From NCBI RefSeq assembly GCF_012271785.1, contig NZ_JAAWVT010000003.1, positions 62,001 through 126,000 on the forward strand: a DNA stretch of 64,000 nt, in the 5' to 3' direction. The notes under the pieces are model-generated. The model was not told the DNA's origin. It saw only the letters and a program-made list of their open reading frames with translations, and did not search any database. The stretch is from Paeniglutamicibacter terrestris. GTDB lineage: Bacteria > Actinomycetota > Actinomycetes > Actinomycetales > Micrococcaceae. The number at the start of each line of letters is the position of its first letter. Within the stretch, counting starts at the first letter, position 1. Below, one piece after another: positions 1 to 64,000 of this stretch. The position numbers and the translations under genes are program-made.

Positions 1-1
1 T

Positions 2-1156
2 TTTGCCGGGGCGGCCACCACCGCGATCTCCGTCGCGGGGGCACTCAGTGCGCTGCCGCTGGCGGCGCTGGCGGTGAAGCGCGGACGCCGCGTGGCCCTG
101 TCCTTCGGCTACTTCCTGGCCGCGCTGGGCGCCATCGGCATGATGCTGGCGCCGGTGGTGCAGAGCTTCGCCATGCTGCTGCTGGGGGCGGCGCTGCTGG
201 GGGTGGGTACCGCGGCGAACCTGCAGGCTCGCTTTGCCGCCACCGACCTGGCCGCCGACGCCACGCGCGGGCGCGATTTGGGGCTGGTGGTCTGGGCCAT
301 CACCATCGGTGCCGTGGCGGGCCCGAACCTCATCGGACCCGGAGCGGTGCTGGGTCAGGGACTGGGGCTGCCGCCGATGAGCGGGCCGTTCCTCTTTTCG
401 CTCACCGGTATGGTGCTGGCCATCGTCATCCTGAACATCGGGCTGCGCCCGGACCCCATCGACGTGGCCCGTGCCTGGGAGGCCGCCGATGGTACGGCCC
501 CGGCCCCGGCCGCGCCTCAGGTTGGCCGCCGCCGGGGCTCACTGGCCAAGGGACTGGCGGCGGTGCGGGCCACGCCCGGAGCCACCCTGGGCATATCCAG
601 CATCGTGGTGGCCCACCTGGTGATGGTCGGGGTGATGTCGATGACCCCGGTGCACCTCAAAGATTTAGCCACCATCCCCGGACACGAAATGCACGGCGGC
701 AGCACCGACATTCTGATCGTGGTGGGTTTCGTCATTTCGCTGCATATCGCAGGAATGTACGCCCTGTCTCCGTTCATCGGCGCGCTGGCCGACCGGATCG
801 GCCACCCAAGGATGATGCTCATCGGGCAGGGCACCCTGGTGGCGGCGGTGCTGGTCTGCGGGCTGGGCGCCAGCTCCCGGGCTGCCATCACGGTGGGGTT
901 GGTGCTGCTGGGAGTGGGCTGGTCCATGTGTACGGTATCCGGCTCGGCCTTTTTGGCGCAGCGGGTAGAGCGCGAACGTCGGGTCCTGGTCCAGGGCGTG
1001 GCGGATACCCTGATGAGTTCCGCCGGAGCGCTGGGGGCCGCCGGCTCCGGAGTGTTGCTGGCGACCCTGGGCTACGCCGGGCTGGGCTACCTGTGCCTGG
1101 TCTTTATTCTGGCCGTGGCAGTTTTCACCCAGCGCGAGGTAGCGCGCTTGTCTTAG
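2..1156 (+). CDS. MFS transporter, C-terminal part (5' truncated by window edge)
   Basis: The frame is open from the first bases of the window, so the true start lies outside; 384 codons are visible. The product is a polytopic inner-membrane protein with about ten hydrophobic segments broken by a cytoplasmic loop rich in Ala/Pro/Arg near visible residues 160-180, as in the central loop of major facilitator transporters. The motif GALADRIGHPR (about residue 260) is the MFS motif-A-like loop between TM8 and TM9. This supports proton- or solute-coupled transport, but the substrate cannot be read from sequence. The stop codon overlaps the stop of the convergent hydrolase by 4 bp. Family confident, substrate unknown. 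Confidence 0.85.
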   Translation, partial: FAGAATTAISVAGALSALPLAALAVKRGRRVALSFGYFLAALGAIGMMLAPVVQSFAMLLLGAALLGVGTAANLQARFAATDLAADATRGRDLGLVVWAITIGAVAGPNLIGPGAVLGQGLGLPPMSGPFLFSLTGMVLAIVILNIGLRPDPIDVARAWEAADGTAPAPAAPQVGRRRGSLAKGLAAVRATPGATLGISSIVVAHLVMVGVMSMTPVHLKDLATIPGHEMHGGSTDILIVVGFVISLHIAGMYALSPFIGALADRIGHPRMMLIGQGTLVAAVLVCGLGASSRAAITVGLVLLGVGWSMCTVSGSAFLAQRVERERRVLVQGVADTLMSSAGALGAAGSGVLLATLGYAGLGYLCLVFILAVAVFTQREVARLS

Positions 1157-2436
1157 TCTTCGGTCTTGCTCAGCTCCAGCAGCTTCGCGAAGATCATCGG
1201 GCCATCATCACCAATCCCGTCGTGGTGGTACTCATCGGTCTCCCACACCCGGGTATTGCCCACCGCTGCGGCTGTTTGTAGCGACAGCTCCCTATCCACA
1301 TAAACATCGTGCGTGTACACGGCGGCCGCCACCGGTACGGTATTGGTCGCCAATACCGCGGGGTCATAGAGCGGTTCCCAGTGTTCATGCTCGGCCAAGA
1401 TGCGCGCGGTTTCCTCCAGCGGGCGTAGGGCCGGATCATCTTGGAAGTACCAGCGGTACACCATTTCGCCGGTCAGCAGCGGGGTGTCCGCCGTGGGGGA
1501 GAAGGCTTCGAATTCCTCCAGCACACGTTCGGCTGACCAATTCGTGGCCGCGCCCTGCGCATAGATCGATTCGTGCAGCAGCGCGTAGAGCGGGTTGGTG
1601 GTGCGCTCGGCCTGCTCGGCGATCACTGCCAGGAAGGTATCGGAGAGCCGTTTGCCACCCGGGGTATCGATGAAGGCACCCTCAAAGACATGATGCAGCG
1701 CGTGCACCCGGGTATTACCGCCCAGGAATTGACCCAACAGCTGTACCAGCGGCACGGTCAGTGCCCGGCCACCGGGCAGGTGTTCCTCGGTATGGGCCAG
1801 GTGGGCCACGATCTGTGTCAAGACCTCACGGTCGCGCGGGTACCAGGCGAAGTATTCCGCGTTGCGTTCGGCCATCCGCGCATAGGTCGCGCGGTACACG
1901 GTGTCCGCATCGGCGGTGATCGAGGCCAACCCGCCGGTGACGATGCAGCGCTCCAGAGCTCCCGGGGCGATCGAGAGGTAACTCAGCGTGCAGAAGCCAC
2001 CGTAACTTTGCCCGAAGGTGCTCCACGTATCGATGCCCAGGGCCTCGCGGATGGCCTCGGCGTCGCGCACGATCGAATCGGCGCGGAAGTGCGTGAGGTA
2101 GGCGGCCTGCGCCGCGCCATCCCCGCGTAGCGGCAGTGATTGCCGGTTCGCCGGGGTGCTCAGGCCCGTTCCGCGCTGATCAAGCAGCAAGATCCTAAAG
2201 GTCTTGGCGGCCTCGGCCAGCCAGCCGCTCAGCGATGCCGGCCGGGGGGACTTACCGCCCGGACCACCCTGCAGGAAGAGCAACCACGGCAAGGCTGTGG
2301 GATCACTATGCTCGGTGGAGGAAATCTCCCGGGCGAAGACCGTGATCTTTTCGCCCTGCGGAACGGCGTGATCCAGCGGAACCTGGAAGTAATGTTCGGT
2401 GGTATTCATCCCACGGAAGCTGTAGCTGCGGCTCAT
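1153..2436 (-). CDS. Proline iminopeptidase-like alpha/beta hydrolase (peptidase S33 family)
   Basis: Predicted cytoplasmic serine hydrolase of 427 aa that would release N-terminal proline or similar residues from peptides. The oxyanion-hole stretch LFLQGGPGG lies near residue 50, RGTG near residue 80 and the nucleophile elbow GQSYGG near residue 145. The C-terminal EYHHDG supplies the likely catalytic His. This HGGPG/GxSxGG arrangement is that of prolyl aminopeptidases. I chose the ATG at 2436 because it overlaps the stop of the upstream acetyltransferase as ATGA, implying translational coupling; the reading frame continues open further upstream but does not resemble protein there. Exact substrate is uncertain. 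Confidence 0.86.
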   Translation of the reverse strand: MSRSYSFRGMNTTEHYFQVPLDHAVPQGEKITVFAREISSTEHSDPTALPWLLFLQGGPGGKSPRPASLSGWLAEAAKTFRILLLDQRGTGLSTPANRQSLPLRGDGAAQAAYLTHFRADSIVRDAEAIREALGIDTWSTFGQSYGGFCTLSYLSIAPGALERCIVTGGLASITADADTVYRATYARMAERNAEYFAWYPRDREVLTQIVAHLAHTEEHLPGGRALTVPLVQLLGQFLGGNTRVHALHHVFEGAFIDTPGGKRLSDTFLAVIAEQAERTTNPLYALLHESIYAQGAATNWSAERVLEEFEAFSPTADTPLLTGEMVYRWYFQDDPALRPLEETARILAEHEHWEPLYDPAVLATNTVPVAAAVYTHDVYVDRELSLQTAAAVGNTRVWETDEYHHDGIGDDGPMIFAKLLELSKTED

Positions 2437-2912
2437 GCGCCGGCCCCCAGTTCCGCTAGCGCGGCACCCTCGAGGCGACGGACGCTCCAGCCATCCATGG
2501 TTCCGGCGCCCAGGGAGTCGTAGAAGCCGATGGCCGGGGCGTTCCAATCCAGTACGCTCCACTCCACGCGCTTGTAACCGCGTTGTACCGCTAACCGCGC
2601 CAGCGTGCTCAACAGTGCCTTGCCGTGCCCGGCGCCGCGCTGGGTTTCGGACACATAGAGATCCTCGAGATGGATTCCGTGGGTGCCCTCCCAGGTGGAG
2701 TAGGTCAGGAACCACAGGGCGAAGCCGAGCACCGTGCCCTCCTCCTCCACCACGTGGGCGTATACCTGGGGATCCGGCCCAAAGAGGTGAGCCGTCAGCT
2801 GCTCCTGCGTGTTTTTGACGGCGTCGGGCTCGCGCTCATAGACCGCCAGTTCATGGATGAGGGAAAGGATCGCTGCGGCATCGTCGGGCCGCGCGGGGCG
2901 AATCAGTGACAT
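2433..2912 (-). CDS. GNAT family N-acetyltransferase (spermidine/thialysine acetyltransferase-like)
   Basis: A 159-aa single-domain GNAT protein that transfers acetyl from acetyl-CoA to an amine. It opens with IRPARPDDAAAI, the usual GNAT beta1-alpha1 start. The segment HLEDLYV followed by QRGAGHGKALL (about residues 81-101) is motif A with the pyrophosphate-binding loop, and EWSVLDWNAPAIGFYDSLGA is motif B. This WNxPAIxFY pattern is typical of the SSAT/thialysine acetyltransferase branch, so polyamines or lysine-like amines are plausible substrates. A TAGGCT box lies 7 nt before the ATG, suggesting a leaderless transcript that continues into the downstream peptidase gene. Confidence 0.88.
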   Translation of the reverse strand: MSLIRPARPDDAAAILSLIHELAVYEREPDAVKNTQEQLTAHLFGPDPQVYAHVVEEEGTVLGFALWFLTYSTWEGTHGIHLEDLYVSETQRGAGHGKALLSTLARLAVQRGYKRVEWSVLDWNAPAIGFYDSLGAGTMDGWSVRRLEGAALAELGAGA

Positions 2913-2919
2913 GTGACCA

Positions 2920-2925
2920 AGCCTA
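2920..2925 (-). promoter_or_regulatory. Putative -10 box TAGGCT for leaderless GNAT transcript
   Basis: Read on the minus strand, TAGGCT is followed by 7 nt and then the ATG at 2912. Transcription normally starts about 7 nt after a -10 box, so the mRNA would begin at or next to the start codon. No Shine-Dalgarno sequence is visible in the gap. Inference from spacing only. Confidence 0.5.
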
Positions 2926-3026
2926 CCGGCGTGCCGCCGTGCCGTGAATCCAACGCGTGGGTGCCGCGGCCTAATGTTGGGGACGTTTCACCCGCTAGAA
3001 AAATCGTTAGGACGGCACCAACTACC

Positions 3027-3881
3027 ATGATGGGCGGCCACCACGCGGCCACAGGCGCAGCAGCCTGGATCGCGATCACCACCAACTTCCAGCTTCCCAC
3101 CGGGAGGCTCGCCGAGCAGTTTAGCTGGCTGCCCGACACCATCCCGCTGGGGTTTGGACTGCTGCAACAAAGCCCGATTGCGGGGGTGGCCGGGGCCATG
3201 GTGTGCGCCGGTGCGGCGTTGCTGCCCGACGCCGATCACCGCCGGGCCACCATCGCGCACTCATTGCCACCGGTATCCAACGCGATCTGCGCCGGCATCG
3301 GCGAGGTCTCCGGCGGACACCGCAACGGCACCCACTCGTTGCTGGGCATCGCGGCCTTCACCGTCATGGCCTGGATTCTGGGGCTGTGGACCATGCAGAA
3401 CTCGCACTTCGGGCTGATTTACCCCGGCGCCGGGCTGCTCGCGGTGCTGCTGGTGTCCTTCGCGCTGAAGGCGTTAAAGTTCATTCCCGACACCATGGCC
3501 AGATTGCCGTGGATCATCGCGGTGCCGGCCGGCGTTTTTGTTGCGGTCTTCTCGCCCGATGAACAGCACTGGTTGGTGCTGGCCGTCGCCGTGGGCTGTG
3601 CGATCCACATCCTGGGCGACATGCTCACCGTGGGTGGCTGCAACCTGATCTGGCCCATTCGGATTCGCTCGCCGAAGTTGCTGCGGCGCGTGCCGCTGCT
3701 CAAGGATGTCTGGAAGCCCGGAGGTCGGGTGGCCTTTCCGATCCTGGGTAGGGCCGGATCGTGGCGCGAATGGTTACTCTGTGTCCCGGTGTCCATCTAC
3801 GCCATCGCCGGGTTGGTGGTGCCGATGGTGCTCGTGGCCCACAACCAAGTTCAGCCGCTGACTAAGCTTTTGGGTTTCTAA
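3027..3881 (+). CDS. YdjM-like membrane-bound metal-dependent hydrolase (PF04307)
   Basis: A 284-aa membrane protein of the YdjM/LexA-binding hydrolase family. Histidine/aspartate clusters typical of the family are visible: GGHHAATG at the N terminus, LLPDADHRRATIAHSLPP (about residues 65-82), GHRNGTHSLLG (about residue 99) and IHILGDMLTVGGC (about residue 195). These probably bind a metal at the membrane face, and four to six hydrophobic segments lie between them. The start is taken at the first of two tandem ATG codons (3027/3030); upstream codons are also in frame but weak. The gene is divergent from the GNAT gene and ends at a strong bidirectional terminator. The physiological substrate of the family is not established. 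Confidence 0.8.
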   Translation: MMGGHHAATGAAAWIAITTNFQLPTGRLAEQFSWLPDTIPLGFGLLQQSPIAGVAGAMVCAGAALLPDADHRRATIAHSLPPVSNAICAGIGEVSGGHRNGTHSLLGIAAFTVMAWILGLWTMQNSHFGLIYPGAGLLAVLLVSFALKALKFIPDTMARLPWIIAVPAGVFVAVFSPDEQHWLVLAVAVGCAIHILGDMLTVGGCNLIWPIRIRSPKLLRRVPLLKDVWKPGGRVAFPILGRAGSWREWLLCVPVSIYAIAGLVVPMVLVAHNQVQPLTKLLGF

Positions 3882-3887
3882 TGCACC

Positions 3888-3930
3888 AACAGCTGTGCCC
3901 GCCGGAATTAATCCGGCGGGCACAGCTGTT
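3888..3930. terminator. Bidirectional hairpin terminator, perfect 19-bp stem
   Basis: Arms at 3888-3906 and 3912-3930 are perfect reverse complements around a 5-nt loop. The hairpin lies between the convergent YdjM-like gene and the helicase gene, and the AA/TT ends give short U-tracts in both directions. Confidence 0.85.
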
Positions 3931-3950
3931 TAAGCTCGGTGGCGAACTAG

Positions 3951-6485
3951 TTACGCGTCTTGGCGTCCCACATTTGTCACGGTGATCACCGGGTAACCGG
4001 CCTCATCGGAGTCGGCCAGATTCACCGTGGCGTCGATGCCCCAGTCATGGTTGTTCGCCGGGTCAGCGAAGACCTGACGCACCTTCCAAGAGTCCTTGGT
4101 GGGGGTGATCATCAACAGGTTCGGTCCGCGGCCGCCGGGGCCATCGTCGATGTCCTCATGTTCCTCGAAGTAGGCGTCCATGGCGTCCGCCCAGGCGTCG
4201 GCGTCAAAGCCGCTGTGCCCATCAAGCTCGGCCAGTGCACCATCTTGCTCGTCGGCAAAGAGCTTCACGCGGCGGAACATCTCATTGCGGACCATCACGC
4301 GGAAGGCCCGCTGATTACTGGTGAGGCGTTCGGGGGCCGGTGGGATGATCTCTGCGTCGGGTTCGTGCAGCACCCCGTTGGCCAGTTCCTCCCATTCGTC
4401 CAGCAGTGAGGAGTCGACCTGACGGATCAGTTCCCCGAGCCATTCGATCAGGTCCTCGAGGTCCTCACGCAGCGCGTCCTGCGGGACGGTCTGGCGCAGC
4501 GCTTTAAACGCGTCGGTGAGGTAGCGCAGCAGCACGCCCTCCGAGCGGGTCAGGGAGTAGAACGCCACGTATTCACTGAAGCTCATGGCGCGTTCGTACA
4601 TGTCGCGAACCACCGACTTGGGTGCCAGCTCAAAGTCGCCGAGCCACGGGGCGCCGGCGCGGTACTGCTCAAATGCGCTGCCCAGTACCTCGGCCAGCGG
4701 CTGCGGGTAGCTGACCTCTTCGAGGGCCGCCATCCGGTCGTTGTACTCCATACCCTCGGCCTTCATGGCGGCAATCGCCTCACCGCGGGCCTTCTTCTGC
4801 TGGGCTGCGAGCACCTGGCGTGGCTTTTCCAGCGTGGCTTCGATGACCGAGACGACGTCCAGCGCGTAGCTGGGGGACTCGTTGTCAAAGAGCTCCAGGG
4901 CCGCCAGCGCGAAGGGTGAAAGTGGCTGGTTCAGCGCGAAGTTCTCCTGCAGGTGCACCGTGAGGGCCAGCATATTGCCGTGCTTGTCCGGGTGATCCAG
5001 TCGTTCCACGACGCCGGTGGCCAGTAGCTCGCGCAAGATGCCCAGCGCCTTACGCTGCAGGATTCGCTGACGGACCGGGGGCTCGTGGTTCTCGGTGAGC
5101 AGCCGGCGGGCGGCGGCAAAGGAGTCGCCCTCGCGCGCCAACAGGTTCAACAGAATGGAGTGGGTGACGGTGAAGGAGGAGCTCAACGTTTCGGGGGTGG
5201 AGGCAATGATGCGGTCGAAGGTCTTCTCGCCCCAGCTCACAAAGCCCTGCGGGGGCTTCTTCTTGGTCACCTGACGCAGCTTCTTGGAGTCATCACCGAA
5301 CTTGGCTAGTGCCTTCTCCATCGACTTCTTATTCTCGATGGAGTGCTCGGGTGCCTGCACCACCACGGTACCGGCGGTGTCGAACCCGGCCCGCCCGGCA
5401 CGTCCGGCGATCTGGTGGAACTCGCGGGCATTCAGAATGCGGGTACGTACCCCGTCGTACTTGGACAGGGCGGTGATCAACACGGTGCGGATGGGCACGT
5501 TGATGCCCACGCCCAGGGTGTCGGTTCCGCAGATGACCTTCAGCAGGCCAGCCTGCGCCAGCTGTTCAACAAGGCGGCGATACTTCGGCAGCATGCCCGC
5601 GTGGTGGACGCCGATGCCGTGGCGCACCAGGCGGTTCAACGTCTTGCCGAAGCCTGCGGAGAACCTGAATCCGGCGATGAGCTCGGAGATGCGGTCTTTT
5701 TCCTCACGCGTGCACACATTGATGCTCATCAGTCCGCTGGCTCGATCGATGGCTTCGAGTTGGCTGAAGTGCACCACGTAGATCGGTACCTGCTTGGTGG
5801 AGAGCAGTTCCTCGATGGCTTCCTGCACCGCGTCCTGCGAGTAGTAATAGTGCAGTGGGATGGGGCGTTCGGCGTGTGCCACGGTGGTGGTGTCACGCCC
5901 GGTGCGCAGCGTGAGTTCATCCTCGAAGCGTCCGACGTCACCGAGGGTGGCGGACATCAGGAGGAACTGTGCCTGGGGGAGTTCCAACAGCGGAACCTGC
6001 CATGCCCAACCGCGTTGCGGATCGGCGTAGAAGTGGAATTCGTCCATCACGACGGTGCCCAGATCGGCGGTTTTGCCTTCACGCAGGGCGACGTTGGCCA
6101 AGATTTCCGCGGTGCAGCAGATGATCGGAGCATCCTGGTTCACCGAGGAATCGCCGGTGACCATGCCGACGTTCTCTGCACCAAAGATTTTGCACAGGTC
6201 AAAGAACTTTTCCGAGACTAGCGCCTTGATGGGAGCGGTGTAGTAGCTGCGCTCGCCGCGGGCCAGGGCGTAGAAGTGTGCGGCGACGGCCACCAGGGAC
6301 TTTCCCGAGCCGGTTGGCGTGGCGAGGATGACGTTGTTGCCGGCAACATATTCCATGACGGCTTCGTCCTGTGCCGGGTATAGCCCGATGCCGCGGTCCT
6401 CCACCCACTTGATGAAGGCTTCATAGACTGATTCGGCGGTGGCGCCGCGCGGGGGAGTATTGGGCAGCAACTCGGTAAGTTTCAT
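3951..6485 (-). CDS. Superfamily 2 DEAD/DEAH-box RNA helicase with C-terminal DUF3516
   Basis: An 844-aa cytoplasmic helicase of the Ski2/Mtr4-like branch found in actinobacteria. Visible motifs in order: ATPTGSGKS (Walker A, about residue 57), VVMDEFHFY (motif II, DEFH, about residue 145), LMSATLGD (motif III), HHAGMLPKYRR and ICGTDTLGVGINVP (motifs IV-V), and FHQIAGRAGRAGFD (motif VI, about residue 360). The C-terminal half matches the DUF3516 extension found in these proteins, rich in acidic residues near the end (EEHEDIDDGPGG). It probably remodels structured RNA, though the cellular role is unproven. A TAGGCT box 10 nt upstream of the ATG suggests a very short leader. Divergent from tam. 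Confidence 0.88.
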   Translation of the reverse strand: MKLTELLPNTPPRGATAESVYEAFIKWVEDRGIGLYPAQDEAVMEYVAGNNVILATPTGSGKSLVAVAAHFYALARGERSYYTAPIKALVSEKFFDLCKIFGAENVGMVTGDSSVNQDAPIICCTAEILANVALREGKTADLGTVVMDEFHFYADPQRGWAWQVPLLELPQAQFLLMSATLGDVGRFEDELTLRTGRDTTTVAHAERPIPLHYYYSQDAVQEAIEELLSTKQVPIYVVHFSQLEAIDRASGLMSINVCTREEKDRISELIAGFRFSAGFGKTLNRLVRHGIGVHHAGMLPKYRRLVEQLAQAGLLKVICGTDTLGVGINVPIRTVLITALSKYDGVRTRILNAREFHQIAGRAGRAGFDTAGTVVVQAPEHSIENKKSMEKALAKFGDDSKKLRQVTKKKPPQGFVSWGEKTFDRIIASTPETLSSSFTVTHSILLNLLAREGDSFAAARRLLTENHEPPVRQRILQRKALGILRELLATGVVERLDHPDKHGNMLALTVHLQENFALNQPLSPFALAALELFDNESPSYALDVVSVIEATLEKPRQVLAAQQKKARGEAIAAMKAEGMEYNDRMAALEEVSYPQPLAEVLGSAFEQYRAGAPWLGDFELAPKSVVRDMYERAMSFSEYVAFYSLTRSEGVLLRYLTDAFKALRQTVPQDALREDLEDLIEWLGELIRQVDSSLLDEWEELANGVLHEPDAEIIPPAPERLTSNQRAFRVMVRNEMFRRVKLFADEQDGALAELDGHSGFDADAWADAMDAYFEEHEDIDDGPGGRGPNLLMITPTKDSWKVRQVFADPANNHDWGIDATVNLADSDEAGYPVITVTNVGRQDA

Positions 6486-6525
6486 GATGTGTCCAAGCCT
6501 ATCGTTTTACGCGCGGCATTCGGCT

Positions 6526-6531
6526 TACGCT
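6526..6531 (+). promoter_or_regulatory. Putative -10 box TACGCT for leaderless tam transcript
   Basis: TACGCT is separated by exactly 6 nt from the ATG at 6538, and no ribosome-binding site fits between them. This supports both the chosen start and a leaderless mRNA. It lies in the 52-bp divergent gap with the helicase gene. Confidence 0.5.
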
Positions 6532-6537
6532 GTGGTT

Positions 6538-7326
6538 ATGAAATGGGATCCAAAAAAGTATGTGCAATTTGCGGACCACCGAGATCGACCGTTTTTCGAT
6601 CTGACGGCCCGTATTACCGCTGCGACTCCGAGAGCTGTGGTCGATTTGGGCTGCGGCCCGGGCCCGTTGACTCGCTCGTTGGCTGAACGCTGGCCGGACG
6701 CCCATGTGTCTGGCCTTGACTTGTCGGCGGACATGATCGAAAAAGCGCGTAAGGATCAACAAGCGCCAAACCTCAATTTCGAGATCATTGACGCCACCAC
6801 TTGGGTGCCCGAACCCGAAACCGATGTTTTGGTGTCCAACGCGATGCTTCAGTGGATTCCTGAACATCGAGAGCTCATAGCCAAGTGGCTGGAAGCGTTG
6901 GCTCCGGGAGCGTGGTTTGCCGCGCAAGTTCCGGGGAACTTTGGTTCGCCATCGCATGCGTTGATGCGCCAGCTCGCGGAATCCACACGTTGGGCACCAC
7001 TGCTGACCGGAGTTCTTCGCCATGATGACGCAGTGGGGGAGCCTGCTGACTACCTGCGCATCATGCTGGATGCGGGATTTGAAGCCGATGTGTGGGAAAC
7101 CACCTATGGTCAGATCCTTTCCGGAATCGATCCAGTGCTCGAATGGGTGCGCGGCACCGCCCTGCGCCCGATCTTAGCCAAGCTCGACCAGGCCGATGCC
7201 GCGGAGTTTGAGCGTGAATATGCAGAGCTGGTTGCTCAGGCCTATCCCTCGTTCCCGGACAAACAAGGCGGAGAGCTGACGTTGTTCCCCTTCCGGAGAA
7301 TTTTTATGGTCGGTCGAAAGCGATGA
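6538..7326 (+). CDS. tam: Trans-aconitate 2-methyltransferase
   Basis: A SAM-dependent class I methyltransferase of 262 aa. The family methylates trans-aconitate, a spontaneous isomer of cis-aconitate that inhibits the TCA cycle. Features seen: the family-typical opening KWDPKKYVQFADHR, SAM motif I VVDLGCGPGPLT (about residues 34-45), GLDLSADMIEKA (motif post-I) and the acidic/aromatic block SNAMLQWIPEH (about residue 100). The length matches Tam. The start is the ATG at 6538, 6 nt after a TACGCT box. Its stop overlaps the next gene as ATGA. Third positions contain many more A/T than the flanking helicase and uvrA, hinting at a different history. Confidence 0.88.
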   Translation: MKWDPKKYVQFADHRDRPFFDLTARITAATPRAVVDLGCGPGPLTRSLAERWPDAHVSGLDLSADMIEKARKDQQAPNLNFEIIDATTWVPEPETDVLVSNAMLQWIPEHRELIAKWLEALAPGAWFAAQVPGNFGSPSHALMRQLAESTRWAPLLTGVLRHDDAVGEPADYLRIMLDAGFEADVWETTYGQILSGIDPVLEWVRGTALRPILAKLDQADAAEFEREYAELVAQAYPSFPDKQGGELTLFPFRRIFMVGRKR

Positions 7327-7658
7327 TGGATTCTCGCGGGCGTGGCATTCGGAAAAGAGTCATGCCTGCGCTCGCCGTTCTGGCCTTGGGACTTAGCGCC
7401 TGTGGTGGACCCTCTCTCGAGGACTTTCGTCAGGACGATCCCGACGGAAACACCGCTTGTATTCACTTTGTCAGCGGGTATACGGACGATGGTGCTGCCG
7501 GTAGAACCAACCTCGTGAAAGCGGCAGATCACGGCTCAAGGTCAACTACCGCGGCCATCAGGAATGCTGTCTCGACCGACGAATCTGGTACTCACAGCAT
7601 CATCGACAAGGAATCCTTCAAGAAGGCCTGCAATGCCCAGGGGATGAACATCAAATAG
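7323..7658 (+). CDS. Small hypothetical lipoprotein
   Basis: A 111-aa protein with a lipoprotein signal peptide: a basic n-region (RGRGIRKR), a hydrophobic core (PALAVLALG) and a lipobox LSAC placing the lipidated Cys at about residue 27. The mature part is hydrophilic, with two further cysteines (DGNTACIHF and FKKACNAQG) that could form a disulfide outside the membrane. I recognise no domain. It overlaps tam by 4 bp (ATGA) and should be co-transcribed and coupled with it, although no functional link is evident. An internal ATG at 7362 would still leave a signal peptide. Confidence 0.7.
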   Translation: MMDSRGRGIRKRVMPALAVLALGLSACGGPSLEDFRQDDPDGNTACIHFVSGYTDDGAAGRTNLVKAADHGSRSTTAAIRNAVSTDESGTHSIIDKESFKKACNAQGMNIK

Positions 7659-7776
7659 TTCAGTTCTGCGGTGTCACCCGCCAATATTAAATTTCCGCCG
7701 TTGGAGTCGTACTCGAGCTGTCTTCTTGGCTCCCAACAATGGCCATATAGGGCTTCCTTACGTCATCCAACCGGCG

Positions 7777-7782
7777 TAAAGT
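7777..7782 (+). promoter_or_regulatory. Putative -10 box TAAAGT for leaderless HNH gene
   Basis: TAAAGT is followed by 7 nt and then the ATG at 7790. The 131-bp gap upstream contains no obvious terminator or ribosome-binding site. Confidence 0.45.
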
Positions 7783-7789
7783 AGTAAAT

Positions 7790-9241
7790 ATGTTCGAAGA
7801 GTACGAAAAATACTTATCGAACCCGACGCCTCTTTCAGTTGAAGCCGCCGGGGAACTCATCCTTGGCCATCGGCACATTCCGGCCGACATGACGAGGCCA
7901 CCCAGAGAGCGTGCCGAGGCCGAGCAGCCCGACGATAGCTGCGTAGATTTCATCAACGATATGACGAGGGCCATGGCATGCCTGCCGCAAACTGTTGGTG
8001 AGGTATCAAGAGCTGCCCGCATTGCTGCATTGGAACGTGCCAAAGCGTCGGTCTGTGCCGCACAAGCCAAAGAAGCGTATGGACTAGAACAAGACGTAGT
8101 TGCTCGGCACGAGGATGATGGGGTTTATAAGGACTTCCCAGCGCGCGGCGTCGGTGCCGAGGTGGCTCTGGCGCGTATGGATGCCCAATATTTAGGGCCT
8201 CGGTTTAGTTCGTACGCCAAATCAATGATTGAGCATATGCCCTATACCTTCGATGCACTGCAGCGAGGCGAACTCAAGGAAAGTCGATCGATGCTCATCG
8301 TTCGAGAGACCAACAATCTTGATCCTGGAGTTCGCGAATTAATTGACCGGGAGATTGCCGGCGAACAGGGTTCTCTGGAAGGTGTGGGAGATAATGAACT
8401 GCGCTCTCGCATCCGGAAAATCGTCCTTGCCTTCGACAATACCGAAGACATGATCAAGCACGGTGATGCGGAGAATCGGCGTCGTATTTCGCTAACGCCG
8501 ACGCCCGACGGGATGATGCGAATTAGCGGTGTGCTCCCCATTATTCAAGGTGTAGCCATGAAGCAAGCCTTGTTAGCCAAGGTCGCAAAACGTCGGGCCA
8601 AGGGGGACGCCCGAACCGATCAGCAGATCATGGCGGATACGGCCGTTGAACGAATCACCGGACAAGAAGTGGCATCCCGTCCAGGACTCTCGTTGAGTGT
8701 TTCGATGACTGATCGATCCTTGCTCGAGGGGGACAGCGAACCGGCATTTATTCAGGGATATGGAACGATCTCAGCCGAATACGTCAGGCGAATGATCGCC
8801 AGGGATCCTAAGCTTTCGAAGCGTAAGCAAAAGGCCAGAGTGTGGATGCGGCGCCTGTACACATCTCCCACCACCGGACAGTTAGTTGCGATGGATTCAA
8901 AGGCACGCATCGTGCCCCAGAAACTCAAAGACCTGATCAATATTCGAGATCAACATTGTCGTACCCCATATTGTGGCGCACCAATTCGACATATTGACCA
9001 CATATTCCAATTCGCCAAGGGTGGGCAGACCACAGAATCAAATACCGATGGACGATGTGCTCGTTGCAACCAAACGAAGGAAACTTCGGGTTGGGAAGAG
9101 TTTGTCGTAATTGGACCTCGGCACACCATTCTGATCAAAACGCCAAGCGGCCAGACATACCGCTCTATCGCACCACCACCGCCGGGCACTCCGGCATATC
9201 CGCCGGAATCCGATATGTTCTTCAGGATTACCAGCCCCTGA
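7790..9241 (+). CDS. DUF222 / HNH endonuclease domain protein (13E12-repeat family)
   Basis: A 483-aa protein with an N-terminal helical DUF222-type region and a C-terminal HNH nuclease domain. The zinc/HNH part is clear near residues 385-430: DQHCRTPYCGAPIRHIDHI, then AKGGQTTESNTDGRCARCNQ, giving the CxxxxC...HxDH...N...CxxC arrangement. These genes occur in many copies in actinobacteria and are often associated with mobile or repeated sequences; the role of individual members is unknown. No toxin/antitoxin partner, integrase or terminal inverted repeat is visible here. The 3' end overlaps the convergent MBL gene by 14 bp. Composition is more A/T rich than the core genes nearby. Confidence 0.87.
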   Translation: MFEEYEKYLSNPTPLSVEAAGELILGHRHIPADMTRPPRERAEAEQPDDSCVDFINDMTRAMACLPQTVGEVSRAARIAALERAKASVCAAQAKEAYGLEQDVVARHEDDGVYKDFPARGVGAEVALARMDAQYLGPRFSSYAKSMIEHMPYTFDALQRGELKESRSMLIVRETNNLDPGVRELIDREIAGEQGSLEGVGDNELRSRIRKIVLAFDNTEDMIKHGDAENRRRISLTPTPDGMMRISGVLPIIQGVAMKQALLAKVAKRRAKGDARTDQQIMADTAVERITGQEVASRPGLSLSVSMTDRSLLEGDSEPAFIQGYGTISAEYVRRMIARDPKLSKRKQKARVWMRRLYTSPTTGQLVAMDSKARIVPQKLKDLINIRDQHCRTPYCGAPIRHIDHIFQFAKGGQTTESNTDGRCARCNQTKETSGWEEFVVIGPRHTILIKTPSGQTYRSIAPPPPGTPAYPPESDMFFRITSP

Positions 9242-9890
9242 TTCTCCAGTCGTTCAGGCTGGGACGCTCCGCGCCCAATGTTGTGGTGACGCCGTGGCCG
9301 GGGAGAACTAAAGAATCATCTGGATATTGTTCGAAGATTCGTTGCGTAACGTCATCGAGCAACGTCGTAAATCGCTGAGCATCCTGCTGCGTATTGCCCA
9401 CGCCGCCCGGGAATAGCGAATCGCCACTAAGGATGACGGTAGTTCCATCCTCGTCTCGAAGGACATAGGCGATGGAACCAGGAGTGTGACCTCGAAGGTG
9501 AACACATTCCAGAACTGTGGTCCCAACCGAAACGGTATCGCCTTGCTTCAGCGGTACATCGATATTTACGTTCGCGCCAGAAGCGATTCCCTCAACATCT
9601 TCCGCGCCGGCATACGTCGTTACTCCGGTGCGCTCGACGTATTCCTTCAGAGCTCTGATGTGGTCCCAATGTTGGTGAGTGGTGGCGATGCCGACCAACT
9701 TCGTTGGAACCGAGGCATCGGTCGCCGCAGAGTCGACCAACCGATCGATGGACGCCGCATCGTCCGCTGCGTCGATCAGTAGTTGCGAACCGTCGCTCTT
9801 AGATGTCACGAGATAAATATTGTTGGCCATTTCGGAAACGCTGATGGAGCGGACAGTTGCGTTCGATAGGTCTAAGAAGAGTTCAGTCAT
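9228..9890 (-). CDS. MBL-fold metallo-hydrolase (glyoxalase II-like)
   Basis: A 220-aa metallo-beta-lactamase-fold hydrolase. The metal ligands are visible: THQHWDH (HxHxDH, about residue 72), the second-shell His in LRGHTPGSI, the bridging Asp in LSGDSLFPGG and the last His in LPGHG. The compact size and ligand set match the hydroxyacylglutathione hydrolase-like subgroup, but actinobacteria use mycothiol, so a mycothiol-linked or other thioester substrate is more likely than glutathione. Start: ATG at 9890, 6 nt after TAAGGT. It shares an 84-bp intergenic region with the GntR regulator, which may therefore act on it. Confidence 0.85.
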   Translation of the reverse strand: MTELFLDLSNATVRSISVSEMANNIYLVTSKSDGSQLLIDAADDAASIDRLVDSAATDASVPTKLVGIATTHQHWDHIRALKEYVERTGVTTYAGAEDVEGIASGANVNIDVPLKQGDTVSVGTTVLECVHLRGHTPGSIAYVLRDEDGTTVILSGDSLFPGGVGNTQQDAQRFTTLLDDVTQRIFEQYPDDSLVLPGHGVTTTLGAERPSLNDWRIRGW

Positions 9891-9896
9891 GGCAAT

Positions 9897-9902
9897 ACCT
9901 TA
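9897..9902 (-). promoter_or_regulatory. Putative -10 box TAAGGT for leaderless MBL gene
   Basis: On the minus strand TAAGGT is followed by 6 nt and the ATG at 9890. No ribosome-binding site is visible. It lies inside the gap shared with the divergent GntR regulator. Confidence 0.45.
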
Positions 9903-9974
9903 CGTCGTACCAAATGGGGGCAAGATAGTCTGTGGCGCAGGCTTTGCCCACGATCTACCTGAAGGACGTTTCTC

Positions 9975-10358
9975 ATGGACGTAAATCCCTTGGCATTCAT
10001 TGCCCTCGATCCGACCGACAAAACAGCACCGTACCAACAAGTCCGCCAACAGATCCTTGTTGCCATCTCCAAGGGAAAGCTCAAAGCTGGCACCAAGTTG
10101 CCTTCAGTGCGGGCGCTCGCCGACCAACTGGGCCTCGCCGTCAACACCGCGGCCAAGGTTTATAAGGAATTAGAAGGCTCCGGAGCGGTGGTGACCCGCG
10201 GGCGGCACGGCACCATCGTTCAGGCAACTGAGGACGAGGGTTCCATCGCCGTGGCCGACGTTGCGTCGGAATTGGCAGCCATTGCGACACGCTGGGGAAT
10301 TTCCGAAAAGGCAGCTGTTGCATACGTCCGAGCGGCCTTCACTTCGCAGCTCGGATAG
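9975..10358 (+). CDS. GntR-family transcriptional regulator, YtrA-like
   Basis: A short (127 aa) GntR protein with an N-terminal winged helix-turn-helix: PYQQVRQQILVAIS, then GTKLPSVRALADQLGL (recognition helix region about residues 35-55) and TAAKVYKELEGSGAVVTRGRHGTIV. The C-terminal tail is only about 50 residues, too small for a FadR or HutC ligand domain, which is characteristic of the YtrA subfamily. That subfamily often controls ABC transporters; no transporter is adjacent here, so the target may be its own promoter and the divergent MBL gene. A GAAGGA ribosome-binding site lies about 7 nt before the ATG. Confidence 0.85.
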   Translation: MDVNPLAFIALDPTDKTAPYQQVRQQILVAISKGKLKAGTKLPSVRALADQLGLAVNTAAKVYKELEGSGAVVTRGRHGTIVQATEDEGSIAVADVASELAAIATRWGISEKAAVAYVRAAFTSQLG

Positions 10359-10391
10359 TCCTAGGTCGCATTGCTCACAAGTGCTCCCCAT

Positions 10392-10407
10392 TCGAAGTAG
10401 TTTTCGA
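10392..10407 (+). promoter_or_regulatory. Candidate LexA (SOS) box upstream of uvrA
   Basis: The 16-bp element TCGAAG-N4-TTTCGA matches the actinobacterial LexA consensus TCGAAC-N4-GTTCGA except for one base in each half. It ends one base before the putative uvrA -10 box, exactly where a repressor would block polymerase. uvrA is a standard SOS gene. Confidence 0.6.
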
Positions 10408-10408
10408 T

Positions 10409-10414
10409 TAGCAT
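10409..10414 (+). promoter_or_regulatory. Putative -10 box TAGCAT for leaderless uvrA
   Basis: TAGCAT is followed by 6 nt and the GTG start at 10421. The mRNA would start at the GTG itself. It sits directly downstream of the LexA-like palindrome. Confidence 0.5.
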
Positions 10415-10420
10415 GTTCTG

Positions 10421-13303
<2,883 letters not shown>

Positions 13304-13313
13304 GCATCAACGT

Positions 13314-13347
13314 CGTGCGTGTATGCCGATTCGGGCATGCACGTACG
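13314..13347 (+). terminator. Hairpin after uvrA
   Basis: Arms 13314-13327 and 13334-13347 pair over 14 positions with two G-T wobble-type mismatches around a 6-nt loop. No U-tract follows, as is common for actinobacterial terminators. It could separate uvrA from the HAD gene. Confidence 0.5.
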
Positions 13348-13383
13348 GCGAAGCCGCCAGGTTCATGCGAGAATACCAAGGTG

Positions 13384-14103
13384 ATGATTGCTCCCTCTGC
13401 CGTGCTACTTGACCTCGACGGAACCCTTGTGGACCCCGCCGGGGCGATAACCTCGGGCATCCGCCATGCGTTGACGCAGGCGCAGATTCCCGACCCGGGT
13501 GAAGAAAAACTCCTGTCCCTCATCGGACCGCCACTGACCATCGGGTTGGCCAGTATCCAGGGCGTCACACCGACGAACATCGGGTCGCTGATCTCCACCT
13601 ATCGCGCGCAATATGCCAGCCATGGCATGGCGTCCTCGCGGCCCTACCCGGGCGTGTTGGAATTACTCGGCTCATTACGTGAAGCCGGAATCACGGTGCT
13701 GGTCGCCACGGCCAAGCCCACGCACATTGCCGCAGAACTGTTGGAGATCCAGGGGATTACTCCACTGCTTGACGGGATTTTTGGCAACGACGACGAGGGC
13801 GATGGGCATTCCTCCTCCAAGACTCACATTGTGGCCGCTGCCCTCAGCGCGCACGACCTAGACCCCGCGCACTGCGTGATGGTCGGGGATCGGCGTTATG
13901 ACATCGAGGCGGCCAACGAAAATTCCATGACCTCCATCGGTGCCGAGTGGGGCTTCGCCGAAGCCGGAGAACTAGCGGCCGCGGGAGCATCGGCCCACGC
14001 AGTGGATGTCCCGGCGCTTGCCGGGCTGCTGCTGGGATCACTCGCCGAAGAATCGCTGCGCGCCGCGTTGGCGTCCGTCTCCAGCTCGGGAGCTAACGCT
14101 TAG
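13384..14103 (+). CDS. HAD-superfamily hydrolase, phosphoglycolate phosphatase-like
   Basis: A 239-aa haloacid dehalogenase-type phosphatase. Motif I is LLDLDGTLVDPAG at the N terminus (nucleophile DxDGT), motif II is VLVATAKP (about residue 105), motif III Lys is in SSSKTHIV, and motif IV is VMVGDRRYDIEAA (about residue 165). The helical cap between motifs I and II makes it a subfamily IA enzyme, like phosphoglycolate phosphatase or pyrophosphatase PpaX; the substrate cannot be assigned. The start is ATG at 13384; a GTG immediately before it (13381) is equally possible. The stop TAG abuts the ATG of plsC. Confidence 0.85.
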   Translation: MIAPSAVLLDLDGTLVDPAGAITSGIRHALTQAQIPDPGEEKLLSLIGPPLTIGLASIQGVTPTNIGSLISTYRAQYASHGMASSRPYPGVLELLGSLREAGITVLVATAKPTHIAAELLEIQGITPLLDGIFGNDDEGDGHSSSKTHIVAAALSAHDLDPAHCVMVGDRRYDIEAANENSMTSIGAEWGFAEAGELAAAGASAHAVDVPALAGLLLGSLAEESLRAALASVSSSGANA

Positions 14104-14772
14104 ATGAGTTTGTACACCATGACCCGCTCATCGATCCGCGGGCTACTGACGGGGCTGTGCCGCCCCACCATCACCGGGCTGGAGAACGTTCCGCGCACCG
14201 GACCGATCATCGTCGCCTCCAACCACCTGTCCTTCTTGGACTCGATCATCATCCAGGCGCTGACCCCGCGCGATGTTGCGTTCTTCGCCAAGGCCGAATA
14301 CTTCACCACGCCCGGGCTTAAGGGCAAGGCCATGAAGACCTTCTTCGAATCCGTAGGCTCCATCCCGGTGCAGCGCGGGGAACAAGCGGCATCCGTTGCG
14401 GCCCTTGAATCCCTGGTGGACATCTTGGAATCCGGCAGTGGCATCGGCATCTACCCGGAGGGAACCCGCTCGCGCGATGGGCAACTGTACCGCGGCCGCA
14501 CCGGCGTGGGCTGGCTGGCGCTGACCACCGGTGCCCCGGTGATTCCGGTGGGACTGATCGGTACCGAGAAGCTGCAGCCCGCGGGCAAAAACACCATCAA
14601 ACCGCACCACTTCACCATCGCCTTCGGCAAACCACTGCAATTTGAGCATCTGGGACGCAAGCACCCACTGCCGCAGCGGCGTGCCGCCACCGACCAGATC
14701 GTTGACGCCATCGCTGAACTCACCGGCCAGGAGCGGGTGGACGCGTACAACCAGTCACCCATCGCCGAGTAG
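14104..14772 (+). CDS. plsC: 1-acyl-sn-glycerol-3-phosphate acyltransferase
   Basis: A 222-aa membrane-associated acyltransferase that converts lysophosphatidic acid to phosphatidic acid in phospholipid synthesis. The catalytic HX4D motif is in SNHLSFLDS (about residue 40), motif III is GIGIYPEGTRSRDGQLYRG (about residue 117) and motif IV is GAPVIPVGLIGTE (about residue 141). The ATG directly follows the HAD gene's stop codon, so the two are probably co-translated. The length is normal for short PlsC proteins. Confidence 0.9.
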   Translation: MSLYTMTRSSIRGLLTGLCRPTITGLENVPRTGPIIVASNHLSFLDSIIIQALTPRDVAFFAKAEYFTTPGLKGKAMKTFFESVGSIPVQRGEQAASVAALESLVDILESGSGIGIYPEGTRSRDGQLYRGRTGVGWLALTTGAPVIPVGLIGTEKLQPAGKNTIKPHHFTIAFGKPLQFEHLGRKHPLPQRRAATDQIVDAIAELTGQERVDAYNQSPIAE

Positions 14773-14787
14773 AAGCGAAAAAACACC

Positions 14788-16749
14788 GTGGCAGATCCCA
14801 AAAGTTACCGCCCCGCGACGGGAGATATCCCCATCAACCCGGGGGTCTACCGCTTTCGTGATGAGGTGGGCCGCGTCATCTACGTCGGCAAGGCCAAGGT
14901 GCTGCGATCACGATTGAATTCGTACTTCGCCAATCCCGCCACGCTGACCGCCAAGACCCACACCATGGTGCATACCGCGGTGTCGGTTGAATGGACGGTT
15001 GTCGGTTCGGAACTTGAGGCGTTGCAGCTCGAATACACCTGGATCAAGGAATTTAACCCGCGGTTTAACATCGTCTTCCGCGACGATAAGTCCTACCCGT
15101 ACCTCGCGGTGACCATGGGGGATAAGTACCCCCGCGCGCAGGTGATGCGTGGGGACAAGCGCAAGGACACCAAGTACTTCGGCCCGTTTTACCCGGCCAA
15201 GGCCATCCGCGAGACCCTGGATACGCTCTTGCGCGTCTTCCCGGTACGTAGCTGCTCCACCGGGGTCTTCAATCGGGCACAATCCTCCGGACGTCCCTGC
15301 CTGCTGGGCTACATCGACAAATGCGCCGCCCCCTGTGTGGGCCGCGTCAGCCCCGAGGAACACCGGGAGCTCGCCGCAGATCTCTGCCAATTCATGGGCG
15401 GTGAGGGAACCCGCTTCATCAAGGAACTTGAAACCAAGATGGCCGATGCCGTCTCGCGGCTCGAATATGAGCAGGCAGGTCGTTATCGTGACGACATCGC
15501 CGCGCTACGCCGAGTATTCGAGCGTAATGCCGTGGTGCTGAGCGAAAATACCGAGGCCGACATCTTCGCCGTGCACGAGGACGAGCTCGAGGCCGCGGTG
15601 CAGGTATTCCACGTGCGCAACGGGCGCATCCGCGGCCAGCGCGGCTGGGTCGTGGAAAAGGTCGAGGACTCGACCCCCGAACAATTCATCGAGCACCTGC
15701 TCACTCAGGTCTACGGTGAGGCAGCGGGCGATGACCGGATCCCGCGCGAGGTACTGGTCCCGGTGCTCCCGGAAAACGCCGACGACGTCGCCGCCTGGCT
15801 ACACGAACGCCGCGGCTCGGCCGTCTCGCTGCGCGTGGCACAGCGCGGGGACAAGGCAACACTCGCCGAAACGGTGCGAGAAAACGCCGAGCAGTCGTTG
15901 CGCCTGCACAAATCCCGCCGCGCCGGGGACCTGACAACGCGCTCCGCCTCACTCCAGGAGTTGCAGGAATCCCTCGGGCTGCCGATTCCGCTGCTGCGCA
16001 TCGAATGTTACGACGCCTCACATACCCAGGGCACCAACGTGGTGGCCTCCATGGTGGTGTTCGAAGACGGGCTGCCGAAAAAGAGTGACTACCGCAAATT
16101 TGCCATCACCGGTGAGGCGGCCCGCGATGACACCGCCTCGATGTATGACGTGATTTCTCGCCGCTTCAAAAACTACTTAGAGGAATCGGCCAACATGGTG
16201 CCGATGGTCTCCGGAGAGGTGGATATCTCCGACGCCGCGGCCAAGGCCCCGGCACGACGATTCGCCTACCCGCCCTCGCTGGTCATCGTTGATGGTGGAC
16301 CACCCCAGGTCGCCGCAGCCTCCCGTGCCCTGGCCGATCTGGGTATCGATGACATCTACGTGGTGGGCCTGGCTAAACGTCTGGAGGAGCTGTGGCTACC
16401 GGAGGATGAGTTCCCGGTCATCCTGCCACGTGCCTCCAACGCCCTGTACCTGGTTCAGCGAGTGCGTGATGAGGCGCACCGTTTTGCCATCACCTTCCAC
16501 CGCAAAAAGCGTTCGGCCTCGATGACCACCTCGCTGCTTGATTCCATTTCCGGTCTGGGTCCCGCCAAACGCGAGGCACTGCGTAAGCACTTCGGGACGA
16601 TGAAAAAGATGCGTGCGGCCTCCGTTGAAGAACTGGGGCAGGTTTCGGGCATCGGTCCGGTGCTGGCCGCCACGGTCTTTGCGGAACTGTCCAAGGCCGA
16701 TACGGGTGCGCCGGCAGTGAACATGACTACCGGTGAGGTCCTTTCCTAA
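14788..16749 (+). CDS. uvrC: Excinuclease ABC subunit C
   Basis: Dual-incision nuclease of nucleotide excision repair, 653 aa. The N terminus has the GIY-YIG nuclease fold (NPGVYRFRDEVGRVIYVGKAK, residues about 12-32). The UvrB-binding UVR motif is MADAVSRLEYEQAGRYRDD (about residue 220). The RNase H-like second nuclease includes RIECYDASHTQG (about residue 405) and IVDGGPPQV. Two helix-hairpin-helix motifs end the protein (SISGLGPAKREAL, QVSGIGPVLA). The GTG at 14788 follows plsC by 15 nt. The order uvrC-rapZ-yvcK-whiA is conserved across actinobacteria. Confidence 0.96.
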   Translation: MADPKSYRPATGDIPINPGVYRFRDEVGRVIYVGKAKVLRSRLNSYFANPATLTAKTHTMVHTAVSVEWTVVGSELEALQLEYTWIKEFNPRFNIVFRDDKSYPYLAVTMGDKYPRAQVMRGDKRKDTKYFGPFYPAKAIRETLDTLLRVFPVRSCSTGVFNRAQSSGRPCLLGYIDKCAAPCVGRVSPEEHRELAADLCQFMGGEGTRFIKELETKMADAVSRLEYEQAGRYRDDIAALRRVFERNAVVLSENTEADIFAVHEDELEAAVQVFHVRNGRIRGQRGWVVEKVEDSTPEQFIEHLLTQVYGEAAGDDRIPREVLVPVLPENADDVAAWLHERRGSAVSLRVAQRGDKATLAETVRENAEQSLRLHKSRRAGDLTTRSASLQELQESLGLPIPLLRIECYDASHTQGTNVVASMVVFEDGLPKKSDYRKFAITGEAARDDTASMYDVISRRFKNYLEESANMVPMVSGEVDISDAAAKAPARRFAYPPSLVIVDGGPPQVAAASRALADLGIDDIYVVGLAKRLEELWLPEDEFPVILPRASNALYLVQRVRDEAHRFAITFHRKKRSASMTTSLLDSISGLGPAKREALRKHFGTMKKMRAASVEELGQVSGIGPVLAATVFAELSKADTGAPAVNMTTGEVLS

Positions 16750-16772
16750 CGCCTCGCGCCGTCCGGGACGAC

Positions 16773-16778
16773 TAGGCT
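16773..16778 (+). promoter_or_regulatory. Putative -10 box TAGGCT upstream of rapZ
   Basis: TAGGCT is followed by 7 nt and the ATG at 16786. The G-rich AGGGGG in between may also serve as a ribosome-binding site, so rapZ could be translated both from uvrC read-through and from its own short-leader transcript. Confidence 0.45.
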
Positions 16779-16785
16779 AGGGGGT

Positions 16786-17679
16786 ATGACCACCGAGCTT
16801 GCCCCAGTGAAACCTCCCGAGTCCGAGATCCTAGTCATTACCGGCATGTCGGGTGCCGGACGCACCACCGCCGCCCACGCCCTGGAAGACCACGGCTGGT
16901 ACGTGGTAGAGAATCTTCCCCCGACGCTGCTGGGTATGCTCACCGAAATCGTTGCCCATTCCGGGGGATCGCTCCCAAAGCTGGCCGTGGTCATGGATGT
17001 GCGCTCCAAATCACTCTTCCCGCAGCTGCGGGAGGCCTTGGCATCACTGACCAGCGCCGGGATCAAGTACCGTGTGCTCTTCTTGGATGCGGCAGATGAT
17101 CTGCTGGTGCGACGCTTTGAACAGGGCCGGCGTCCGCACCCGCTGCAGGGTGATGATCGGATCAGCGACGGCATCGCGAGGGAACGCGATGTCTTGCGTG
17201 AGATGAAGGAGGCGGCAGAAATTGTCGTCGACACCACCGAAATGTCGGTGCATGATCTAGCACGCACCATCACCGAACTCTTCTCGGAGTCCGGCCCCAT
17301 TGTGCTGCGCTTGAACGTGATGAGCTTTGGCTTTAAGTACGGTCTGCCCACCGACGCCAACTTCGTGGCAGATGTTCGCTTCATCCCCAACCCGCACTGG
17401 GTGCCGGAACTTCGTCCGTTTACGGGCAAGGAGAAAAAAGTCTCCGACTACGTGCTCACCGCCAAGGGTGCCGGCGAATTCATCGAGCGCTTCATCTCCA
17501 GCCTCGAACCCGTTTTTGAGGGCTACCGCCGTGAAAACAAGCACTACGCCACCATTGCCGTGGGCTGCACCGGAGGCAAACACCGCTCGGTGGCCACCGC
17601 CGAGGAGATTGGCCGCCGCCTGTCGCAGCTGCCCAGCGTGCGAGTGAACGTCACGCACCGGGACCTGGGCCGGGAGTAG
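16786..17679 (+). CDS. rapZ: RNase adapter protein RapZ (YvcJ family P-loop nucleotide-binding protein)
   Basis: A 297-aa nucleotide-binding protein. The family in E. coli senses GlcN6P and directs RNase E to small RNAs; its role in actinobacteria is less clear. The P-loop reads GMSGAGRTT (about residue 22), with Arg in place of the usual Lys, a substitution I recall as normal in actinobacterial homologues. [10 protein letters not shown] follows. The C-terminal domain has the conserved [25 protein letters not shown] and [12 protein letters not shown] segments. It lies between uvrC and yvcK, 6 nt before the latter. Confidence 0.93.
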
Positions 17680-17685
17680 GCATCC

Positions 17686-18726
17686 ATGGCGTTTTTTACC
17701 GGACCCATCCCCATCCAGCCCCCCTCGCGTTCCCCGGGTGAAAACAAGGTGGTGCGCGTGGTCGCCCTGGGCGGCGGCCACGGCCTCTCGGCATCACTGT
17801 CGGCCTTGCGCCGACTCACCACCGATCTGACGGCCATTGTGACGGTGGCCGACGACGGTGGCTCCTCCGGGCGTCTGCGCGAAGAACTCGACGTGCTTCC
17901 CCCCGGTGACCTGCGAATGGCCCTGGCAGCCCTGTGTGATGACACCGACTGGGGGAGGACCTGGCGCGATGTCATGCAGCACCGTTTTGTCTCCAAACCC
18001 GGTTCCAGTGCCTCCCTGGACCAGCACGCGGTGGGCAACCTGCTCATCGTCGCCCTCTGGGAATTGCTGAAGGATCCCGTGGCCGGGCTGCGCTGGGCCG
18101 GAGCACTGCTCGGTGCGCGCGGTCAGGTCCTACCCATGAGCATCACCCCGCTGACCATCACCGGGGATGTGCTGGAAGAATCCGGGGATGCAAAACTGGT
18201 CAGCCGCCGCATCTCCGGTCAGGCAAAGCTTGCCATGGTCGGTGAAAGCATGCGGGTCACCAACGTGCGCCTGGAACCTGCCGATGCCGCCGCCTGTACC
18301 GAAGCACTTGACGCCATCGAGCTGGCGGACTGGGTGATCCTGGGACCGGGATCCTGGTACACCTCGGTCATCCCGCACCTCCTGCTACCCGAAATGCGCG
18401 AGGCGTTGGCACGTACGCCAGCCCGCCGACTGCTGACCATGAACCTATCCACAGATACCGCCGAGACCGCCGGAATGGATGCCGCGGCGCATCTTGAGGT
18501 CATCTCGCGTTATGCTCCTGAATTGCGCTTGGACGCAGTATTGGCCGATCCGGCAACGATTTCAGACCACGAAGCATTCACTCAGGCGGCGGCCCGGCTA
18601 GGTGCCCGGACCTTTTTCGGTAAAGTAGGGGTTGGTGCCGGACGCGCAGTCCACGACCCCTTGAGACTTGCCGCCGCCTACCACGACGTGTTCACCACGT
18701 TTAGCACAGACGAGCCCAGCAGTTAG
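17686..18726 (+). CDS. yvcK: YvcK/CofD-like UDP-sugar-binding regulator (gluconeogenesis factor family)
   Basis: A 346-aa cytoplasmic protein of the YvcK family, which binds UDP-GlcNAc and influences cell-wall precursor supply and carbon metabolism. Visible signatures: [19 protein letters not shown] (about residue 24), [16 protein letters not shown] (about residue 51), [11 protein letters not shown] and [13 protein letters not shown] (about residue 111). It shares the CofD-like fold. It lies 6 nt after rapZ and 10 nt before whiA, in one operon. In some actinobacteria the homologue is CuvA. Confidence 0.92.
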
Positions 18727-18736
18727 GAAACAATCC

Positions 18737-19717
18737 ATGGCACTGACGGCTTCCGTTAAGGACGAACTGTCCCGGCTTGAAATCCGGCGGTCATCCGAAC
18801 GCAAGGCAGAGGTATCCACCATGCTGCGTTTTTGCGGTGGACTGCACATCATTTCCGGTCGCATCGTGATTGAGGCGGAAGTTGATCTGGCCTCCACCGC
18901 GAGACGCCTGCGTGCGGCCATCGCAGAAGTGTATGGCCACACCTCCGAGATCATTGTGGTTTCAGGCGGCGGTTTGCGCCGCGGCAACCGCTATGTGGTC
19001 CGGGTGGTACGTGACGGTGAGGCACTGGCCCGCCAGACCGGCTTGCTTGATGGCCGCGGCCGGCCCGTGCGCGGCCTGCCCTCGGTCATCGTTAATGGTT
19101 CGGCAGCGGATGCCGAGGCCGTGTGGCGTGGCGCCTTCCTATCCCACGGATCACTCACCGAACCGGGGCGCTCTTCGGCCCTGGAAATTACCTGCCCCGG
19201 CCCCGAGTCCGCGCTGGCTCTGGTCGGCGCGGCGCGCCGATTGGGTCTGGTGGCCAAGGCCCGCGAGGTCCGCGGGGTTGACCGCGTCGTCATCCGCGAC
19301 GGCGAAGCCATCGCTCAGCTCCTGACGCGCATGGGAGCCCACGACGCACTGATGGTCTGGGAAGAACGCCGGATGCGTAAGGAAGTGCGCGCGACGGCTA
19401 ACCGTCTGGCTAACTTCGACGATGCCAACCTGCGCCGTTCTGCTCAGGCTGCCGTTGCCGCCGGAGCTCGAGTGGACCGCGCCCTGGAGATCCTTGGCGA
19501 CGAGGTTCCCGAACACCTCAAGTACGCAGGTGCCCTGCGCGTGGCGCACAAACAGGCGTCACTGGATGAGCTCGGTCGCATGGCCGAACCGCCCATGACC
19601 AAGGACGCCATCGCCGGACGTATCCGAAGACTTCTTGCCATGGCCGACAAAAGGGCCATTGAAATGGGAATACCTGGCACCGAGGCGAGCGTTCCCTTGG
19701 ATGTGATGGAGCACTAA
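18737..19717 (+). CDS. whiA: Sporulation/cell-division transcription regulator WhiA
   Basis: A 326-aa DNA-binding protein with an N-terminal domain related to LAGLIDADG homing nucleases ([11 protein letters not shown], then CGGLHII and [12 protein letters not shown]) and a C-terminal helix-turn-helix region ([39 protein letters not shown]). In streptomycetes it partners WhiB in sporulation; in non-sporulating actinobacteria it is thought to affect division genes. The start is ATG at 18737 with a TAGGAAAC ribosome-binding site. Last gene of the uvrC-rapZ-yvcK-whiA block. Confidence 0.95.
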
Positions 19718-19784
19718 CCACGATTTTTCCGCGTCAGCGGAGATGCAGTAATGAAGATGAGCGCATCCACATCACGCTGGGTGT

Positions 19785-20439
19785 ACGAAACACGATTTGA
19801 GGAGTCATTTTGGCTATTTATACCTTGCCTGAGCTGCAGTACGATTACGCCGCTTTGGAGCCGAATATTTCGGCGCGGATCATGGAGCTGCACCACTCCA
19901 AGCACCACGCTACGTATGTTGCTGGAGCGAATACTGCGTTGGAGCAGTTGGCTGAGGCCCGCGAGAAGGGCGAGTTCGGAGCGATTCCGAAGTTGTCCAA
20001 GGATTTGGCGTTCCACTTGGGTGGTCACACCAACCACTCGATTTTCTGGAACAACCTGTCTCCGGAGGGTGGCGATAAGCCTGAGGGTGAGTTGGCTGCT
20101 GCGATTGATGACGCTTTTGGTTCTTTTGATGCTTTCCGTGCGCACTTCACCGCTGCTGCGATGAGCTTGCAGGGTTCGGGTTGGGCGTTGTTGGGCTTTG
20201 AGGGCTTGGGTGGCCAGTTGGTCATTGAGCAGCTTTATGATCAGCAGGGCAACGTTCCGGTCGCGACGACTCCGTTGTTGATGTTGGACATGTGGGAGCA
20301 CGCGTTCTACCTGGATTACGTGAATGTTAAGGCCGACTATGTGAAGGCTTTCTGGAACATTGTGAATTGGGCGGATGTGTCGGCTCGTTTTGATGCTGCG
20401 CGCGCTGGTGCGGCGAAGCTGATCGTCCCCGGCAAGTAA
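19785..20439 (+). repeat. Long direct repeat, copy 1 (sodA plus its ribosome-binding site)
   Basis: This 655-bp segment recurs at 48504-49158. By direct reading there are three differences in the coding part (20112, 20253, 20262), all synonymous, and one upstream (c versus g at 19791). Identity starts about 25 bp before the TTG codon and stops exactly at the stop codon. Confidence 0.95.
19810..20439 (+). CDS. sodA: Superoxide dismutase (Mn/Fe family), copy 1
   Basis: Converts superoxide to oxygen and hydrogen peroxide; 209 aa, cytoplasmic. Metal ligands are visible: His in [11 protein letters not shown] (about residue 27) and [13 protein letters not shown] (about residue 78), then [12 protein letters not shown] (Asp and His, about residues 165-169). 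The start is TTG at 19810, 5 nt after a strong GAGGAG ribosome-binding site. The gene lies between whiA and gap. Its protein is identical to copy 2 at 48529. Codon choice is odd for this genome: Leu is mostly TTG and many codons end in T, unlike adjacent whiA and gap, which strongly prefer C or G endings. Confidence 0.96.
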
Positions 20440-20490
20440 AACGCAACACCCCGAGGAGTAACCCTCCTCACATCGAACGCCAAAATGGCG

Positions 20491-20496
20491 TAAGAT
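20491..20496 (+). promoter_or_regulatory. Putative gap promoter -10 box (TAAGAT)
   Basis: TAAGAT lies about 190 nt before the gap start codon and just before the first leader hairpin. No clear -35 element is visible. Inference only. Confidence 0.35.
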
Positions 20497-20510
20497 AAAA
20501 ACATCGTGTT

Positions 20511-20546
20511 TTGCGCATCTTGCGGCTAACCCCGCAAGATGCGCAA
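20511..20546 (+). terminator. 15-bp perfect hairpin downstream of sodA / in the gap leader
   Basis: Arms 20511-20525 and 20532-20546 are perfect complements with a 6-nt loop and no U-tract. It probably terminates sodA transcripts. If the gap promoter is the TAAGAT box at 20491, the hairpin would instead be the first element of the gap leader RNA. Confidence 0.65.
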
Positions 20547-20575
20547 TAACCGGTCGGTATCTACGCCGATGACAC

Positions 20576-20609
20576 AACGGAGTGTCCAATCTTTCCAAGT
20601 CACTCCGTT
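20576..20609 (+). other. Second hairpin in the gap leader
   Basis: Arms 20576-20584 and 20601-20609 form a 9-bp perfect stem around a 16-nt loop, followed by TCCTG. It lies 74 nt before the gap start codon and could act in attenuation or mRNA stability. Confidence 0.4.
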
Positions 20610-20625
20610 TCCTGTGCTCCCTTAA

Positions 20626-21696
<1,071 letters not shown>

Positions 21697-21712
21697 TCTC
21701 GTCGAGTTCAGA

Positions 21713-21718
21713 TAACCT
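21713..21718 (+). promoter_or_regulatory. Putative -10 box TAACCT for leaderless pgk
   Basis: TAACCT is followed by 6 nt and the ATG at 21725, within the 28-bp gap after gap. No ribosome-binding site is visible there, so pgk may have its own leaderless transcript besides gap read-through. Confidence 0.45.
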
Positions 21719-21724
21719 AGTCAC

Positions 21725-22957
21725 ATGACTTCCCACACTCTCGACGAATTGATCGCCGATGGTGTCCAGGGGCGGCACGTTTTGGTCCGTAGCGACCTGA
21801 ACGTGCCGCTTGATGGGCTCACCGTCACCGACGACGGGCGCGTACGCGCCTCCATCCCGGTGGTGCAGAAGCTGGCTGAGGCCGGCGCTCGCGTCATCGT
21901 GATGGCCCACTTGGGTCGCCCCAAGGGCGAACCCGACCCCCAGTACTCTATTTCTCCCGCAGCCACCAAGCTTGCCGAGCTCTCCGGGCTCAACGTGGTT
22001 GTTGCCACCGACGTGGTGGGTGCCTCGGCCCAGGAGCTGGCAGCCAAGCTCACCGACGGTTCGGTCCTCGTTTTGGAAAACGTGCGTTTTGATGCGCGCG
22101 AAACCTCCAAGGTCGAATCCGAGCGTGCCGCGCTGGCCGCGGAACTGGCCGCATTAACCGGGGACAACGGTGCCTATGTGAACGATGCCTTCGGCGCCGT
22201 CCACCGCAAGCACGCCTCCGTTTATGACATCGCTGCCTTGCTGCCCGCCTACCAGGGCGACCTGGTGGCCACCGAGGTGCGGGTGCTCAAGACCCTCACC
22301 GAGGCTCCCAAGCGCCCCTACGTGGTGGTTCTTGGCGGTTCGAAGGTCTCGGACAAGCTGGCTGTTATTGACAACCTGCTCGGACGCGCCGATCACCTGT
22401 TGATCGGCGGCGGCATGGCCTTCACCTTCCTCAAGGCCCTGGGCCACGAGGTGGGCGGCTCGCTGCTGGAAGTTGATCAGCTCGAGACCTGCCGCGGTTA
22501 CCTCTCACGAGCCAAGGAACTTGGCTGCGAGATCGTGCTGCCCACCGATGTGGTGGTGGCATCGAAGTTTGGTGCCGATGCGCTCTCCGAGGTGCGGGCG
22601 GCCGACGACATCACCGGTGGTACCTTCGGGGACACCGGCCTGGGCTTGGACATCGGTCCGGACTCCGGGGAGAAGTTCGCCAGCTACATCCTCAGCGCCA
22701 ACACGGTGTTCTGGAATGGCCCGATGGGCGTCTTCGAGATCCCGGCGTTTGCCAACGGCACACGTGCCGTGGCCGGTGCGCTGGCCGAATCGGAAGCCTT
22801 CAGTGTGGTTGGTGGTGGCGATTCGGCCGCCGCCGTCCGCACCCTGGGCTTCAACGATGACGAATTTGGACACATCTCAACCGGCGGCGGTGCCTCCCTC
22901 GAATACCTCGAGGGCAAGGAACTGCCGGGTTTGATCGCCTTGGAGGCACGTAAGTGA
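21725..22957 (+). CDS. pgk: Phosphoglycerate kinase
   Basis: A 410-aa glycolytic kinase making ATP from 1,3-bisphosphoglycerate. Seen: [13 protein letters not shown] (about residue 20), [10 protein letters not shown] (about residue 62), [24 protein letters not shown] (about residue 156), [14 protein letters not shown] (about residue 200) and [14 protein letters not shown] (about residue 362) for nucleotide binding. Its stop overlaps the GTG of tpiA (GTGA), so translation of the two is probably coupled. Confidence 0.97.
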
Positions 22958-23769
22958 CATCATCGACAAACGGCACCTTCGACCGGAAGCCGCTGATTGC
23001 CGGCAACTGGAAGATGAATATGGACCACGTCCAGGGCATCACGCTGCTGCAGAAGCTGGCCTGGACCTTGGCCGACGCCGAGCATGACTTCGCCCGGGTT
23101 GAGGTGGCGGTTTTCCCGCCCTTCACCGACCTGCGCGGGGTACAGACGCTGACCATGGGCGATGATCTCCCGGTGCGTTACGGCGCCCAGGATCTCTCCG
23201 CCCAGGATTCGGGAGCGTACACCGGAGAAATCTCCGGCCAGTTCCTCTCCCGTCTGGGTTGCAGCTACGTTTTGGTGGGGCACAGTGAACGTCGGGCCCT
23301 CCACGGTGAGTCGGACGCGTTGCTGGCTACCAAGGTCGCTGCCGCCTACCGCCACGAGCTGACACCGGTGTTGTGTGTGGGGGAGGGCCTGGAGATTCGT
23401 CAGGCCGGAACCCATGTTCAGTACACGCTCGAGCAGTTGCGCGGTTCCCTGGAGGGAATCACCGCCGAGCAGGCAGCCACACTCGTGGTCGCCTACGAGC
23501 CGGTCTGGGCCATCGGTACCGGAGAAGTTGCCGGTCCCGATGACGCACAGGAACTCTGTGCAGCCATCCGCACCGAACTCGGGCTGCTCTACGATGCCGA
23601 CATCGCCTCGAAGGTCCGCGTGCTCTACGGCGGTTCGGTCAAGGCCTCAAACGTTGCCCAGATTTTGGCCCAGCGCGATGTTGATGGCGTGTTGGTCGGT
23701 GGCGCATCACTTGATGCCGCCGAGTTTGCTAATATTGTTAGGTTCGAGCACCACCTGGTGACCGACTAA
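22954..23769 (+). CDS. tpiA: Triosephosphate isomerase
   Basis: A 271-aa TIM-barrel enzyme interconverting dihydroxyacetone phosphate and glyceraldehyde-3-phosphate. Active-site residues are visible: Lys in GNWKMN (about residue 19), His in LVGHSERR (about residue 107), Glu in [13 protein letters not shown] (about residue 184) and the phosphate loop YGGSVK (about residue 228). The GTG start overlaps the pgk stop by 4 nt. It is followed by secG after 28 nt, an order I recall as common in actinobacteria. Confidence 0.97.
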
Positions 23770-23797
23770 TCGCCACCGAGCTGATTGAAGGGCAATT

Positions 23798-24049
23798 ATG
23801 GACGTCATCAAGTTGATATTGCAGATCTTGTTGGGCATCACCAGCCTGTTGTTAACACTGCTGATCCTGCTGCACAAGGGCCGCGGAGGCGGCATGTCTG
23901 ACATGTTCGGCGGTGGCATGACCTCATCACTGGGGTCCTCCGGCGTTGCCGAGCGTAACCTCAACCGGGTCACGGTCGTACTGGGTCTGATCTGGGTCGC
24001 CGTCATCATCGGCCTGGGACTGCTCATGCGCTTCGGCGTCGAATCCTAA
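23798..24049 (+). CDS. secG: Preprotein translocase subunit SecG
   Basis: An 83-aa inner-membrane protein of the SecYEG channel. Two hydrophobic segments (about residues 4-24 and 57-78) flank a glycine-rich loop HKGRGGGMSDMFGGGM, which is diagnostic for SecG. Last gene of the gap operon, ending just before the strong bidirectional terminator. The ATG at 23798 has AAGGGCAATT upstream as a ribosome-binding site. Confidence 0.93.
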   Translation: MDVIKLILQILLGITSLLLTLLILLHKGRGGGMSDMFGGGMTSSLGSSGVAERNLNRVTVVLGLIWVAVIIGLGLLMRFGVES

Positions 24050-24080
24050 TCTTTAGCACCACGCTCTTCTGAGCAAAGCA

Positions 24081-24136
24081 AAAAGCGCGGTCCGCTGAGC
24101 TTCCCCTTCAACGGGAACTCAGCGGACCGCGCTTTT
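24081..24136. terminator. Bidirectional terminator between the glycolytic and pentose phosphate operons
   Basis: Perfect 19-bp arms 24081-24099 and 24118-24136 surround an 18-nt loop. A-rich and T-rich flanks (GAGCAAAGC and GTTTTGCTC) extend the pairing imperfectly. It lies between convergent secG and pgl and suits both strands. Confidence 0.88.
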
Positions 24137-24148
24137 GTTTTGCTCCGC

Positions 24149-24919
24149 CTAGATCAGGGCCGCCGCTGCCGCATCCAGCAGCCACCAGGTACCGGTAGTG
24201 CCCGACACGCCCGAAGCGGGAACGCGTTCGCGAGTCACCGGCGTCTGGCCCAGGGCCACACCGGCGGCCGGCGCCTTGTCCGCCCCGGCCACCACCAGCC
24301 ACACGGCGCGGGCGGAATTGATGGCCTCAAAACTCAAGGACACGCGCAACGGTGGCGGTTTGGGTGAAGCGTGCACCCCGATGACCTTGGCACCGGTCGT
24401 TGCCGCTCCCGCATGGTCGGGGAAGAGTGATGCCACGTGGGAGTCCGGGCCCATGCCCAGCATCAACACATCGAAGATCGGCAACTCCCCGGCTGTTCCC
24501 TCGTTCGACGCTTCGTCGGCCAAGACGTTTGCGTAGGCTACGGCAGCCTCCTCGGGAGTACCGAAGTCATCGGTTGAGCCCATGGCGTGCACCCGGCCGC
24601 GATCGAGGCCGTGGCCATCAAGCACCGAGAGTAAGACCTCCGCTTGGACCGCGTTGCGATCCGCGGAGCCGGATTCGACAAAGCGTTCATCTCCCCAATA
24701 GATGTTCACTCGCGACCAGTTGACCGCACTCAGCGCGGGGGAGGCGGCCACCTGAGCCAACGAGGCGATGCCCAGCGTGCCGCCGGTGAGTACCACGCTG
24801 GCTTCGCCGCGTGCCGCCTGAGCGTCGATGATGGCGGTGATGAGCCGGGCGGCGATGGCCGCGGCGGTGCTGGGGAGATCCGGGTGGATCACCACGTGGC
24901 GTTTAGCGTTCACTGGCAC
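24149..24919 (-). CDS. pgl: 6-phosphogluconolactonase
   Basis: A 256-aa enzyme hydrolysing 6-phosphogluconolactone, the second step of the oxidative pentose phosphate pathway. Family signatures: VVLTGGTLG (about residue 43), NIYWGDERFV...SADRNAVQAE (about residues 72-92, the DevB-type motif) and LMLGMGPDSHVASLFPDH (about residue 152). The start is GTG at 24919 with GAGGAG 5 nt upstream, overlapping the end of opcA by 17 bp. Last gene of the tkt-tal-pgi-zwf-opcA-pgl operon. Confidence 0.93.
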   Translation of the reverse strand: MPVNAKRHVVIHPDLPSTAAAIAARLITAIIDAQAARGEASVVLTGGTLGIASLAQVAASPALSAVNWSRVNIYWGDERFVESGSADRNAVQAEVLLSVLDGHGLDRGRVHAMGSTDDFGTPEEAAVAYANVLADEASNEGTAGELPIFDVLMLGMGPDSHVASLFPDHAGAATTGAKVIGVHASPKPPPLRVSLSFEAINSARAVWLVVAGADKAPAAGVALGQTPVTRERVPASGVSGTTGTWWLLDAAAAALI

Positions 24920-25844
24920 GGATGCTCCTCAGATTGGTGAGTTTCAGTCCCTCACGCACCACCTCGCCAAAGAGCTCGTCCGGGTCAAGGCGGCGCATCT
25001 CCTCGGAGAGGCAGTCGGAGACCGAACGTTGTGGCAGGGAAATGAGTTGAGCCTTTTGCCCCGGCTGGTACAGCTCGGCCACGTCCCCCGGTGGGCGGCT
25101 GAGTTCCACGTCCCCGGCCGTGCGGCAGAAGCGCACCGAACGAACGCCGGTGCCCTCGGGTGTTGAGGCCAGGGTGACGGGGATGCGCAGGCGCAGCCGC
25201 AGCCACGCGGCCAGCAGCACCGTTGAGGGTGAATCTACCGCTCCGGTGACGGTGGCCGAGGTGACCAGGGACGGATCCAGCTGGTCAAAGACCGAAGCCA
25301 GCTGGGCACGCCAGAGGGTCAGGCGGGTCCATGCCAGATCGGTGTCTCCGGCACGGTAGGTTTCGGCCAGCGAGAAGAGCGCGGCGCGCGGGTCCTCCTC
25401 GGCACCGGAATCGGTGATGCGGCGGTGCGCGATACGGCCCAGCGGGGTGTTAGCCGCATCCGCGGGCACCCCATGCGGCCACCAGGCCACGATCGGGGCA
25501 TCGGGCAGCAGCAACCCGGAGACCAGCGATTCATCCACCTTGGCGTCGGGGCCAAAGGTATGCAGCACGATGACTTCGGCGGCACCTGCTTCGCCACCGA
25601 GACGAATCTGTGCGTCGAGTCGGGTGTCCCCGGTGGGATCGCCCTGAACGATCACCACAATGCGGCAGGGGTGTTCGCGGCTGGCCAACGCGGCGGCCGA
25701 GATCGCGGCTTCCTCGAAGCCGGCACGGGTGATCACCAGCAGCGTTAATACTCGCGAAAGCGCGGAGGAACCACCGGCGCTGCGCATTGTGACCAATTTC
25801 TTGGAGATCTTTGAGGTGGTGGTGTCCTGCATCTGCACAATCAT
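24903..25844 (-). CDS. opcA: Glucose-6-phosphate dehydrogenase assembly protein OpcA
   Basis: A 313-aa protein needed for assembly and activity of G6PDH in actinobacteria and cyanobacteria. It has the usual opening IVQMQDTTTSKISKKLV, PIVAWWPHGVPADA in the middle, and the DLAWTRLTLWRAQLA stretch. The start is the ATG at 25844, which overlaps the zwf stop as ATGA and matches the family N terminus; an ATG at 25856 would add four residues. It sits between zwf and pgl, its usual place. Confidence 0.93.
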   Translation of the reverse strand: MIVQMQDTTTSKISKKLVTMRSAGGSSALSRVLTLLVITRAGFEEAAISAAALASREHPCRIVVIVQGDPTGDTRLDAQIRLGGEAGAAEVIVLHTFGPDAKVDESLVSGLLLPDAPIVAWWPHGVPADAANTPLGRIAHRRITDSGAEEDPRAALFSLAETYRAGDTDLAWTRLTLWRAQLASVFDQLDPSLVTSATVTGAVDSPSTVLLAAWLRLRLRIPVTLASTPEGTGVRSVRFCRTAGDVELSRPPGDVAELYQPGQKAQLISLPQRSVSDCLSEEMRRLDPDELFGEVVREGLKLTNLRSIRASER

Positions 25845-27400
25845 GGGCGGCGCCATGTCCTTCCGTCGCGAGCCATCAATTCGTCGGCCGAAGCCGGTCC
25901 CCAGGAGCCCGGGGCGTAGGGTTCTGGCTGTTCGGTGGCAGCCGCCCAGTACTCCTCAAACGGGTCAAGGATGCGCCAGGACTGTTCAACTTCTTCGTGC
26001 CTCGGGAACAGTGGTGGCTCGCCGAGCAAGACGTCCAGGATCAGTCGTTCGTAGGCCTCGGGGGAGGACTCGGTGAAGGCGTGCCCGTAACCGAAGTCCA
26101 TGGTCACATCGCGCACCTCCATCTGGGTGCCGGGAACCTTTGAGCCGAAACGTAGGGTCACGCCCTCATCGGGCTGCACCCGGATGACGATGGCGTTCTG
26201 CCCAAACTCATCATCCTGGTGATCGCGGAAGAGCAGGTTGGGAGCGCGTTTGAAGACCACCGCGATCTCGGTGACGCGGCGGCCCAGACGCTTGCCGGCG
26301 CGCAGGTAGAACGGTGCTCCGGCCCAGCGGCGGGTGTTGATATCCACCTTGATCGCCGCGTAGGTTTCGGTCTTGGACGCAGGGTTAAAGCCCTCCTCGT
26401 CCAGGAAGCCGGTGACCTTTTCCCCGCCCTGCCAGCCGGAGGTGTATTGCCCGCGGGCGCTTGCCTGCCCCAGGTCCTCGGGAAGACGCACGGCGGCGAG
26501 AATCTTTTCCTTCTCGCTGCGCAGATGATCGGCGTCGAAGCTGATCGGCTCCTCCATGGCGGTGAGTGCCAACAGCTGCAGCAGGTGGTTCTGAATCACG
26601 TCGCGGGCGGCGCCCACCCCGTCGTAGTACCCGGCACGGCCGCCAATGCCGATGTCCTCGGCCATGGTGATCTGCACGTGGTCAACGTACTTGGAGTTCC
26701 ACAATGGCTCAAAAAGCTGATTGGCGAAGCGCAGTGCCAGCAGGTTCTGCACCGTCTCCTTGCCCAAATAGTGGTCGATGCGGAAGACGGCATCGGGCGG
26801 GAACACCGATTCAACGATTTGATTCAGCTCGCGGGCGGACTTCAGGTTGTGCCCAAACGGCTTTTCGATGACCACGCGAGACCAGCCGGCATCCGGGGAA
26901 GCATCGTTGGCCAGCCCATGCTTGGAAAGCTGCTCGCAGACCTGCTCAAAGGAGTTCGGCGGGATGGAGAGATAAAAAGCGTGGTTTTTGCCGGTGCCGC
27001 GGGTGGTGTTCAGTTCCTCAAGGGTTTTGCGCAGCCTGATGAAGGCATCGTCATCGTCAAAACCACCGGAAATGAAACGCAGGCCGCTGGAGAGCTGCTC
27101 CCAGACCGTCTCGTTAAAGGCGGTGCGGGCGTGGGCCTGAACCCAGGCCTTGGCCTCGGCGGCAAATTGCTGTGCGTCCCAGTCGCGGCGCCCGAAGCCA
27201 ACAATCGCGAAGTTGGGCGGCAGCAGGCCGCGGTTGGCCAGATCGTACACGGCGGGCATGAGTTTTTTGCGGGCCAGATCTCCGGTGATGCCGAAGAAGA
27301 CCAGTGCCGAGGGACCGGCAATGCGGTCCAGGCGTCGGTCCCGACGATCGCGTAGGGGATTGGTGGTGGTTGACGCGGTGCGCCGAGAGGAATCAAGCAT
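25841..27400 (-). CDS. zwf: Glucose-6-phosphate 1-dehydrogenase
   Basis: The first enzyme of the oxidative pentose phosphate pathway, making NADPH; 519 aa from the ATG at 27400. NADP-binding FFGITGDLARKKLMP lies near residue 35, the active-site RIDHYLGKETVQNLLALRF near residue 205 and EKPFGHNL just before it. The chosen start gives the usual actinobacterial length; an upstream in-frame ATG (27463) adds 21 unconserved residues. The 131-bp gap to pgi contains a strong hairpin, so zwf may have its own promoter or be partly attenuated. Confidence 0.95.
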   Translation of the reverse strand: MLDSSRRTASTTTNPLRDRRDRRLDRIAGPSALVFFGITGDLARKKLMPAVYDLANRGLLPPNFAIVGFGRRDWDAQQFAAEAKAWVQAHARTAFNETVWEQLSSGLRFISGGFDDDDAFIRLRKTLEELNTTRGTGKNHAFYLSIPPNSFEQVCEQLSKHGLANDASPDAGWSRVVIEKPFGHNLKSARELNQIVESVFPPDAVFRIDHYLGKETVQNLLALRFANQLFEPLWNSKYVDHVQITMAEDIGIGGRAGYYDGVGAARDVIQNHLLQLLALTAMEEPISFDADHLRSEKEKILAAVRLPEDLGQASARGQYTSGWQGGEKVTGFLDEEGFNPASKTETYAAIKVDINTRRWAGAPFYLRAGKRLGRRVTEIAVVFKRAPNLLFRDHQDDEFGQNAIVIRVQPDEGVTLRFGSKVPGTQMEVRDVTMDFGYGHAFTESSPEAYERLILDVLLGEPPLFPRHEEVEQSWRILDPFEEYWAAATEQPEPYAPGSWGPASADELMARDGRTWRRP

Positions 27401-27461
27401 CAGCGGGGCAGAATCCTTCGCAGGAGGGAGGGGGGAAAGCAAAAAGGGTGGTACTGCGGTC

Positions 27462-27504
27462 AACAGCGCGCACCGGGTAGCAAATGTACCCGATGCGCGC
27501 TGTT
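27462..27504 (-). terminator. 18-bp hairpin between pgi and zwf
   Basis: Arms 27462-27479 and 27487-27504 pair with a single mismatch around a 7-nt loop. In minus-strand transcription a T5 run occurs about 20 nt later rather than directly after the stem. It could be an attenuating or processing site that lowers read-through from pgi into zwf-opcA-pgl. Confidence 0.6.
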
Positions 27505-27531
27505 GCGATACAGCGGAAGTACTGGTGTGGT

Positions 27532-29163
27532 TTAGGCCGTGGCCAGGCTCCGCACCAATTCTTCTAGCTGGCGGATTCCCGCGTCCTTGTCACGCAGGTG
27601 CAGACGCAAGACCGGGCGGCCCAGATCGCTGAGCACGTGGGCATCTCCGCTGGACTGCGCGGCGAGCAACTCACCGAAGGTGAAGTCTCGTCCGGGGATG
27701 GACAGATCCATGGTGGACTCGGCACTCAGCTGCAGGTAGGCGCCCACGCGCGGGCCACCCTTGTGGAACTGTCCGGTGGAGTGCAGGAAGCGCGGACCCC
27801 AGCCGAAGGTCACCGGGCGATCACTCGCGGCGGCCAGCAGTGGACGCAACTCCTCCAGTCGCCCATCGGCGTGACGGTTCAGGTAGGCCTGCACCGCGAG
27901 GTAGCCGTTGGAAGGCATGGCCGCCAACAGGGCATTAAGCGCCTCGGCGAGCGTGTTAACTCCGGCCAACAGCTCGGACGATCCGCTCACCTCGATGGCG
28001 CCCTCCACCAGCAGTGGCGTTTCGTCCTCCGGGGTAGCATCCAGGAACGAACGGGCTGCGACCTTGGCCGCCTCCACGTCGGGCTGGTTAAACGGATCGA
28101 TCTCCAACAGGTGCCCGGCGATGACCGTGGCGTACTCCCAGAGCAGCATCTGCGCACCGAGGGCCCCGGAGAGGGCTACGGCGGAGCTGGATGCATCCAG
28201 CTCATCATCGGTGAGCAGGCCGGTGTCGGCCACCAGGCGAATCTGCAGGAAATCCGCCGCGGCGCTGGTGGTTTCCGGGGATCCGGCCTCCACCACTACG
28301 GGTAGCACCCCGCGCTGAGACTTGCCGGTGGATTCGGCGATGAGCTGTTCGGCCCAGTCGGCAAAGCCCACCAGTCCCGATCCCTCATCGCTGAAGATCA
28401 GCTTGTCACGCAGCGGGACGGTGCCGGCCATCGCGGCGCCCAGGGCGAGGGCGATGTTATCTTCATCGTCCTCGGCCAGGAACTCCGCTGCGTCGGCAGC
28501 CTCATCGAGGAAGGCAGCGATGTCCACGCCGGCCAGACCCGCCGGGACCAGACCGAAGGCGGTAAGCGCCGAGTAGCGCCCGCCAACGTTCGGATCCGCA
28601 TTGAAGACCGCACGGTATCCGGCGGCACGGCTGGCCTCATCCATCGGGGATCCGGGATCGGTGACCACGATGATGCGGCTGGCTGCATTGATGCCCGCGT
28701 CGTTAAACGCCTGTTCAAAGACGCGACGCTGCGAGTCGGTCTCCACGGTGGAGCCAGACTTTGAGGAGACCACCAGCGCGGTGGTCGCCAAGCGATCGGT
28801 CAGGATGCCGGCGAGCATCTCCGGGTCGGTGGAATCGGCGACCACCAGCTCCACGTTATTGGTGGCGCAGATGACCTCCGGGGCCAGCGAGGAGCCGCCC
28901 ATGCCGGCGAGCACAATGCGGTTGACACCCTCGGCGCGCAGCTCATCACGCAGCGCCAGAATCTCTGGCAGCAGGGCACGGGAGGTGCTCGGTGCATCGA
29001 TCCAGCCCAGACGCGTGGCCGCCTCCTCGCGTGCCGAGGGGACCCAGATGCTGGTGTCCTTGTGGGTGATGCGGCTGGCTACCTGCGTGGTGACCAAGGT
29101 GGGTACATGCGCCTCGATGGCCGCCTGCGCGGCCCCCATGGCGATGAACCCGAGGGAACTCAT
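27532..29163 (-). CDS. pgi: Glucose-6-phosphate isomerase
   Basis: A 543-aa enzyme interconverting glucose-6-phosphate and fructose-6-phosphate. SIS-type phosphosugar-binding segments are visible: [14 protein letters not shown] (about residue 84), [14 protein letters not shown] (about residue 132) and [21 protein letters not shown] (about residues 190-210). It belongs to the divergent form often found beside transaldolase in actinobacteria rather than the E. coli Pgi type. Its ATG overlaps the tal stop (ATGA), so translation is probably coupled. Confidence 0.92.
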
Positions 29164-30275
29164 TTCCCGCCAGCGTTCTTCAGCGAGGCTGCGAGGTCGG
29201 TGAGCAGTTCGTTCCAGGCGGTCTCGAACTTCTCCAGACCCTCAACCTCGAGCTTGGTCACAACATCGTTGTAGTCAACACCCAGTGCGGCGAGGGAGTC
29301 GAGCACGGCGTTGGCCTCGGCGTAAGCACCGGTGACGGTATCTCCGGTGATCACCGCGTGATCGGCGGTGGCTTCCAGGGTCTTCTCCGGCATGGTGTTC
29401 ACGGTGTTCGGTGCGCACAGTCCGGTGACGTAGAGGGTGTCCGGCAGGGCTGGATCCTTCACGCCGGTGGAGGCCCACAGCGGGCGCTGTGCGTTGGCGC
29501 CGGCGGCGGCCAACAGGTTCCAGCGCTCGGAGGTGAAGGACTCCTCATAGACCTGGTAGGCCAGAATGGCGTTGGCCAGTCCGGCCTTGCCGCGCATCGA
29601 CTCGGCCTCCGGGGTGTTGATGACGTTCAAGCGTGCGTCAATTTCCGAATCCACGCGGGAAACGAAGAAGGAAGCCACCGAGTGGATCTTTGACACATCG
29701 TGGCCATTGGCCTTCGCGGCCTCCAGACCGGTGAGGAAGGCGTTGATGACGGCGCGGTAGCGCTCCAGGGAGAAGATCAGGGTGACGTTCACCGAGATGC
29801 CGGCGGCCAGGGTTTCGGCGATGGCTTCCAGGCCCTCGACGGTGGCCGGGATCTTGATGAGCACGTTTTCGCGGTTCACCAGGTCGTAGAGCACCTTGGC
29901 TTCGGCGATGGTCTCCGCGGTCTTGCGGGCAAGACGCGGGTCGACCTCGATGGAGACGCGGCCATCGGCACCGTTGGTGGCTGCGGCGATGGGTGCGAAC
30001 AGGTCGCAGGCGGCTGCGACGTCATCGCTGGTGATCTTGAAGACTGCTTCCTCGGCGTCCATGCCGGCGGCTGCCAGCTGCGCAACCTGCTGTGCGTAGG
30101 ACTCGCCGTTGGACAGTGCGGCGTGGAAGATCGAGGGGTTGGTGGTCACACCAACCACGTTCTTCTCCTTGATCAGTGCTTCCAGCGAACCGGAGGACAA
30201 GCGTTCGCGTGAAAGGTCATCCAACCAGATGGAAACGCCAGCGTCGGACAGTGCCTGGGTGTTTGTGTTACTCAC
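29160..30275 (-). CDS. tal: Transaldolase
   Basis: A 371-aa enzyme of the non-oxidative pentose phosphate branch that transfers dihydroxyacetone units. The N terminus has [12 protein letters not shown] and [13 protein letters not shown] (about residue 41), [14 protein letters not shown] lies near residue 165 and [18 protein letters not shown] near residue 270; the Schiff-base Lys is expected within IKIPAT (about residue 140). The start is GTG at 30275 with AAAGGA 9 nt upstream. It follows tkt by 39 bp and overlaps pgi by 4 bp. Confidence 0.95.
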
Positions 30276-30314
30276 GATGAAAAATCCTTTGGGAAGTGGT
30301 GAAAGTCGGGGGGA

Positions 30315-32426
30315 TTACTTGGCGGCCGAGATGGAATCAAGGGCCGCGGCGGTGATGGCCTCGGTGGTGATTCCAAATTCGGAGTAGAGGCGCTTGTAGT
30401 CAGCCGATGCCCCGTAGTGATCCAACGAGATGATGCGTCCGGCATCCCCCACGAGTTCGCGCCAGCCCTGGGCCACGCCGGCCTCGACGGAAACGCGGGC
30501 CTTGATCGCTGCCGGGAGCACCGATTCGCGGTAGGCGGCATCCTGCTTGTTAAACCATTCCAGGCAGGGGATCGACACGACGCGGGCGCCCACGCCCTGA
30601 GCCTGAAGCGCTTCACGGGCCTCGATGGCCAGGGAAACCTCGGAGCCGGTGGCCAACAGCAGGACCTGCGGGGTCACTACCTCGGAGTTGGCGGTGGCGT
30701 CGGCCAGCACGTAGGCACCCTTTTCGGTTCCCGATGCCGCGCCGAAGCCCAGCTCGCTGCGGTCGTAGACCGGCAGGTTCTGCCTCGAGAGGATGATGCC
30801 CGCCGGGTTGGAGGTGGTTTCCAGGATCTTCTTCCAAGCGAAGGAGACCTCGTTGGCGTCGGCCGGGCGAACCACATCAAGGTTCGGGATGGCACGCAGC
30901 GAAGCGAGCTGCTCAACCGGCTGGTGCGTCGGTCCGTCTTCACCCAGACCGATGGAGTCGTGAGTCCAGACGTAGATCGACGGAACGCCCATCAGTGCCG
31001 AGAGGCGGATGGCCGGGCGCTGGTAGTCGGAGAAGATCAGGAAGGTACCCGAGTAGGCGCGAGTCGGGGAGGCCAGGGTGATGCCGTTGACGATGGCTGC
31101 CGCGGCGTGCTCGCGGATGCCGAAGTGCAGCACCCGTCCGTAGGGGTTGCCCTTCCAGGAATCGGTGGAGCGTGATTCCGGAATGAAGGAAGAAGCGCCC
31201 TCGATGGTGGTGTTGTTCGAGCCGGCGAGGTCGGCCGAGCCGCCCCAGAGCTCGGGCAGTACCGAAGCGACGGAGTTGATGACCTTACCGGAGGCCGAGC
31301 GGGTGGCGACGTCCTTGCCGGCTTCGAATTCCGGCAGGTTTTCGTCCCAGCCGGCCGGCAGCTCGCCGGATTCTAGGCGGGTCAGCAATGCCGCGTTTTC
31401 CGGGTTGGCTGCGCTCCAGGCGTCGAAGCCCTGCTGCCAGCTGGCGCGGGCAGCGGTGCCGCGCTCCTGGACGGAGCGGGCGTGGGCCAAGACCTCATCG
31501 GCGATCACGAAGGATTCTTCCGGGTCGAAGCCCAGAACGGTCTTCAGGCCGGCAACCTCGGAGCCGCCGAGCTTGGAGCCGTGGATGCCACCGGTGTCTT
31601 TTTTGGTCGGCGCCGGGAAGCCGATGATGGTGCGCAGGCTAATGATCGAGGGACGGTTAGTTTCTGCCTTGGCGGCGCGCAATGCTGCATCGAGCTCGGC
31701 CAGATCCTCAACGTAGTCACCGGTCTTGGTCCAGTCAACACGCTGCGTGTGCCAGCCATAGGCCTCGTAGCGGCCCAGAACGTTTTCGGTGAACGCCACG
31801 TCGGTGTCGTCCTCGATGGAGATGTGGTTCTCATCGTAAATGACAACGAGGTTGCCCAGTTCCTGGTGTCCGGCCAGCGAGGAAGCCTCGGAGGTGACAC
31901 CCTCCTGCAGGTCTCCATCGGAGGCGATGACCCAGACGGTGTGGTCAAACGGGGAGGTGCCGGCGGGTGCTGCCGCGTCCATCATGCCGCGCATGCGGCG
32001 CTGGCCGTAGGCGAAGCCGACCGCGGAGGCCAGACCCTGACCCAGCGGGCCGGTGGTGATTTCCACGCCCGCGGTGTGACCGTATTCCGGGTGGCCGGGG
32101 GTCTTGGCACCCCAGGTGCGCAGGGCCGCGAGGTCTTCCATTTCCAGGCCGTAGCCGGAGAGGAAGAGCTGCAGGTAAAGGGTCAGCGAGGTGTGACCGG
32201 GGGAGAGTACAAAGCGGTCGCGGCCGAGCCACGCGGGATCGCTGGGGTCGTGGCGCAGGTGCTGCTGGAAGATCAGGTAGGCGGCGGGGGCCAGCGAGAT
32301 CGCCGTTCCGGGGTGTCCGTTCCCGACCTTTTCGACCGCGTCGGCGGCAAGTACGCGAGCGGTGTCTACTGCTCGCTGGTCAAGATCGCTCCATGCGAAT
32401 TCACTGTTGTCTGCTAGTGGCGCCAC
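30315..32426 (-). CDS. tkt: Transketolase
   Basis: A thiamine diphosphate enzyme moving two-carbon units between sugar phosphates; 703 aa. VGNGHPGTAISLAP lies near residue 35, the TPP motif ASDGDLQEGVTSEAS near residue 165 and YDENHISIE just after it; the C-terminal half has FLIFSDYQRPAIRL and HDSIGLGEDGPTHQPVEQLA. I chose GTG at 32426 because GGGAGGA lies 9 nt before it and homology begins a few residues later; an ATG at 32456 would add ten residues. First gene of the pentose phosphate operon. Confidence 0.94.
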   Translation of the reverse strand: MAPLADNSEFAWSDLDQRAVDTARVLAADAVEKVGNGHPGTAISLAPAAYLIFQQHLRHDPSDPAWLGRDRFVLSPGHTSLTLYLQLFLSGYGLEMEDLAALRTWGAKTPGHPEYGHTAGVEITTGPLGQGLASAVGFAYGQRRMRGMMDAAAPAGTSPFDHTVWVIASDGDLQEGVTSEASSLAGHQELGNLVVIYDENHISIEDDTDVAFTENVLGRYEAYGWHTQRVDWTKTGDYVEDLAELDAALRAAKAETNRPSIISLRTIIGFPAPTKKDTGGIHGSKLGGSEVAGLKTVLGFDPEESFVIADEVLAHARSVQERGTAARASWQQGFDAWSAANPENAALLTRLESGELPAGWDENLPEFEAGKDVATRSASGKVINSVASVLPELWGGSADLAGSNNTTIEGASSFIPESRSTDSWKGNPYGRVLHFGIREHAAAAIVNGITLASPTRAYSGTFLIFSDYQRPAIRLSALMGVPSIYVWTHDSIGLGEDGPTHQPVEQLASLRAIPNLDVVRPADANEVSFAWKKILETTSNPAGIILSRQNLPVYDRSELGFGAASGTEKGAYVLADATANSEVVTPQVLLLATGSEVSLAIEAREALQAQGVGARVVSIPCLEWFNKQDAAYRESVLPAAIKARVSVEAGVAQGWRELVGDAGRIISLDHYGASADYKRLYSEFGITTEAITAAALDSISAAK

Positions 32427-32740
32427 GATGTGGGGTCCTCCCTGTACGGTGTGCATTTCAAAGTCTGCTGGTTGCGCCGGTGCCGGGCCTGCTAAGCACA
32501 ACGCCGCCGTCCGTCCGGTAAAGACAGGACAGTTTCGGCGGCGGCGCAACGCTCCCAGCTTAGCCGCTTTGTGCACGAAAGTGCCCCTTTGTGGCCTGTT
32601 ATTGAGGCATGGCGAAAACTCCGCGAGCACCGCGTTGGCTTGGGCGTTGAGAGAGCACCGCTCAACCGGCCGATTTCTACGGGACGTAAAAGGGTATGAT
32701 GAGTGGTGTCTGTCCTTATTACCCCCGTAGAACTGAGTAG
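32427..32740. other. 314-bp divergent region between tkt and ctaB
   Basis: No gene is visible. A minus-strand TAAGCT at 32557-32562 is a possible tkt -10 box, giving a leader of about 125 nt that contains a GC-rich hairpin (CGCCGCCG arms at about 32502-32509 and 32536-32543). On the plus strand TATGAT at 32695-32700 is a good -10 candidate for ctaB, about 34 nt upstream of its start if transcription begins 7 nt later. No -35 element is convincing for either. Confidence 0.45.
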
Positions 32741-33727
32741 ATGTCTGTGAAGACCGTGTCCGTTGACTCCGCCACGAGGGCCCGCGCAGCTCGTCAGCAT
32801 GACGAAGGTCTTGGTGACTTCGTTTCGCGTAAAGCGAAGGCCTACCTGGCGCTGACCAAACCCCGGGTTATCGAGCTATTGCTCGTAACCACGCTGCCGA
32901 CCATGATGTTTGCCGAACGAGGTTTCCCCTCGATTTCCTTGGTGCTGGCCACCTTGCTCGGTGGCGGTATGGCGGCCGGAGCCTCGGGTTCCTTCAACTG
33001 CTATATCGATCGCGATATGGACAAGATCATGAAGCGCACCAAGGGGCGCCCGCTGGTGACCGGCGAGGTCACTCCGCGTGAAGCACTGATCTTCTCCTAC
33101 CTGCTGGGCATTGCCTCGCTTCTGGTGCTGTGGTTTGGGACCAACCCGCTGACCACTGCCCTGGGCCTGGCCGCGATTCTTTTCTACGTGGTGCTCTACA
33201 CCCTGATCCTCAAGCGCCGCACCGCCCAGAACATTGTCTGGGGCGGCATTGCCGGCTGCATGCCGGTGCTCATCGGTTGGGCAGCTGTGACCAACAAGGT
33301 GGAGTGGCCGGCGATCATCCTGTTCCTCATCATCTTCCTGTGGACGCCGCCGCACTACTGGCCGCTGTCCATGAAGTATGCCGATGACTACAACGCGGCT
33401 CACGTGCCGATGCTCGGCGCTATTTCCAGCGCTCGACGCGTCTCGGTACAGGTCGTTCTGTACGCCTGGGCCACCGTGGTCTGCTCACTGCTGCTGGCTC
33501 CGATGGGTTACGCGGGCATCGTTTACACGGTGTTGGCCGGCGTCTCGGGCCTCTGGTTCGTCTACGAATGCCACGTGCTGTACCGCGAGGCGCAGCGCGA
33601 CCACGACCCGGCCGAGATGAACAAGAAGGCCATGAAGGTCTTCCACATTTCCATCACCTACCTGACGCTGGTCTTCGTGGCCCTGGCCATCGATCCGTTT
33701 GTCGGCGGTCCGCTCTTCGGCTCGTAG
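32741..33727 (+). CDS. ctaB: Protoheme IX farnesyltransferase (heme O synthase)
   Basis: A 328-aa polytopic UbiA-family prenyltransferase that adds a farnesyl group to heme b to make heme O for cytochrome oxidase. The first Asp-rich motif is [20 protein letters not shown] (about residue 87), and the second region is [16 protein letters not shown] (about residue 213). Eight or nine hydrophobic segments are visible, and [15 protein letters not shown] opens TM1. It lies divergent to tkt, as I recall for other actinobacteria. Its partner ctaA is 285 bp downstream on the opposite strand. Confidence 0.95.
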
Positions 33728-33762
33728 CAAGCAGCTAGAACCTAGGGTTCACAGTTCTATCG

Positions 33763-33805
33763 GCGGCCGGCACCGCGGGGATATTTACCCCGCCGTGCCG
33801 GCCGC
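33763..33805 (+). terminator. Rho-independent terminator of ctaB
   Basis: Arms 33763-33780 and 33788-33805 form an 18-bp stem with one mismatch and a 7-nt loop, followed directly by a T5 run (33806-33810). Confidence 0.88.
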
Positions 33806-33810
33806 TTTTT

Positions 33811-33945
33811 CTCTGCCCCCGGCTTGATCACGTGGCGGGTTGGTGAGGAGCGGATTGGCTGGGGGAGGGCCGCTGAGCCGCTGCCGCTGGCTTAGCGGAA
33901 TCGCGAAGCGAGCACGATACCCACGGCCGTGGCCCCCGTCCATGC
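33811..33945. other. Intergenic remainder between the two convergent terminators
   Basis: No gene is seen. A further imperfect 10-bp hairpin (33870-33879 with 33889-33898, one G-T pair) lies between the ctaB and ctaA terminators, and CACGGCCGTG is a small palindrome near 33923. I see no promoter that would make this a small RNA gene with any confidence. Confidence 0.3.
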
Positions 33946-33984
33946 AAAACGCCCTCCGACTGAAGGACAGTCGGAGGGCGTTTT
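33946..33984. terminator. Bidirectional terminator at the 3' end of ctaA
   Basis: Perfect 16-bp arms 33946-33961 and 33969-33984 with AAAA/TTTT ends and a 7-nt loop. It ends minus-strand transcription from ctaA and backs up the ctaB terminator. Confidence 0.85.
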
Positions 33985-34012
33985 TAGCTCCGCACCAGGA
34001 GCGACAGGCGTC

Positions 34013-34975
34013 TTAGAAGGGGAACTTCGTGGTGCTGCGGTCCCAGAGGTTCACCGCGGCCGAGGCCAAGAGCGAGGCGCCAAGCATGTGAGCCAGCACC
34101 AAGAGGACCGGCAGGCCGGTGAAGTGCTGCACATATCCGATGATGCCCTGCAGAACCACGACAGCTGCCAGCAGGAGCAAGGGGGTGCGCAGCTTCTTGT
34201 CGCTGGCGTTGCGGTACGCCAGCACGAGTGCGGCGATGATCGCCAGCACCAGGAGGTACACCGGAACCACATGGATACGGGTGACGATGTACGGGTCAAA
34301 CATATGGCGCGGAGCGTCAGCATCACCGGCGTGCGGGCCGGTGCCCGTGACGATGGTGCCCAGCACCAATGCCACGGCTGCTGCAGCAAAAATAACCCAG
34401 GCCAGGAAGCGCTGTGTGGTTCCGGCCGGTGCGCCAAGTGAGGATTCGCCGCGGCGTAGTGCTCCGGTGCGGGTGACCAGCAAGGTGGCCGCCATGACCA
34501 GGGCTGCGGAGACCAAGAAATGCAGCGAGACGACCCACGGATTCAGGCGTGTCCAGACGGTGATGCCGCCGATGAGCGCCTGCGCCGGGATGATGGCCAG
34601 CAGTGCGATGGAGAGCCGGAAGACCGTCTTGTGGGTGGCGCGCATACGCCAGAGTGAAACGATCATCGCCACCGCCACGGCGGTCAGGACGAAGGTCAGC
34701 AAGCGGTTGCCAAATTCGATGAGTCCGTGGATACCCATTTCGGCGACCGGAGTCATCGAGCCCGGGACACAGTTGGGCCACTGCGAGCAGCCGAGACCGG
34801 ATTTGGTCAGGCGTACTGCGCCACCGGTAATAATGATGCCAATCTGCGAGGCCAGCGAGGCGATGGCCAGCCGATGCACCGTGTTGTTCACGGTGGTTGG
34901 CAGCTTGTCCGCCAACCGGGCAATGAGGTCGGCAAATAGGGCGTACCAGCGAGTGGCGGAAGCGTTGGTGCTCAT
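34013..34975 (-). CDS. ctaA: Heme A synthase, COX15/CtaA family
   Basis: A 320-aa membrane oxygenase that converts heme O to heme A. Eight hydrophobic segments are expected. Heme-ligand-type histidines are visible in NNTVHRLAI, MGIHGLIEFGNRLLTF (with the ExxNR signature, about residue 83), VSLHFLVSAAL, TRIHVVPVYLL and VLAHMLGASLL. A cysteine pair (GLGCSQWPNC, about residues 61-70) fits the redox-active loop. The start is ATG at 34975 with TGGAG upstream. It lies downstream of the ABC exporter genes on the same strand, 19 bp apart. Confidence 0.92.
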   Translation of the reverse strand: MSTNASATRWYALFADLIARLADKLPTTVNNTVHRLAIASLASQIGIIITGGAVRLTKSGLGCSQWPNCVPGSMTPVAEMGIHGLIEFGNRLLTFVLTAVAVAMIVSLWRMRATHKTVFRLSIALLAIIPAQALIGGITVWTRLNPWVVSLHFLVSAALVMAATLLVTRTGALRRGESSLGAPAGTTQRFLAWVIFAAAAVALVLGTIVTGTGPHAGDADAPRHMFDPYIVTRIHVVPVYLLVLAIIAALVLAYRNASDKKLRTPLLLLAAVVVLQGIIGYVQHFTGLPVLLVLAHMLGASLLASAAVNLWDRSTTKFPF

Positions 34976-34994
34976 GGTGTAGTGCTCCAGGATG

Positions 34995-35768
34995 CTAGTT
35001 CCACTTGAACCAGCGGGTTGCGGCGAAACCGGCAATGATTGTCCATGCCAGCAGGATGAGGATGCCGGAAACCGAGGTGGTTCCGGAGATCAGTGCCGCG
35101 CGCAGGGAATCACCCAGGGCGGCGGAGGGCAAGAGGTCAACAAACGGCTGCAGGTAATCGGGGGCTCGAGTGCTCGGGAACAAGATGCCGCCGGTTGCAG
35201 CGAGTAATACCCAAGCCAGATTGGTGATGGCTAGGGTTGCTTCGGGGCGGACGGTTCCGGCGACCAGTAATCCCAGCGCGGTGAATGCCGTGGCACCGAG
35301 GATGAGTAAAACGATGGCCGCGGGGATGCCCGCCGGCGCCGGGCGCCAGCCCATGAATGCAGCGAGTCCGCCGATGACCACCACCTGCAAAAAGAGCACG
35401 GTCAATACGGCGATGACCTTTCCGTAGATCAGGCCGGTGCGGCCCAACGGTGTGGTGGAAAGGAAACGCAGTACCCCATAGCGACGGTCAAAGCCGGTGG
35501 CGATGCCCTGCCCGGTGAAGGCGGTGGACACCACGCAGAGCGCCAAGACGCCGGGGGTGGCGGCATTCACGGCACTGTCGGCAACATCGCTCAGCAGATC
35601 CGTGAGGACTAAACCGATCAGCGCCAGCATGGGCAGTACCGCGGCAACAATGAGTTGTTCGCCGTTGCTGAGCATGCCCAGGGTTTCATAACGTCCCTGC
35701 AGCATGATGCGTTTGATGGTGCCCTGTGCATTGCTGGGGGCAGGCGGACGCTGCGTGCTAGTTCGCAT
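34995..35768 (-). CDS. ABC transporter permease (ABC-2 type)
   Basis: A 257-aa membrane protein with about six hydrophobic segments (for example QLIVAAVLPMLALIGLVL and VIAVLTVLFLQVVVIGGLAAF), as in ABC-2 exporters. It pairs with the upstream ATPase, whose 3' end it overlaps by 11 bp. The same ATPase-permease pair lies between ctaA and sufR in mycobacteria as I recall (near Rv1456c-Rv1458c), so it may serve heme or redox biology, but the substrate is unknown. The start is ATG at 35768. Confidence 0.83.
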   Translation of the reverse strand: MRTSTQRPPAPSNAQGTIKRIMLQGRYETLGMLSNGEQLIVAAVLPMLALIGLVLTDLLSDVADSAVNAATPGVLALCVVSTAFTGQGIATGFDRRYGVLRFLSTTPLGRTGLIYGKVIAVLTVLFLQVVVIGGLAAFMGWRPAPAGIPAAIVLLILGATAFTALGLLVAGTVRPEATLAITNLAWVLLAATGGILFPSTRAPDYLQPFVDLLPSAALGDSLRAALISGTTSVSGILILLAWTIIAGFAATRWFKWN

Positions 35769-36714
35769 GGTTTCCCTTGTCGGCAATTTCCAGGAACACG
35801 TCTTCAAGTGTTCTCGGCTGCATGGTCAGTGAGTTCGGCAAGATGCCTTCGCTGCTCCACCATCCGGTCAGAGCCGCGAGGTCAGCGGCACTGCGCACCC
35901 CATCAAAGCGGTAGTGCCCGGGCTTTGATTCGATCAGCTGCAGATGTTCGGGGAGGACTGGCAGCGCCATGGCAGCGGTAGCGCTAAAGGTGACTGCCTG
36001 CGCGGGAGACTCGTTGGCCGCGTGCGCGGTGAGTTCGGCAACGGTACCTTGGGCCACATTACGGCCATCATCAATGATGTAGACGTAGTCCGAGAGACGC
36101 TGAGCATCCTCCATCAAATGCGTGGTGAGCACGATGCACAGTCCGGCTTCACGCAATTCACCAATCAGGTCAAAAACAACTTGGCGTGACTGCGGATCGA
36201 GGCCGGCGCTCGGCTCGTCAAGGAAGATGACTTCGGGATTTCCGGCCAACGCGGCCGCCAGGGCAACACGCTGCTTCTGACCACCGGAGAGGCGACGGAT
36301 CGAGGTGGTGGAAAATTCGTTGATGCCCAGACGCTCAATGAGTGAATTGATGTCGGCCGGGCGCTCGTACATCGAAGCGACGTGCTCCAGCAAGGGAATC
36401 GGGCGCAGCGAGGGAGGCAAGCCGCCGTCCTGTAGCATGACTCCCACACGTGAACGCAGGGCCGGGCTGGCTCCGAAGGGATCCTCGCCCAGCAGCCGGA
36501 CGCTGCCTCCGTTGGTTTTTAGTAGGCCCTGCGCGCAGCCCAGTGTGGTGGACTTACCCGCTCCGTTGGACCCCAGTAGAGTGGTGACGGTACCGGCGTG
36601 TGCTGTCAGGCTGATGCCATGCAAAACACGCACCATACGACCATCAAGGGCGGGTACGGGGCCGAAATCTTTGAGCAAGTCCTCGATAACGAGGCTTGGA
36701 GACACATTGGACAC
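35758..36714 (-). CDS. ABC transporter ATP-binding protein
   Basis: A 318-aa ATPase with Walker A LLGSNGAGKST (about residue 46), Q-loop VMLQDGGLPP, signature RLSGGQKQRVALAAAL (about residue 145), Walker B VIFLDEPSAGLDPQ and the switch VLTTHLMEDA. It energises the permease encoded downstream, probably for export. Only GTG starts are available; the one at 36714 lies 6 nt after TAGAAT, suggesting a leaderless transcript, though GTG at 36705 is possible. Divergent from sufR. Confidence 0.88.
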   Translation of the reverse strand: MSNVSPSLVIEDLLKDFGPVPALDGRMVRVLHGISLTAHAGTVTTLLGSNGAGKSTTLGCAQGLLKTNGGSVRLLGEDPFGASPALRSRVGVMLQDGGLPPSLRPIPLLEHVASMYERPADINSLIERLGINEFSTTSIRRLSGGQKQRVALAAALAGNPEVIFLDEPSAGLDPQSRQVVFDLIGELREAGLCIVLTTHLMEDAQRLSDYVYIIDDGRNVAQGTVAELTAHAANESPAQAVTFSATAAMALPVLPEHLQLIESKPGHYRFDGVRSAADLAALTGWWSSEGILPNSLTMQPRTLEDVFLEIADKGNHAN

Positions 36715-36720
36715 CCCGAT

Positions 36721-36726
36721 ATTCTA
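36721..36726 (-). promoter_or_regulatory. Putative -10 box TAGAAT for the ABC exporter operon
   Basis: On the minus strand TAGAAT is followed by 6 nt and the GTG at 36714, giving a predicted leaderless transcript. It lies in the 153-bp gap shared with sufR. Confidence 0.45.
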
Positions 36727-36867
36727 TGTCAGGTAGAAGTCGCGTGTGGCCGTGAAGCCGTTCTGCTTTCCCCTCCGCTCGCGCGTGTGATGAACATCAT
36801 CGGGGGCCGCTGGGAAGTAAGCGGTGCCTTACTAGACGCGGCCACTGTATTAGCGCATGCTTGTGTT

Positions 36868-37656
36868 GTGTATTCATCGAATAAGTCCGTGGCTGTCTCC
36901 GATGCCCCGGCGCTCCACGTTCCCGTAACGGGTGAAGCCGAAGAACGCACCCGCGACCGCGTCCTGTATTCCGTCCTTGAAGACGGACCCATCAGTGCCG
37001 CTGAACTGGGCGAGCGCCTGGGCTTTACTCCAGCTGCCGTCCGTCGCCACCTTGATGCCCTCTCTAAGCAGGGGCTCGTTGAGGTCAAGCTTGTTGCCAA
37101 CCAGCGCTCCGGCGCCGGGCGGCCGTCCCGTCGCTACGTGCTTTCGCACCGCGGCCAAACAAAAATGGGCAACGATTACCTCGACATCGCAACCGATGCA
37201 CTGACCGAACTTGGCCGTGCCGCCGGACCTGCCGCAGTTGAGGCCTTCGCCGCCCGCCGTTTTGCCGCCATGGAGCAGCGTTATCGCCCGGCGGTTGAGG
37301 GAATCGAGGCGCTGGAGGACCGTGCCGAGGCTCTGAGCGAAGTGCTCAGCGCCGATGGTTTTGTTGCCTCCACTCGAAAGGTCGGGGCGGGATCGCCCAC
37401 GGCCACCATGCTCAGCGTTCAGCTGTGCCAGGGGCACTGCCCCATTCAAGATTTGGCCAGGGAATTTCCCGTCTTTTGCGAGATGGAAACCCAAGCCTTT
37501 TCCCGCCTGCTGGGTGTCGATGTGCGAAGGCTCTCGACACTAGCCAGCGGCGGGCATGTGTGTACGACCCACGTCCCCGTGGGCCGGAACCAAACTCCTC
37601 AGCCAGCTGAGAAGAGAACTCGAATCAAGATCACGAAGCAGGAGAGGCCGCGATGA
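36868..37656 (+). CDS. sufR: SufR-type Fe-S cluster transcription regulator
   Basis: A 262-aa DNA-binding repressor of the suf operon that senses Fe-S status. It has an N-terminal winged helix-turn-helix ([37 protein letters not shown]) and a C-terminal cysteine set in [23 protein letters not shown] that would hold the cluster. I chose GTG at 36868; it gives a length close to mycobacterial SufR (about 268 aa). A 13-bp palindrome TATTC-ATC-GAATA begins right after the GTG and could be an operator. The stop overlaps sufB (ATGA). Confidence 0.88.
36871..36883. promoter_or_regulatory. Palindrome at the sufR start, candidate operator
   Basis: TATTC-ATC-GAATA has perfect 5-bp arms and overlaps codons 2-6 of sufR. 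Its position suits autoregulation, but the motif was not compared with known SufR sites. Confidence 0.3.
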
Positions 37657-39113
37657 CGGATCAGATTGCCCCCGAGTCCACTGACGCCGGCGTGATTACC
37701 GAGATCTTGGAGAAGAACCCAGAACTCCAGGGAATCGGTAGTTACGAATACGGGTGGAGCGACAAGAATGACGCAGGTGCCAATGCGCGCCGCGGCATCA
37801 ACGAAGACGTTGTCCGCAACATCTCGGAGCTCAAGAGTGAGCCCCAGTGGATGCTGGACATGCGCCTGAAGGGCCTGAAGTACTTCGACCGCAAGCCCAT
37901 GCCTACCTGGGGTGCAGACCTCTCGGGCATCGACTTCGATAACATCAAGTACTTCGTGCGCTCCACCGAGAAGCAGGCAACCAGTTGGGATGACCTGCCC
38001 GACGACATCAAGAACACCTACGACAAGCTCGGCATCCCCGAGGCAGAAAAGCAGCGCCTGGTTTCCGGTGTCGCCGCCCAGTACGAGTCCGAGGTTGTTT
38101 ACCACCAGCTCCGCGAGGATCTGGAAAAGCAGGGTGTCATCTTCCTAGATACCGACACCGCGCTGCGCGAGCACGAAGACATCTTCAAGGAGTACTTCGG
38201 CACGATCATCCCAGTGGGCGACAACAAGTTTGCGTCGCTGAACACCTCGGTGTGGTCCGGCGGATCCTTCGTCTACGTCCCCAAGGGCGTCCACGTGGAC
38301 ATCCCGCTGCAGGCCTACTTCCGTATTAATACGGAAAACATGGGTCAGTTCGAGCGCACCCTGATCATTGCCGATGAGGACTCCTACGTTCACTACATCG
38401 AGGGCTGCACCGCCCCGATTTACACCTCGGATTCGCTGCACTCGGCAGTTGTGGAAATCATCGTGAAGAAGGGCGCTCGCGTCCGTTACACCACGATCCA
38501 GAACTGGTCGAACAACGTGTACAACCTGGTGACCAAGCGCGCTGTCTGTGAAGAGGGCGCCACCATGGAGTGGGTCGATGGCAACATCGGTTCCAAGGTC
38601 ACTATGAAGTACCCGGCCGTTTACCTCGTGGGTGAAGGCGCTCGTGGCGAGACGCTCTCGCTCGCATTCGCCGGCGAAGGCCAGCACCAGGACACCGGAT
38701 CGAAGATGGTGCACATCGCACCGAACACCTCCTCGAAGATCGTCTCGAAGTCGGTGGCCCGCAACGGTGGCCGCTCCGCCTACCGCGGCCTGGTCCAGGT
38801 TCGCGAAGGCGCCAAGGGTGCACGCAACTCGGTCGAGTGTGACGCGCTGCTGGTTGACCAGATCTCGCGTTCGGATACCTACCCGTACATCGACGTCCGC
38901 GAGGACGACGTGACCATGGGCCACGAGGCAACCGTTTCGCGCGTCTCCGAAGAGCAGCTGTTCTACCTGATGAGCCGTGGCATGACCGAAGAAGACGCCA
39001 TGGGCATGATCGTGCGCGGCTTCGTCGAACCGATCGCCCGCGAGCTCCCGATGGAGTACGCCATGGAACTGAACCGCCTCATTGAACTGCAGATGGAAGG
39101 ATCCGTCGGTTAA
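37653..39113 (+). CDS. sufB: Fe-S cluster assembly protein SufB
   Basis: A 486-aa scaffold subunit of the SufBCD complex on which Fe-S clusters are built. The typical SufB start ([23 protein letters not shown] is the region) and the strongly conserved [31 protein letters not shown] and [20 protein letters not shown] are all present and uninterrupted. The mycobacterial orthologue carries an intein; there is none here. Its ATG overlaps the sufR stop by 4 bp, and sufD follows after 2 bp. Confidence 0.96.
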
Positions 39114-39115
39114 TC

Positions 39116-40399
39116 ATGACTGATACCGCAACTCACTTATCGGGCGAAAAGGCCCGTCTCGGTGCACCCAGCATTTCCGGATTCACCGAAGAGGGCGAAA
39201 ACCTTTCGCCCTTGAACGCAGCAGAAGTTTCCTCCCCGCTGGGCGGCGACGCCTCCAAGGCGCACAGCCACGGTGCCGGCGCAGGAATCCCTGACTCCTC
39301 ACGCGCTGGCCGCAAGACCAGCTACAACGTTGAGGACTTCGCGGCGCTGACCGGCCGCGAAGAGGACTTCCGCTTCACCCCGCTCAAGCGCTTGGGCGGA
39401 CTGCACAAGAACGAGCTCACCGGCGCGGCTCCCGAGGTGTCCTTCACCGGCGCCAAGGCAGTCACCCTGGAAACCGTTGCCATGACCGACGCTCGCGTTG
39501 GCTCGGCCGGAATCCCGGAGGACCGGGTCTCTGCCAATGCGTGGAAGTACGCTGCAGAAGCCAAGGTTCTGACCATTCCCGCTGATTCTAGCGGCGAAGA
39601 AGTCACCGTGACCTTCACCGGCACGTCCACCGAGGCTGCAGCCAGCCACCTGGTGGTTATTGCGGAAAAGAACTCCGAATCGGTGCTCGTCATCGACCAC
39701 GTGGGATCCGCAGTATTGGCACAGAACATTGAGATCGATGTTCGCGAAGGCGCCAAGCTCACCGTCATCTCGCTGCAGGCTTGGGCCGATGACGCAATTC
39801 ACGCCTCGGCACACCTCGCCAAGGTTGGCAAGGATGCGCACCTGAAGCACATCGCCGTTACCTACGGCGGAGACCTGGTCCGTGTGACCCCCTCGGCACA
39901 CTTTGAGGGTGAAGGCGGAGAAGTAGAGCTCTTCGGGCTGTACTTCGCCGATGCCGGACAGCACCTCGAGCACCGCCTGTTTGTCGATCACGCCACGCCG
40001 AACTGCAAGTCCAACGTTCTGTACAAGGGCGCGCTGCAGGGCAAGGACGCGCACACCGTTTGGGTGGGCGACGTACTGATCCGCAAGGAAGCCAAGGGGA
40101 CAAACTCCTACGAGGCGAACCGCAACCTGGTTCTCACCGACGGGGCACGCTCCGACTCGGTGCCGAACCTGGAAATCGAGACCGGCCTGATTGACGGTGC
40201 GGGACACGCATCGACCACCGGCCGCTTCAACGATGAGCACCTCTTCTACCTGATGGCTCGCGGTATCGACGAGAAGACTGCCCGCCGTCTGGTGGTGCGC
40301 GGCTTCTTGAACGAAATCGTGCAGCAGATCCGGGTTCCGGAGATCGAGGAACGCCTCGCCGAAACCATCGAGCGCGAACTGGCGGCCACGGACAGCTAG
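39116..40399 (+). CDS. sufD: Fe-S cluster assembly protein SufD
   Basis: A 427-aa partner of SufB in the SufBCD complex, with the same right-handed beta-helix family fold. The N terminus is variable and Ala/Gly rich; conserved segments are VVIAEKNSESVLVIDHVG (about residue 180), DAGQHLEHRLFVDH (about residue 280), GKDAHTVWVGDVLI and the C-terminal FYLMARGIDEKTARRLVVRGFL shared with SufB. Start ATG at 39116. A 75-bp gap separates it from sufC. Confidence 0.94.
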   Translation: MTDTATHLSGEKARLGAPSISGFTEEGENLSPLNAAEVSSPLGGDASKAHSHGAGAGIPDSSRAGRKTSYNVEDFAALTGREEDFRFTPLKRLGGLHKNELTGAAPEVSFTGAKAVTLETVAMTDARVGSAGIPEDRVSANAWKYAAEAKVLTIPADSSGEEVTVTFTGTSTEAAASHLVVIAEKNSESVLVIDHVGSAVLAQNIEIDVREGAKLTVISLQAWADDAIHASAHLAKVGKDAHLKHIAVTYGGDLVRVTPSAHFEGEGGEVELFGLYFADAGQHLEHRLFVDHATPNCKSNVLYKGALQGKDAHTVWVGDVLIRKEAKGTNSYEANRNLVLTDGARSDSVPNLEIETGLIDGAGHASTTGRFNDEHLFYLMARGIDEKTARRLVVRGFLNEIVQQIRVPEIEERLAETIERELAATDS

Positions 40400-40474
40400 T
40401 CCGAGGCCTTCCTCCACCACAAAAAACTTCGTCGATTCACTTCGACTTTACGACTGAGAGAACGGACTCAAGGT

Positions 40475-41233
<759 letters not shown>

Positions 41234-41235
41234 CC

Positions 41236-41580
41236 ATGAGCGTAGAAAACGAAGCGGCCAGCGGGTCGACTGAGACTCAAATTGAGGACGTCGAAGAGGC
41301 GCTCAAGGATGTTATTGACCCCGAGCTCGGGGTGAACATCGTTGACCTCGGCCTGCTTTACGGGCTGAAGTATGCCGATGATGGCGCACTGCTAATCGAC
41401 ATGACGTTGACAACGGCGGCATGCCCGTTGACCGATGTCATCGAGGAGCAGGTAGCTCAGGCACTGGATTCGGTTGTCGATTCCTACCGCCTGAACTGGG
41501 TCTGGATGCCACCATGGGGTCCGGAACGGATCACCGATGACGGTCGCGACCAGATGCGAGCCCTCGGCTTCAACATCTAG
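41236..41580 (+). CDS. sufT: SufT-like metal-sulfur cluster assembly factor (MIP18/DUF59 family)
   Basis: A 114-aa maturation factor for Fe-S proteins. The DUF59 core is visible: IDPELGVNIVDLGLLY (about residue 28), MTLTTAACPLTDVIEEQV with the conserved Cys (about residue 64) and the C-terminal WMPPWGPERITDDGRDQMRALGF. It directly follows sufC. In many actinobacteria sufS and sufU stand between sufC and sufT; here both are missing. Confidence 0.92.
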   Translation: MSVENEAASGSTETQIEDVEEALKDVIDPELGVNIVDLGLLYGLKYADDGALLIDMTLTTAACPLTDVIEEQVAQALDSVVDSYRLNWVWMPPWGPERITDDGRDQMRALGFNI

Positions 41581-41596
41581 TCAACATCGAAAAGTC

Positions 41597-41634
41597 AAAG
41601 CGAGGCGCACTCCATGCGGAGTGCGCCTCGCTTT
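41597..41634. terminator. Terminator of the suf operon, bidirectional
   Basis: Perfect 17-bp arms 41597-41613 and 41618-41634 with a 4-nt loop. It lies between sufT and the convergent zinc peptidase gene. Confidence 0.85.
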
Positions 41635-41653
41635 GTCTGTCTGGGGGCAGTGC

Positions 41654-42568
41654 TTAGGCTCCGGGACGATCCAAGTCTTTGGCACTGAGGGTGTCGCATT
41701 TGTTGATGTCCCCGGTGGAGTAGCCCTGCAGGAACCATGCCTGACGCTGATCCGAGGAACCGTGGGTCCAAACTTGGGGATTCACTCGCCCGGAGGAAGC
41801 CTCCTGGATCCGGTCATCACCCACGGCGGATGCTGCGGAGAGTGCCGAGCTGAGGTCGGCCTTGGAGAATGGCTCCAGGAAGGCGGTGCCGTTTTCGTCC
41901 TTGGTGTTTGACGCGTGGGCCGCCCACATTCCGGCGAAGCAGTCGGCCTGCAACTCAACGCGCACCGAGCCGGAGGTCGCTCCCTTTCCGCCCTGCTGGG
42001 AGGCCGAGAGTGTGCCGATGGTGTTCTGGATGTGGTGCCCGTATTCGTGGGCGACCACGTACTCTTCGGCCAGTGGGCCACCATCGGAACCGTAGGTGCT
42101 GCTCAACTCGGCAAAGAATCCGGTGTCGAAGTAGGCCACCTGATCACCGGGGCAGTAGAACGGGCCAACAGCGCTGGTCGCCGTGCCACAGGCGGTGTTC
42201 ACCTGATCATCAAAGACCTCGACGCCGGGCTTCTGAACCTGGACGTCATATTGTGGCAGGTAGTCCAGCCAGAAGCTGTCCAAAGATTGCGTGGTTGCCA
42301 AGATTCGGCAATCGGCCCGAGCATTGGCATCCGCGCCGGTTTTGCACTCGGTGATGCTTGGCCCCCCATTTTCACCGGTGCTCTGTTCGGTGGTGGTGGA
42401 GCTGCCCAAGCCCAATTGTGTGAGCATGTCCGGGTTGATGCCTAACAGTGCGGCGAGCAGCACCACGATGATGCCGCCACCACCCGCGGCAATCTTTGTA
42501 CCGCGGCCACGGCCGCGCGAATCCTTAATGCGTCCGGAATCCAAGCGTGCGTTGTCATTGAAACTCAT
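41654..42568 (-). CDS. Neutral zinc metallopeptidase, YpfJ family (PF04228)
   Basis: A 304-aa membrane-anchored protein: a short basic N-terminal segment (RIKDSRGRGRGTK), one transmembrane helix (GGGGIIVVLLAALLGI, about residues 29-45), then an extracytoplasmic domain. The zinc motif HEYGHH lies near residue 151 with ADCFAGMWAAHAS downstream, as in YpfJ/KPN_02809 proteins. Peptidase activity is inferred from the fold; substrates are not known. A TAGTGT box lies 7 nt before the ATG at 42568, suggesting a leaderless transcript. Confidence 0.9.
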   Translation of the reverse strand: MSFNDNARLDSGRIKDSRGRGRGTKIAAGGGGIIVVLLAALLGINPDMLTQLGLGSSTTTEQSTGENGGPSITECKTGADANARADCRILATTQSLDSFWLDYLPQYDVQVQKPGVEVFDDQVNTACGTATSAVGPFYCPGDQVAYFDTGFFAELSSTYGSDGGPLAEEYVVAHEYGHHIQNTIGTLSASQQGGKGATSGSVRVELQADCFAGMWAAHASNTKDENGTAFLEPFSKADLSSALSAASAVGDDRIQEASSGRVNPQVWTHGSSDQRQAWFLQGYSTGDINKCDTLSAKDLDRPGA

Positions 42569-42575
42569 GATTCAT

Positions 42576-42581
42576 ACACTA
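42576..42581 (-). promoter_or_regulatory. Putative -10 box TAGTGT for the zinc peptidase gene
   Basis: On the minus strand TAGTGT is followed by 7 nt and the ATG at 42568. No ribosome-binding site is visible in the gap. Confidence 0.45.
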
Positions 42582-42632
42582 CGTGCGCAAACCACTTTTT
42601 GGCGCCGTGTCGCAACAAGATCGTGGGGAGGC

Positions 42633-43259
42633 TTAGTTGCGTTCCATGATTCCACGCGCGGCCAATGCATCGGCCGTGCGCTGGGCGTAGGCAACGGTGT
42701 TGATGACCACCGGTGCGGCAAGAATGGCAGGGTTGCGCTTGATATCGCGGGCCTTGGCGGCGTCGGTGAGATCCTGCACGGAGGTAGCAATGGCGGGGAT
42801 ACTGCGTAACATCAGGGCCACAGCGAGGGCGATGGTGGCGGGGTTGCCACCGATGAATCGTACGGGGGCAGCGGCTGCCTCGAGTCCATCAAGCAGTGCC
42901 GACTGGGTGGTGGTCAGCAGGATCAAACGCCCGCATTGAATCACCGCGAGCATTCCACTGATGAGGCTCAGCGCGAACAGCGGGGAATTGAGGATTGCTT
43001 GATAGATCCCCAAGATGGCGAAGATCCACCAGAGCTGACGCAGCGGTGCAACCCAGGCGCGCAGTACCCTGGGGCCAGCGAGGGCAAAGAGGCCCACGCC
43101 GAACAAAAGAGTTCCGATGCCGACCGCGGGAATTCGAAAGATCAGCACCGCTGCGCCGATGATGAGAACCACGAGGTATTTAGCCAGCAGCGGGGCTCGG
43201 TGGATCAGACTGGTGCCGGGCAGATAGTGCCCCAGCAACATTTGGTGGTTGGCGCTCAC
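42633..43259 (-). CDS. bioN: Energy-coupling factor transporter T component (BioN)
   Basis: A 208-aa membrane subunit of an ECF transporter with five or six hydrophobic segments. The coupling helices near the C terminus include RSIPAIATSVQDLTDAAKARD and VAYAQRTADALAARG (about residues 150-205), where the A-x-x-x-R-G-type motif contacts the ATPase. The GTG start overlaps the bioM stop (GTGA). With bioY and bioM it forms a dedicated biotin importer. Confidence 0.88.
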   Translation of the reverse strand: MSANHQMLLGHYLPGTSLIHRAPLLAKYLVVLIIGAAVLIFRIPAVGIGTLLFGVGLFALAGPRVLRAWVAPLRQLWWIFAILGIYQAILNSPLFALSLISGMLAVIQCGRLILLTTTQSALLDGLEAAAAPVRFIGGNPATIALAVALMLRSIPAIATSVQDLTDAAKARDIKRNPAILAAPVVINTVAYAQRTADALAARGIMERN

Positions 43260-43969
43260 GGGGTCACCCGTCCATCACGAACCAGCTGACGGTACGTAGC
43301 CACGGCCTCGGGGGCAGGACCATCAAAGATGATCTGTCCGTCGGAAACTAACAGTGCCCGGTCTGCTGAGGCGGCAAAATCCAGATCATGGGTGGCGTAG
43401 ATGACCTGCTGCGTTAGTGCGTCGAATGTTGATTGAAGCAATTGGTTATTGGCCAGATCCAGCAGCGTGGTGGGTTCATCGGCCACCAAGATGTTCTGCC
43501 CGGCTGCTAATACGCTGCAGAGGGCCACTAGCTGACGCTCGCCGCCGGAGAGGTCGTAGATGCTGCGCTGAGCCAGATGTTTTAGGCCGAGCGTGGCGAG
43601 GGCACGTTGCGCGGCCTCGGTGCGCTGTGCACGGTTCTTGTGGCTGGCCTTCAGCGATAGCTCAACGTCTTCAATGACGATGGGCATCACCAATTGCGAG
43701 AGTGGGTCGGTGAATAAGAACCCCACCCGTTGACGCACCGCCTTGGCCTGCTGGACGGTGTTAAACCCATGGACTTCCACCGATCCGGTAGAGGGGGAGA
43801 CCAGCCCATTGATCAAACGCAGCAACGTGGATTTTCCCGAGCCGTTGGCTCCGATGACGGCGATCCGAGGCTCGCTGAGTTCAACGGTGCAGGGGGAAAG
43901 AACGGTGCGCTCAGGCATAGATGGGTCTTCGGACGGAATGGATACGCCCGCAAGGTTAAATCGGATCAC
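43256..43969 (-). CDS. bioM: Energy-coupling factor transporter ATPase (BioM)
   Basis: A 237-aa ABC ATPase that powers biotin uptake. Walker A is VIGANGSGKSTLLRLI (about residue 41), the Q-loop VGFLFTDPLSQLV, signature DLSGGERQLVALCSVL (about residue 139), Walker B ILVADEPTTLLDL and the switch IYATHDLDFA. The start is GTG at 43969. It lies 62 bp after bioY and overlaps bioN by 4 bp. Confidence 0.88.
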   Translation of the reverse strand: MIRFNLAGVSIPSEDPSMPERTVLSPCTVELSEPRIAVIGANGSGKSTLLRLINGLVSPSTGSVEVHGFNTVQQAKAVRQRVGFLFTDPLSQLVMPIVIEDVELSLKASHKNRAQRTEAAQRALATLGLKHLAQRSIYDLSGGERQLVALCSVLAAGQNILVADEPTTLLDLANNQLLQSTFDALTQQVIYATHDLDFAASADRALLVSDGQIIFDGPAPEAVATYRQLVRDGRVTP

Positions 43970-44031
43970 GCTTAACGGTATTCCCTGCTGGTGGTGTGGA
44001 GCGAATGTGGGTTGAGCTCGAGCCGCGCGGA

Positions 44032-44640
44032 CTAACTCTGGTAGCGGCGGCGGGCGAAGGCTGGGAAGGCCTTGAACACGCTCACGGCAATCGCGGCGGC
44101 CAACAAGTTCTTCACCACGTCACCTGGCCAGTAGGCCATATCAAGGATGAAGGCCTTGCCCAGCGGGATCTGCGCATTGAGGCTCATGCCCAGGATGCCC
44201 ATCGGGTGGATGATGAGAATCGATCCGCCCATGGCGGCCAAGAACAGGAAGAGAAAGCGGAAACGGCGGACCTTGCGTAACACGAGTGTCGCAAGCGCCC
44301 CGGTGACCAATGCGGCGATGGGGAAGGCCAGCAAGTAGCCGGCGCTCGGTGCTGCCAAGGAACCAACGCCGCCGGAGAATTTGGCGAAGATAGGTACTCC
44401 CGCCAGTCCCACCAGTAGGTATAGCCCGGTGGCGGAGAAGCCGCGTAGGGATCCAAGGATGAGCGCGGTGAGAGCCACGCCCATGGTTTGCAGGGTGATG
44501 GGGACACCCAATGCGCCTACCGGAACGGCCGGTACCAGCGTGAGCACAGCGATGAGCGCGGCGAAAACGGAAACGAGGGCAAGATCGCGGGCGCCGATGC
44601 GCGGAGTGGTTCCGGAGATACGCTGCGTGGGTGAAGTCAT
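44032..44640 (-). CDS. bioY: Biotin transporter substrate-binding component BioY
   Basis: A 202-aa S-component membrane protein that binds biotin. Signatures: VGALGVPITLQTMGVALTALILG (about residues 44-66), YLLVGLAGVPIFAKFSGG (about residue 74) and PSAGYLLAFPIAALVTG (about residue 98). The ATG at 44640 has AGGA 8 nt upstream. First gene of bioYMN; two operator-like palindromes cover its promoter, so it is probably repressed when biotin is plentiful. Confidence 0.93.
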   Translation of the reverse strand: MTSPTQRISGTTPRIGARDLALVSVFAALIAVLTLVPAVPVGALGVPITLQTMGVALTALILGSLRGFSATGLYLLVGLAGVPIFAKFSGGVGSLAAPSAGYLLAFPIAALVTGALATLVLRKVRRFRFLFLFLAAMGGSILIIHPMGILGMSLNAQIPLGKAFILDMAYWPGDVVKNLLAAAIAVSVFKAFPAFARRRYQS

Positions 44641-44712
44641 CGTGTGGTTCCTGACGGTGGAAATAATGGGGCCAATCGGTGGGCGGCCCGCAGGGTTATG
44701 ACGCTGAAAAGA

Positions 44713-44741
44713 ACAATACTTGAACGTCGTTCAAATGTCTT
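44713..44741 (-). promoter_or_regulatory. Predicted bioY promoter
   Basis: On the minus strand, -35 AAGACA (44736-44741) and -10 TATTGT (44713-44718) are 17 bp apart. The 17-bp spacer contains a complete palindromic operator, so repressor binding would exclude polymerase. Confidence 0.6.
44720..44734. promoter_or_regulatory. BioQ-like operator 1
   Basis: TTGAACG-T-CGTTCAA is palindromic except for its centre base, and contains TGAAC-N3-GTTCA. This matches the BioQ (TetR-family) operator pattern TGAAC-N3-GTTxx known from corynebacteria and mycobacteria. Confidence 0.7.
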
Positions 44742-44754
44742 GATCACTGTTCAA
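44740..44754. promoter_or_regulatory. BioQ-like operator 2
   Basis: TTGATCACTGTTCAA is a one-mismatch version of the same palindrome, centred 20 bp (about two helical turns) from operator 1 and overlapping the edge of the -35 box. Confidence 0.6.
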
Positions 44755-44773
44755 GTGTTTCGTCACACGAGCC

Positions 44774-46228
44774 CTATTGGAGCATTGAAGTCAGTCGCGC
44801 TAAGTTGTCAGCAGTTCGCTGCCACAGCGTCCTGCTCAGCCACTCTTCGAGGTGCAGCTCGCGTGAACGCTCCCGATAGCCGTCCTGAACTGCCAACAGA
44901 TCGTTGAGCAGTTCTGGGCCGTGAAGCAGCACCGAGACTTCCATATTAAGTGAGAACGAGCGCATATCCATGTTGGAGGAACCAACGATTGCCACCTCGT
45001 CGTCGATGGAGAAATGCTTGGCGTGGAGCACCTTGGGGGCGCGGTACAGATAGATGCGAACCCCGGCACGCAACAATGCCTCGTAGTAGGAACGCTGCGC
45101 ATGATGAACTAGGGCTTGGTCCCCGATCTCCGAGACAAAGAGTTCAATCGGAACTCCACGTGCTGCCGTAGTTAAGATCGCTAACAGGATTGATTCGTCG
45201 GGAACGAAATAGGGGCTGGTGATGGAAACGCGCGTTGTGGCCTGGTGGATCATCAACGTGAAGAGCTTCAGGCTGTTGTCGTTTTCGAAGCTTGGACCAC
45301 TGGGTAACACCTGCGCATCAATGTTTCCATTCCACGTTGGTGCACTGCTGCTCGGCGGGCGCAGCTCCAGAAGTGTTCCGGTTTCGCTATACCAGTCGGT
45401 GATGAAAACAGCGTCGAGTTCACGTACCGCGGGGCCCTCAATGCGCATCATCAGTTCGTGCCAGGTGAGCCCGCGTTGGATGTTTTTGGCCTTGTGGTAG
45501 CGCGGTTCGATGAGGTTCATGGAACCGGTGAATCCTACCGATCCGTCGATCACCAGAAGCTTGCGGTGATTTCGCAAATCTGGACGTTGCCATTGCCCCC
45601 GCCAGGGACGCAACGGCAACATTTGATGTAGTTGCGCGCCAATGGAATCCAAAAACCTGATGGTCTCTGTGCGTCGCGGATACATCAGCGAGGCCACATG
45701 ATCAACTAATACGCGCACCTGCACTCCGCGTTCGCATGCGCGGGCCAGCGCACCAAAGAACGGCGCTGTGGCATCGTCGAGAACTCCAATGTAAAACTGA
45801 ACGTGTACATGTTCCTGGGCGTCATCAATGGCTTCGGCCATCTCCTTGATGGTGCCCAGATAATCATCATTTAGTGTGATCCGATTCCCGCCCACCATCG
45901 GTAGGGCGCCGAGCGCCATGTTCAGTTCGGCCGCGGAGCTGAGCCAGTTTGGCCACAAAGGCGAATGAGTTTTAGGCCAGGAGCCACCGGTACGGCGGAG
46001 CATCAGCTCATTTACCTCGCGCTGCTTGGCTCGACGATGGGCGGGGAGTCGTCCAAAACCGATCAGCAGGTAGGCCGCGACGCCCAGAAAGGGAATAAAA
46101 ACGATCATCATGACCCAGGCGATGGCCTCCGCCGGCTTTCGGTTGCGAGAAACCAGCACCGTGGCCAATAATCCCAAGACCACGTGGGTGATGCCGAGCA
46201 ACAACGCCCAGATATCGATCTCGCTCAT
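44774..46228 (-). CDS. cls: Cardiolipin synthase (phospholipase D family)
   Basis: A 484-aa membrane enzyme that joins two phosphatidylglycerols to make cardiolipin. Two N-terminal transmembrane helices (residues about 5-60) precede two PLD domains. The two HKD motifs appear as NHRKLLVIDGSVGFTGSMN (about residue 235) and HAKHFSIDDEVAIVGSSNMD (about residue 403). The ATG at 46228 overlaps the stop of the AI-2E family gene. Its 3' end comes within 20 bp of the bioY operators. Confidence 0.92.
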   Translation of the reverse strand: MSEIDIWALLLGITHVVLGLLATVLVSRNRKPAEAIAWVMMIVFIPFLGVAAYLLIGFGRLPAHRRAKQREVNELMLRRTGGSWPKTHSPLWPNWLSSAAELNMALGALPMVGGNRITLNDDYLGTIKEMAEAIDDAQEHVHVQFYIGVLDDATAPFFGALARACERGVQVRVLVDHVASLMYPRRTETIRFLDSIGAQLHQMLPLRPWRGQWQRPDLRNHRKLLVIDGSVGFTGSMNLIEPRYHKAKNIQRGLTWHELMMRIEGPAVRELDAVFITDWYSETGTLLELRPPSSSAPTWNGNIDAQVLPSGPSFENDNSLKLFTLMIHQATTRVSITSPYFVPDESILLAILTTAARGVPIELFVSEIGDQALVHHAQRSYYEALLRAGVRIYLYRAPKVLHAKHFSIDDEVAIVGSSNMDMRSFSLNMEVSVLLHGPELLNDLLAVQDGYRERSRELHLEEWLSRTLWQRTADNLARLTSMLQ

Positions 46229-47259
46229 CGTTTTGCCTGCGCCGGAACTATGACCTTCTTGATGATGAGCAAGAGGGCCGCACTGGCGGGACAGGCAACT
46301 AGTGCGCCGAGCAGGCCAGCCAGTGTGCCACCGGCCATAGCCCCAATCAGCACCATGGAGGCGGGGATACTGATCGCCTTGCCCACCACGCGTGGGGTCA
46401 GGACGTAGGCCTCAACCTGCATGTAGATAATCATGACCAGCAGGACCGCCAGAGCGGTTCCTGGGGAATGGAAGAGGGCTACTGCGGTGATGATCGCAGT
46501 GCTGATGACGGATCCGATCAGCGGGATCATGGTGATCGGCAGCGCCAGTACCGCAAGAACGGGTGCGAAGGGAACCTGCAAGATGGTGAGTAGGAGGAAG
46601 GTGAAGGTCGCATTGATGGTCGCCAGAATCGCCATGCCGCTGAGGTAACTGCCCACGGAAGCGGCGATCTCTTCGGAAATTTCCACCGCCGCAGCGCGCC
46701 GGCTGGCGGGTATTAAGTCGTAGAAGCCATTCTTGATGGCATCCAAGCCGATGACGAAGTAGAGCGTCAGCATCGTCACGAAGAGCACCGCGAAGACGCC
46801 ATTGGCCACGCCGAAACCGGCCTTAAGTGCGCCATTACCCAAAGCAACCCACAGCACCGGATCGCTGACCGCGCGCTGTAACCATTCGAGGCCGGGCACC
46901 AGTGCGCCGTCGAGCGTGTCATCCAGCGCCATGAACCAGCTTTGGGTTTCGATCCCTTCCAACCGGCCGGGCAATGAGACTAACAAGGCGCTGCCCTCGG
47001 TCACCATCAGCGGGACAATGAGACACAGGACCGCTGCCCCGAAGAGAACGATGGCGCCGGCGACGCAGACAACTGCTCGAACCCTGCCCATGCCCAGCCC
47101 GGCGAGTTTGCGCACCACCGGGTCCAATCCCAGAGAAATGAAAAGCGAGACGAATACCAACGTCAGTACATAGGTCAGTGATACGACGGCCGCGCCCAGG
47201 GCCAGAGCAGTCAGCACTCCCAATGTCACCACGAACCCCGCGCGAAAGGTGAGTCTCAT
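46225..47259 (-). CDS. AI-2E family transporter (PF01594)
   Basis: A 344-aa polytopic membrane protein with paired N-terminal helices (VVTLGVLTALALGAAVVSLTYVLTLVFVSLFISL), a soluble middle part and C-terminal helices containing MIPLIGSVISTAIITAVAL. The family was named for autoinducer-2 export, but many members are Na/H antiporters or uncharacterised, so no substrate is assigned. I chose ATG at 47259 because AAGGAG lies 10 nt upstream; upstream sequence is not membrane-like. It overlaps cls by 4 bp and probably forms an operon with it. Confidence 0.85.
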   Translation of the reverse strand: MRLTFRAGFVVTLGVLTALALGAAVVSLTYVLTLVFVSLFISLGLDPVVRKLAGLGMGRVRAVVCVAGAIVLFGAAVLCLIVPLMVTEGSALLVSLPGRLEGIETQSWFMALDDTLDGALVPGLEWLQRAVSDPVLWVALGNGALKAGFGVANGVFAVLFVTMLTLYFVIGLDAIKNGFYDLIPASRRAAAVEISEEIAASVGSYLSGMAILATINATFTFLLLTILQVPFAPVLAVLALPITMIPLIGSVISTAIITAVALFHSPGTALAVLLVMIIYMQVEAYVLTPRVVGKAISIPASMVLIGAMAGGTLAGLLGALVACPASAALLLIIKKVIVPAQAKR

Positions 47260-47356
47260 GTTGCTGGCGCTCCTTGTCTGAGTGCGGTGTAGGGATGCCC
47301 TCCACTTGCCCGACTGTAGACGATCATCACATCTGGGTGAATACAGCGCGCCGAAC

Positions 47357-47388
47357 GGCAAACGGGCAGAATGGCAAACGGGCAGAAT
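47357..47388 (+). repeat. Perfect tandem duplication of a 16-bp unit upstream of soxR
   Basis: The unit GGCAAACGGGCAGAAT occurs twice with no spacer (47357-47372 and 47373-47388) and ends 6 bp before the soxR ATG. It may be a regulatory iteron or a recent slippage duplication that moved the promoter. Confidence 0.9.
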
Positions 47389-47394
47389 AGAGAC

Positions 47395-47859
47395 ATGGAC
47401 ATGAATGATGGGATATCGCAGGACCTGAGCGTGGGACAGGTGGCGGCGCGTTCGGGTGTTGCCGTCTCGGCCTTGCATTTCTACGAGCGTGCGGGGCTGA
47501 TCGCCTCACGGCGTACCGCCGGCAATCAGCGTCGCTATGACCGTAGCGTGCTACGTCGGGTAGCCGTCATTCGCGCGGCCCAGCGCGCGGGAATTCCGTT
47601 GAAGTCGATCGGCGAGATCTTTGCTGGACTGCCTAACGATGTTGCTCCCCTCAAGGAGGACTGGCAGGAGGTCTCCGCCGCATGGCGTGAGGATTTGCAG
47701 GAGCGTATCCACCAACTTCAATCTCTGCGTGATGGTTTGGGCGGTTGCATTGGATGCGGTTGCCTTTCATTGGCCGAATGTGGCTTCGTGAACCCCAACG
47801 ATAAATTGGCCGATGAACTTGGTGGGGCCAGGTTGTTTAGGGATGACGACTCAATTTGA
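47395..47859 (+). CDS. soxR: SoxR redox-sensing MerR-family regulator
   Basis: A 154-aa activator with an N-terminal MerR helix-turn-helix (LSVGQVAARSGVAVSALHFYERAGLI), a dimerisation helix, and the [2Fe-2S] cysteine motif CIGCGCLSLAEC (C-x2-C-x-C-x5-C, about residues 115-126), which is diagnostic for SoxR. The family responds to redox-cycling compounds or superoxide. The ATG at 47395 or 47401 may be used. The stop codon overlaps the -35 box of the next promoter, so SoxR lies directly before its likely target. Confidence 0.93.
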   Translation: MDMNDGISQDLSVGQVAARSGVAVSALHFYERAGLIASRRTAGNQRRYDRSVLRRVAVIRAAQRAGIPLKSIGEIFAGLPNDVAPLKEDWQEVSAAWREDLQERIHQLQSLRDGLGGCIGCGCLSLAECGFVNPNDKLADELGGARLFRDDDSI

Positions 47860-47886
47860 CCTCAACCTTGGTTGAGGTTCTAGCGT
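47856..47886 (+). promoter_or_regulatory. SoxR-type promoter with embedded SoxR box
   Basis: -35 TTGACC (47856-47861) and -10 TAGCGT (47881-47886) are 19 bp apart, the overlong spacer typical of MerR-family activated promoters. Between them lies CCTCAACC-TT-GGTTGAGG (47860-47877), whose arms are perfect complements and match the SoxR box pattern CCTCAAG...CTTGAGG. Confidence 0.78.
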
Positions 47887-47921
47887 TGAGGGAGAAGAAG
47901 GTCATCCCCGCCCATGTGGGG

Positions 47922-48470
47922 ATGCTCAATGAAAGGATCTCCACACCCGCTATGCAAATCCTGAACCGGTCCGAGTTGGTGGCCGAGCAATTTCGTCTCG
48001 CCTTTGGGAACCATCCCGCAGGTGTCGCTGTCGTGACGGCCAGCGGAGCTCGGGGGCCTGTCGGGATCACCGTTTCGTCGCTGATTTCCGTATCCGCTGA
48101 TCCCGCATATCTTGCCTTCAGCGTCGCCCGGGTCACTGGTTCGGCCGAAGTGATCCTTCAGGCCAAGAGTATCGTTGTTCACCTACTGACAGCGAGCAAC
48201 GCCGAGATCGCCGCGTTGTTCTCTCGTCCAGGGGCGCAGCGATTTGCGCAGCTCGAACGGTGGGAAGAATTATCCACCGGAGAACCACTCATCCACGGAG
48301 TGGGCGCTGCCCTGCGTTGCACCATCGAGTCCCGGGTCGAAGCCGGGCCAGCCACGTTGGTGGTTGCCTCAGTTATGGAGATCCTTGACGGAGAATCCCT
48401 TGCCGCGCCGCTGGTTTATCACCGGCGCGGCTATCACAGCATCGGTGAGCATTCCCGCCTCACTGCTTGA
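47922..48470 (+). CDS. Flavin reductase family protein
   Basis: A 182-aa FMN-binding split-barrel protein of the flavin reductase type, which reduces flavins with NAD(P)H. The family core is visible: VAEQFRLAFGNHPAGVAVVTA (residues about 20-40), GPVGITVSSLISVSADPAYLAFSVA (about 45-70) and VVHLLTASNAEIAALF. The start is uncertain: 47922 is used, and 47952 is also possible; anything upstream of about 47893 would lie before the predicted transcription start. Its place behind the SoxR box suggests induction by redox-cycling agents. sodA copy 2 follows after 58 bp with no terminator between. Confidence 0.82.
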   Translation: MLNERISTPAMQILNRSELVAEQFRLAFGNHPAGVAVVTASGARGPVGITVSSLISVSADPAYLAFSVARVTGSAEVILQAKSIVVHLLTASNAEIAALFSRPGAQRFAQLERWEELSTGEPLIHGVGAALRCTIESRVEAGPATLVVASVMEILDGESLAAPLVYHRRGYHSIGEHSRLTA

Positions 48471-48503
48471 CCTGGCTCCCGAAAACCGGGTGTTCTGGGT
48501 TCC

Positions 48504-49158
48504 ACGAAAGACGATTTGAGGAGTCATTTTGGCTATTTATACCTTGCCTGAGCTGCAGTACGATTACGCCGCTTTGGAGCCGAATATTTCGGCGCGGATC
48601 ATGGAGCTGCACCACTCCAAGCACCACGCTACGTATGTTGCTGGAGCGAATACTGCGTTGGAGCAGTTGGCTGAGGCCCGCGAGAAGGGCGAGTTCGGAG
48701 CGATTCCGAAGTTGTCCAAGGATTTGGCGTTCCACTTGGGTGGTCACACCAACCACTCGATTTTCTGGAACAACCTGTCTCCGGAGGGTGGCGATAAGCC
48801 TGAGGGTGAGTTGGCTGCTGCGATTGATGATGCTTTTGGTTCTTTTGATGCTTTCCGTGCGCACTTCACCGCTGCTGCGATGAGCTTGCAGGGTTCGGGT
48901 TGGGCGTTGTTGGGCTTTGAGGGCTTGGGTGGCCAGTTGGTCATTGAGCAGCTTTATGATCAGCAGGGCAATGTTCCGGTGGCGACGACTCCGTTGTTGA
49001 TGTTGGACATGTGGGAGCACGCGTTCTACCTGGATTACGTGAATGTTAAGGCCGACTATGTGAAGGCTTTCTGGAACATTGTGAATTGGGCGGATGTGTC
49101 GGCTCGTTTTGATGCTGCGCGCGCTGGTGCGGCGAAGCTGATCGTCCCCGGCAAGTAA
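48504..49158 (+). repeat. Long direct repeat, copy 2 (sodA plus its ribosome-binding site)
   Basis: Second copy of the 655-bp segment at 19785-20439, in the same orientation, 28,719 bp away. Nearly perfect identity spans the ribosome-binding site and the whole gene and ends at the stop codon. Sequences outside are unrelated. Confidence 0.95.
48529..49158 (+). CDS. sodA: Superoxide dismutase (Mn/Fe family), copy 2
   Basis: Encodes a 209-aa protein identical to copy 1, with the same TTG start and GAGGAG site. Metal ligands are as in copy 1 (about residues 27, 79, 165 and 169). Only three synonymous bases differ. Unlike copy 1, this gene is downstream of a SoxR-type promoter and a flavin reductase, so it is predicted to be inducible by redox stress. 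It has its own rho-independent terminator. The T-ending and TTG-rich codon use differs from neighbours. Confidence 0.96.
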
Positions 49159-49178
49159 CAGGCACTAAAACCACGTCG

Positions 49179-49221
49179 GGCGGCTCTGAAGCTGGAGAAT
49201 TTCTCCGCTAACAGAGCCGCC
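49179..49221 (+). terminator. Rho-independent terminator of sodA copy 2
   Basis: Arms 49179-49188 and 49212-49221 pair perfectly (10 bp), with an inner GGAGAA/TTCTCC stem, and are followed at once by T5 (49222-49226). Confidence 0.88.
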
Positions 49222-49256
49222 TTTTTGTGCAATTTATCAATGAGCAGTGTGCGAAC

Positions 49257-50705
49257 TCAGAATCGCGATGAAGAACCCGATCCGGAGAAGCTGCCACCAC
49301 TGGAGCCGTATCCGGTGCTCCCGCCGGAAGAAGTACTAGGAGAGCGACTTTCCTGAACACTGGAGCGGCCCGCCCTGAAACCGCTACTCAGGCCGATCAC
49401 CGACCAGAATCTGGTCGAAGGATACACCGTTCCCAGAATGCTGTGCTCGGAGGCACCGCTGGCTTTTGAGGCATCTGCCGATCCCATGGCAGTGCGCATG
49501 AGTTCGGCCTCCTTGGTTGTTTTGGCGTATTTTTTGATCATGGTCTCGGAGTGCTGCTTCAGCAGTTCTGATAGTTCTTCACGGGACGCAGCGATCTTGT
49601 CCAGTGCGTCTTCCGGGGTCAATTCTCCGGAGCTAATATGGGCTGCCCACTTGTCCATTTCAATGGCCGTCAAGGATTCAAATCTGCTGAGGGCGAGCGC
49701 TGAGGCGGACTGCGGATCAGAGTCTTTCTCTGCCAAGAGTTGTTGGATGGCGGTGAGGTCCTCGCGTAGGGGAACCAGCTGGCGATCCCACGCTGCGCCC
49801 CAGCCCGATCCCATGTTTAGCAACATATTGGTATCCGCAATGACATCATCGAGGCGGTCTAGCTCCGTTGCTTTCTTGGCGAATTTTTCTAAGAGAAGTG
49901 CCGTTCGTTTGCTGTTAAGGTCTTTTGTCGTCAGTGCCTCGGCCTCGTGGCTCTGCTTTGTCAGTTGTGAATAGGCAACCATGAAACCGCGGTATTTTTC
50001 CAGAACTAGGCTCCCGTAGCGCGATGAACTATTGATGGTCTTGGCATTAAGCTCGGTGACTTCCAGATCCATGCTCACGTTCGCGTAGCTGGTATTTGCG
50101 GTTTGCAGTGCCTTTTTGGAGCGGTTCCGATAGATTCTGCGGACCGCCAGGGTGCTGCCCAGTGATATGCCACCAGTCATCACGAGAATACCTGTCCAGA
50201 TATAGAGCACGGGAGACTTGTACCAGGGGCGATTCATCAATTGTGCTGCGCGTTCAACGCCTGTGATCGTCGCGTCGGTCCACTGGGCTTCGCGCAGTAG
50301 TTCTTTCGTGGATTCTTGGATGTCATCACGTTGACTGGGTGAGACCTTGCGGTCTTCTCCGAAGTAGGTGCCTACCTGACGCCCCGATGTGTCTAGTGCA
50401 AAAATGAATAACGAGTCCGCCCATTCTTGCCGGTTTGAACTGAGCCACTCGGGATGGGTTTCGCGGGCGAAACGTAGTACTTCCTCATTGAGGTTGTCAT
50501 TGGGGTCGCCGGCACGGGTATAAATGACGACCTTGGTCGGCTCGTTGAAATTGATCTCTTCGATGGCAGGAATCAAGGACTTTGAGTCCAATGATCCAGC
50601 GGTGTCTTCAACGACGATGTCCGCCGCCGCGACGGCCTGCGCCGCAGGCGCTCCCGTCAGTAGCAACAGGGCCGCCACGGCCAGTGTGGTGTATATCTTT
50701 CGCAT
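49257..50705 (-). CDS. TPM-like / DUF5129 membrane protein
   Basis: A 482-aa exported protein. It has a signal peptide (RKIYTTLAVAALLLLTGAPAAQA, cleavage near residue 25), an N-terminal alpha/beta region (DIVVEDTAGSLD..., VVIYTRAGD, FIFALDTSGRQVGTYFGED) resembling TPM-domain phosphatase-like proteins, a transmembrane helix near residues 170-190 (YIWTGILVMTGGISLG), a long helical cytoplasmic part and a low-complexity Ser/Gly tail ending SSGGSFSGSGSSSRF. Such Gly/Ser tails are typical of TPM proteins. Function is unknown. It is convergent with sodA copy 2. Confidence 0.72.
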   Translation of the reverse strand: MRKIYTTLAVAALLLLTGAPAAQAVAAADIVVEDTAGSLDSKSLIPAIEEINFNEPTKVVIYTRAGDPNDNLNEEVLRFARETHPEWLSSNRQEWADSLFIFALDTSGRQVGTYFGEDRKVSPSQRDDIQESTKELLREAQWTDATITGVERAAQLMNRPWYKSPVLYIWTGILVMTGGISLGSTLAVRRIYRNRSKKALQTANTSYANVSMDLEVTELNAKTINSSSRYGSLVLEKYRGFMVAYSQLTKQSHEAEALTTKDLNSKRTALLLEKFAKKATELDRLDDVIADTNMLLNMGSGWGAAWDRQLVPLREDLTAIQQLLAEKDSDPQSASALALSRFESLTAIEMDKWAAHISSGELTPEDALDKIAASREELSELLKQHSETMIKKYAKTTKEAELMRTAMGSADASKASGASEHSILGTVYPSTRFWSVIGLSSGFRAGRSSVQESRSPSTSSGGSTGYGSSGGSFSGSGSSSRF

Positions 50706-50801
50706 GTTAGTGCCGTTCCTCGGGTGCAGTCTCTGCTTTGCACCTTAGCTGGATTACCCTAACCGATCGACCGTACGTTCGTGGTGGCGCGCCGCGGTGA
50801 A

Positions 50802-51566
50802 CTACGACAGTATCGAGCGAAGCAATTCCAGCAAGACGGGAGTCTGCTCGAGAATGAGCACTAGGCCCAGCGAAATCATGACGATGCCGCTGAACAGTGT
50901 GATGAAGCGGGCTGCCGTCGGGCGCTGACGCAGCAGGACTTTGGCACCAAAAGCAACACCTGCGTAGATGAACACCGTGAGCACCATATGGCTCGTGCCC
51001 AAGATGGCCGTCTGAAGCGGCACCGGAAGCGGTGCATCGGCGTGGATGAACTGTGGGATGAGTGCTAGGTAGAGCAGCAGCGCCTTGGGATTAGTCCCGC
51101 TGGTACCCAAACCACGGATGAAGGCCCGGCCAAAGAAGCGATCTTGATGTTTCGAGACTGTTTGAGCAGGAACGCGGGTCAGGACCATGGTGTCGGTGCG
51201 AGCCAGGGTGTCGGGTACTGGATTACTGGTCGACATGGCGCTGGGGCCTTCTCGATTCACCGCTGCATCGGCCGAGAACCCGGCCTTTCGCCATGACCTG
51301 CAGGTGCCGATTCCTAGCCAGATCAGGTATGCGGCTCCACCGAGAGTGAGCCAAGTCAGTAATTGCGGCATGCTCACAATCAAGGCAGCCATTCCGGCAA
51401 CGATCAGAAGTGTATGGAAAACGTAACCGGCACCGAGCCCCACAATTGCGGAGGACATGCGGTATCGACCCAGCCCGGCGGAGATAGCGTAGGCCCAGTC
51501 GGCGCCGGGTGTCATTGCTAGCGCGAATGACACTGCCAAGAAGCCAAGTATGGCGTTCAGTTCCAT
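50802..51566 (-). CDS. LysE family translocator (amino acid/metabolite exporter)
   Basis: A 254-aa inner-membrane exporter with about six hydrophobic segments. The N terminus AILGFLAVSFALAMTPGADWAYAIS contains the LysE/RhtB signature (MTPGxD, about residue 20), and GLGAGYVFHTLL and LLTWLTLGGAAYLIWLGI follow. A hydrophilic insertion of roughly 60 residues (AVNREGPSAMSTSNPVPDT..., about residues 103-150) separates TM3 and TM4 and is longer than usual. It is divergent from an Lrp-type regulator, the classic LysE/LysG-like arrangement, so amino-acid-induced expression is likely. Confidence 0.87.
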   Translation of the reverse strand: MELNAILGFLAVSFALAMTPGADWAYAISAGLGRYRMSSAIVGLGAGYVFHTLLIVAGMAALIVSMPQLLTWLTLGGAAYLIWLGIGTCRSWRKAGFSADAAVNREGPSAMSTSNPVPDTLARTDTMVLTRVPAQTVSKHQDRFFGRAFIRGLGTSGTNPKALLLYLALIPQFIHADAPLPVPLQTAILGTSHMVLTVFIYAGVAFGAKVLLRQRPTAARFITLFSGIVMISLGLVLILEQTPVLLELLRSILS

Positions 51567-51677
51567 GATGGATCACTTTCTTCGTTTGAATCTACCGGCA
51601 AGTTTAGGAAGAAAATGACGAAATGTGCTTGCCTGTTCTCCCATAAAAATTGACAATTGAGCAAGATATAAGTTGAT

Positions 51678-51704
51678 ACGGTAAGTACCGTGCAAGAATC
51701 TTGC
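51678..51704. promoter_or_regulatory. Two adjacent palindromes in the lysE-lrp divergent region
   Basis: ACGGTA-AG-TACCGT (51678-51691) and GCAAGA-A-TCTTGC (51692-51704) are perfect-arm palindromes placed back to back. Further CTTGCC/GCAAG half-sites occur upstream in the same gap. They are good candidates for Lrp-type operator sites. Confidence 0.5.
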
Positions 51705-51750
51705 TTCAGCAACGGAACGTGCGTGAAAATCTATGGATGGGTGCCCGCTA

Positions 51751-52197
51751 ATGGACGGAATGGACCGCGCTATGCTGCGTCGACTGCAGGATGACGGCAG
51801 AATGACCGCCACTGCCCTGGCCGAAGGCGTGGGGTTAACGCTCGCTCCGTGCCACAGGCGGCTGCGCGAGTTGGAAAACAGCGGTGTCATTCGTGGATAT
51901 CGGGTGGATGTCGATCCGGCCAAGGTGGGGCTCGGATTCGAGGCGTTGGTGTTTGTGACACTCAAGGACCGTCTGAGCCTGAAGCCCTTTGAAGAAGAAG
52001 TCGCTGAAATTGGTCCGATTATTGACGCCCAACGGCTCTTTGGCGACCCTGACTTCCTACTCCGCGTTATGGCCGAAGACCTACCGGCCTACCAACGTTT
52101 TTATGACGACGTTCTGGTGGGGTTACCCGGGGTGGAGAAGCTCACCAGCACGATCGTTATGAAGAGCATCAAGTCTGGTGGCCGGCTCCCGATCTAG
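51751..52197 (+). CDS. Lrp/AsnC-family transcriptional regulator
   Basis: A 148-aa regulator with an N-terminal helix-turn-helix (MDRAMLRRLQDDGRMTATALAEGVGLTLAPCHRRLRELENSGVI is the region; the recognition helix is LTLAPCHRRLRELE) and a C-terminal RAM effector-binding domain (VGLGFEALVFVTL, FGDPDFLLRVMAEDLPAYQRFYDD). The start at 51751 fits the usual family opening; ATGs at 51733 and 51760 are alternatives. It is divergent from the LysE exporter, which it probably activates or represses in response to an amino acid. Confidence 0.88.
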   Translation: MDGMDRAMLRRLQDDGRMTATALAEGVGLTLAPCHRRLRELENSGVIRGYRVDVDPAKVGLGFEALVFVTLKDRLSLKPFEEEVAEIGPIIDAQRLFGDPDFLLRVMAEDLPAYQRFYDDVLVGLPGVEKLTSTIVMKSIKSGGRLPI

Positions 52198-52211
52198 CTA
52201 CGCATCGACAC

Positions 52212-52257
52212 AAAAAAGCGGCACCCGCCAGGAAAATCTGGTGTGTGCCGCTTTTTT
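52212..52257. terminator. Bidirectional terminator between the lrp gene and tRNA-Arg
   Basis: Arms 52212-52224 and 52245-52257 pair perfectly over 13 bp and include A6/T6 tracts; an inner CCAG/CTGG stem extends the hairpin. It terminates the lrp-type gene on plus and the tRNA on minus. Confidence 0.88.
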
Positions 52258-52259
52258 AG

Positions 52260-52333
52260 TGCCCCCGACGCGATTCGAACGCGTGACCTAGAGATTAGAA
52301 GGCTCTTGCTCTATCCATCTGAGCTACGGGGGC
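52260..52333 (-). tRNA. tRNA-Arg (anticodon TCT)
   Basis: Read on the minus strand the 74-nt cloverleaf is complete: acceptor GCCCCCG/CGGGGGC, D stem GCTC/GAGC, anticodon loop CTTCTAA with anticodon TCT (reads AGA codons), T arm ACGCG-TTCGAAT-CGCGT, and discriminator A. CCA is not encoded. The last anticodon-stem pair (31-39) is a C-U mismatch. AGA is a rare codon in a genome this G/C rich. No integrase or attachment-site duplication is visible next to it. The remaining sequence to 52516 holds no gene. Confidence 0.95.
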
Positions 52334-52516
52334 GGCACAAGAATCATAGCCCAAACCGGCCGGTCACTCATATTTCACCCTTGGCGATACTCGGATATGA
52401 AGGGTGGCGAAGGGGTGAAAGCAATTACTCACGAAGTATGATGAAAGAATCAACTTTGCGTTTAATCCATCGCAGAATCACCTGCCAGCCCGCCACCAAG
52501 AAAACGAGAGGATGCC

Positions 52517-53767
52517 GTGCCGAACCCATCTCGAGCAATCTCCATCGCTCCACAATCGACGAACCATATGACATGGAGAAACTCGATTTTCGGCATCTTC
52601 TTTTTGTGCGGCTTTGTGTTCGCAACTTGGGTGGCACGGCTTCCGGCGGTACGCGAACAGCTTGAGCTCTCCACCTCAGATGTTGGAGTCCTACTCTTTT
52701 CGATGGCAGTCGGATCGATCGGCGGTCTGGCCTTCGCTCCGAGCATCTCGGCGAGATTGGGCATCCGGCGCGGCATTAGATTGGGCCTGCTAACTCTGGG
52801 CGTAGCTATGTCTCTATTGGGAGTTGCTACGGAGGCACTTGGCAGCACCGTAAGCGCCATGGTCATTCTTGTTGTTTACGGCTTCGTTTTCAGCGCGACC
52901 GACGTCATGATGAATGTTGACGGGGCTGCGCTCGAACGCTCTCTGGGTAAGACGATCCTGCCTATGATGCACGCCTTCTTCAGCTTTGGGACCATCATTG
53001 GAGCCGTTGCCGGAGCGGGCGCCGCGCGACTAGGCATCGACGTGATGCTGAACTTTGCCGGAGCAGGCGTGCTGACCATGGGGCTCGGCCTGTTCTTTGT
53101 TCGCAATGTCTCGGGCAGAGCCGCAAGCGTTGAACCATCGACCGAGAAGCCTGAGGAACACCGCTGTTGGCACCGGCGACTGACCGGACTGATGCGTGAG
53201 GGTAACTTGTTGCTCATCGGGCTCATGGTCGCTGGACTTGCATTTGCCGAAGGCACTGCCAACGACTGGCTGACCATCGCCTCGGTGGATGACCATGGAT
53301 TCAGCGAAGCAACTGGTGCGTTGGTCTTTGGAGCATTCGTGGCAGCGATGACCGTGGGCCGAGTCTTTGGTGGGCCGTTGATCGACCGGATGGGTCACAA
53401 ACGCGTCCTGGTGTTCATGGGAGTGCTCGGCTTGGCAGGAATTGTCCTGTTTATTGTTGCGCCAGCTCCGTGGGCGGTATTCGCCGGAGCGGTGCTCTGG
53501 GGTCTGGGCGGCTCGCTGGGTTTCCCAGTTGGTATGAGCGTCGCCGCGTCGCATCCCACCAATGGGCCGCGGCGCGTGGGGATTGTTGCCGTATTTGGCT
53601 ATTCATCGATGCTCATCGGGCCGCCGGTCCTCGGCTTTCTCGGTGAACACTTTGGAGTACTGCACGCGTTCATCTTGGTAGCAGGCATCTTGCTACTCAC
53701 GCTATTGATCACGCCCAAGGCAACTGCAGCGCCGGCTTCGCACCAGGCGCCGCAGCGCGTGAATTAG
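52517..53767 (+). CDS. MFS transporter
   Basis: A 416-aa major facilitator with about twelve hydrophobic segments, for example IFGIFFLCGFVFATWVARLPAV (TM1), VGVLLFSMAVGSIGGLAFAP (TM2, followed by the motif-A region SARLGIRRGIR) and GGPLIDRMGHKRVLVFMG in the second half. It resembles the sugar/fucose-permease-like or YbjJ-type group rather than drug exporters, but the substrate is not determined. The start is GTG at 52517 with GAGAGGA just upstream; ATG at 52568 is the alternative. The stop overlaps the convergent aldo/keto reductase by 4 bp. Confidence 0.85.
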   Translation: MPNPSRAISIAPQSTNHMTWRNSIFGIFFLCGFVFATWVARLPAVREQLELSTSDVGVLLFSMAVGSIGGLAFAPSISARLGIRRGIRLGLLTLGVAMSLLGVATEALGSTVSAMVILVVYGFVFSATDVMMNVDGAALERSLGKTILPMMHAFFSFGTIIGAVAGAGAARLGIDVMLNFAGAGVLTMGLGLFFVRNVSGRAASVEPSTEKPEEHRCWHRRLTGLMREGNLLLIGLMVAGLAFAEGTANDWLTIASVDDHGFSEATGALVFGAFVAAMTVGRVFGGPLIDRMGHKRVLVFMGVLGLAGIVLFIVAPAPWAVFAGAVLWGLGGSLGFPVGMSVAASHPTNGPRRVGIVAVFGYSSMLIGPPVLGFLGEHFGVLHAFILVAGILLLTLLITPKATAAPASHQAPQRVN

Positions 53768-54609
53768 TGCCCGAAAGTCATCGGATCTGCCGGCTTATCG
53801 GCAGTGCCGTTGAGGCTATCGATAGCCAGAATTTCCTCCGCTGAGAGATTAAAAGCAAAGACATCCAAATTCTCCGCCAAGCGACTGGGATCCGATGTCT
53901 TGGGGATAGGGACAACTCCGCGCTCGATCTGCCAGCGAAGCACTGCCTGAGCCGGGGTGACATCGTGCGCTCGTGCCGCCGCCAGGACCGGGGCGGCCTG
54001 CAGCAGATCATGCTTCCCGCGACCCAATGGTGCCCAGCCCTCGGTGAGGATGCCGTGTTTGGCGTGGAAGGCGAGGCGTTCATCATCCAGCCAAAACGGC
54101 GAGTGTTGAATTTGGTTGACGTCAGGGGCCACGCCGGTGGCATCGATCAGTTCCTGCAGCTGCCCGGTGGTGAAATTTGAGGTTCCGATGGCGCGCACGC
54201 GTCCGCGTTTGAGCAGCTTCACCAATCCCTCCCATGCAGCCACATATTTCCCTTCCTGCGGGTTGGGCCAGTGGATGAGGAAAAGATCGACGTATTCCAC
54301 ACCTAGCCGCTGGCAGCTGTTCTCCCACGCGTCCTGCACACCCTGCAACGAATGCCACTGCACGTTGAACTTTGAGGTGATAAACAGTTCCTCGCGGGGG
54401 ATTGAGGTTGATCCGATGCCTTCCCCGATGCCCTTCTCATTGCCGTAGTTCTCGGCGGTGTCGATGAGGCGGTATCCGGCGTCCAGGGCGTGCACGACAG
54501 CCGCACCAGCCTGAATGTCATCCAACGGCCACGTACCAAGGCCGATGGAAGGGATAAATGCGCCATTGTTGAGTTCTCGAAGTGGGACCGCTGCATGATT
54601 ATCTGACAT
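53764..54609 (-). CDS. Aldo/keto reductase
   Basis: A 281-aa NADPH-dependent TIM-barrel oxidoreductase reducing aldehydes or ketones. Catalytic residues fit the tetrad: Asp and Tyr in YRLIDTAENYGNEKGIGEG (about residues 46-55), Lys in ELFITSKFN (about residue 79) and His in VDLFLIHWPNP (about residue 111). The cofactor-binding C terminus has VPIPKTSDPSRLAENLDVF. It belongs to the 2,5-diketo-gluconate reductase-like AKR5 group by length and motifs. A TAGCAT box lies 6 nt before the ATG. Confidence 0.92.
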   Translation of the reverse strand: MSDNHAAVPLRELNNGAFIPSIGLGTWPLDDIQAGAAVVHALDAGYRLIDTAENYGNEKGIGEGIGSTSIPREELFITSKFNVQWHSLQGVQDAWENSCQRLGVEYVDLFLIHWPNPQEGKYVAAWEGLVKLLKRGRVRAIGTSNFTTGQLQELIDATGVAPDVNQIQHSPFWLDDERLAFHAKHGILTEGWAPLGRGKHDLLQAAPVLAAARAHDVTPAQAVLRWQIERGVVPIPKTSDPSRLAENLDVFAFNLSAEEILAIDSLNGTADKPADPMTFGH

Positions 54610-54884
54610 TTGGCCATGCTATGGCACCAACGAGATTCCCGATAGGGGGCCATCGCCCAGCGCTCCGGAGACCGGCGCTTCGCTCAAGATGCGTACGAAC
54701 GGGCAGCAACGTGAAATCCACGGACAGTTCCCCGCACGGCAACGGCCGAAAAACGCGACTCGTGATGGCAAAAAGGAGTTTTCCACACCCGGTTCACGGA
54801 GCGAGGCGCTGCGCGGAAAGAAACTTGCACACTGAGGTGATGTAGCAGGAGGTACCTGCAAACAATCGAACATTGGAGTGCACC
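54610..54884. other. 275-bp divergent gap between the aldo/keto reductase and ssb genes
   Basis: No gene is seen. It holds the minus-strand TAGCAT (54616-54621) proposed as the -10 box of the reductase, and a small palindrome GCAGG-AGGTA-CCTGC about 35 nt upstream of the ssb ATG that could be an operator or leader hairpin. No strong terminator or long repeat is visible. Confidence 0.4.
54616..54621 (-). promoter_or_regulatory. Putative -10 box TAGCAT for leaderless aldo/keto reductase
   Basis: On the minus strand TAGCAT is followed by 6 nt and the ATG at 54609. The same hexamer and spacing occur before uvrA. Confidence 0.48.
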
Positions 54885-55379
54885 ATGACGGACCACATTA
54901 CGTTGCGCGGTGTGGTGGGAACCGAGCCCCGCCAGAACGCGGGTAGCAGCGGTACTCTCATTGCAAAATTTCGGATGGTGAGCAACGAGCGCCGCCAGGA
55001 TCCCGAAACGGGGCAATGGGCCGACGTGCACAGCAATTGGTACACCGTGTCGTGTTTTCGGTCCATGGCCACCAACCTGCTCGCCAGCATCCACATGGGT
55101 GACCATGTGGTGGTCTACGGCAAAATGCAGGTGCGCGAATTTGATCGCCAGGATGGCACTCGCGGATTCAGCGTGGACATTGAGGCCATGGCGTTGGGCC
55201 ATGATCTGCGGTTCGGAGTCAGCCGATTCGAGCGGGTGCGGCGCGCAGGTAGTGAAGAAGGTGCCGACGGTCGAACTCACCAGGCAACCGCAACGCGAGG
55301 TCACAACGAGTCAAATGACGAGCTTGCCGAGACCGGATGGTCGGAAGAAGAATCGGGAAAAGAAGCCGAGGCCGCCTAG
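54885..55379 (+). CDS. ssb: Single-stranded DNA-binding protein paralogue
   Basis: A 164-aa OB-fold protein. The SSB core is recognisable: HITLRGVVGTEPR at the N terminus, FRMVSNERRQDPETGQW (about residue 30), WYTVSCFRSMATNL and MGDHVVVYGKMQVREF (about residues 72-88). The C-terminal tail is Gly-poor, acidic and ends KEAEAA, lacking the DDDIPF-type tip that replication SSBs use to recruit partners. It is therefore probably an accessory SsbB-like protein. The start is ATG at 54885 with TTGGAG 6 nt upstream. It precedes ettA, as the ssb-like gene near Rv2478c does in mycobacteria (from memory). Confidence 0.88.
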   Translation: MTDHITLRGVVGTEPRQNAGSSGTLIAKFRMVSNERRQDPETGQWADVHSNWYTVSCFRSMATNLLASIHMGDHVVVYGKMQVREFDRQDGTRGFSVDIEAMALGHDLRFGVSRFERVRRAGSEEGADGRTHQATATRGHNESNDELAETGWSEEESGKEAEAA

Positions 55380-55415
55380 CGGGTGTGCGGCATCGAACAC
55401 TGCGTCAAATACCCC

Positions 55416-55447
55416 GTCGGCCACGGCGATTGACCGCCGTGGCCGAC
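55416..55447 (+). terminator. 13-bp perfect hairpin after ssb
   Basis: Arms 55416-55428 and 55435-55447 are perfect complements with a 6-nt loop and no U-tract. It probably separates ssb from ettA transcription. Confidence 0.6.
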
Positions 55448-55519
55448 TCATGTGTGCAGGAACATGTGCCATCAGCCGAAACGAGCGGCGAAAATTGGGA
55501 GTAAGTCTCTATCAGGCAC

Positions 55520-55525
55520 TAGCCT
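55520..55525 (+). promoter_or_regulatory. Putative -10 box TAGCCT for leaderless ettA
   Basis: TAGCCT is followed by 7 nt and the ATG at 55533. No ribosome-binding site is visible in the gap. Confidence 0.45.
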
Positions 55526-55532
55526 TGATGCC

Positions 55533-57215
55533 ATGGCGGAATTCATTTACACGATGACCAAGGCTCGCAAGGCCGTTGGCGACAAAGTCATTCTTGACGA
55601 TGTCAGCATGTCGTTCTACCCAGGCGCAAAAATTGGCGTGGTTGGACCGAACGGCGCGGGCAAATCAACGATCCTGAAGATCATGGCAGGGCTAGACATA
55701 CCCTCCAACGGCGAGGCACGCCTCAGCCCGGGATACAGCGTAGGAATCCTCTTGCAGGAACCCCCGCTGAACGAAGAAAAGACGGTCCTGGGCAACGTCC
55801 AGGAAGGCGTCGGGGAGATCTACGAAAAGATCACCCGATACAACCAGATCTCCGAGGAGATGGCACAAGATGGTGCCGACTTCGATGCATTGCTCGAGGA
55901 AATGGGCCACCTGCAGGAAGCCATCGACACCGCCGATGCTTGGGATATCGATTCCCAGCTCGAGCAGGCCATGGATGCTCTGCAGTGCCCACCGGGAGAC
56001 TCCGAGGTGACCCACCTTTCCGGTGGTGAGCGCCGTCGTGTCGCCTTGTGCAAGCTCTTGCTGCAGAAGCCGGACCTGCTGCTCCTTGACGAGCCTACTA
56101 ACCACTTGGACGCCGAGTCGGTGCTGTGGCTCGAGCAGCACCTGTCCGCGTACCACGGTGCAGTTTTGGCCGTCACCCACGATAGGTACTTCCTGGACCA
56201 CGTGGCCCAGTGGATCTGTGAAGTCGACCGCGGTCGCCTGCACGCCTACGAGGGTAACTACTCGGCCTACCTGGAAAAGAAGCGCGAGCGCCTCGAAGTC
56301 CAAGGTAAGAAGGACCAGAAGCTTGCCAAGCGCCTCAGCGAAGAACTCGAATGGGTTCGCTCCAACGCCAAGGGCCGCCAGACCAAGTCGAAGGCCCGTC
56401 TGGCCCGGTACGAGGAGATGGCTTCGGAGGCTGAGCGCACCCGCAAGCTGGACTTCGAAGAAATTCAGATTCCGGCCGGACCGCGTCTGGGTTCCGTGGT
56501 GATCGAAGCAAAGAACTTGAAGAAGGGCTTCGATGATCGCGTTTTGATCGACAACCTGTCCTTCTCGCTGCCGCGTAACGGCATCGTGGGTGTTATTGGT
56601 CCCAACGGCGTCGGCAAGTCAACACTGTTCAAGACCATTGTTGGCATGGAACCGATTGACTCCGGCGATCTGAAGGTCGGCGAGACCGTCAAGATCTCCT
56701 ACGTTGACCAGAACCGTGGCGGCATCGACCCGGAAAAGTCGCTGTGGGAAGTTGTCTCCGAAGGGAACGACTACATCCAAGTCGGCCAGGTCGAGGTGCC
56801 CTCGCGCGCCTACGTCTCGGCTTTCGGCTTCAAGGGACCGGACCAGCAGAAGAAGGCTGGTGTGCTCTCCGGTGGTGAGCGCAACCGCCTGAACCTGGCA
56901 CTGACCCTCAAGCAGGGCGGCAACTTGCTGCTCCTCGATGAGCCCACTAACGACCTGGACGTGGAAACGCTCGGGTCCTTGGAAAACGCGCTGCTTGAAT
57001 TCCCCGGCTGCGCCGTGGTCGTCTCGCACGATCGCTGGTTCCTTGACCGAGTTTCCACCCACATCCTGGCCTATGAGGGCACCGATGAGGACCCGGCGAA
57101 CTGGTACTGGTTCGAGGGCAACTTCGAATCCTACGAGGCCAACAAGATCGAGCGCATGGGCCCGGAAGCTGCGAAGCCGCACCGCGTCACCCACCGTCGC
57201 CTGACCCGCGACTAG
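55533..57215 (+). CDS. ettA: Energy-dependent translational throttle protein EttA (ABC-F)
   Basis: A 560-aa cytoplasmic ABC-F ATPase that binds the ribosomal E site and gates entry into elongation according to ATP/ADP. Two ABC domains: Walker A VVGPNGAGKST (about residue 37) and VIGPNGVGKST (about residue 356), signatures HLSGGERRRVALCKLLL and VLSGGERNRLNLALTL, Walker B LLLLDEPTNHLDAES and LLLLDEPTNDLDVET. The linker and arm region (YEGNYSAYLEKKRERLEVQ, about residues 245-263) fits EttA. ATG at 55533 lies 7 nt after TAGCCT. Confidence 0.95.
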   Translation: MAEFIYTMTKARKAVGDKVILDDVSMSFYPGAKIGVVGPNGAGKSTILKIMAGLDIPSNGEARLSPGYSVGILLQEPPLNEEKTVLGNVQEGVGEIYEKITRYNQISEEMAQDGADFDALLEEMGHLQEAIDTADAWDIDSQLEQAMDALQCPPGDSEVTHLSGGERRRVALCKLLLQKPDLLLLDEPTNHLDAESVLWLEQHLSAYHGAVLAVTHDRYFLDHVAQWICEVDRGRLHAYEGNYSAYLEKKRERLEVQGKKDQKLAKRLSEELEWVRSNAKGRQTKSKARLARYEEMASEAERTRKLDFEEIQIPAGPRLGSVVIEAKNLKKGFDDRVLIDNLSFSLPRNGIVGVIGPNGVGKSTLFKTIVGMEPIDSGDLKVGETVKISYVDQNRGGIDPEKSLWEVVSEGNDYIQVGQVEVPSRAYVSAFGFKGPDQQKKAGVLSGGERNRLNLALTLKQGGNLLLLDEPTNDLDVETLGSLENALLEFPGCAVVVSHDRWFLDRVSTHILAYEGTDEDPANWYWFEGNFESYEANKIERMGPEAAKPHRVTHRRLTRD

Positions 57216-57236
57216 CATTTACTGCTAGATATGGGT

Positions 57237-57285
57237 GAGGGGGTTGGTGGTTTGGATGAATTTCATCCAAACCACCAACCCCCTC
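57237..57285. terminator. Very long perfect hairpin terminator after ettA
   Basis: 24-bp perfect arms (57237-57260 and 57262-57285) almost without a loop, followed by TTTT. It lies between convergent ettA and the thioesterase gene and can act on both strands. Confidence 0.88.
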
Positions 57286-57313
57286 TTTTGTTGTGGTTCA
57301 CGGATCGCTGCGG

Positions 57314-58198
57314 TTACTTTTCGCGCGGAAGGCGAACCATTCCCTCTTGGGCGACGGTGGCCACGAGCTCTCCTGCGCGATTGAAGATTCGACCGGTCGA
57401 CAGGCCGCGAGCACCCGAAGCACTGGGGGACTCCTGAACGTAGAGCAACCATTCATCAACTCGGCAGGGACGATGCCACCACATGGCATGGTCGAGGCTG
57501 GCTACCGACATGCCCGGGGCCATCCAGCTAATTCCGTGTCGGCGCAGGATGGGTTCAAGCAGCGTGTAGTCGCTGGCATAGGCCAGCGCCGCGCGGTGCA
57601 TGGCGGCATCCTCCGGCATGGGTGCGGTGGTCTTCATCCAGACGGCGTTGATGGCTAGACGCTCCTTGGCGCCCCGCAGAAACAACGGTTGGCTGATGTA
57701 GCGAATATCAAAGGGTCGCCCGTACGCAAGTTCCTGAGCCATCGGGTGATCGATGTCCCCGAGGAGATCCGCGGTGGTGGGCAGCGTCTCGGGATCCGGC
57801 ACGCCCTCGGGCATGGTGTCCTGATGATCCAATCCCTCCGCGTGCGTCTGGAAGGAAGCGATCATCGAGAGGATCGGCACCCCCTCCTGATAGGCATGCA
57901 CCCGGCGGGCCGAAAAAGATCGTCCATCACGCAGGCGCTGCACACCAAAGGTGATGGGGAGGCTTGCATCTCCGGCACGCAGGAAGTATCCGTGCATGGA
58001 GTGGATGGGGCGGTCATCCTCGACCGTTTTGGAGGCGGCGATGATTGACTGACCCAGCACCTGGCCACCGAATACCCGTTCGCGTGCTTGCGGCGGGGTG
58101 TGGCCGACGAAGATATCCTCGTCGGTGCGTGCATCGGGATCCCCGCTGAGATTCAGCAGCTGAATCAGCTTCTGAGTTTCCGAAAGGTTGGTGCTCAC
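57314..58198 (-). CDS. tesB: Acyl-CoA thioesterase II (TesB-like)
   Basis: A 294-aa double-hotdog thioesterase that hydrolyses acyl-CoA. Seen: RVFGGQVLGQSIIAAS (about residue 43), MHGYFLRAGDASLPITF (about residue 68), the second domain with PEDAAMHRAALAYASDYTLLEP containing the catalytic Asp, ASLDHAMWWHRPCRVDEWLLYV, and FNRAGELVATVAQEGMVR near the end. I chose GTG at 58198 because AAGGAG sits 7 nt upstream. It is divergent from the next hypothetical gene. Confidence 0.92.
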   Translation of the reverse strand: MSTNLSETQKLIQLLNLSGDPDARTDEDIFVGHTPPQARERVFGGQVLGQSIIAASKTVEDDRPIHSMHGYFLRAGDASLPITFGVQRLRDGRSFSARRVHAYQEGVPILSMIASFQTHAEGLDHQDTMPEGVPDPETLPTTADLLGDIDHPMAQELAYGRPFDIRYISQPLFLRGAKERLAINAVWMKTTAPMPEDAAMHRAALAYASDYTLLEPILRRHGISWMAPGMSVASLDHAMWWHRPCRVDEWLLYVQESPSASGARGLSTGRIFNRAGELVATVAQEGMVRLPREK

Positions 58199-58323
58199 GG
58201 TGGTGCTCCTTGGTACGCGAATATTGATCTGGTAAGACACTATCGCCCCCGCGCCCCGAATGCTGTATCTCGAGTGGTGGGCGCATTGATCCCCAGCGTG
58301 CCCGACGTGGAAAGATGGGTGTT

Positions 58324-58983
58324 ATGGCTAGTGAAACCGTTGTATTTGAGGATCAGGAAACCGTTGCGGACCTGAGCACCTTCTTTTCCCGTGCGCGCTC
58401 GATCGAGGACGGTGCGGCGATGTTGCAGGCCAGTGGCACCGCGCTGGCAATCTATGTCCCGGTGCTCTATCCGGAGTTCCTGGGCGATGCGGTTCCCACC
58501 GTGCTGGGGATGCGCGCGGTACGCCTGAGTCAGGCAGCCGATGCCCAGGGAACCTACGCCATTGGCGCGCTCACCGACCGCTTGGCGCGGATGGATGGTG
58601 CCTCGCGCGAATTAGCTGTACCCCCCGCCGAACTCAGCGCCTCGTGGGCAGGGCGTAGTGTGCCGCTCTCCGGCTGGGAGAAGCGTGAAACTATCGCCGA
58701 TGATGTCCTGCTGGCCGAGGCCTTGCGGGGGATCGGCGTGGTGGCTCAGGCGCTGCCGGAGAACGCCGGCAAGCCGGTATTAAAAACCGTGCGTGCACGC
58801 ATCTGGTCTTCCCCGCTTAATGGCACCCAAACGCCGATGCCGCTGGGCATGGCCTTCGGTGCCCACGCACTGGGATTCCTGCGCGCGGGCGCGACATCAA
58901 GCATTTACGCTTCCGCTGGTTGGCTGCGGCTGAGCAGCACCGGCGGGCACATGCTGGTGCGCCATGGCGGGGTATTGGGCTAG
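58324..58983 (+). CDS. Conserved hypothetical protein
   Basis: A 219-aa protein with no domain I can name. It is acidic and Ala/Leu rich, without a signal peptide or clear transmembrane helix. The N-terminal part looks helical (DLSTFFSRARSIEDGAAMLQASG), a beta-rich middle (LAIYVPVLYPEFLGDAVPTVLGMRAVRLSQ) follows, and the C terminus is Gly rich (GGHMLVRHGGVLG). The start at 58324 is preferred over 58315. It stands alone between the thioesterase and the globin gene, so context says little. Confidence 0.6.
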   Translation: MASETVVFEDQETVADLSTFFSRARSIEDGAAMLQASGTALAIYVPVLYPEFLGDAVPTVLGMRAVRLSQAADAQGTYAIGALTDRLARMDGASRELAVPPAELSASWAGRSVPLSGWEKRETIADDVLLAEALRGIGVVAQALPENAGKPVLKTVRARIWSSPLNGTQTPMPLGMAFGAHALGFLRAGATSSIYASAGWLRLSSTGGHMLVRHGGVLG

Positions 58984-59037
58984 AGATCGGCCCCGGCGCT
59001 CCCGGGTGAGCCGTCCCGGAGATTTAGTCCGAGTCGT

Positions 59038-59550
59038 TCAGTCCGGGGCGTTCATCAGGGAGTGGGCGGCGCGGTCGAAGTAGTCCCACAGCGTCGCTTC
59101 TTGCAGGGGCGGCAGCTCCAAGGAATCAACCGCCGTGCGCATGTGGCGCAGCCAGACATCGCGGTTGTGCGAATTGATCGTGTAGGGTGCATGGCGCATG
59201 CGCAGGCGCGGGTGGCCGCGGCGCTCGGAATAGGTACTGGGTCCACCCCAGTACTGTTCCAAAAATAGCTGCAGGCGCATCGTGGCAGGGCGCAGATCCG
59301 TTTCCGGGTACATGGCCCGGAACTCGGCATCGGCCCCCACCGATTCGTAGAACTTTTCCGCCAACTTGGCGAAGGTCTCACGCCCGCCGACCTGCGCGTA
59401 AAAACTGCCCTCATACAATGCGGGATCAGGCTCGTCGCCGGGTGTTAAGCGGCCCTCGGGCAGAGCCGAGCTCAGCGATGCACCGACCTGGCGCACCGGT
59501 ATAAGCGCCGGTTCGTGGGCGGAAGTAGGCTCCGGGGTTGGCTCGTTCAC
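59038..59550 (-). CDS. glbO: Group II truncated hemoglobin (GlbO type)
   Basis: A 170-aa heme protein. The globin core begins near residue 45 (YAQVGGRETFAKLAEKFYESV, with the B10-region Tyr); the group II hallmark region LEQYWGGPSTYSERRGHPRLRMRHAPY (about residues 92-118) contains the proximal His, and the conserved G8 Trp is in RDVWLRHM. Group II globins bind oxygen tightly and are linked to redox or NO stress. An N-terminal Pro/Glu-rich extension of about 40 residues precedes the core. The start is GTG at 59550 with AAAGGA 8 nt upstream. Confidence 0.92.
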   Translation of the reverse strand: MNEPTPEPTSAHEPALIPVRQVGASLSSALPEGRLTPGDEPDPALYEGSFYAQVGGRETFAKLAEKFYESVGADAEFRAMYPETDLRPATMRLQLFLEQYWGGPSTYSERRGHPRLRMRHAPYTINSHNRDVWLRHMRTAVDSLELPPLQEATLWDYFDRAAHSLMNAPD

Positions 59551-59653
59551 GTGTGGTGTCCTTTCATTCTCCGGCGGTGCGCCGGAGGGTGGGGCAATAG
59601 CGCCCATTATGCCGCGTTTGGTGCGGCCTCTAGGTCGACTTTCGCCCTCGGCG

Positions 59654-60367
59654 TCAGCCTTGGGAAGGTGGTTGGGGTAGCGGTCCCAGGTGCTTGAGCG
59701 CCTCGCGCAGCGCGAGTTGGCTCATCACCGCGTGCTGTTCGGCGATCCACCCGCGGACCCAATCGGGATCTGTCTTGGCATACTGGCGCAACGCCCAGCC
59801 CATGGCCTTGCGGATAAAAAACTCGGGATCCTCCAGATTGGCTCGCAAGACCTCGTCAAGTAGCTCGGTGTCCGTTGCCGGGCCCAGATGCAGCTGAGCG
59901 ATCATGGACATCCGGCGCTTCCACATGAAGGAATCGGTTGACCACTCGCGCAGCAGCGCGGACATGGGCTCGGGATGCGCGCGCAGCAGCAACCCAAAAT
60001 GTCGTGATAATCCATCAACGATGTCCCACCACGCCCCGGTGATGATCATCCGCTCATACAGCGGCAGGAACTCTAACTTGCCGCGGCACGGTGCGCTCGC
60101 GCAGATTTCCTGCACGGCATACCAATGCTCGCGATGGGTGGCACCTTCCCAGATCTCCGTTGCCAATTCCAGCAGGTCCGCCGTGCCGGAGGTGTCCCTG
60201 GCCAGCTCACGGGCGATGCGCCGCACCATGGGTACGGGCACACCGATAAACGGTTGCTCGGTCTTCATATATGCGGCCGCCGCTGCGGCCTTGCCCTCGA
60301 TGGCATGGGGCACTAGCGCAGCATTCAGCCGCTCGATGGCCGGGGAATACTCAAAGGCCGGTGCCAT
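59654..60367 (-). CDS. DNA alkylation repair protein (AlkC/AlkD-like HEAT-repeat family)
   Basis: A 237-aa all-helical protein of the DNA alkylation repair enzyme family (PF08713), whose AlkD members remove alkylated purines such as 3-methyladenine and 7-methylguanine. Seen: FIGVPVPMVRRIARELARD (about residue 40), ATEIWEGATHREHWYAVQE (about residue 67), WWDIVDGLSRHFGLLL (about residue 113) and FIRKAMGWALRQYAKTDPDWV (about residue 185), a family hallmark. It follows the OsmC gene by 3 bp on the same strand, so both may be one stress-response unit. Confidence 0.9.
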   Translation of the reverse strand: MAPAFEYSPAIERLNAALVPHAIEGKAAAAAAYMKTEQPFIGVPVPMVRRIARELARDTSGTADLLELATEIWEGATHREHWYAVQEICASAPCRGKLEFLPLYERMIITGAWWDIVDGLSRHFGLLLRAHPEPMSALLREWSTDSFMWKRRMSMIAQLHLGPATDTELLDEVLRANLEDPEFFIRKAMGWALRQYAKTDPDWVRGWIAEQHAVMSQLALREALKHLGPLPQPPSQG

Positions 60368-60370
60368 GCT

Positions 60371-60853
60371 TCAGTGATCGGTGGTGGAAGGAAGCGTGGG
60401 TTCATGGTGCACGGGGAAATTCACGCTGCGAGCAATGAAGCAGACCGAGTTGGCTTCCTGGTGCAATGAATCGGCCAGTGCCCGCTGAGACTCATCCTGC
60501 AAAACCACACGAGGGGTGAGTCTCACCTCGAGGAATTCGCCACTGCCATCGCGGTTCAGTCGCAGCGTTCCACGTGCTTCATCGTCATAACCGGTGACCA
60601 CCACGTGGTGCTTCACCGCAATGTGCAGGTAGGAGAGCATGTGGCACTGCGAGAGGGCGGTGAGGAGCAACTGCTCGGGGTTCCAACGATCCTTGTCCCC
60701 ATGGAACGTCGGGTCAGCGGTACCCGCAAGATCCGGCAACCCAGGGGCACTGATCACATGGTCGCGGCCGTAACCGCGATAGCTGGCGGTGCCCGCTCCG
60801 CGGTTTCCTGTCCACGAAAGGGAGATGGAGTAGTTGTGTAGGGCCAGGTTCAT
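60371..60853 (-). CDS. OsmC family protein (putative peroxiredoxin/hydroperoxide reductase)
   Basis: A 160-aa protein of the OsmC/Ohr fold. Cys residues are visible in WNPEQLLLTALSQCHMLSYL (about residue 73) and HQEANSVCFIARSVNFPV (about residue 138), the positions of the two redox cysteines in OsmC-type peroxidases that reduce organic hydroperoxides. YSISLSWTGNRGAGTASYRGYGRDH opens the protein as in the OsmC subgroup. The start is taken at 60853; ATG at 60871 is possible. It precedes the alkylation repair gene with a 3-bp gap. Confidence 0.87.
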   Translation of the reverse strand: MNLALHNYSISLSWTGNRGAGTASYRGYGRDHVISAPGLPDLAGTADPTFHGDKDRWNPEQLLLTALSQCHMLSYLHIAVKHHVVVTGYDDEARGTLRLNRDGSGEFLEVRLTPRVVLQDESQRALADSLHQEANSVCFIARSVNFPVHHEPTLPSTTDH

Positions 60854-60913
60854 GAATCCATTCTCGGTCATGATCCGCGCTGGCGCACAACCGCCCGGCG
60901 CTTTAATGGGATA

Positions 60914-60948
60914 ACGCCGAGCCGCGTCGGTAAAACGCGGCCCGGCGT
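60914..60948 (-). terminator. Hairpin between pepN and the OsmC gene
   Basis: The left arm (60914-60927) and right arm (60935-60948) pair as ACGCCG-GCCGCGT with ACGCGGC-GGCGT, interrupted by a small bulge. It follows pepN in the minus direction; on the minus strand a T5 run occurs just before the stem, not after it. Confidence 0.5.
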
Positions 60949-60975
60949 CCGTGGCAAAAACGCCCCGGATACTCC

Positions 60976-63519
60976 TTAGACGTCGGCCCTTTGTGCTGCC
61001 AGAGAGCGCACCACCGAATCGCGAGACTCGGTGACCAATCGGCGCAGTGCGGGGGAGTCGGAACCCAAGGTGTTCAGGAAGGCATCGCTGGCATCCAACG
61101 TCGCCTCAGAAACTTGCGCGGCAGGGAAGAGGCCAACGATGATCTGCTGAGCGATCTCGTGGCTCTTGGACTCCCAGATGCCGCGCGCCGCGGCAAAGTA
61201 GCTCTCCACATACTCGGAGAGCAGTGCCGCATCGTGCACACGATTAAACCCGGTGATCGCCGCCCGCTGTTCCAGGTTGGACAGTTCCCCACCCAGGATC
61301 CCAGCCCAAGCGCTGGCCTTGGCCTCGCTACTGGGGATCGCAGCCTTGGCGGTAAACGCGGCCAGCGAACCGTTCGCGGTGTTATCACGTGCCAATTCCG
61401 CGTTGATTTGCTCCTCGGTGGCCCGGGAACCGGCGGCCAGTGAGATCAGCAGCTCCCAGCGCAGATCGGTGTCGATGCTCAGACCCTCCAAGACCAACTC
61501 TCCGGCCAGCAGGGACGCCACTGCATCCAGCTGCTCGGTGGAGTTTGCCCGTTGGGCGAAGGCCTTGGTGAACTGCAGCTGGGAGTCCGAACCGGCGGCG
61601 GCCCCCTGCGCCAGAGCCCAGAGGCTCTGCGCGGCTCGCGTCGATGTTTGTGCTGCCGCCTCGGGATTAACGTAGTAATCCAGGGCGGTATTCAGCTGGC
61701 GCAGCAGCACCATGACCACCGAGGAATCCGATTCATGCGCGATGTTTTTCAGCACCAGCTCGACGTAGGCGCGGGCCGGGGTCTCGGCATCGCGCACCGC
61801 ATCCCATGCGGCTCCCCAAACCAAGGTGCGCGGCAGGGAATCGGCGAAGTCCTTCAGATGCTCGGTGGCGGTGGCCAGGGAGAGCTCATCAAGGCGGATC
61901 TTGGCGTAGGCCAGGTCATCGTCGTTCACCAGCACCAACGCGGGGCGCTGGCGTCCCAGCAAGGTCGGGACCTCGGTGCGCACACCCGCCACGTCGAGTT
62001 CTTCGCGGTGTACCCGGACCAGCGATCCGCTCTCATCAAGGTCGTAGAAACCCACGGCCAGGCGATGCGGGCGGATCGTGGGGTAGGCCTCGATGGCGCT
62101 CTGGGTGATGGCGAAGGAAGTGATCACTCCGGATTCATCGGTATCGATCACCGCGCGCAGGGTATTTACGCCCGCGGTTTCCAGCCATGCGGCCGACCAG
62201 GCCGAGAGATCGCGGCCCGAAGCGGCCTCCAGCTCACGCATCAAATCCGGAAGTTCGGTATTACTCCACGCGTGCTTGGCGAAGTAGCTTCGCACGCCGG
62301 CCATGAACTGCTCCTGACCTACCCAGGCGACCAGTTGGCGCAAAACCGAGGCGCCCTTGGCGTAGGTGATGCCGTCGAAGTTCACCTGCACGTCTTCCAG
62401 ATCGTTGATCTGCGCGACGATCGGGTGAGTGGAGGGCAGCTGGTCCTGACGGTAGGCCCAGTTCTTCTCCATGATGTTAAAGGTGGTCCACGCGGAGGTG
62501 AATTCGGTGTTCTGCGCCGCGGCGAGTGTTGACATGAACTCGGCGAAGGACTCGTTCAGCCACAAATCGTTCCACCAGCGCATGGTGACCAGGTCGCCGA
62601 ACCACATGTGAGCCAGTTCGTGCAGCACCGTGATGGCGCGGCGTTCAACCATGGCGTCGGTGGGTCGCGAGCGGAAGACGTAGGACTCTAGGAAGGTGAC
62701 GGCACCGGCATTTTCCATCGCCCCGGCGTTAAACTCGGGCACAAAGAGCTGGTCGTACTTCTCAAAGGGGTAGGGCGTGCCGAACTGTTCCTCGAAGAAC
62801 TCGAAGCCCTGGCGGGTCAGGGTGAAAATGTTCTGAGCGTCCAGGTGCTCCATGAGCGAGGCGCGGGCAAAAACACCCAGCGGGATGACTCGGCCATCGC
62901 TGCTGGTCAGCTCGGAACGCACGGCCTTGTACGGGCCGGCGATTAGCGCGGTGATGTAGGAGGAGATGGGCGCGGTGGGGGCAAAGGCCCAGGTCTTGGC
63001 GCCGGGGTGCGCGGGCACTGGCGCCGGGGTGGTGGCGTTGGAAATGACGTCCCAGTGTTCCGGCGCGGTAATGGTGAAGGCGAAGGTGGCCTTCAAGTCT
63101 GGTTGTTCAAAAACGGCGAACATGCGTCGAGCATCCGGAACCTCAAATTGCGAGTAGAGGTAGACCTCGGAATCAACGGGGTCAACAAAGCGGTGCAGGC
63201 CCTCGCCGGTGTTCATGTACAACGCATCGGCGTCGATCACCAGGGTATTTTCCGCCGCCAGATCCGAAAGACTGATGCGTACCCCGTCCGATACCGTGGC
63301 CGGATCCAGCTCGGTCCCGTTCAGGTTCACGGAGCGGACGGCGGCCGTCACGGCGTCGATGAAGGTGCTGCTGCCGGCGGTGGCGGAGAAACGTACCGTG
63401 GTCCGGGAACCGAAGATGGTGTCGGAAACGGTTAAATCCAGCTCGACATCGTAGGAGTGCACGGTGATCAGTGCGGCCCGGGCGCGGGCCTCTTCGCGAG
63501 TGAGGTTCATTCCTGGCAT
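60976..63519 (-). CDS. pepN: Aminopeptidase N (M1 family zinc metallopeptidase)
   Basis: An 847-aa cytoplasmic exopeptidase that removes N-terminal residues from peptides. The exopeptidase motif GAMEN lies near residue 252 and the zinc site HELAHMWFGDLVTMRWWNDL...E near residues 288-312 (HExxH-x18-E). The C-terminal part is the helical ERAP1-like domain (HESDSSVVMVLLRQL onward). I chose ATG at 63519 (protein starts MPGMNLTREEARARA), which matches actinobacterial PepN; open frame upstream is not protein-like. Length is normal for the family. Confidence 0.95.
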   Translation of the reverse strand: MPGMNLTREEARARAALITVHSYDVELDLTVSDTIFGSRTTVRFSATAGSSTFIDAVTAAVRSVNLNGTELDPATVSDGVRISLSDLAAENTLVIDADALYMNTGEGLHRFVDPVDSEVYLYSQFEVPDARRMFAVFEQPDLKATFAFTITAPEHWDVISNATTPAPVPAHPGAKTWAFAPTAPISSYITALIAGPYKAVRSELTSSDGRVIPLGVFARASLMEHLDAQNIFTLTRQGFEFFEEQFGTPYPFEKYDQLFVPEFNAGAMENAGAVTFLESYVFRSRPTDAMVERRAITVLHELAHMWFGDLVTMRWWNDLWLNESFAEFMSTLAAAQNTEFTSAWTTFNIMEKNWAYRQDQLPSTHPIVAQINDLEDVQVNFDGITYAKGASVLRQLVAWVGQEQFMAGVRSYFAKHAWSNTELPDLMRELEAASGRDLSAWSAAWLETAGVNTLRAVIDTDESGVITSFAITQSAIEAYPTIRPHRLAVGFYDLDESGSLVRVHREELDVAGVRTEVPTLLGRQRPALVLVNDDDLAYAKIRLDELSLATATEHLKDFADSLPRTLVWGAAWDAVRDAETPARAYVELVLKNIAHESDSSVVMVLLRQLNTALDYYVNPEAAAQTSTRAAQSLWALAQGAAAGSDSQLQFTKAFAQRANSTEQLDAVASLLAGELVLEGLSIDTDLRWELLISLAAGSRATEEQINAELARDNTANGSLAAFTAKAAIPSSEAKASAWAGILGGELSNLEQRAAITGFNRVHDAALLSEYVESYFAAARGIWESKSHEIAQQIIVGLFPAAQVSEATLDASDAFLNTLGSDSPALRRLVTESRDSVVRSLAAQRADV

Positions 63520-63705
63520 GGTCTGACGTGCCTTTCGATGGTTGCCGGTCTGCAATAACTGTTTTTTGCTGCACGCGCTAGTGGGCGGGCCCCATGGGGA
63601 TGCACCGGTAGCGGGGAATGTGAAACAAACCTTGAACAGTGTGCCCATTCTCTCACCAACACCCCTCGGTGTCGCAAGTGGCGAAGTGCTGGTTGGATAG
63701 ATGTC

Positions 63706-64000
63706 ATGGCTATGGGTGTGGTTTTGCTGGGGTATGGCGCGATCGGTCGGGCGGTTCACCGCTCGCTGGCCGAGCATCAGGAGGATGTTGAGGTGCTGCG
63801 CATCGTGGACCGCGCGGTTCTGGAGGGCGGGGCACAGAATGCCGCAACGGCCCTTGGCGACGCGATCGCCGGCGCACAGCTGGTGATCGAGTGCGCCTCG
63901 CCCGCCGCCGTGCGCAGCTACGGCCCGGGCATCATCGGATCCGGGAGCCATCTCCTGGTGGCCTCCCTCGGGGCGCTGGTTGACCCCCAGCTGGCTCAGT
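63706..64000 (+). CDS. Aspartate dehydrogenase domain protein (NadX-like), 3' truncated by window edge
   Basis: The first 98 codons run off the end of the window with no stop. A Rossmann fold begins at once: VVLLGYGAIGRAVHRSL (GxGxxG), followed by the second strand VLRIVDRAVL and VIECASPAAVRSYGPGII, then the SHLLVASLGALVD region. This order (ECASPAAV..., SLGALVD) is characteristic of L-aspartate dehydrogenases, which make iminoaspartate for NAD synthesis or act in aspartate catabolism. The ATG at 63706 is chosen; 63712 is possible. Divergent from pepN. Confidence 0.82.
   Translation, partial: MAMGVVLLGYGAIGRAVHRSLAEHQEDVEVLRIVDRAVLEGGAQNAATALGDAIAGAQLVIECASPAAVRSYGPGIIGSGSHLLVASLGALVDPQLAQ

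Follow-up and report, generated by a model that had tools for sequence, protein, structure and literature searches.

The window, a stretch of 64,000 nucleotides from Paeniglutamicibacter terrestris, carries two sodA genes for superoxide dismutase (SOD), one of which lies a short distance downstream of soxR. Is this second gene part of a SoxR-type operon, and how have two copies with different neighbours come to be almost the same in sequence? The SoxR family signature is a C-x2-C-x-C-x5-C iron-sulphur motif, and the protein, a [2Fe-2S] activator, remodels promoters with a 19-base spacer once it has been oxidised or modified. The genome measures 4.34 Mb in 31 contigs and belongs to the family Micrococcaceae; the G+C content of the window is 61%. 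The comparison within the genus covered 14 near-complete genomes, the window's among them. The features at issue are the following.

19810..20439, plus strand: sodA copy 1 (copy A), between whiA and gap; the homogenisation partner (identity, flanking genes)
47395..47859, plus strand: soxR, a MerR-family redox-sensing activator with a [2Fe-2S] cysteine motif (TIGR01950, alignment)
47856..47886, plus strand: SoxR-type promoter overlapping the soxR stop codon (pattern scans, genus comparison)
47952..48470, plus strand: flavin reductase, first gene of the putative SoxR operon (PF01613, 112.6 bits, cut-off 27)
48511..49158, plus strand: homogenised block made up of an 18-base leader with ribosome-binding site, the sodA coding sequence and its stop codon
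48529..49158, plus strand: sodA copy 2 (copy B), Fe/Mn superoxide dismutase with a TTG start (PF02777, PF00081)
about 49178..49226, plus strand: intrinsic terminator after sodA copy 2 (strong hairpin with a U-run)

The SoxR-type promoter and the genes behind it

The soxR open reading frame encodes 154 residues and scores 205.6 bits against the NCBIfam SoxR model TIGR01950 (cut-off 116.9). The motif CIGCGCLSLAEC is present; its four cysteines are invariant and three other positions vary in an alignment of 11 SoxR proteins. The stop codon of the gene (TGA, 47857-47859) sits within a -35 box, TTGACC, at 47856-47861, and a palindrome with perfect arms of 9 bases, ACCTCAACC-TT-GGTTGAGGT, occupies 47859-47878. 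Downstream of the overlap between stop codon and -35 box the sequence reads ACCTCAACCTTGGTTGAGGT and then the -10 box TAGCGT (47881-47886), a weak match to TATAAT, which gives a spacer of 19 bases. The complete promoter pattern matched once in the window and in 0 of 100 shuffles. Across the 4.34-Mb genome the dyad CCTCAAN6TTGAGG has a single exact site, and no second site came below three mismatches to the 23-base pattern that includes the -35 box; looser SoxR boxes, with up to two mismatches, numbered 150 in the whole genome as against 140 for the reversed pattern.

The order soxR, promoter, flavin reductase, sodA is the same in all 14 near-complete genomes of the genus, and the SoxR-type promoter lies upstream of copy B in each of them, its palindrome having one altered arm base in three (G002, G006 and G011). 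Upstream of copy A, the promoter pattern matched in 1 of 15 regions, and that match is of the chance type. At six loci (L048, L049, L054, L055, L057 and L067) the soxR frame extends into the palindrome and ends within the second arm; the final residues of the regulator are thus encoded by its own operator. At L059 (G010) the part of the SoxR box that includes the -35 box is tandemly repeated, and soxR ends within the first, partial repeat. The soxR gene of G239 (L207) contains an in-frame stop, which reflects either decay or a sequencing error.

A MerR-family protein other than the adjacent SoxR might act at this promoter. In one family of the order, f14, the corresponding dyad reads CTCCAG/CTGGAG or CTGCAG, and the 6-kb stretches read there showed no soxR, which lends the idea some colour. 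In the genus, however, each of the 14 genomes has soxR next to the promoter, and the 20-base dyad of the window agrees at 17 bases with ACCTCAACCAATGTTGAGGT, the SoxR box that precedes sodA1 of Stenotrophomonas maltophilia (PMC6479884). I regard the involvement of another regulator as improbable here.

The reductase, whose start (ATG 47952) was chosen by comparison with relatives, is followed by copy B after 58 bases. The spacing is 51-70 bases in all 14 genomes of the genus, about 29-51 bases in g51 (measured by eye) and 157 bases in G034. No terminator-like site was found by the scan between reductase and copy B, and the fold of 48465-48530 has a z-score of only -0.18. The same spacing was folded in two relatives, L044 and L049, and gave short GC hairpins (z -1.45 and -2.59, respectively) without a U-run. 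A strong terminator comes only after sodA, where the fold of 49156-49240 reaches -36.5 kcal/mol (z -5.56), a value matched by 0 of 200 shuffles. RNA families were absent from 46000-50000 at gathering scores. Beyond the terminator, at 49257-50705 on the minus strand and thus convergent with copy B, lies a gene for a DUF5129 protein (409 bits, cut-off 27.3), which, within the genus, adjoins copy B in 10 of 13 relatives.

These spacings bear on the possibility that copy B is transcribed mainly from a promoter of its own, in or just before the 58-base spacing, and that SoxR controls only the reductase. The 157-base spacing in G034 would leave room for such a promoter, and in G104 and G138 the SoxR-linked copy is the sole sodA of the genome. 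The short spacing elsewhere argues against it, as do the position of the strong terminator, the failure of a simple scan (one that is blind to 19-base spacers) to find a sigma-70-like site with a 16-18-base spacer or a terminator-like site between the two genes, and the finding that in four other families a SoxR/MerR-type promoter stands directly before sodA. A separate promoter as the main source of copy B transcripts is therefore unlikely, though it is the strongest of the alternatives considered, and co-transcription from the SoxR-type promoter is the reading retained here.

Copy A is flanked by whiA (TIGR00647) on one side and by the glyceraldehyde-3-phosphate dehydrogenase gene gap (TIGR01534) on the other, with about 210 bases containing conserved blocks between it and gap. 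An earlier note on this DNA had described soxR with an intact Fe-S cysteine motif, the overlap of its stop codon with a -35 box, the perfect-arm palindrome with 19-base spacer and -10 box, and a flavin reductase and complete sodA without an intervening terminator, and each of these elements was recovered. Its proposal that one sodA is wired to SoxR gains from the conservation of promoter and gene order in 14 of 14 genomes, which points to such control. Its companion proposal, that the other sodA stays with glycolysis, is supported in part, by adjacency: copy A lies next to gap, some 210 bases away, and may or may not be transcribed with it.

Identity of the two sodA copies

The earlier note did not mention what is a stranger fact than the SoxR wiring, namely that the two sodA copies are homogenised. 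In the window they are distinguished by 3 of 627 coding bases, each a silent difference inside the coding sequence, and their flanks are unrelated. Across the genus, copies A and B of one genome are 97.0-100% identical (mean 99.5), seven of the 14 pairs being fully identical, while sodA genes of different genomes are 82.8-100% identical (mean 89.1). At fourfold sites, 0-9 differences among 92-108 sites were counted within a genome, as compared with a mean of 33% between genomes. The gap gene differs by 30% at fourfold sites between the same genomes, so that sodA is not a slowly evolving gene.

The distribution of the differences was then read site by site. Over 91 genome pairs, 5871 sites are common to the twins of a genome but different between genomes and 594 are of other kinds; the pattern expected of orthologous descent, in which A equals A and B equals B but A differs from B, occurred at 0 sites. 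The paralogue is the nearest relative, or tied for nearest, in 13 of 14 genomes, the exception being G014, whose copy B equals the copies of G009. When copies were re-paired at random, the observed mean was reached in 0 of 20000 trials. In the sodA tree the twins are joined by genome in 11 of 14 cases; the copies of G009 and G014 mix in a single clade, and G007 is left without resolution. A single clade of copies B was rejected at p 4e-6, in a test that left 7 sets of identical rows free.

Both loci, whiA-sodA-gap and soxR-reductase-sodA, are present in 14 of 14 near-complete genomes, 28-45 kb apart and on the same strand. The duplication thus predates the species splits, the same two syntenic loci being found throughout. 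Fresh duplication in each lineage could also account for the likeness of the twins, and full identity in 7 of 14 pairs is what would be seen after such an event. Independent duplications would not, however, repeat the same two syntenic places with unrelated flanks in 14 genomes, and the pairs of G001, G007 and G008 show 19, 9 and 8 differences, respectively. Strong constraint at silent sites, the other way to dispense with conversion, fails on the fourfold sites, which differ between genomes as they do in gap. Both explanations were dropped on synteny and fourfold-site divergence; together they deserve very little credence.

It might also be feared that near-identity is an assembly artefact produced by collapsed repeats, the more so as the drafts G021, G043, G230 and G239 break inside sodA. 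The one-contig genomes G003, G013 and G014 nevertheless hold both copies, with distinct flanks and 3, 0 and 1 differences, respectively, and the contig of the window bears both, with its 3 differences. On this evidence the artefact was dropped as well, and its probability is close to nil. The sodA pair is then best described as a case of apparently long-lasting concerted evolution, for which gene conversion would be the simplest cause.

Where does the homogenised sequence end? The common stretch comprises the coding sequence, a few bases beginning with the stop codon and, in 12 of the 14 genomes, at least 12 bases of the leader. The exceptions at the leader border are G012 and G001, in the latter of which a one-base shift breaks the register. 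The start codon agrees between twins as well, being ATG in both copies of G012 and TTG in both copies of the other 13 genomes. Between the copies of the window lie gap, a pgk-like gene, tpiA and suf genes; a crossover that deleted this segment would therefore probably be lethal, which leaves conversion of the non-crossover kind.

Two draft assemblies contain irregular sequences. In G122 (L164, L191) a contig joins soxR-reductase-sodA to gap and whiA-sodA runs to a contig end; this junction may be an assembly chimera at the repeat or a true recombination between the twins. In G264 (L202) copy B matches in three separate pieces, through decay or sequencing error. Draft assemblies can misplace identical repeats.

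SoxR-linked sodA in the Micrococcaceae and beyond

All 245 sampled genomes of the Micrococcaceae have sodA, and 27 have at least two matches, 14 of these 27 being in the window's genus. In G065, G095 and G177 the second match is incomplete and more divergent. Near-identical sodA pairs were also found in two further Micrococcaceae genera and in three other families. In g21 (Zhihengliuella among them) and g51, sodA lies downstream of soxR and the reductase, and local alignments of five pairs from these groups gave 98.4-99.7% identity within genomes and 89.5-92.9% between genomes of one genus. In G104 and G138 (L232, L233), whiA adjoins gap without sodA and the sole sodA of the genome stands behind soxR and the reductase elsewhere. 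The SoxR-linked gene must therefore serve basal needs too in these two genomes, and may have a second promoter.

The soxR-box-reductase unit also occurs without sodA: sister loci that lack sodA keep the unit, G065 has it, and Arthrobacter luteolus (L083) and other Micrococcaceae have soxR, SoxR box and flavin reductase in the same order as the window but no sodA after them. In a soxR-reductase tree of 34 loci, the 25 that bear sodA do not form one clade, implying either several gains or one gain followed by several losses. Of 592 SoxR loci in named records from other genera, the best 80 were considered; the reductase is present in 3 of these, one of which also has sodA. A fifteenth genome of the genus, G005 (410 contigs, 88% complete), carries soxR, box and reductase on a contig that stops about 100 bases past the reductase; no sodA turned up in this genome. 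In G021, whose assembly breaks inside sodA, no SoxR-type promoter was found within 250 bases of either copy.

The search was extended to 198 sampled genomes of the order, of which 162 had a sodA match; 23 genomes outside the Micrococcaceae (f1) had at least two. The 250 bases upstream of sodA were scanned for TTGA (with at most one mismatch) and a dyad at SoxR spacing; the scan was designed after nine pairs had been viewed. Both upstream regions were readable in 20 of the 23 two-copy genomes, G287, G312 and G347 being left out; within f1, the upstream regions of the second copies in G095, G177 and G065 were left out too. The scan matched before exactly one copy in 15 of the 20 genomes and before both copies in none. 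Discounting the match of G411, which looks like chance, 14 of 20 have a SoxR/MerR-type promoter before one copy, its -35 box lying 34-84 bases before sodA. Among the ten genomes that had not been viewed beforehand, the promoter was found in 6. Single-copy controls gave 2 matches in 47, neither of them SoxR-like, and shuffles gave 78 in 4650; the 47 controls were the loci at hand plus 30 genomes hand-picked to spread the families, and include L165 and L169, sole copies linked to SoxR and reductase with the box further upstream. Similar sites below threshold are present in G314 and G043, and none of SoxR/MerR type was found within 250 bases of either copy in G323, G333 and G407. The assembly of G323 breaks inside sodA, as identical repeats would make it do.

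In four other families, then, a SoxR/MerR-type promoter directly precedes one of the two sodA copies, and soxR itself is at most 2 kb upstream in G350, G373 and G405. The dyad is of the CTCAA type in f11, f13 and part of f8, and of the CCTCGA type in G271 and G285 (f8). In f14 (L247, L248, L251, L270 and L274) a CTCCAG or CTGCAG dyad lies 34-50 bases before one sodA twin, and the regulator of that family may be another MerR protein.

Identity between twins outside the Micrococcaceae is less uniform. The 17 pairs measured fall into 10 at 96.7-99.7%, G405 at 92.9% and 6 at 74-80%, as compared with 87.9-97.0% between genomes of one genus and, for G386 and G403, 91.9-94.0%. The twins of G405 are less alike (92.9%) than G405 and G350 are (94.3%), and this genome is therefore not clearly concerted. 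In G302 and G406 paralogues are 75% and orthologues 95-98% identical, which indicates that unconverted pairs do diverge. The promoter is present in G302, G406 and G413, whose twins are only 75-77% identical, and is missing from the scanned regions of G021 and G323; SoxR wiring and homogenisation are therefore separable. As judged from these sequences, homogenisation happens often but not in every pair, and SoxR wiring can do without it. I lean towards a design that evolved repeatedly across the order Micrococcales, in which a second sodA would have been captured by a SoxR/MerR-type promoter and then kept the same as the housekeeping copy by gene conversion limited to the coding sequence, its regulation diverging and its enzyme unable to.

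A model, and its relation to known systems

The model that I favour, with a probability of roughly 0.8, is that of a SoxR-type operon made up of the reductase and copy B, set beside a housekeeping copy A, the two coding sequences being kept alike by gene conversion. Copy A, in its whiA-sodA-gap setting, would be the ancestral gene, presumably supplying basal SOD. Copy B would be the second gene of a short operon that starts at the SoxR-type promoter and ends at the terminator after sodA. SoxR, oxidised or modified by a redox cycler, would occupy the palindrome of the 19-base spacer and realign the -35 and -10 boxes, raising reductase and SOD together. The benefit may be that, as the reductase turns over flavin, SOD clears away superoxide, by which reduced quinones and flavins are driven to autoxidise. 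Intragenomic non-crossover conversion would meanwhile keep overwriting each sodA coding sequence with the other, in tracts that run out with the homology at leader and stop codon. With conversion stopping at these borders, the promoters would stay separate and the enzyme would stay one.

A precedent for the regulatory half of this model is S. maltophilia, which has two MnSOD genes, one linked to growth and the other, sodA1, induced by menadione through SoxR (PMC6479884). The view taken in the earlier note, that SoxR outside enteric bacteria usually controls redox enzymes rather than SOD, is thus incomplete. The promoter architecture described here, known from its sequence, fits the S. maltophilia type, but the twin belongs to an actinobacterial soxR-reductase-sodA arrangement, unlike sodA1, and SodA1 and SodA2 share only 68% of their residues, with no homogenisation mentioned in the portion of the source at hand (PMC6479884). 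In Streptomyces coelicolor the SoxR regulon comprises six genes, oxidoreductases included, and SoxR acts there on a few promoters that have a SoxR-binding site; 'superoxide dismutase' is absent from the main text (PMC4146615). In the window's genome, by comparison, the exact site occurs once and leads into a reductase and sodA. Antarctic Arthrobacter genomes have up to two sodA genes, and soxR without soxS (PMC4326396).

For the evolutionary half, the likeness is to twins of the tufA/tufB type, in which paralogues are closer than orthologues through recurrent gene conversion in different gene contexts (PMC6053082). The prokaryote-wide survey in question counts 26 concertedly evolving genes, and its main text contains neither 'superoxide' nor any word starting with 'sod' (PMC6053082). 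The sodA twins resemble tufA/tufB in their apparent concerted evolution and differ in that one twin stands behind the promoter of a stress regulator. No report of SoxR-linked, homogenised sodA twins was found in the open-access literature, outside which most subscription papers lie. Each component is of a known kind; their combination and its recurrence appear to me to be new.

SoxR also regulates sodBII in Agrobacterium. The text seen of PMC11975290 does not state this regulation. In actinobacteria, SOD, and not only efflux pumps and oxidoreductases, would belong behind SoxR-type promoters. As draft assemblies can break at sodA, such pairs call for caution. Duplicates are normally expected to diverge, to be lost or to be kept for dosage. 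The sodA twins instead seem split in control and fused in sequence, throughout a genus and several times in the order as sampled, and they offer a natural system for asking whether gene conversion is selected or tolerated, and what sets its borders.
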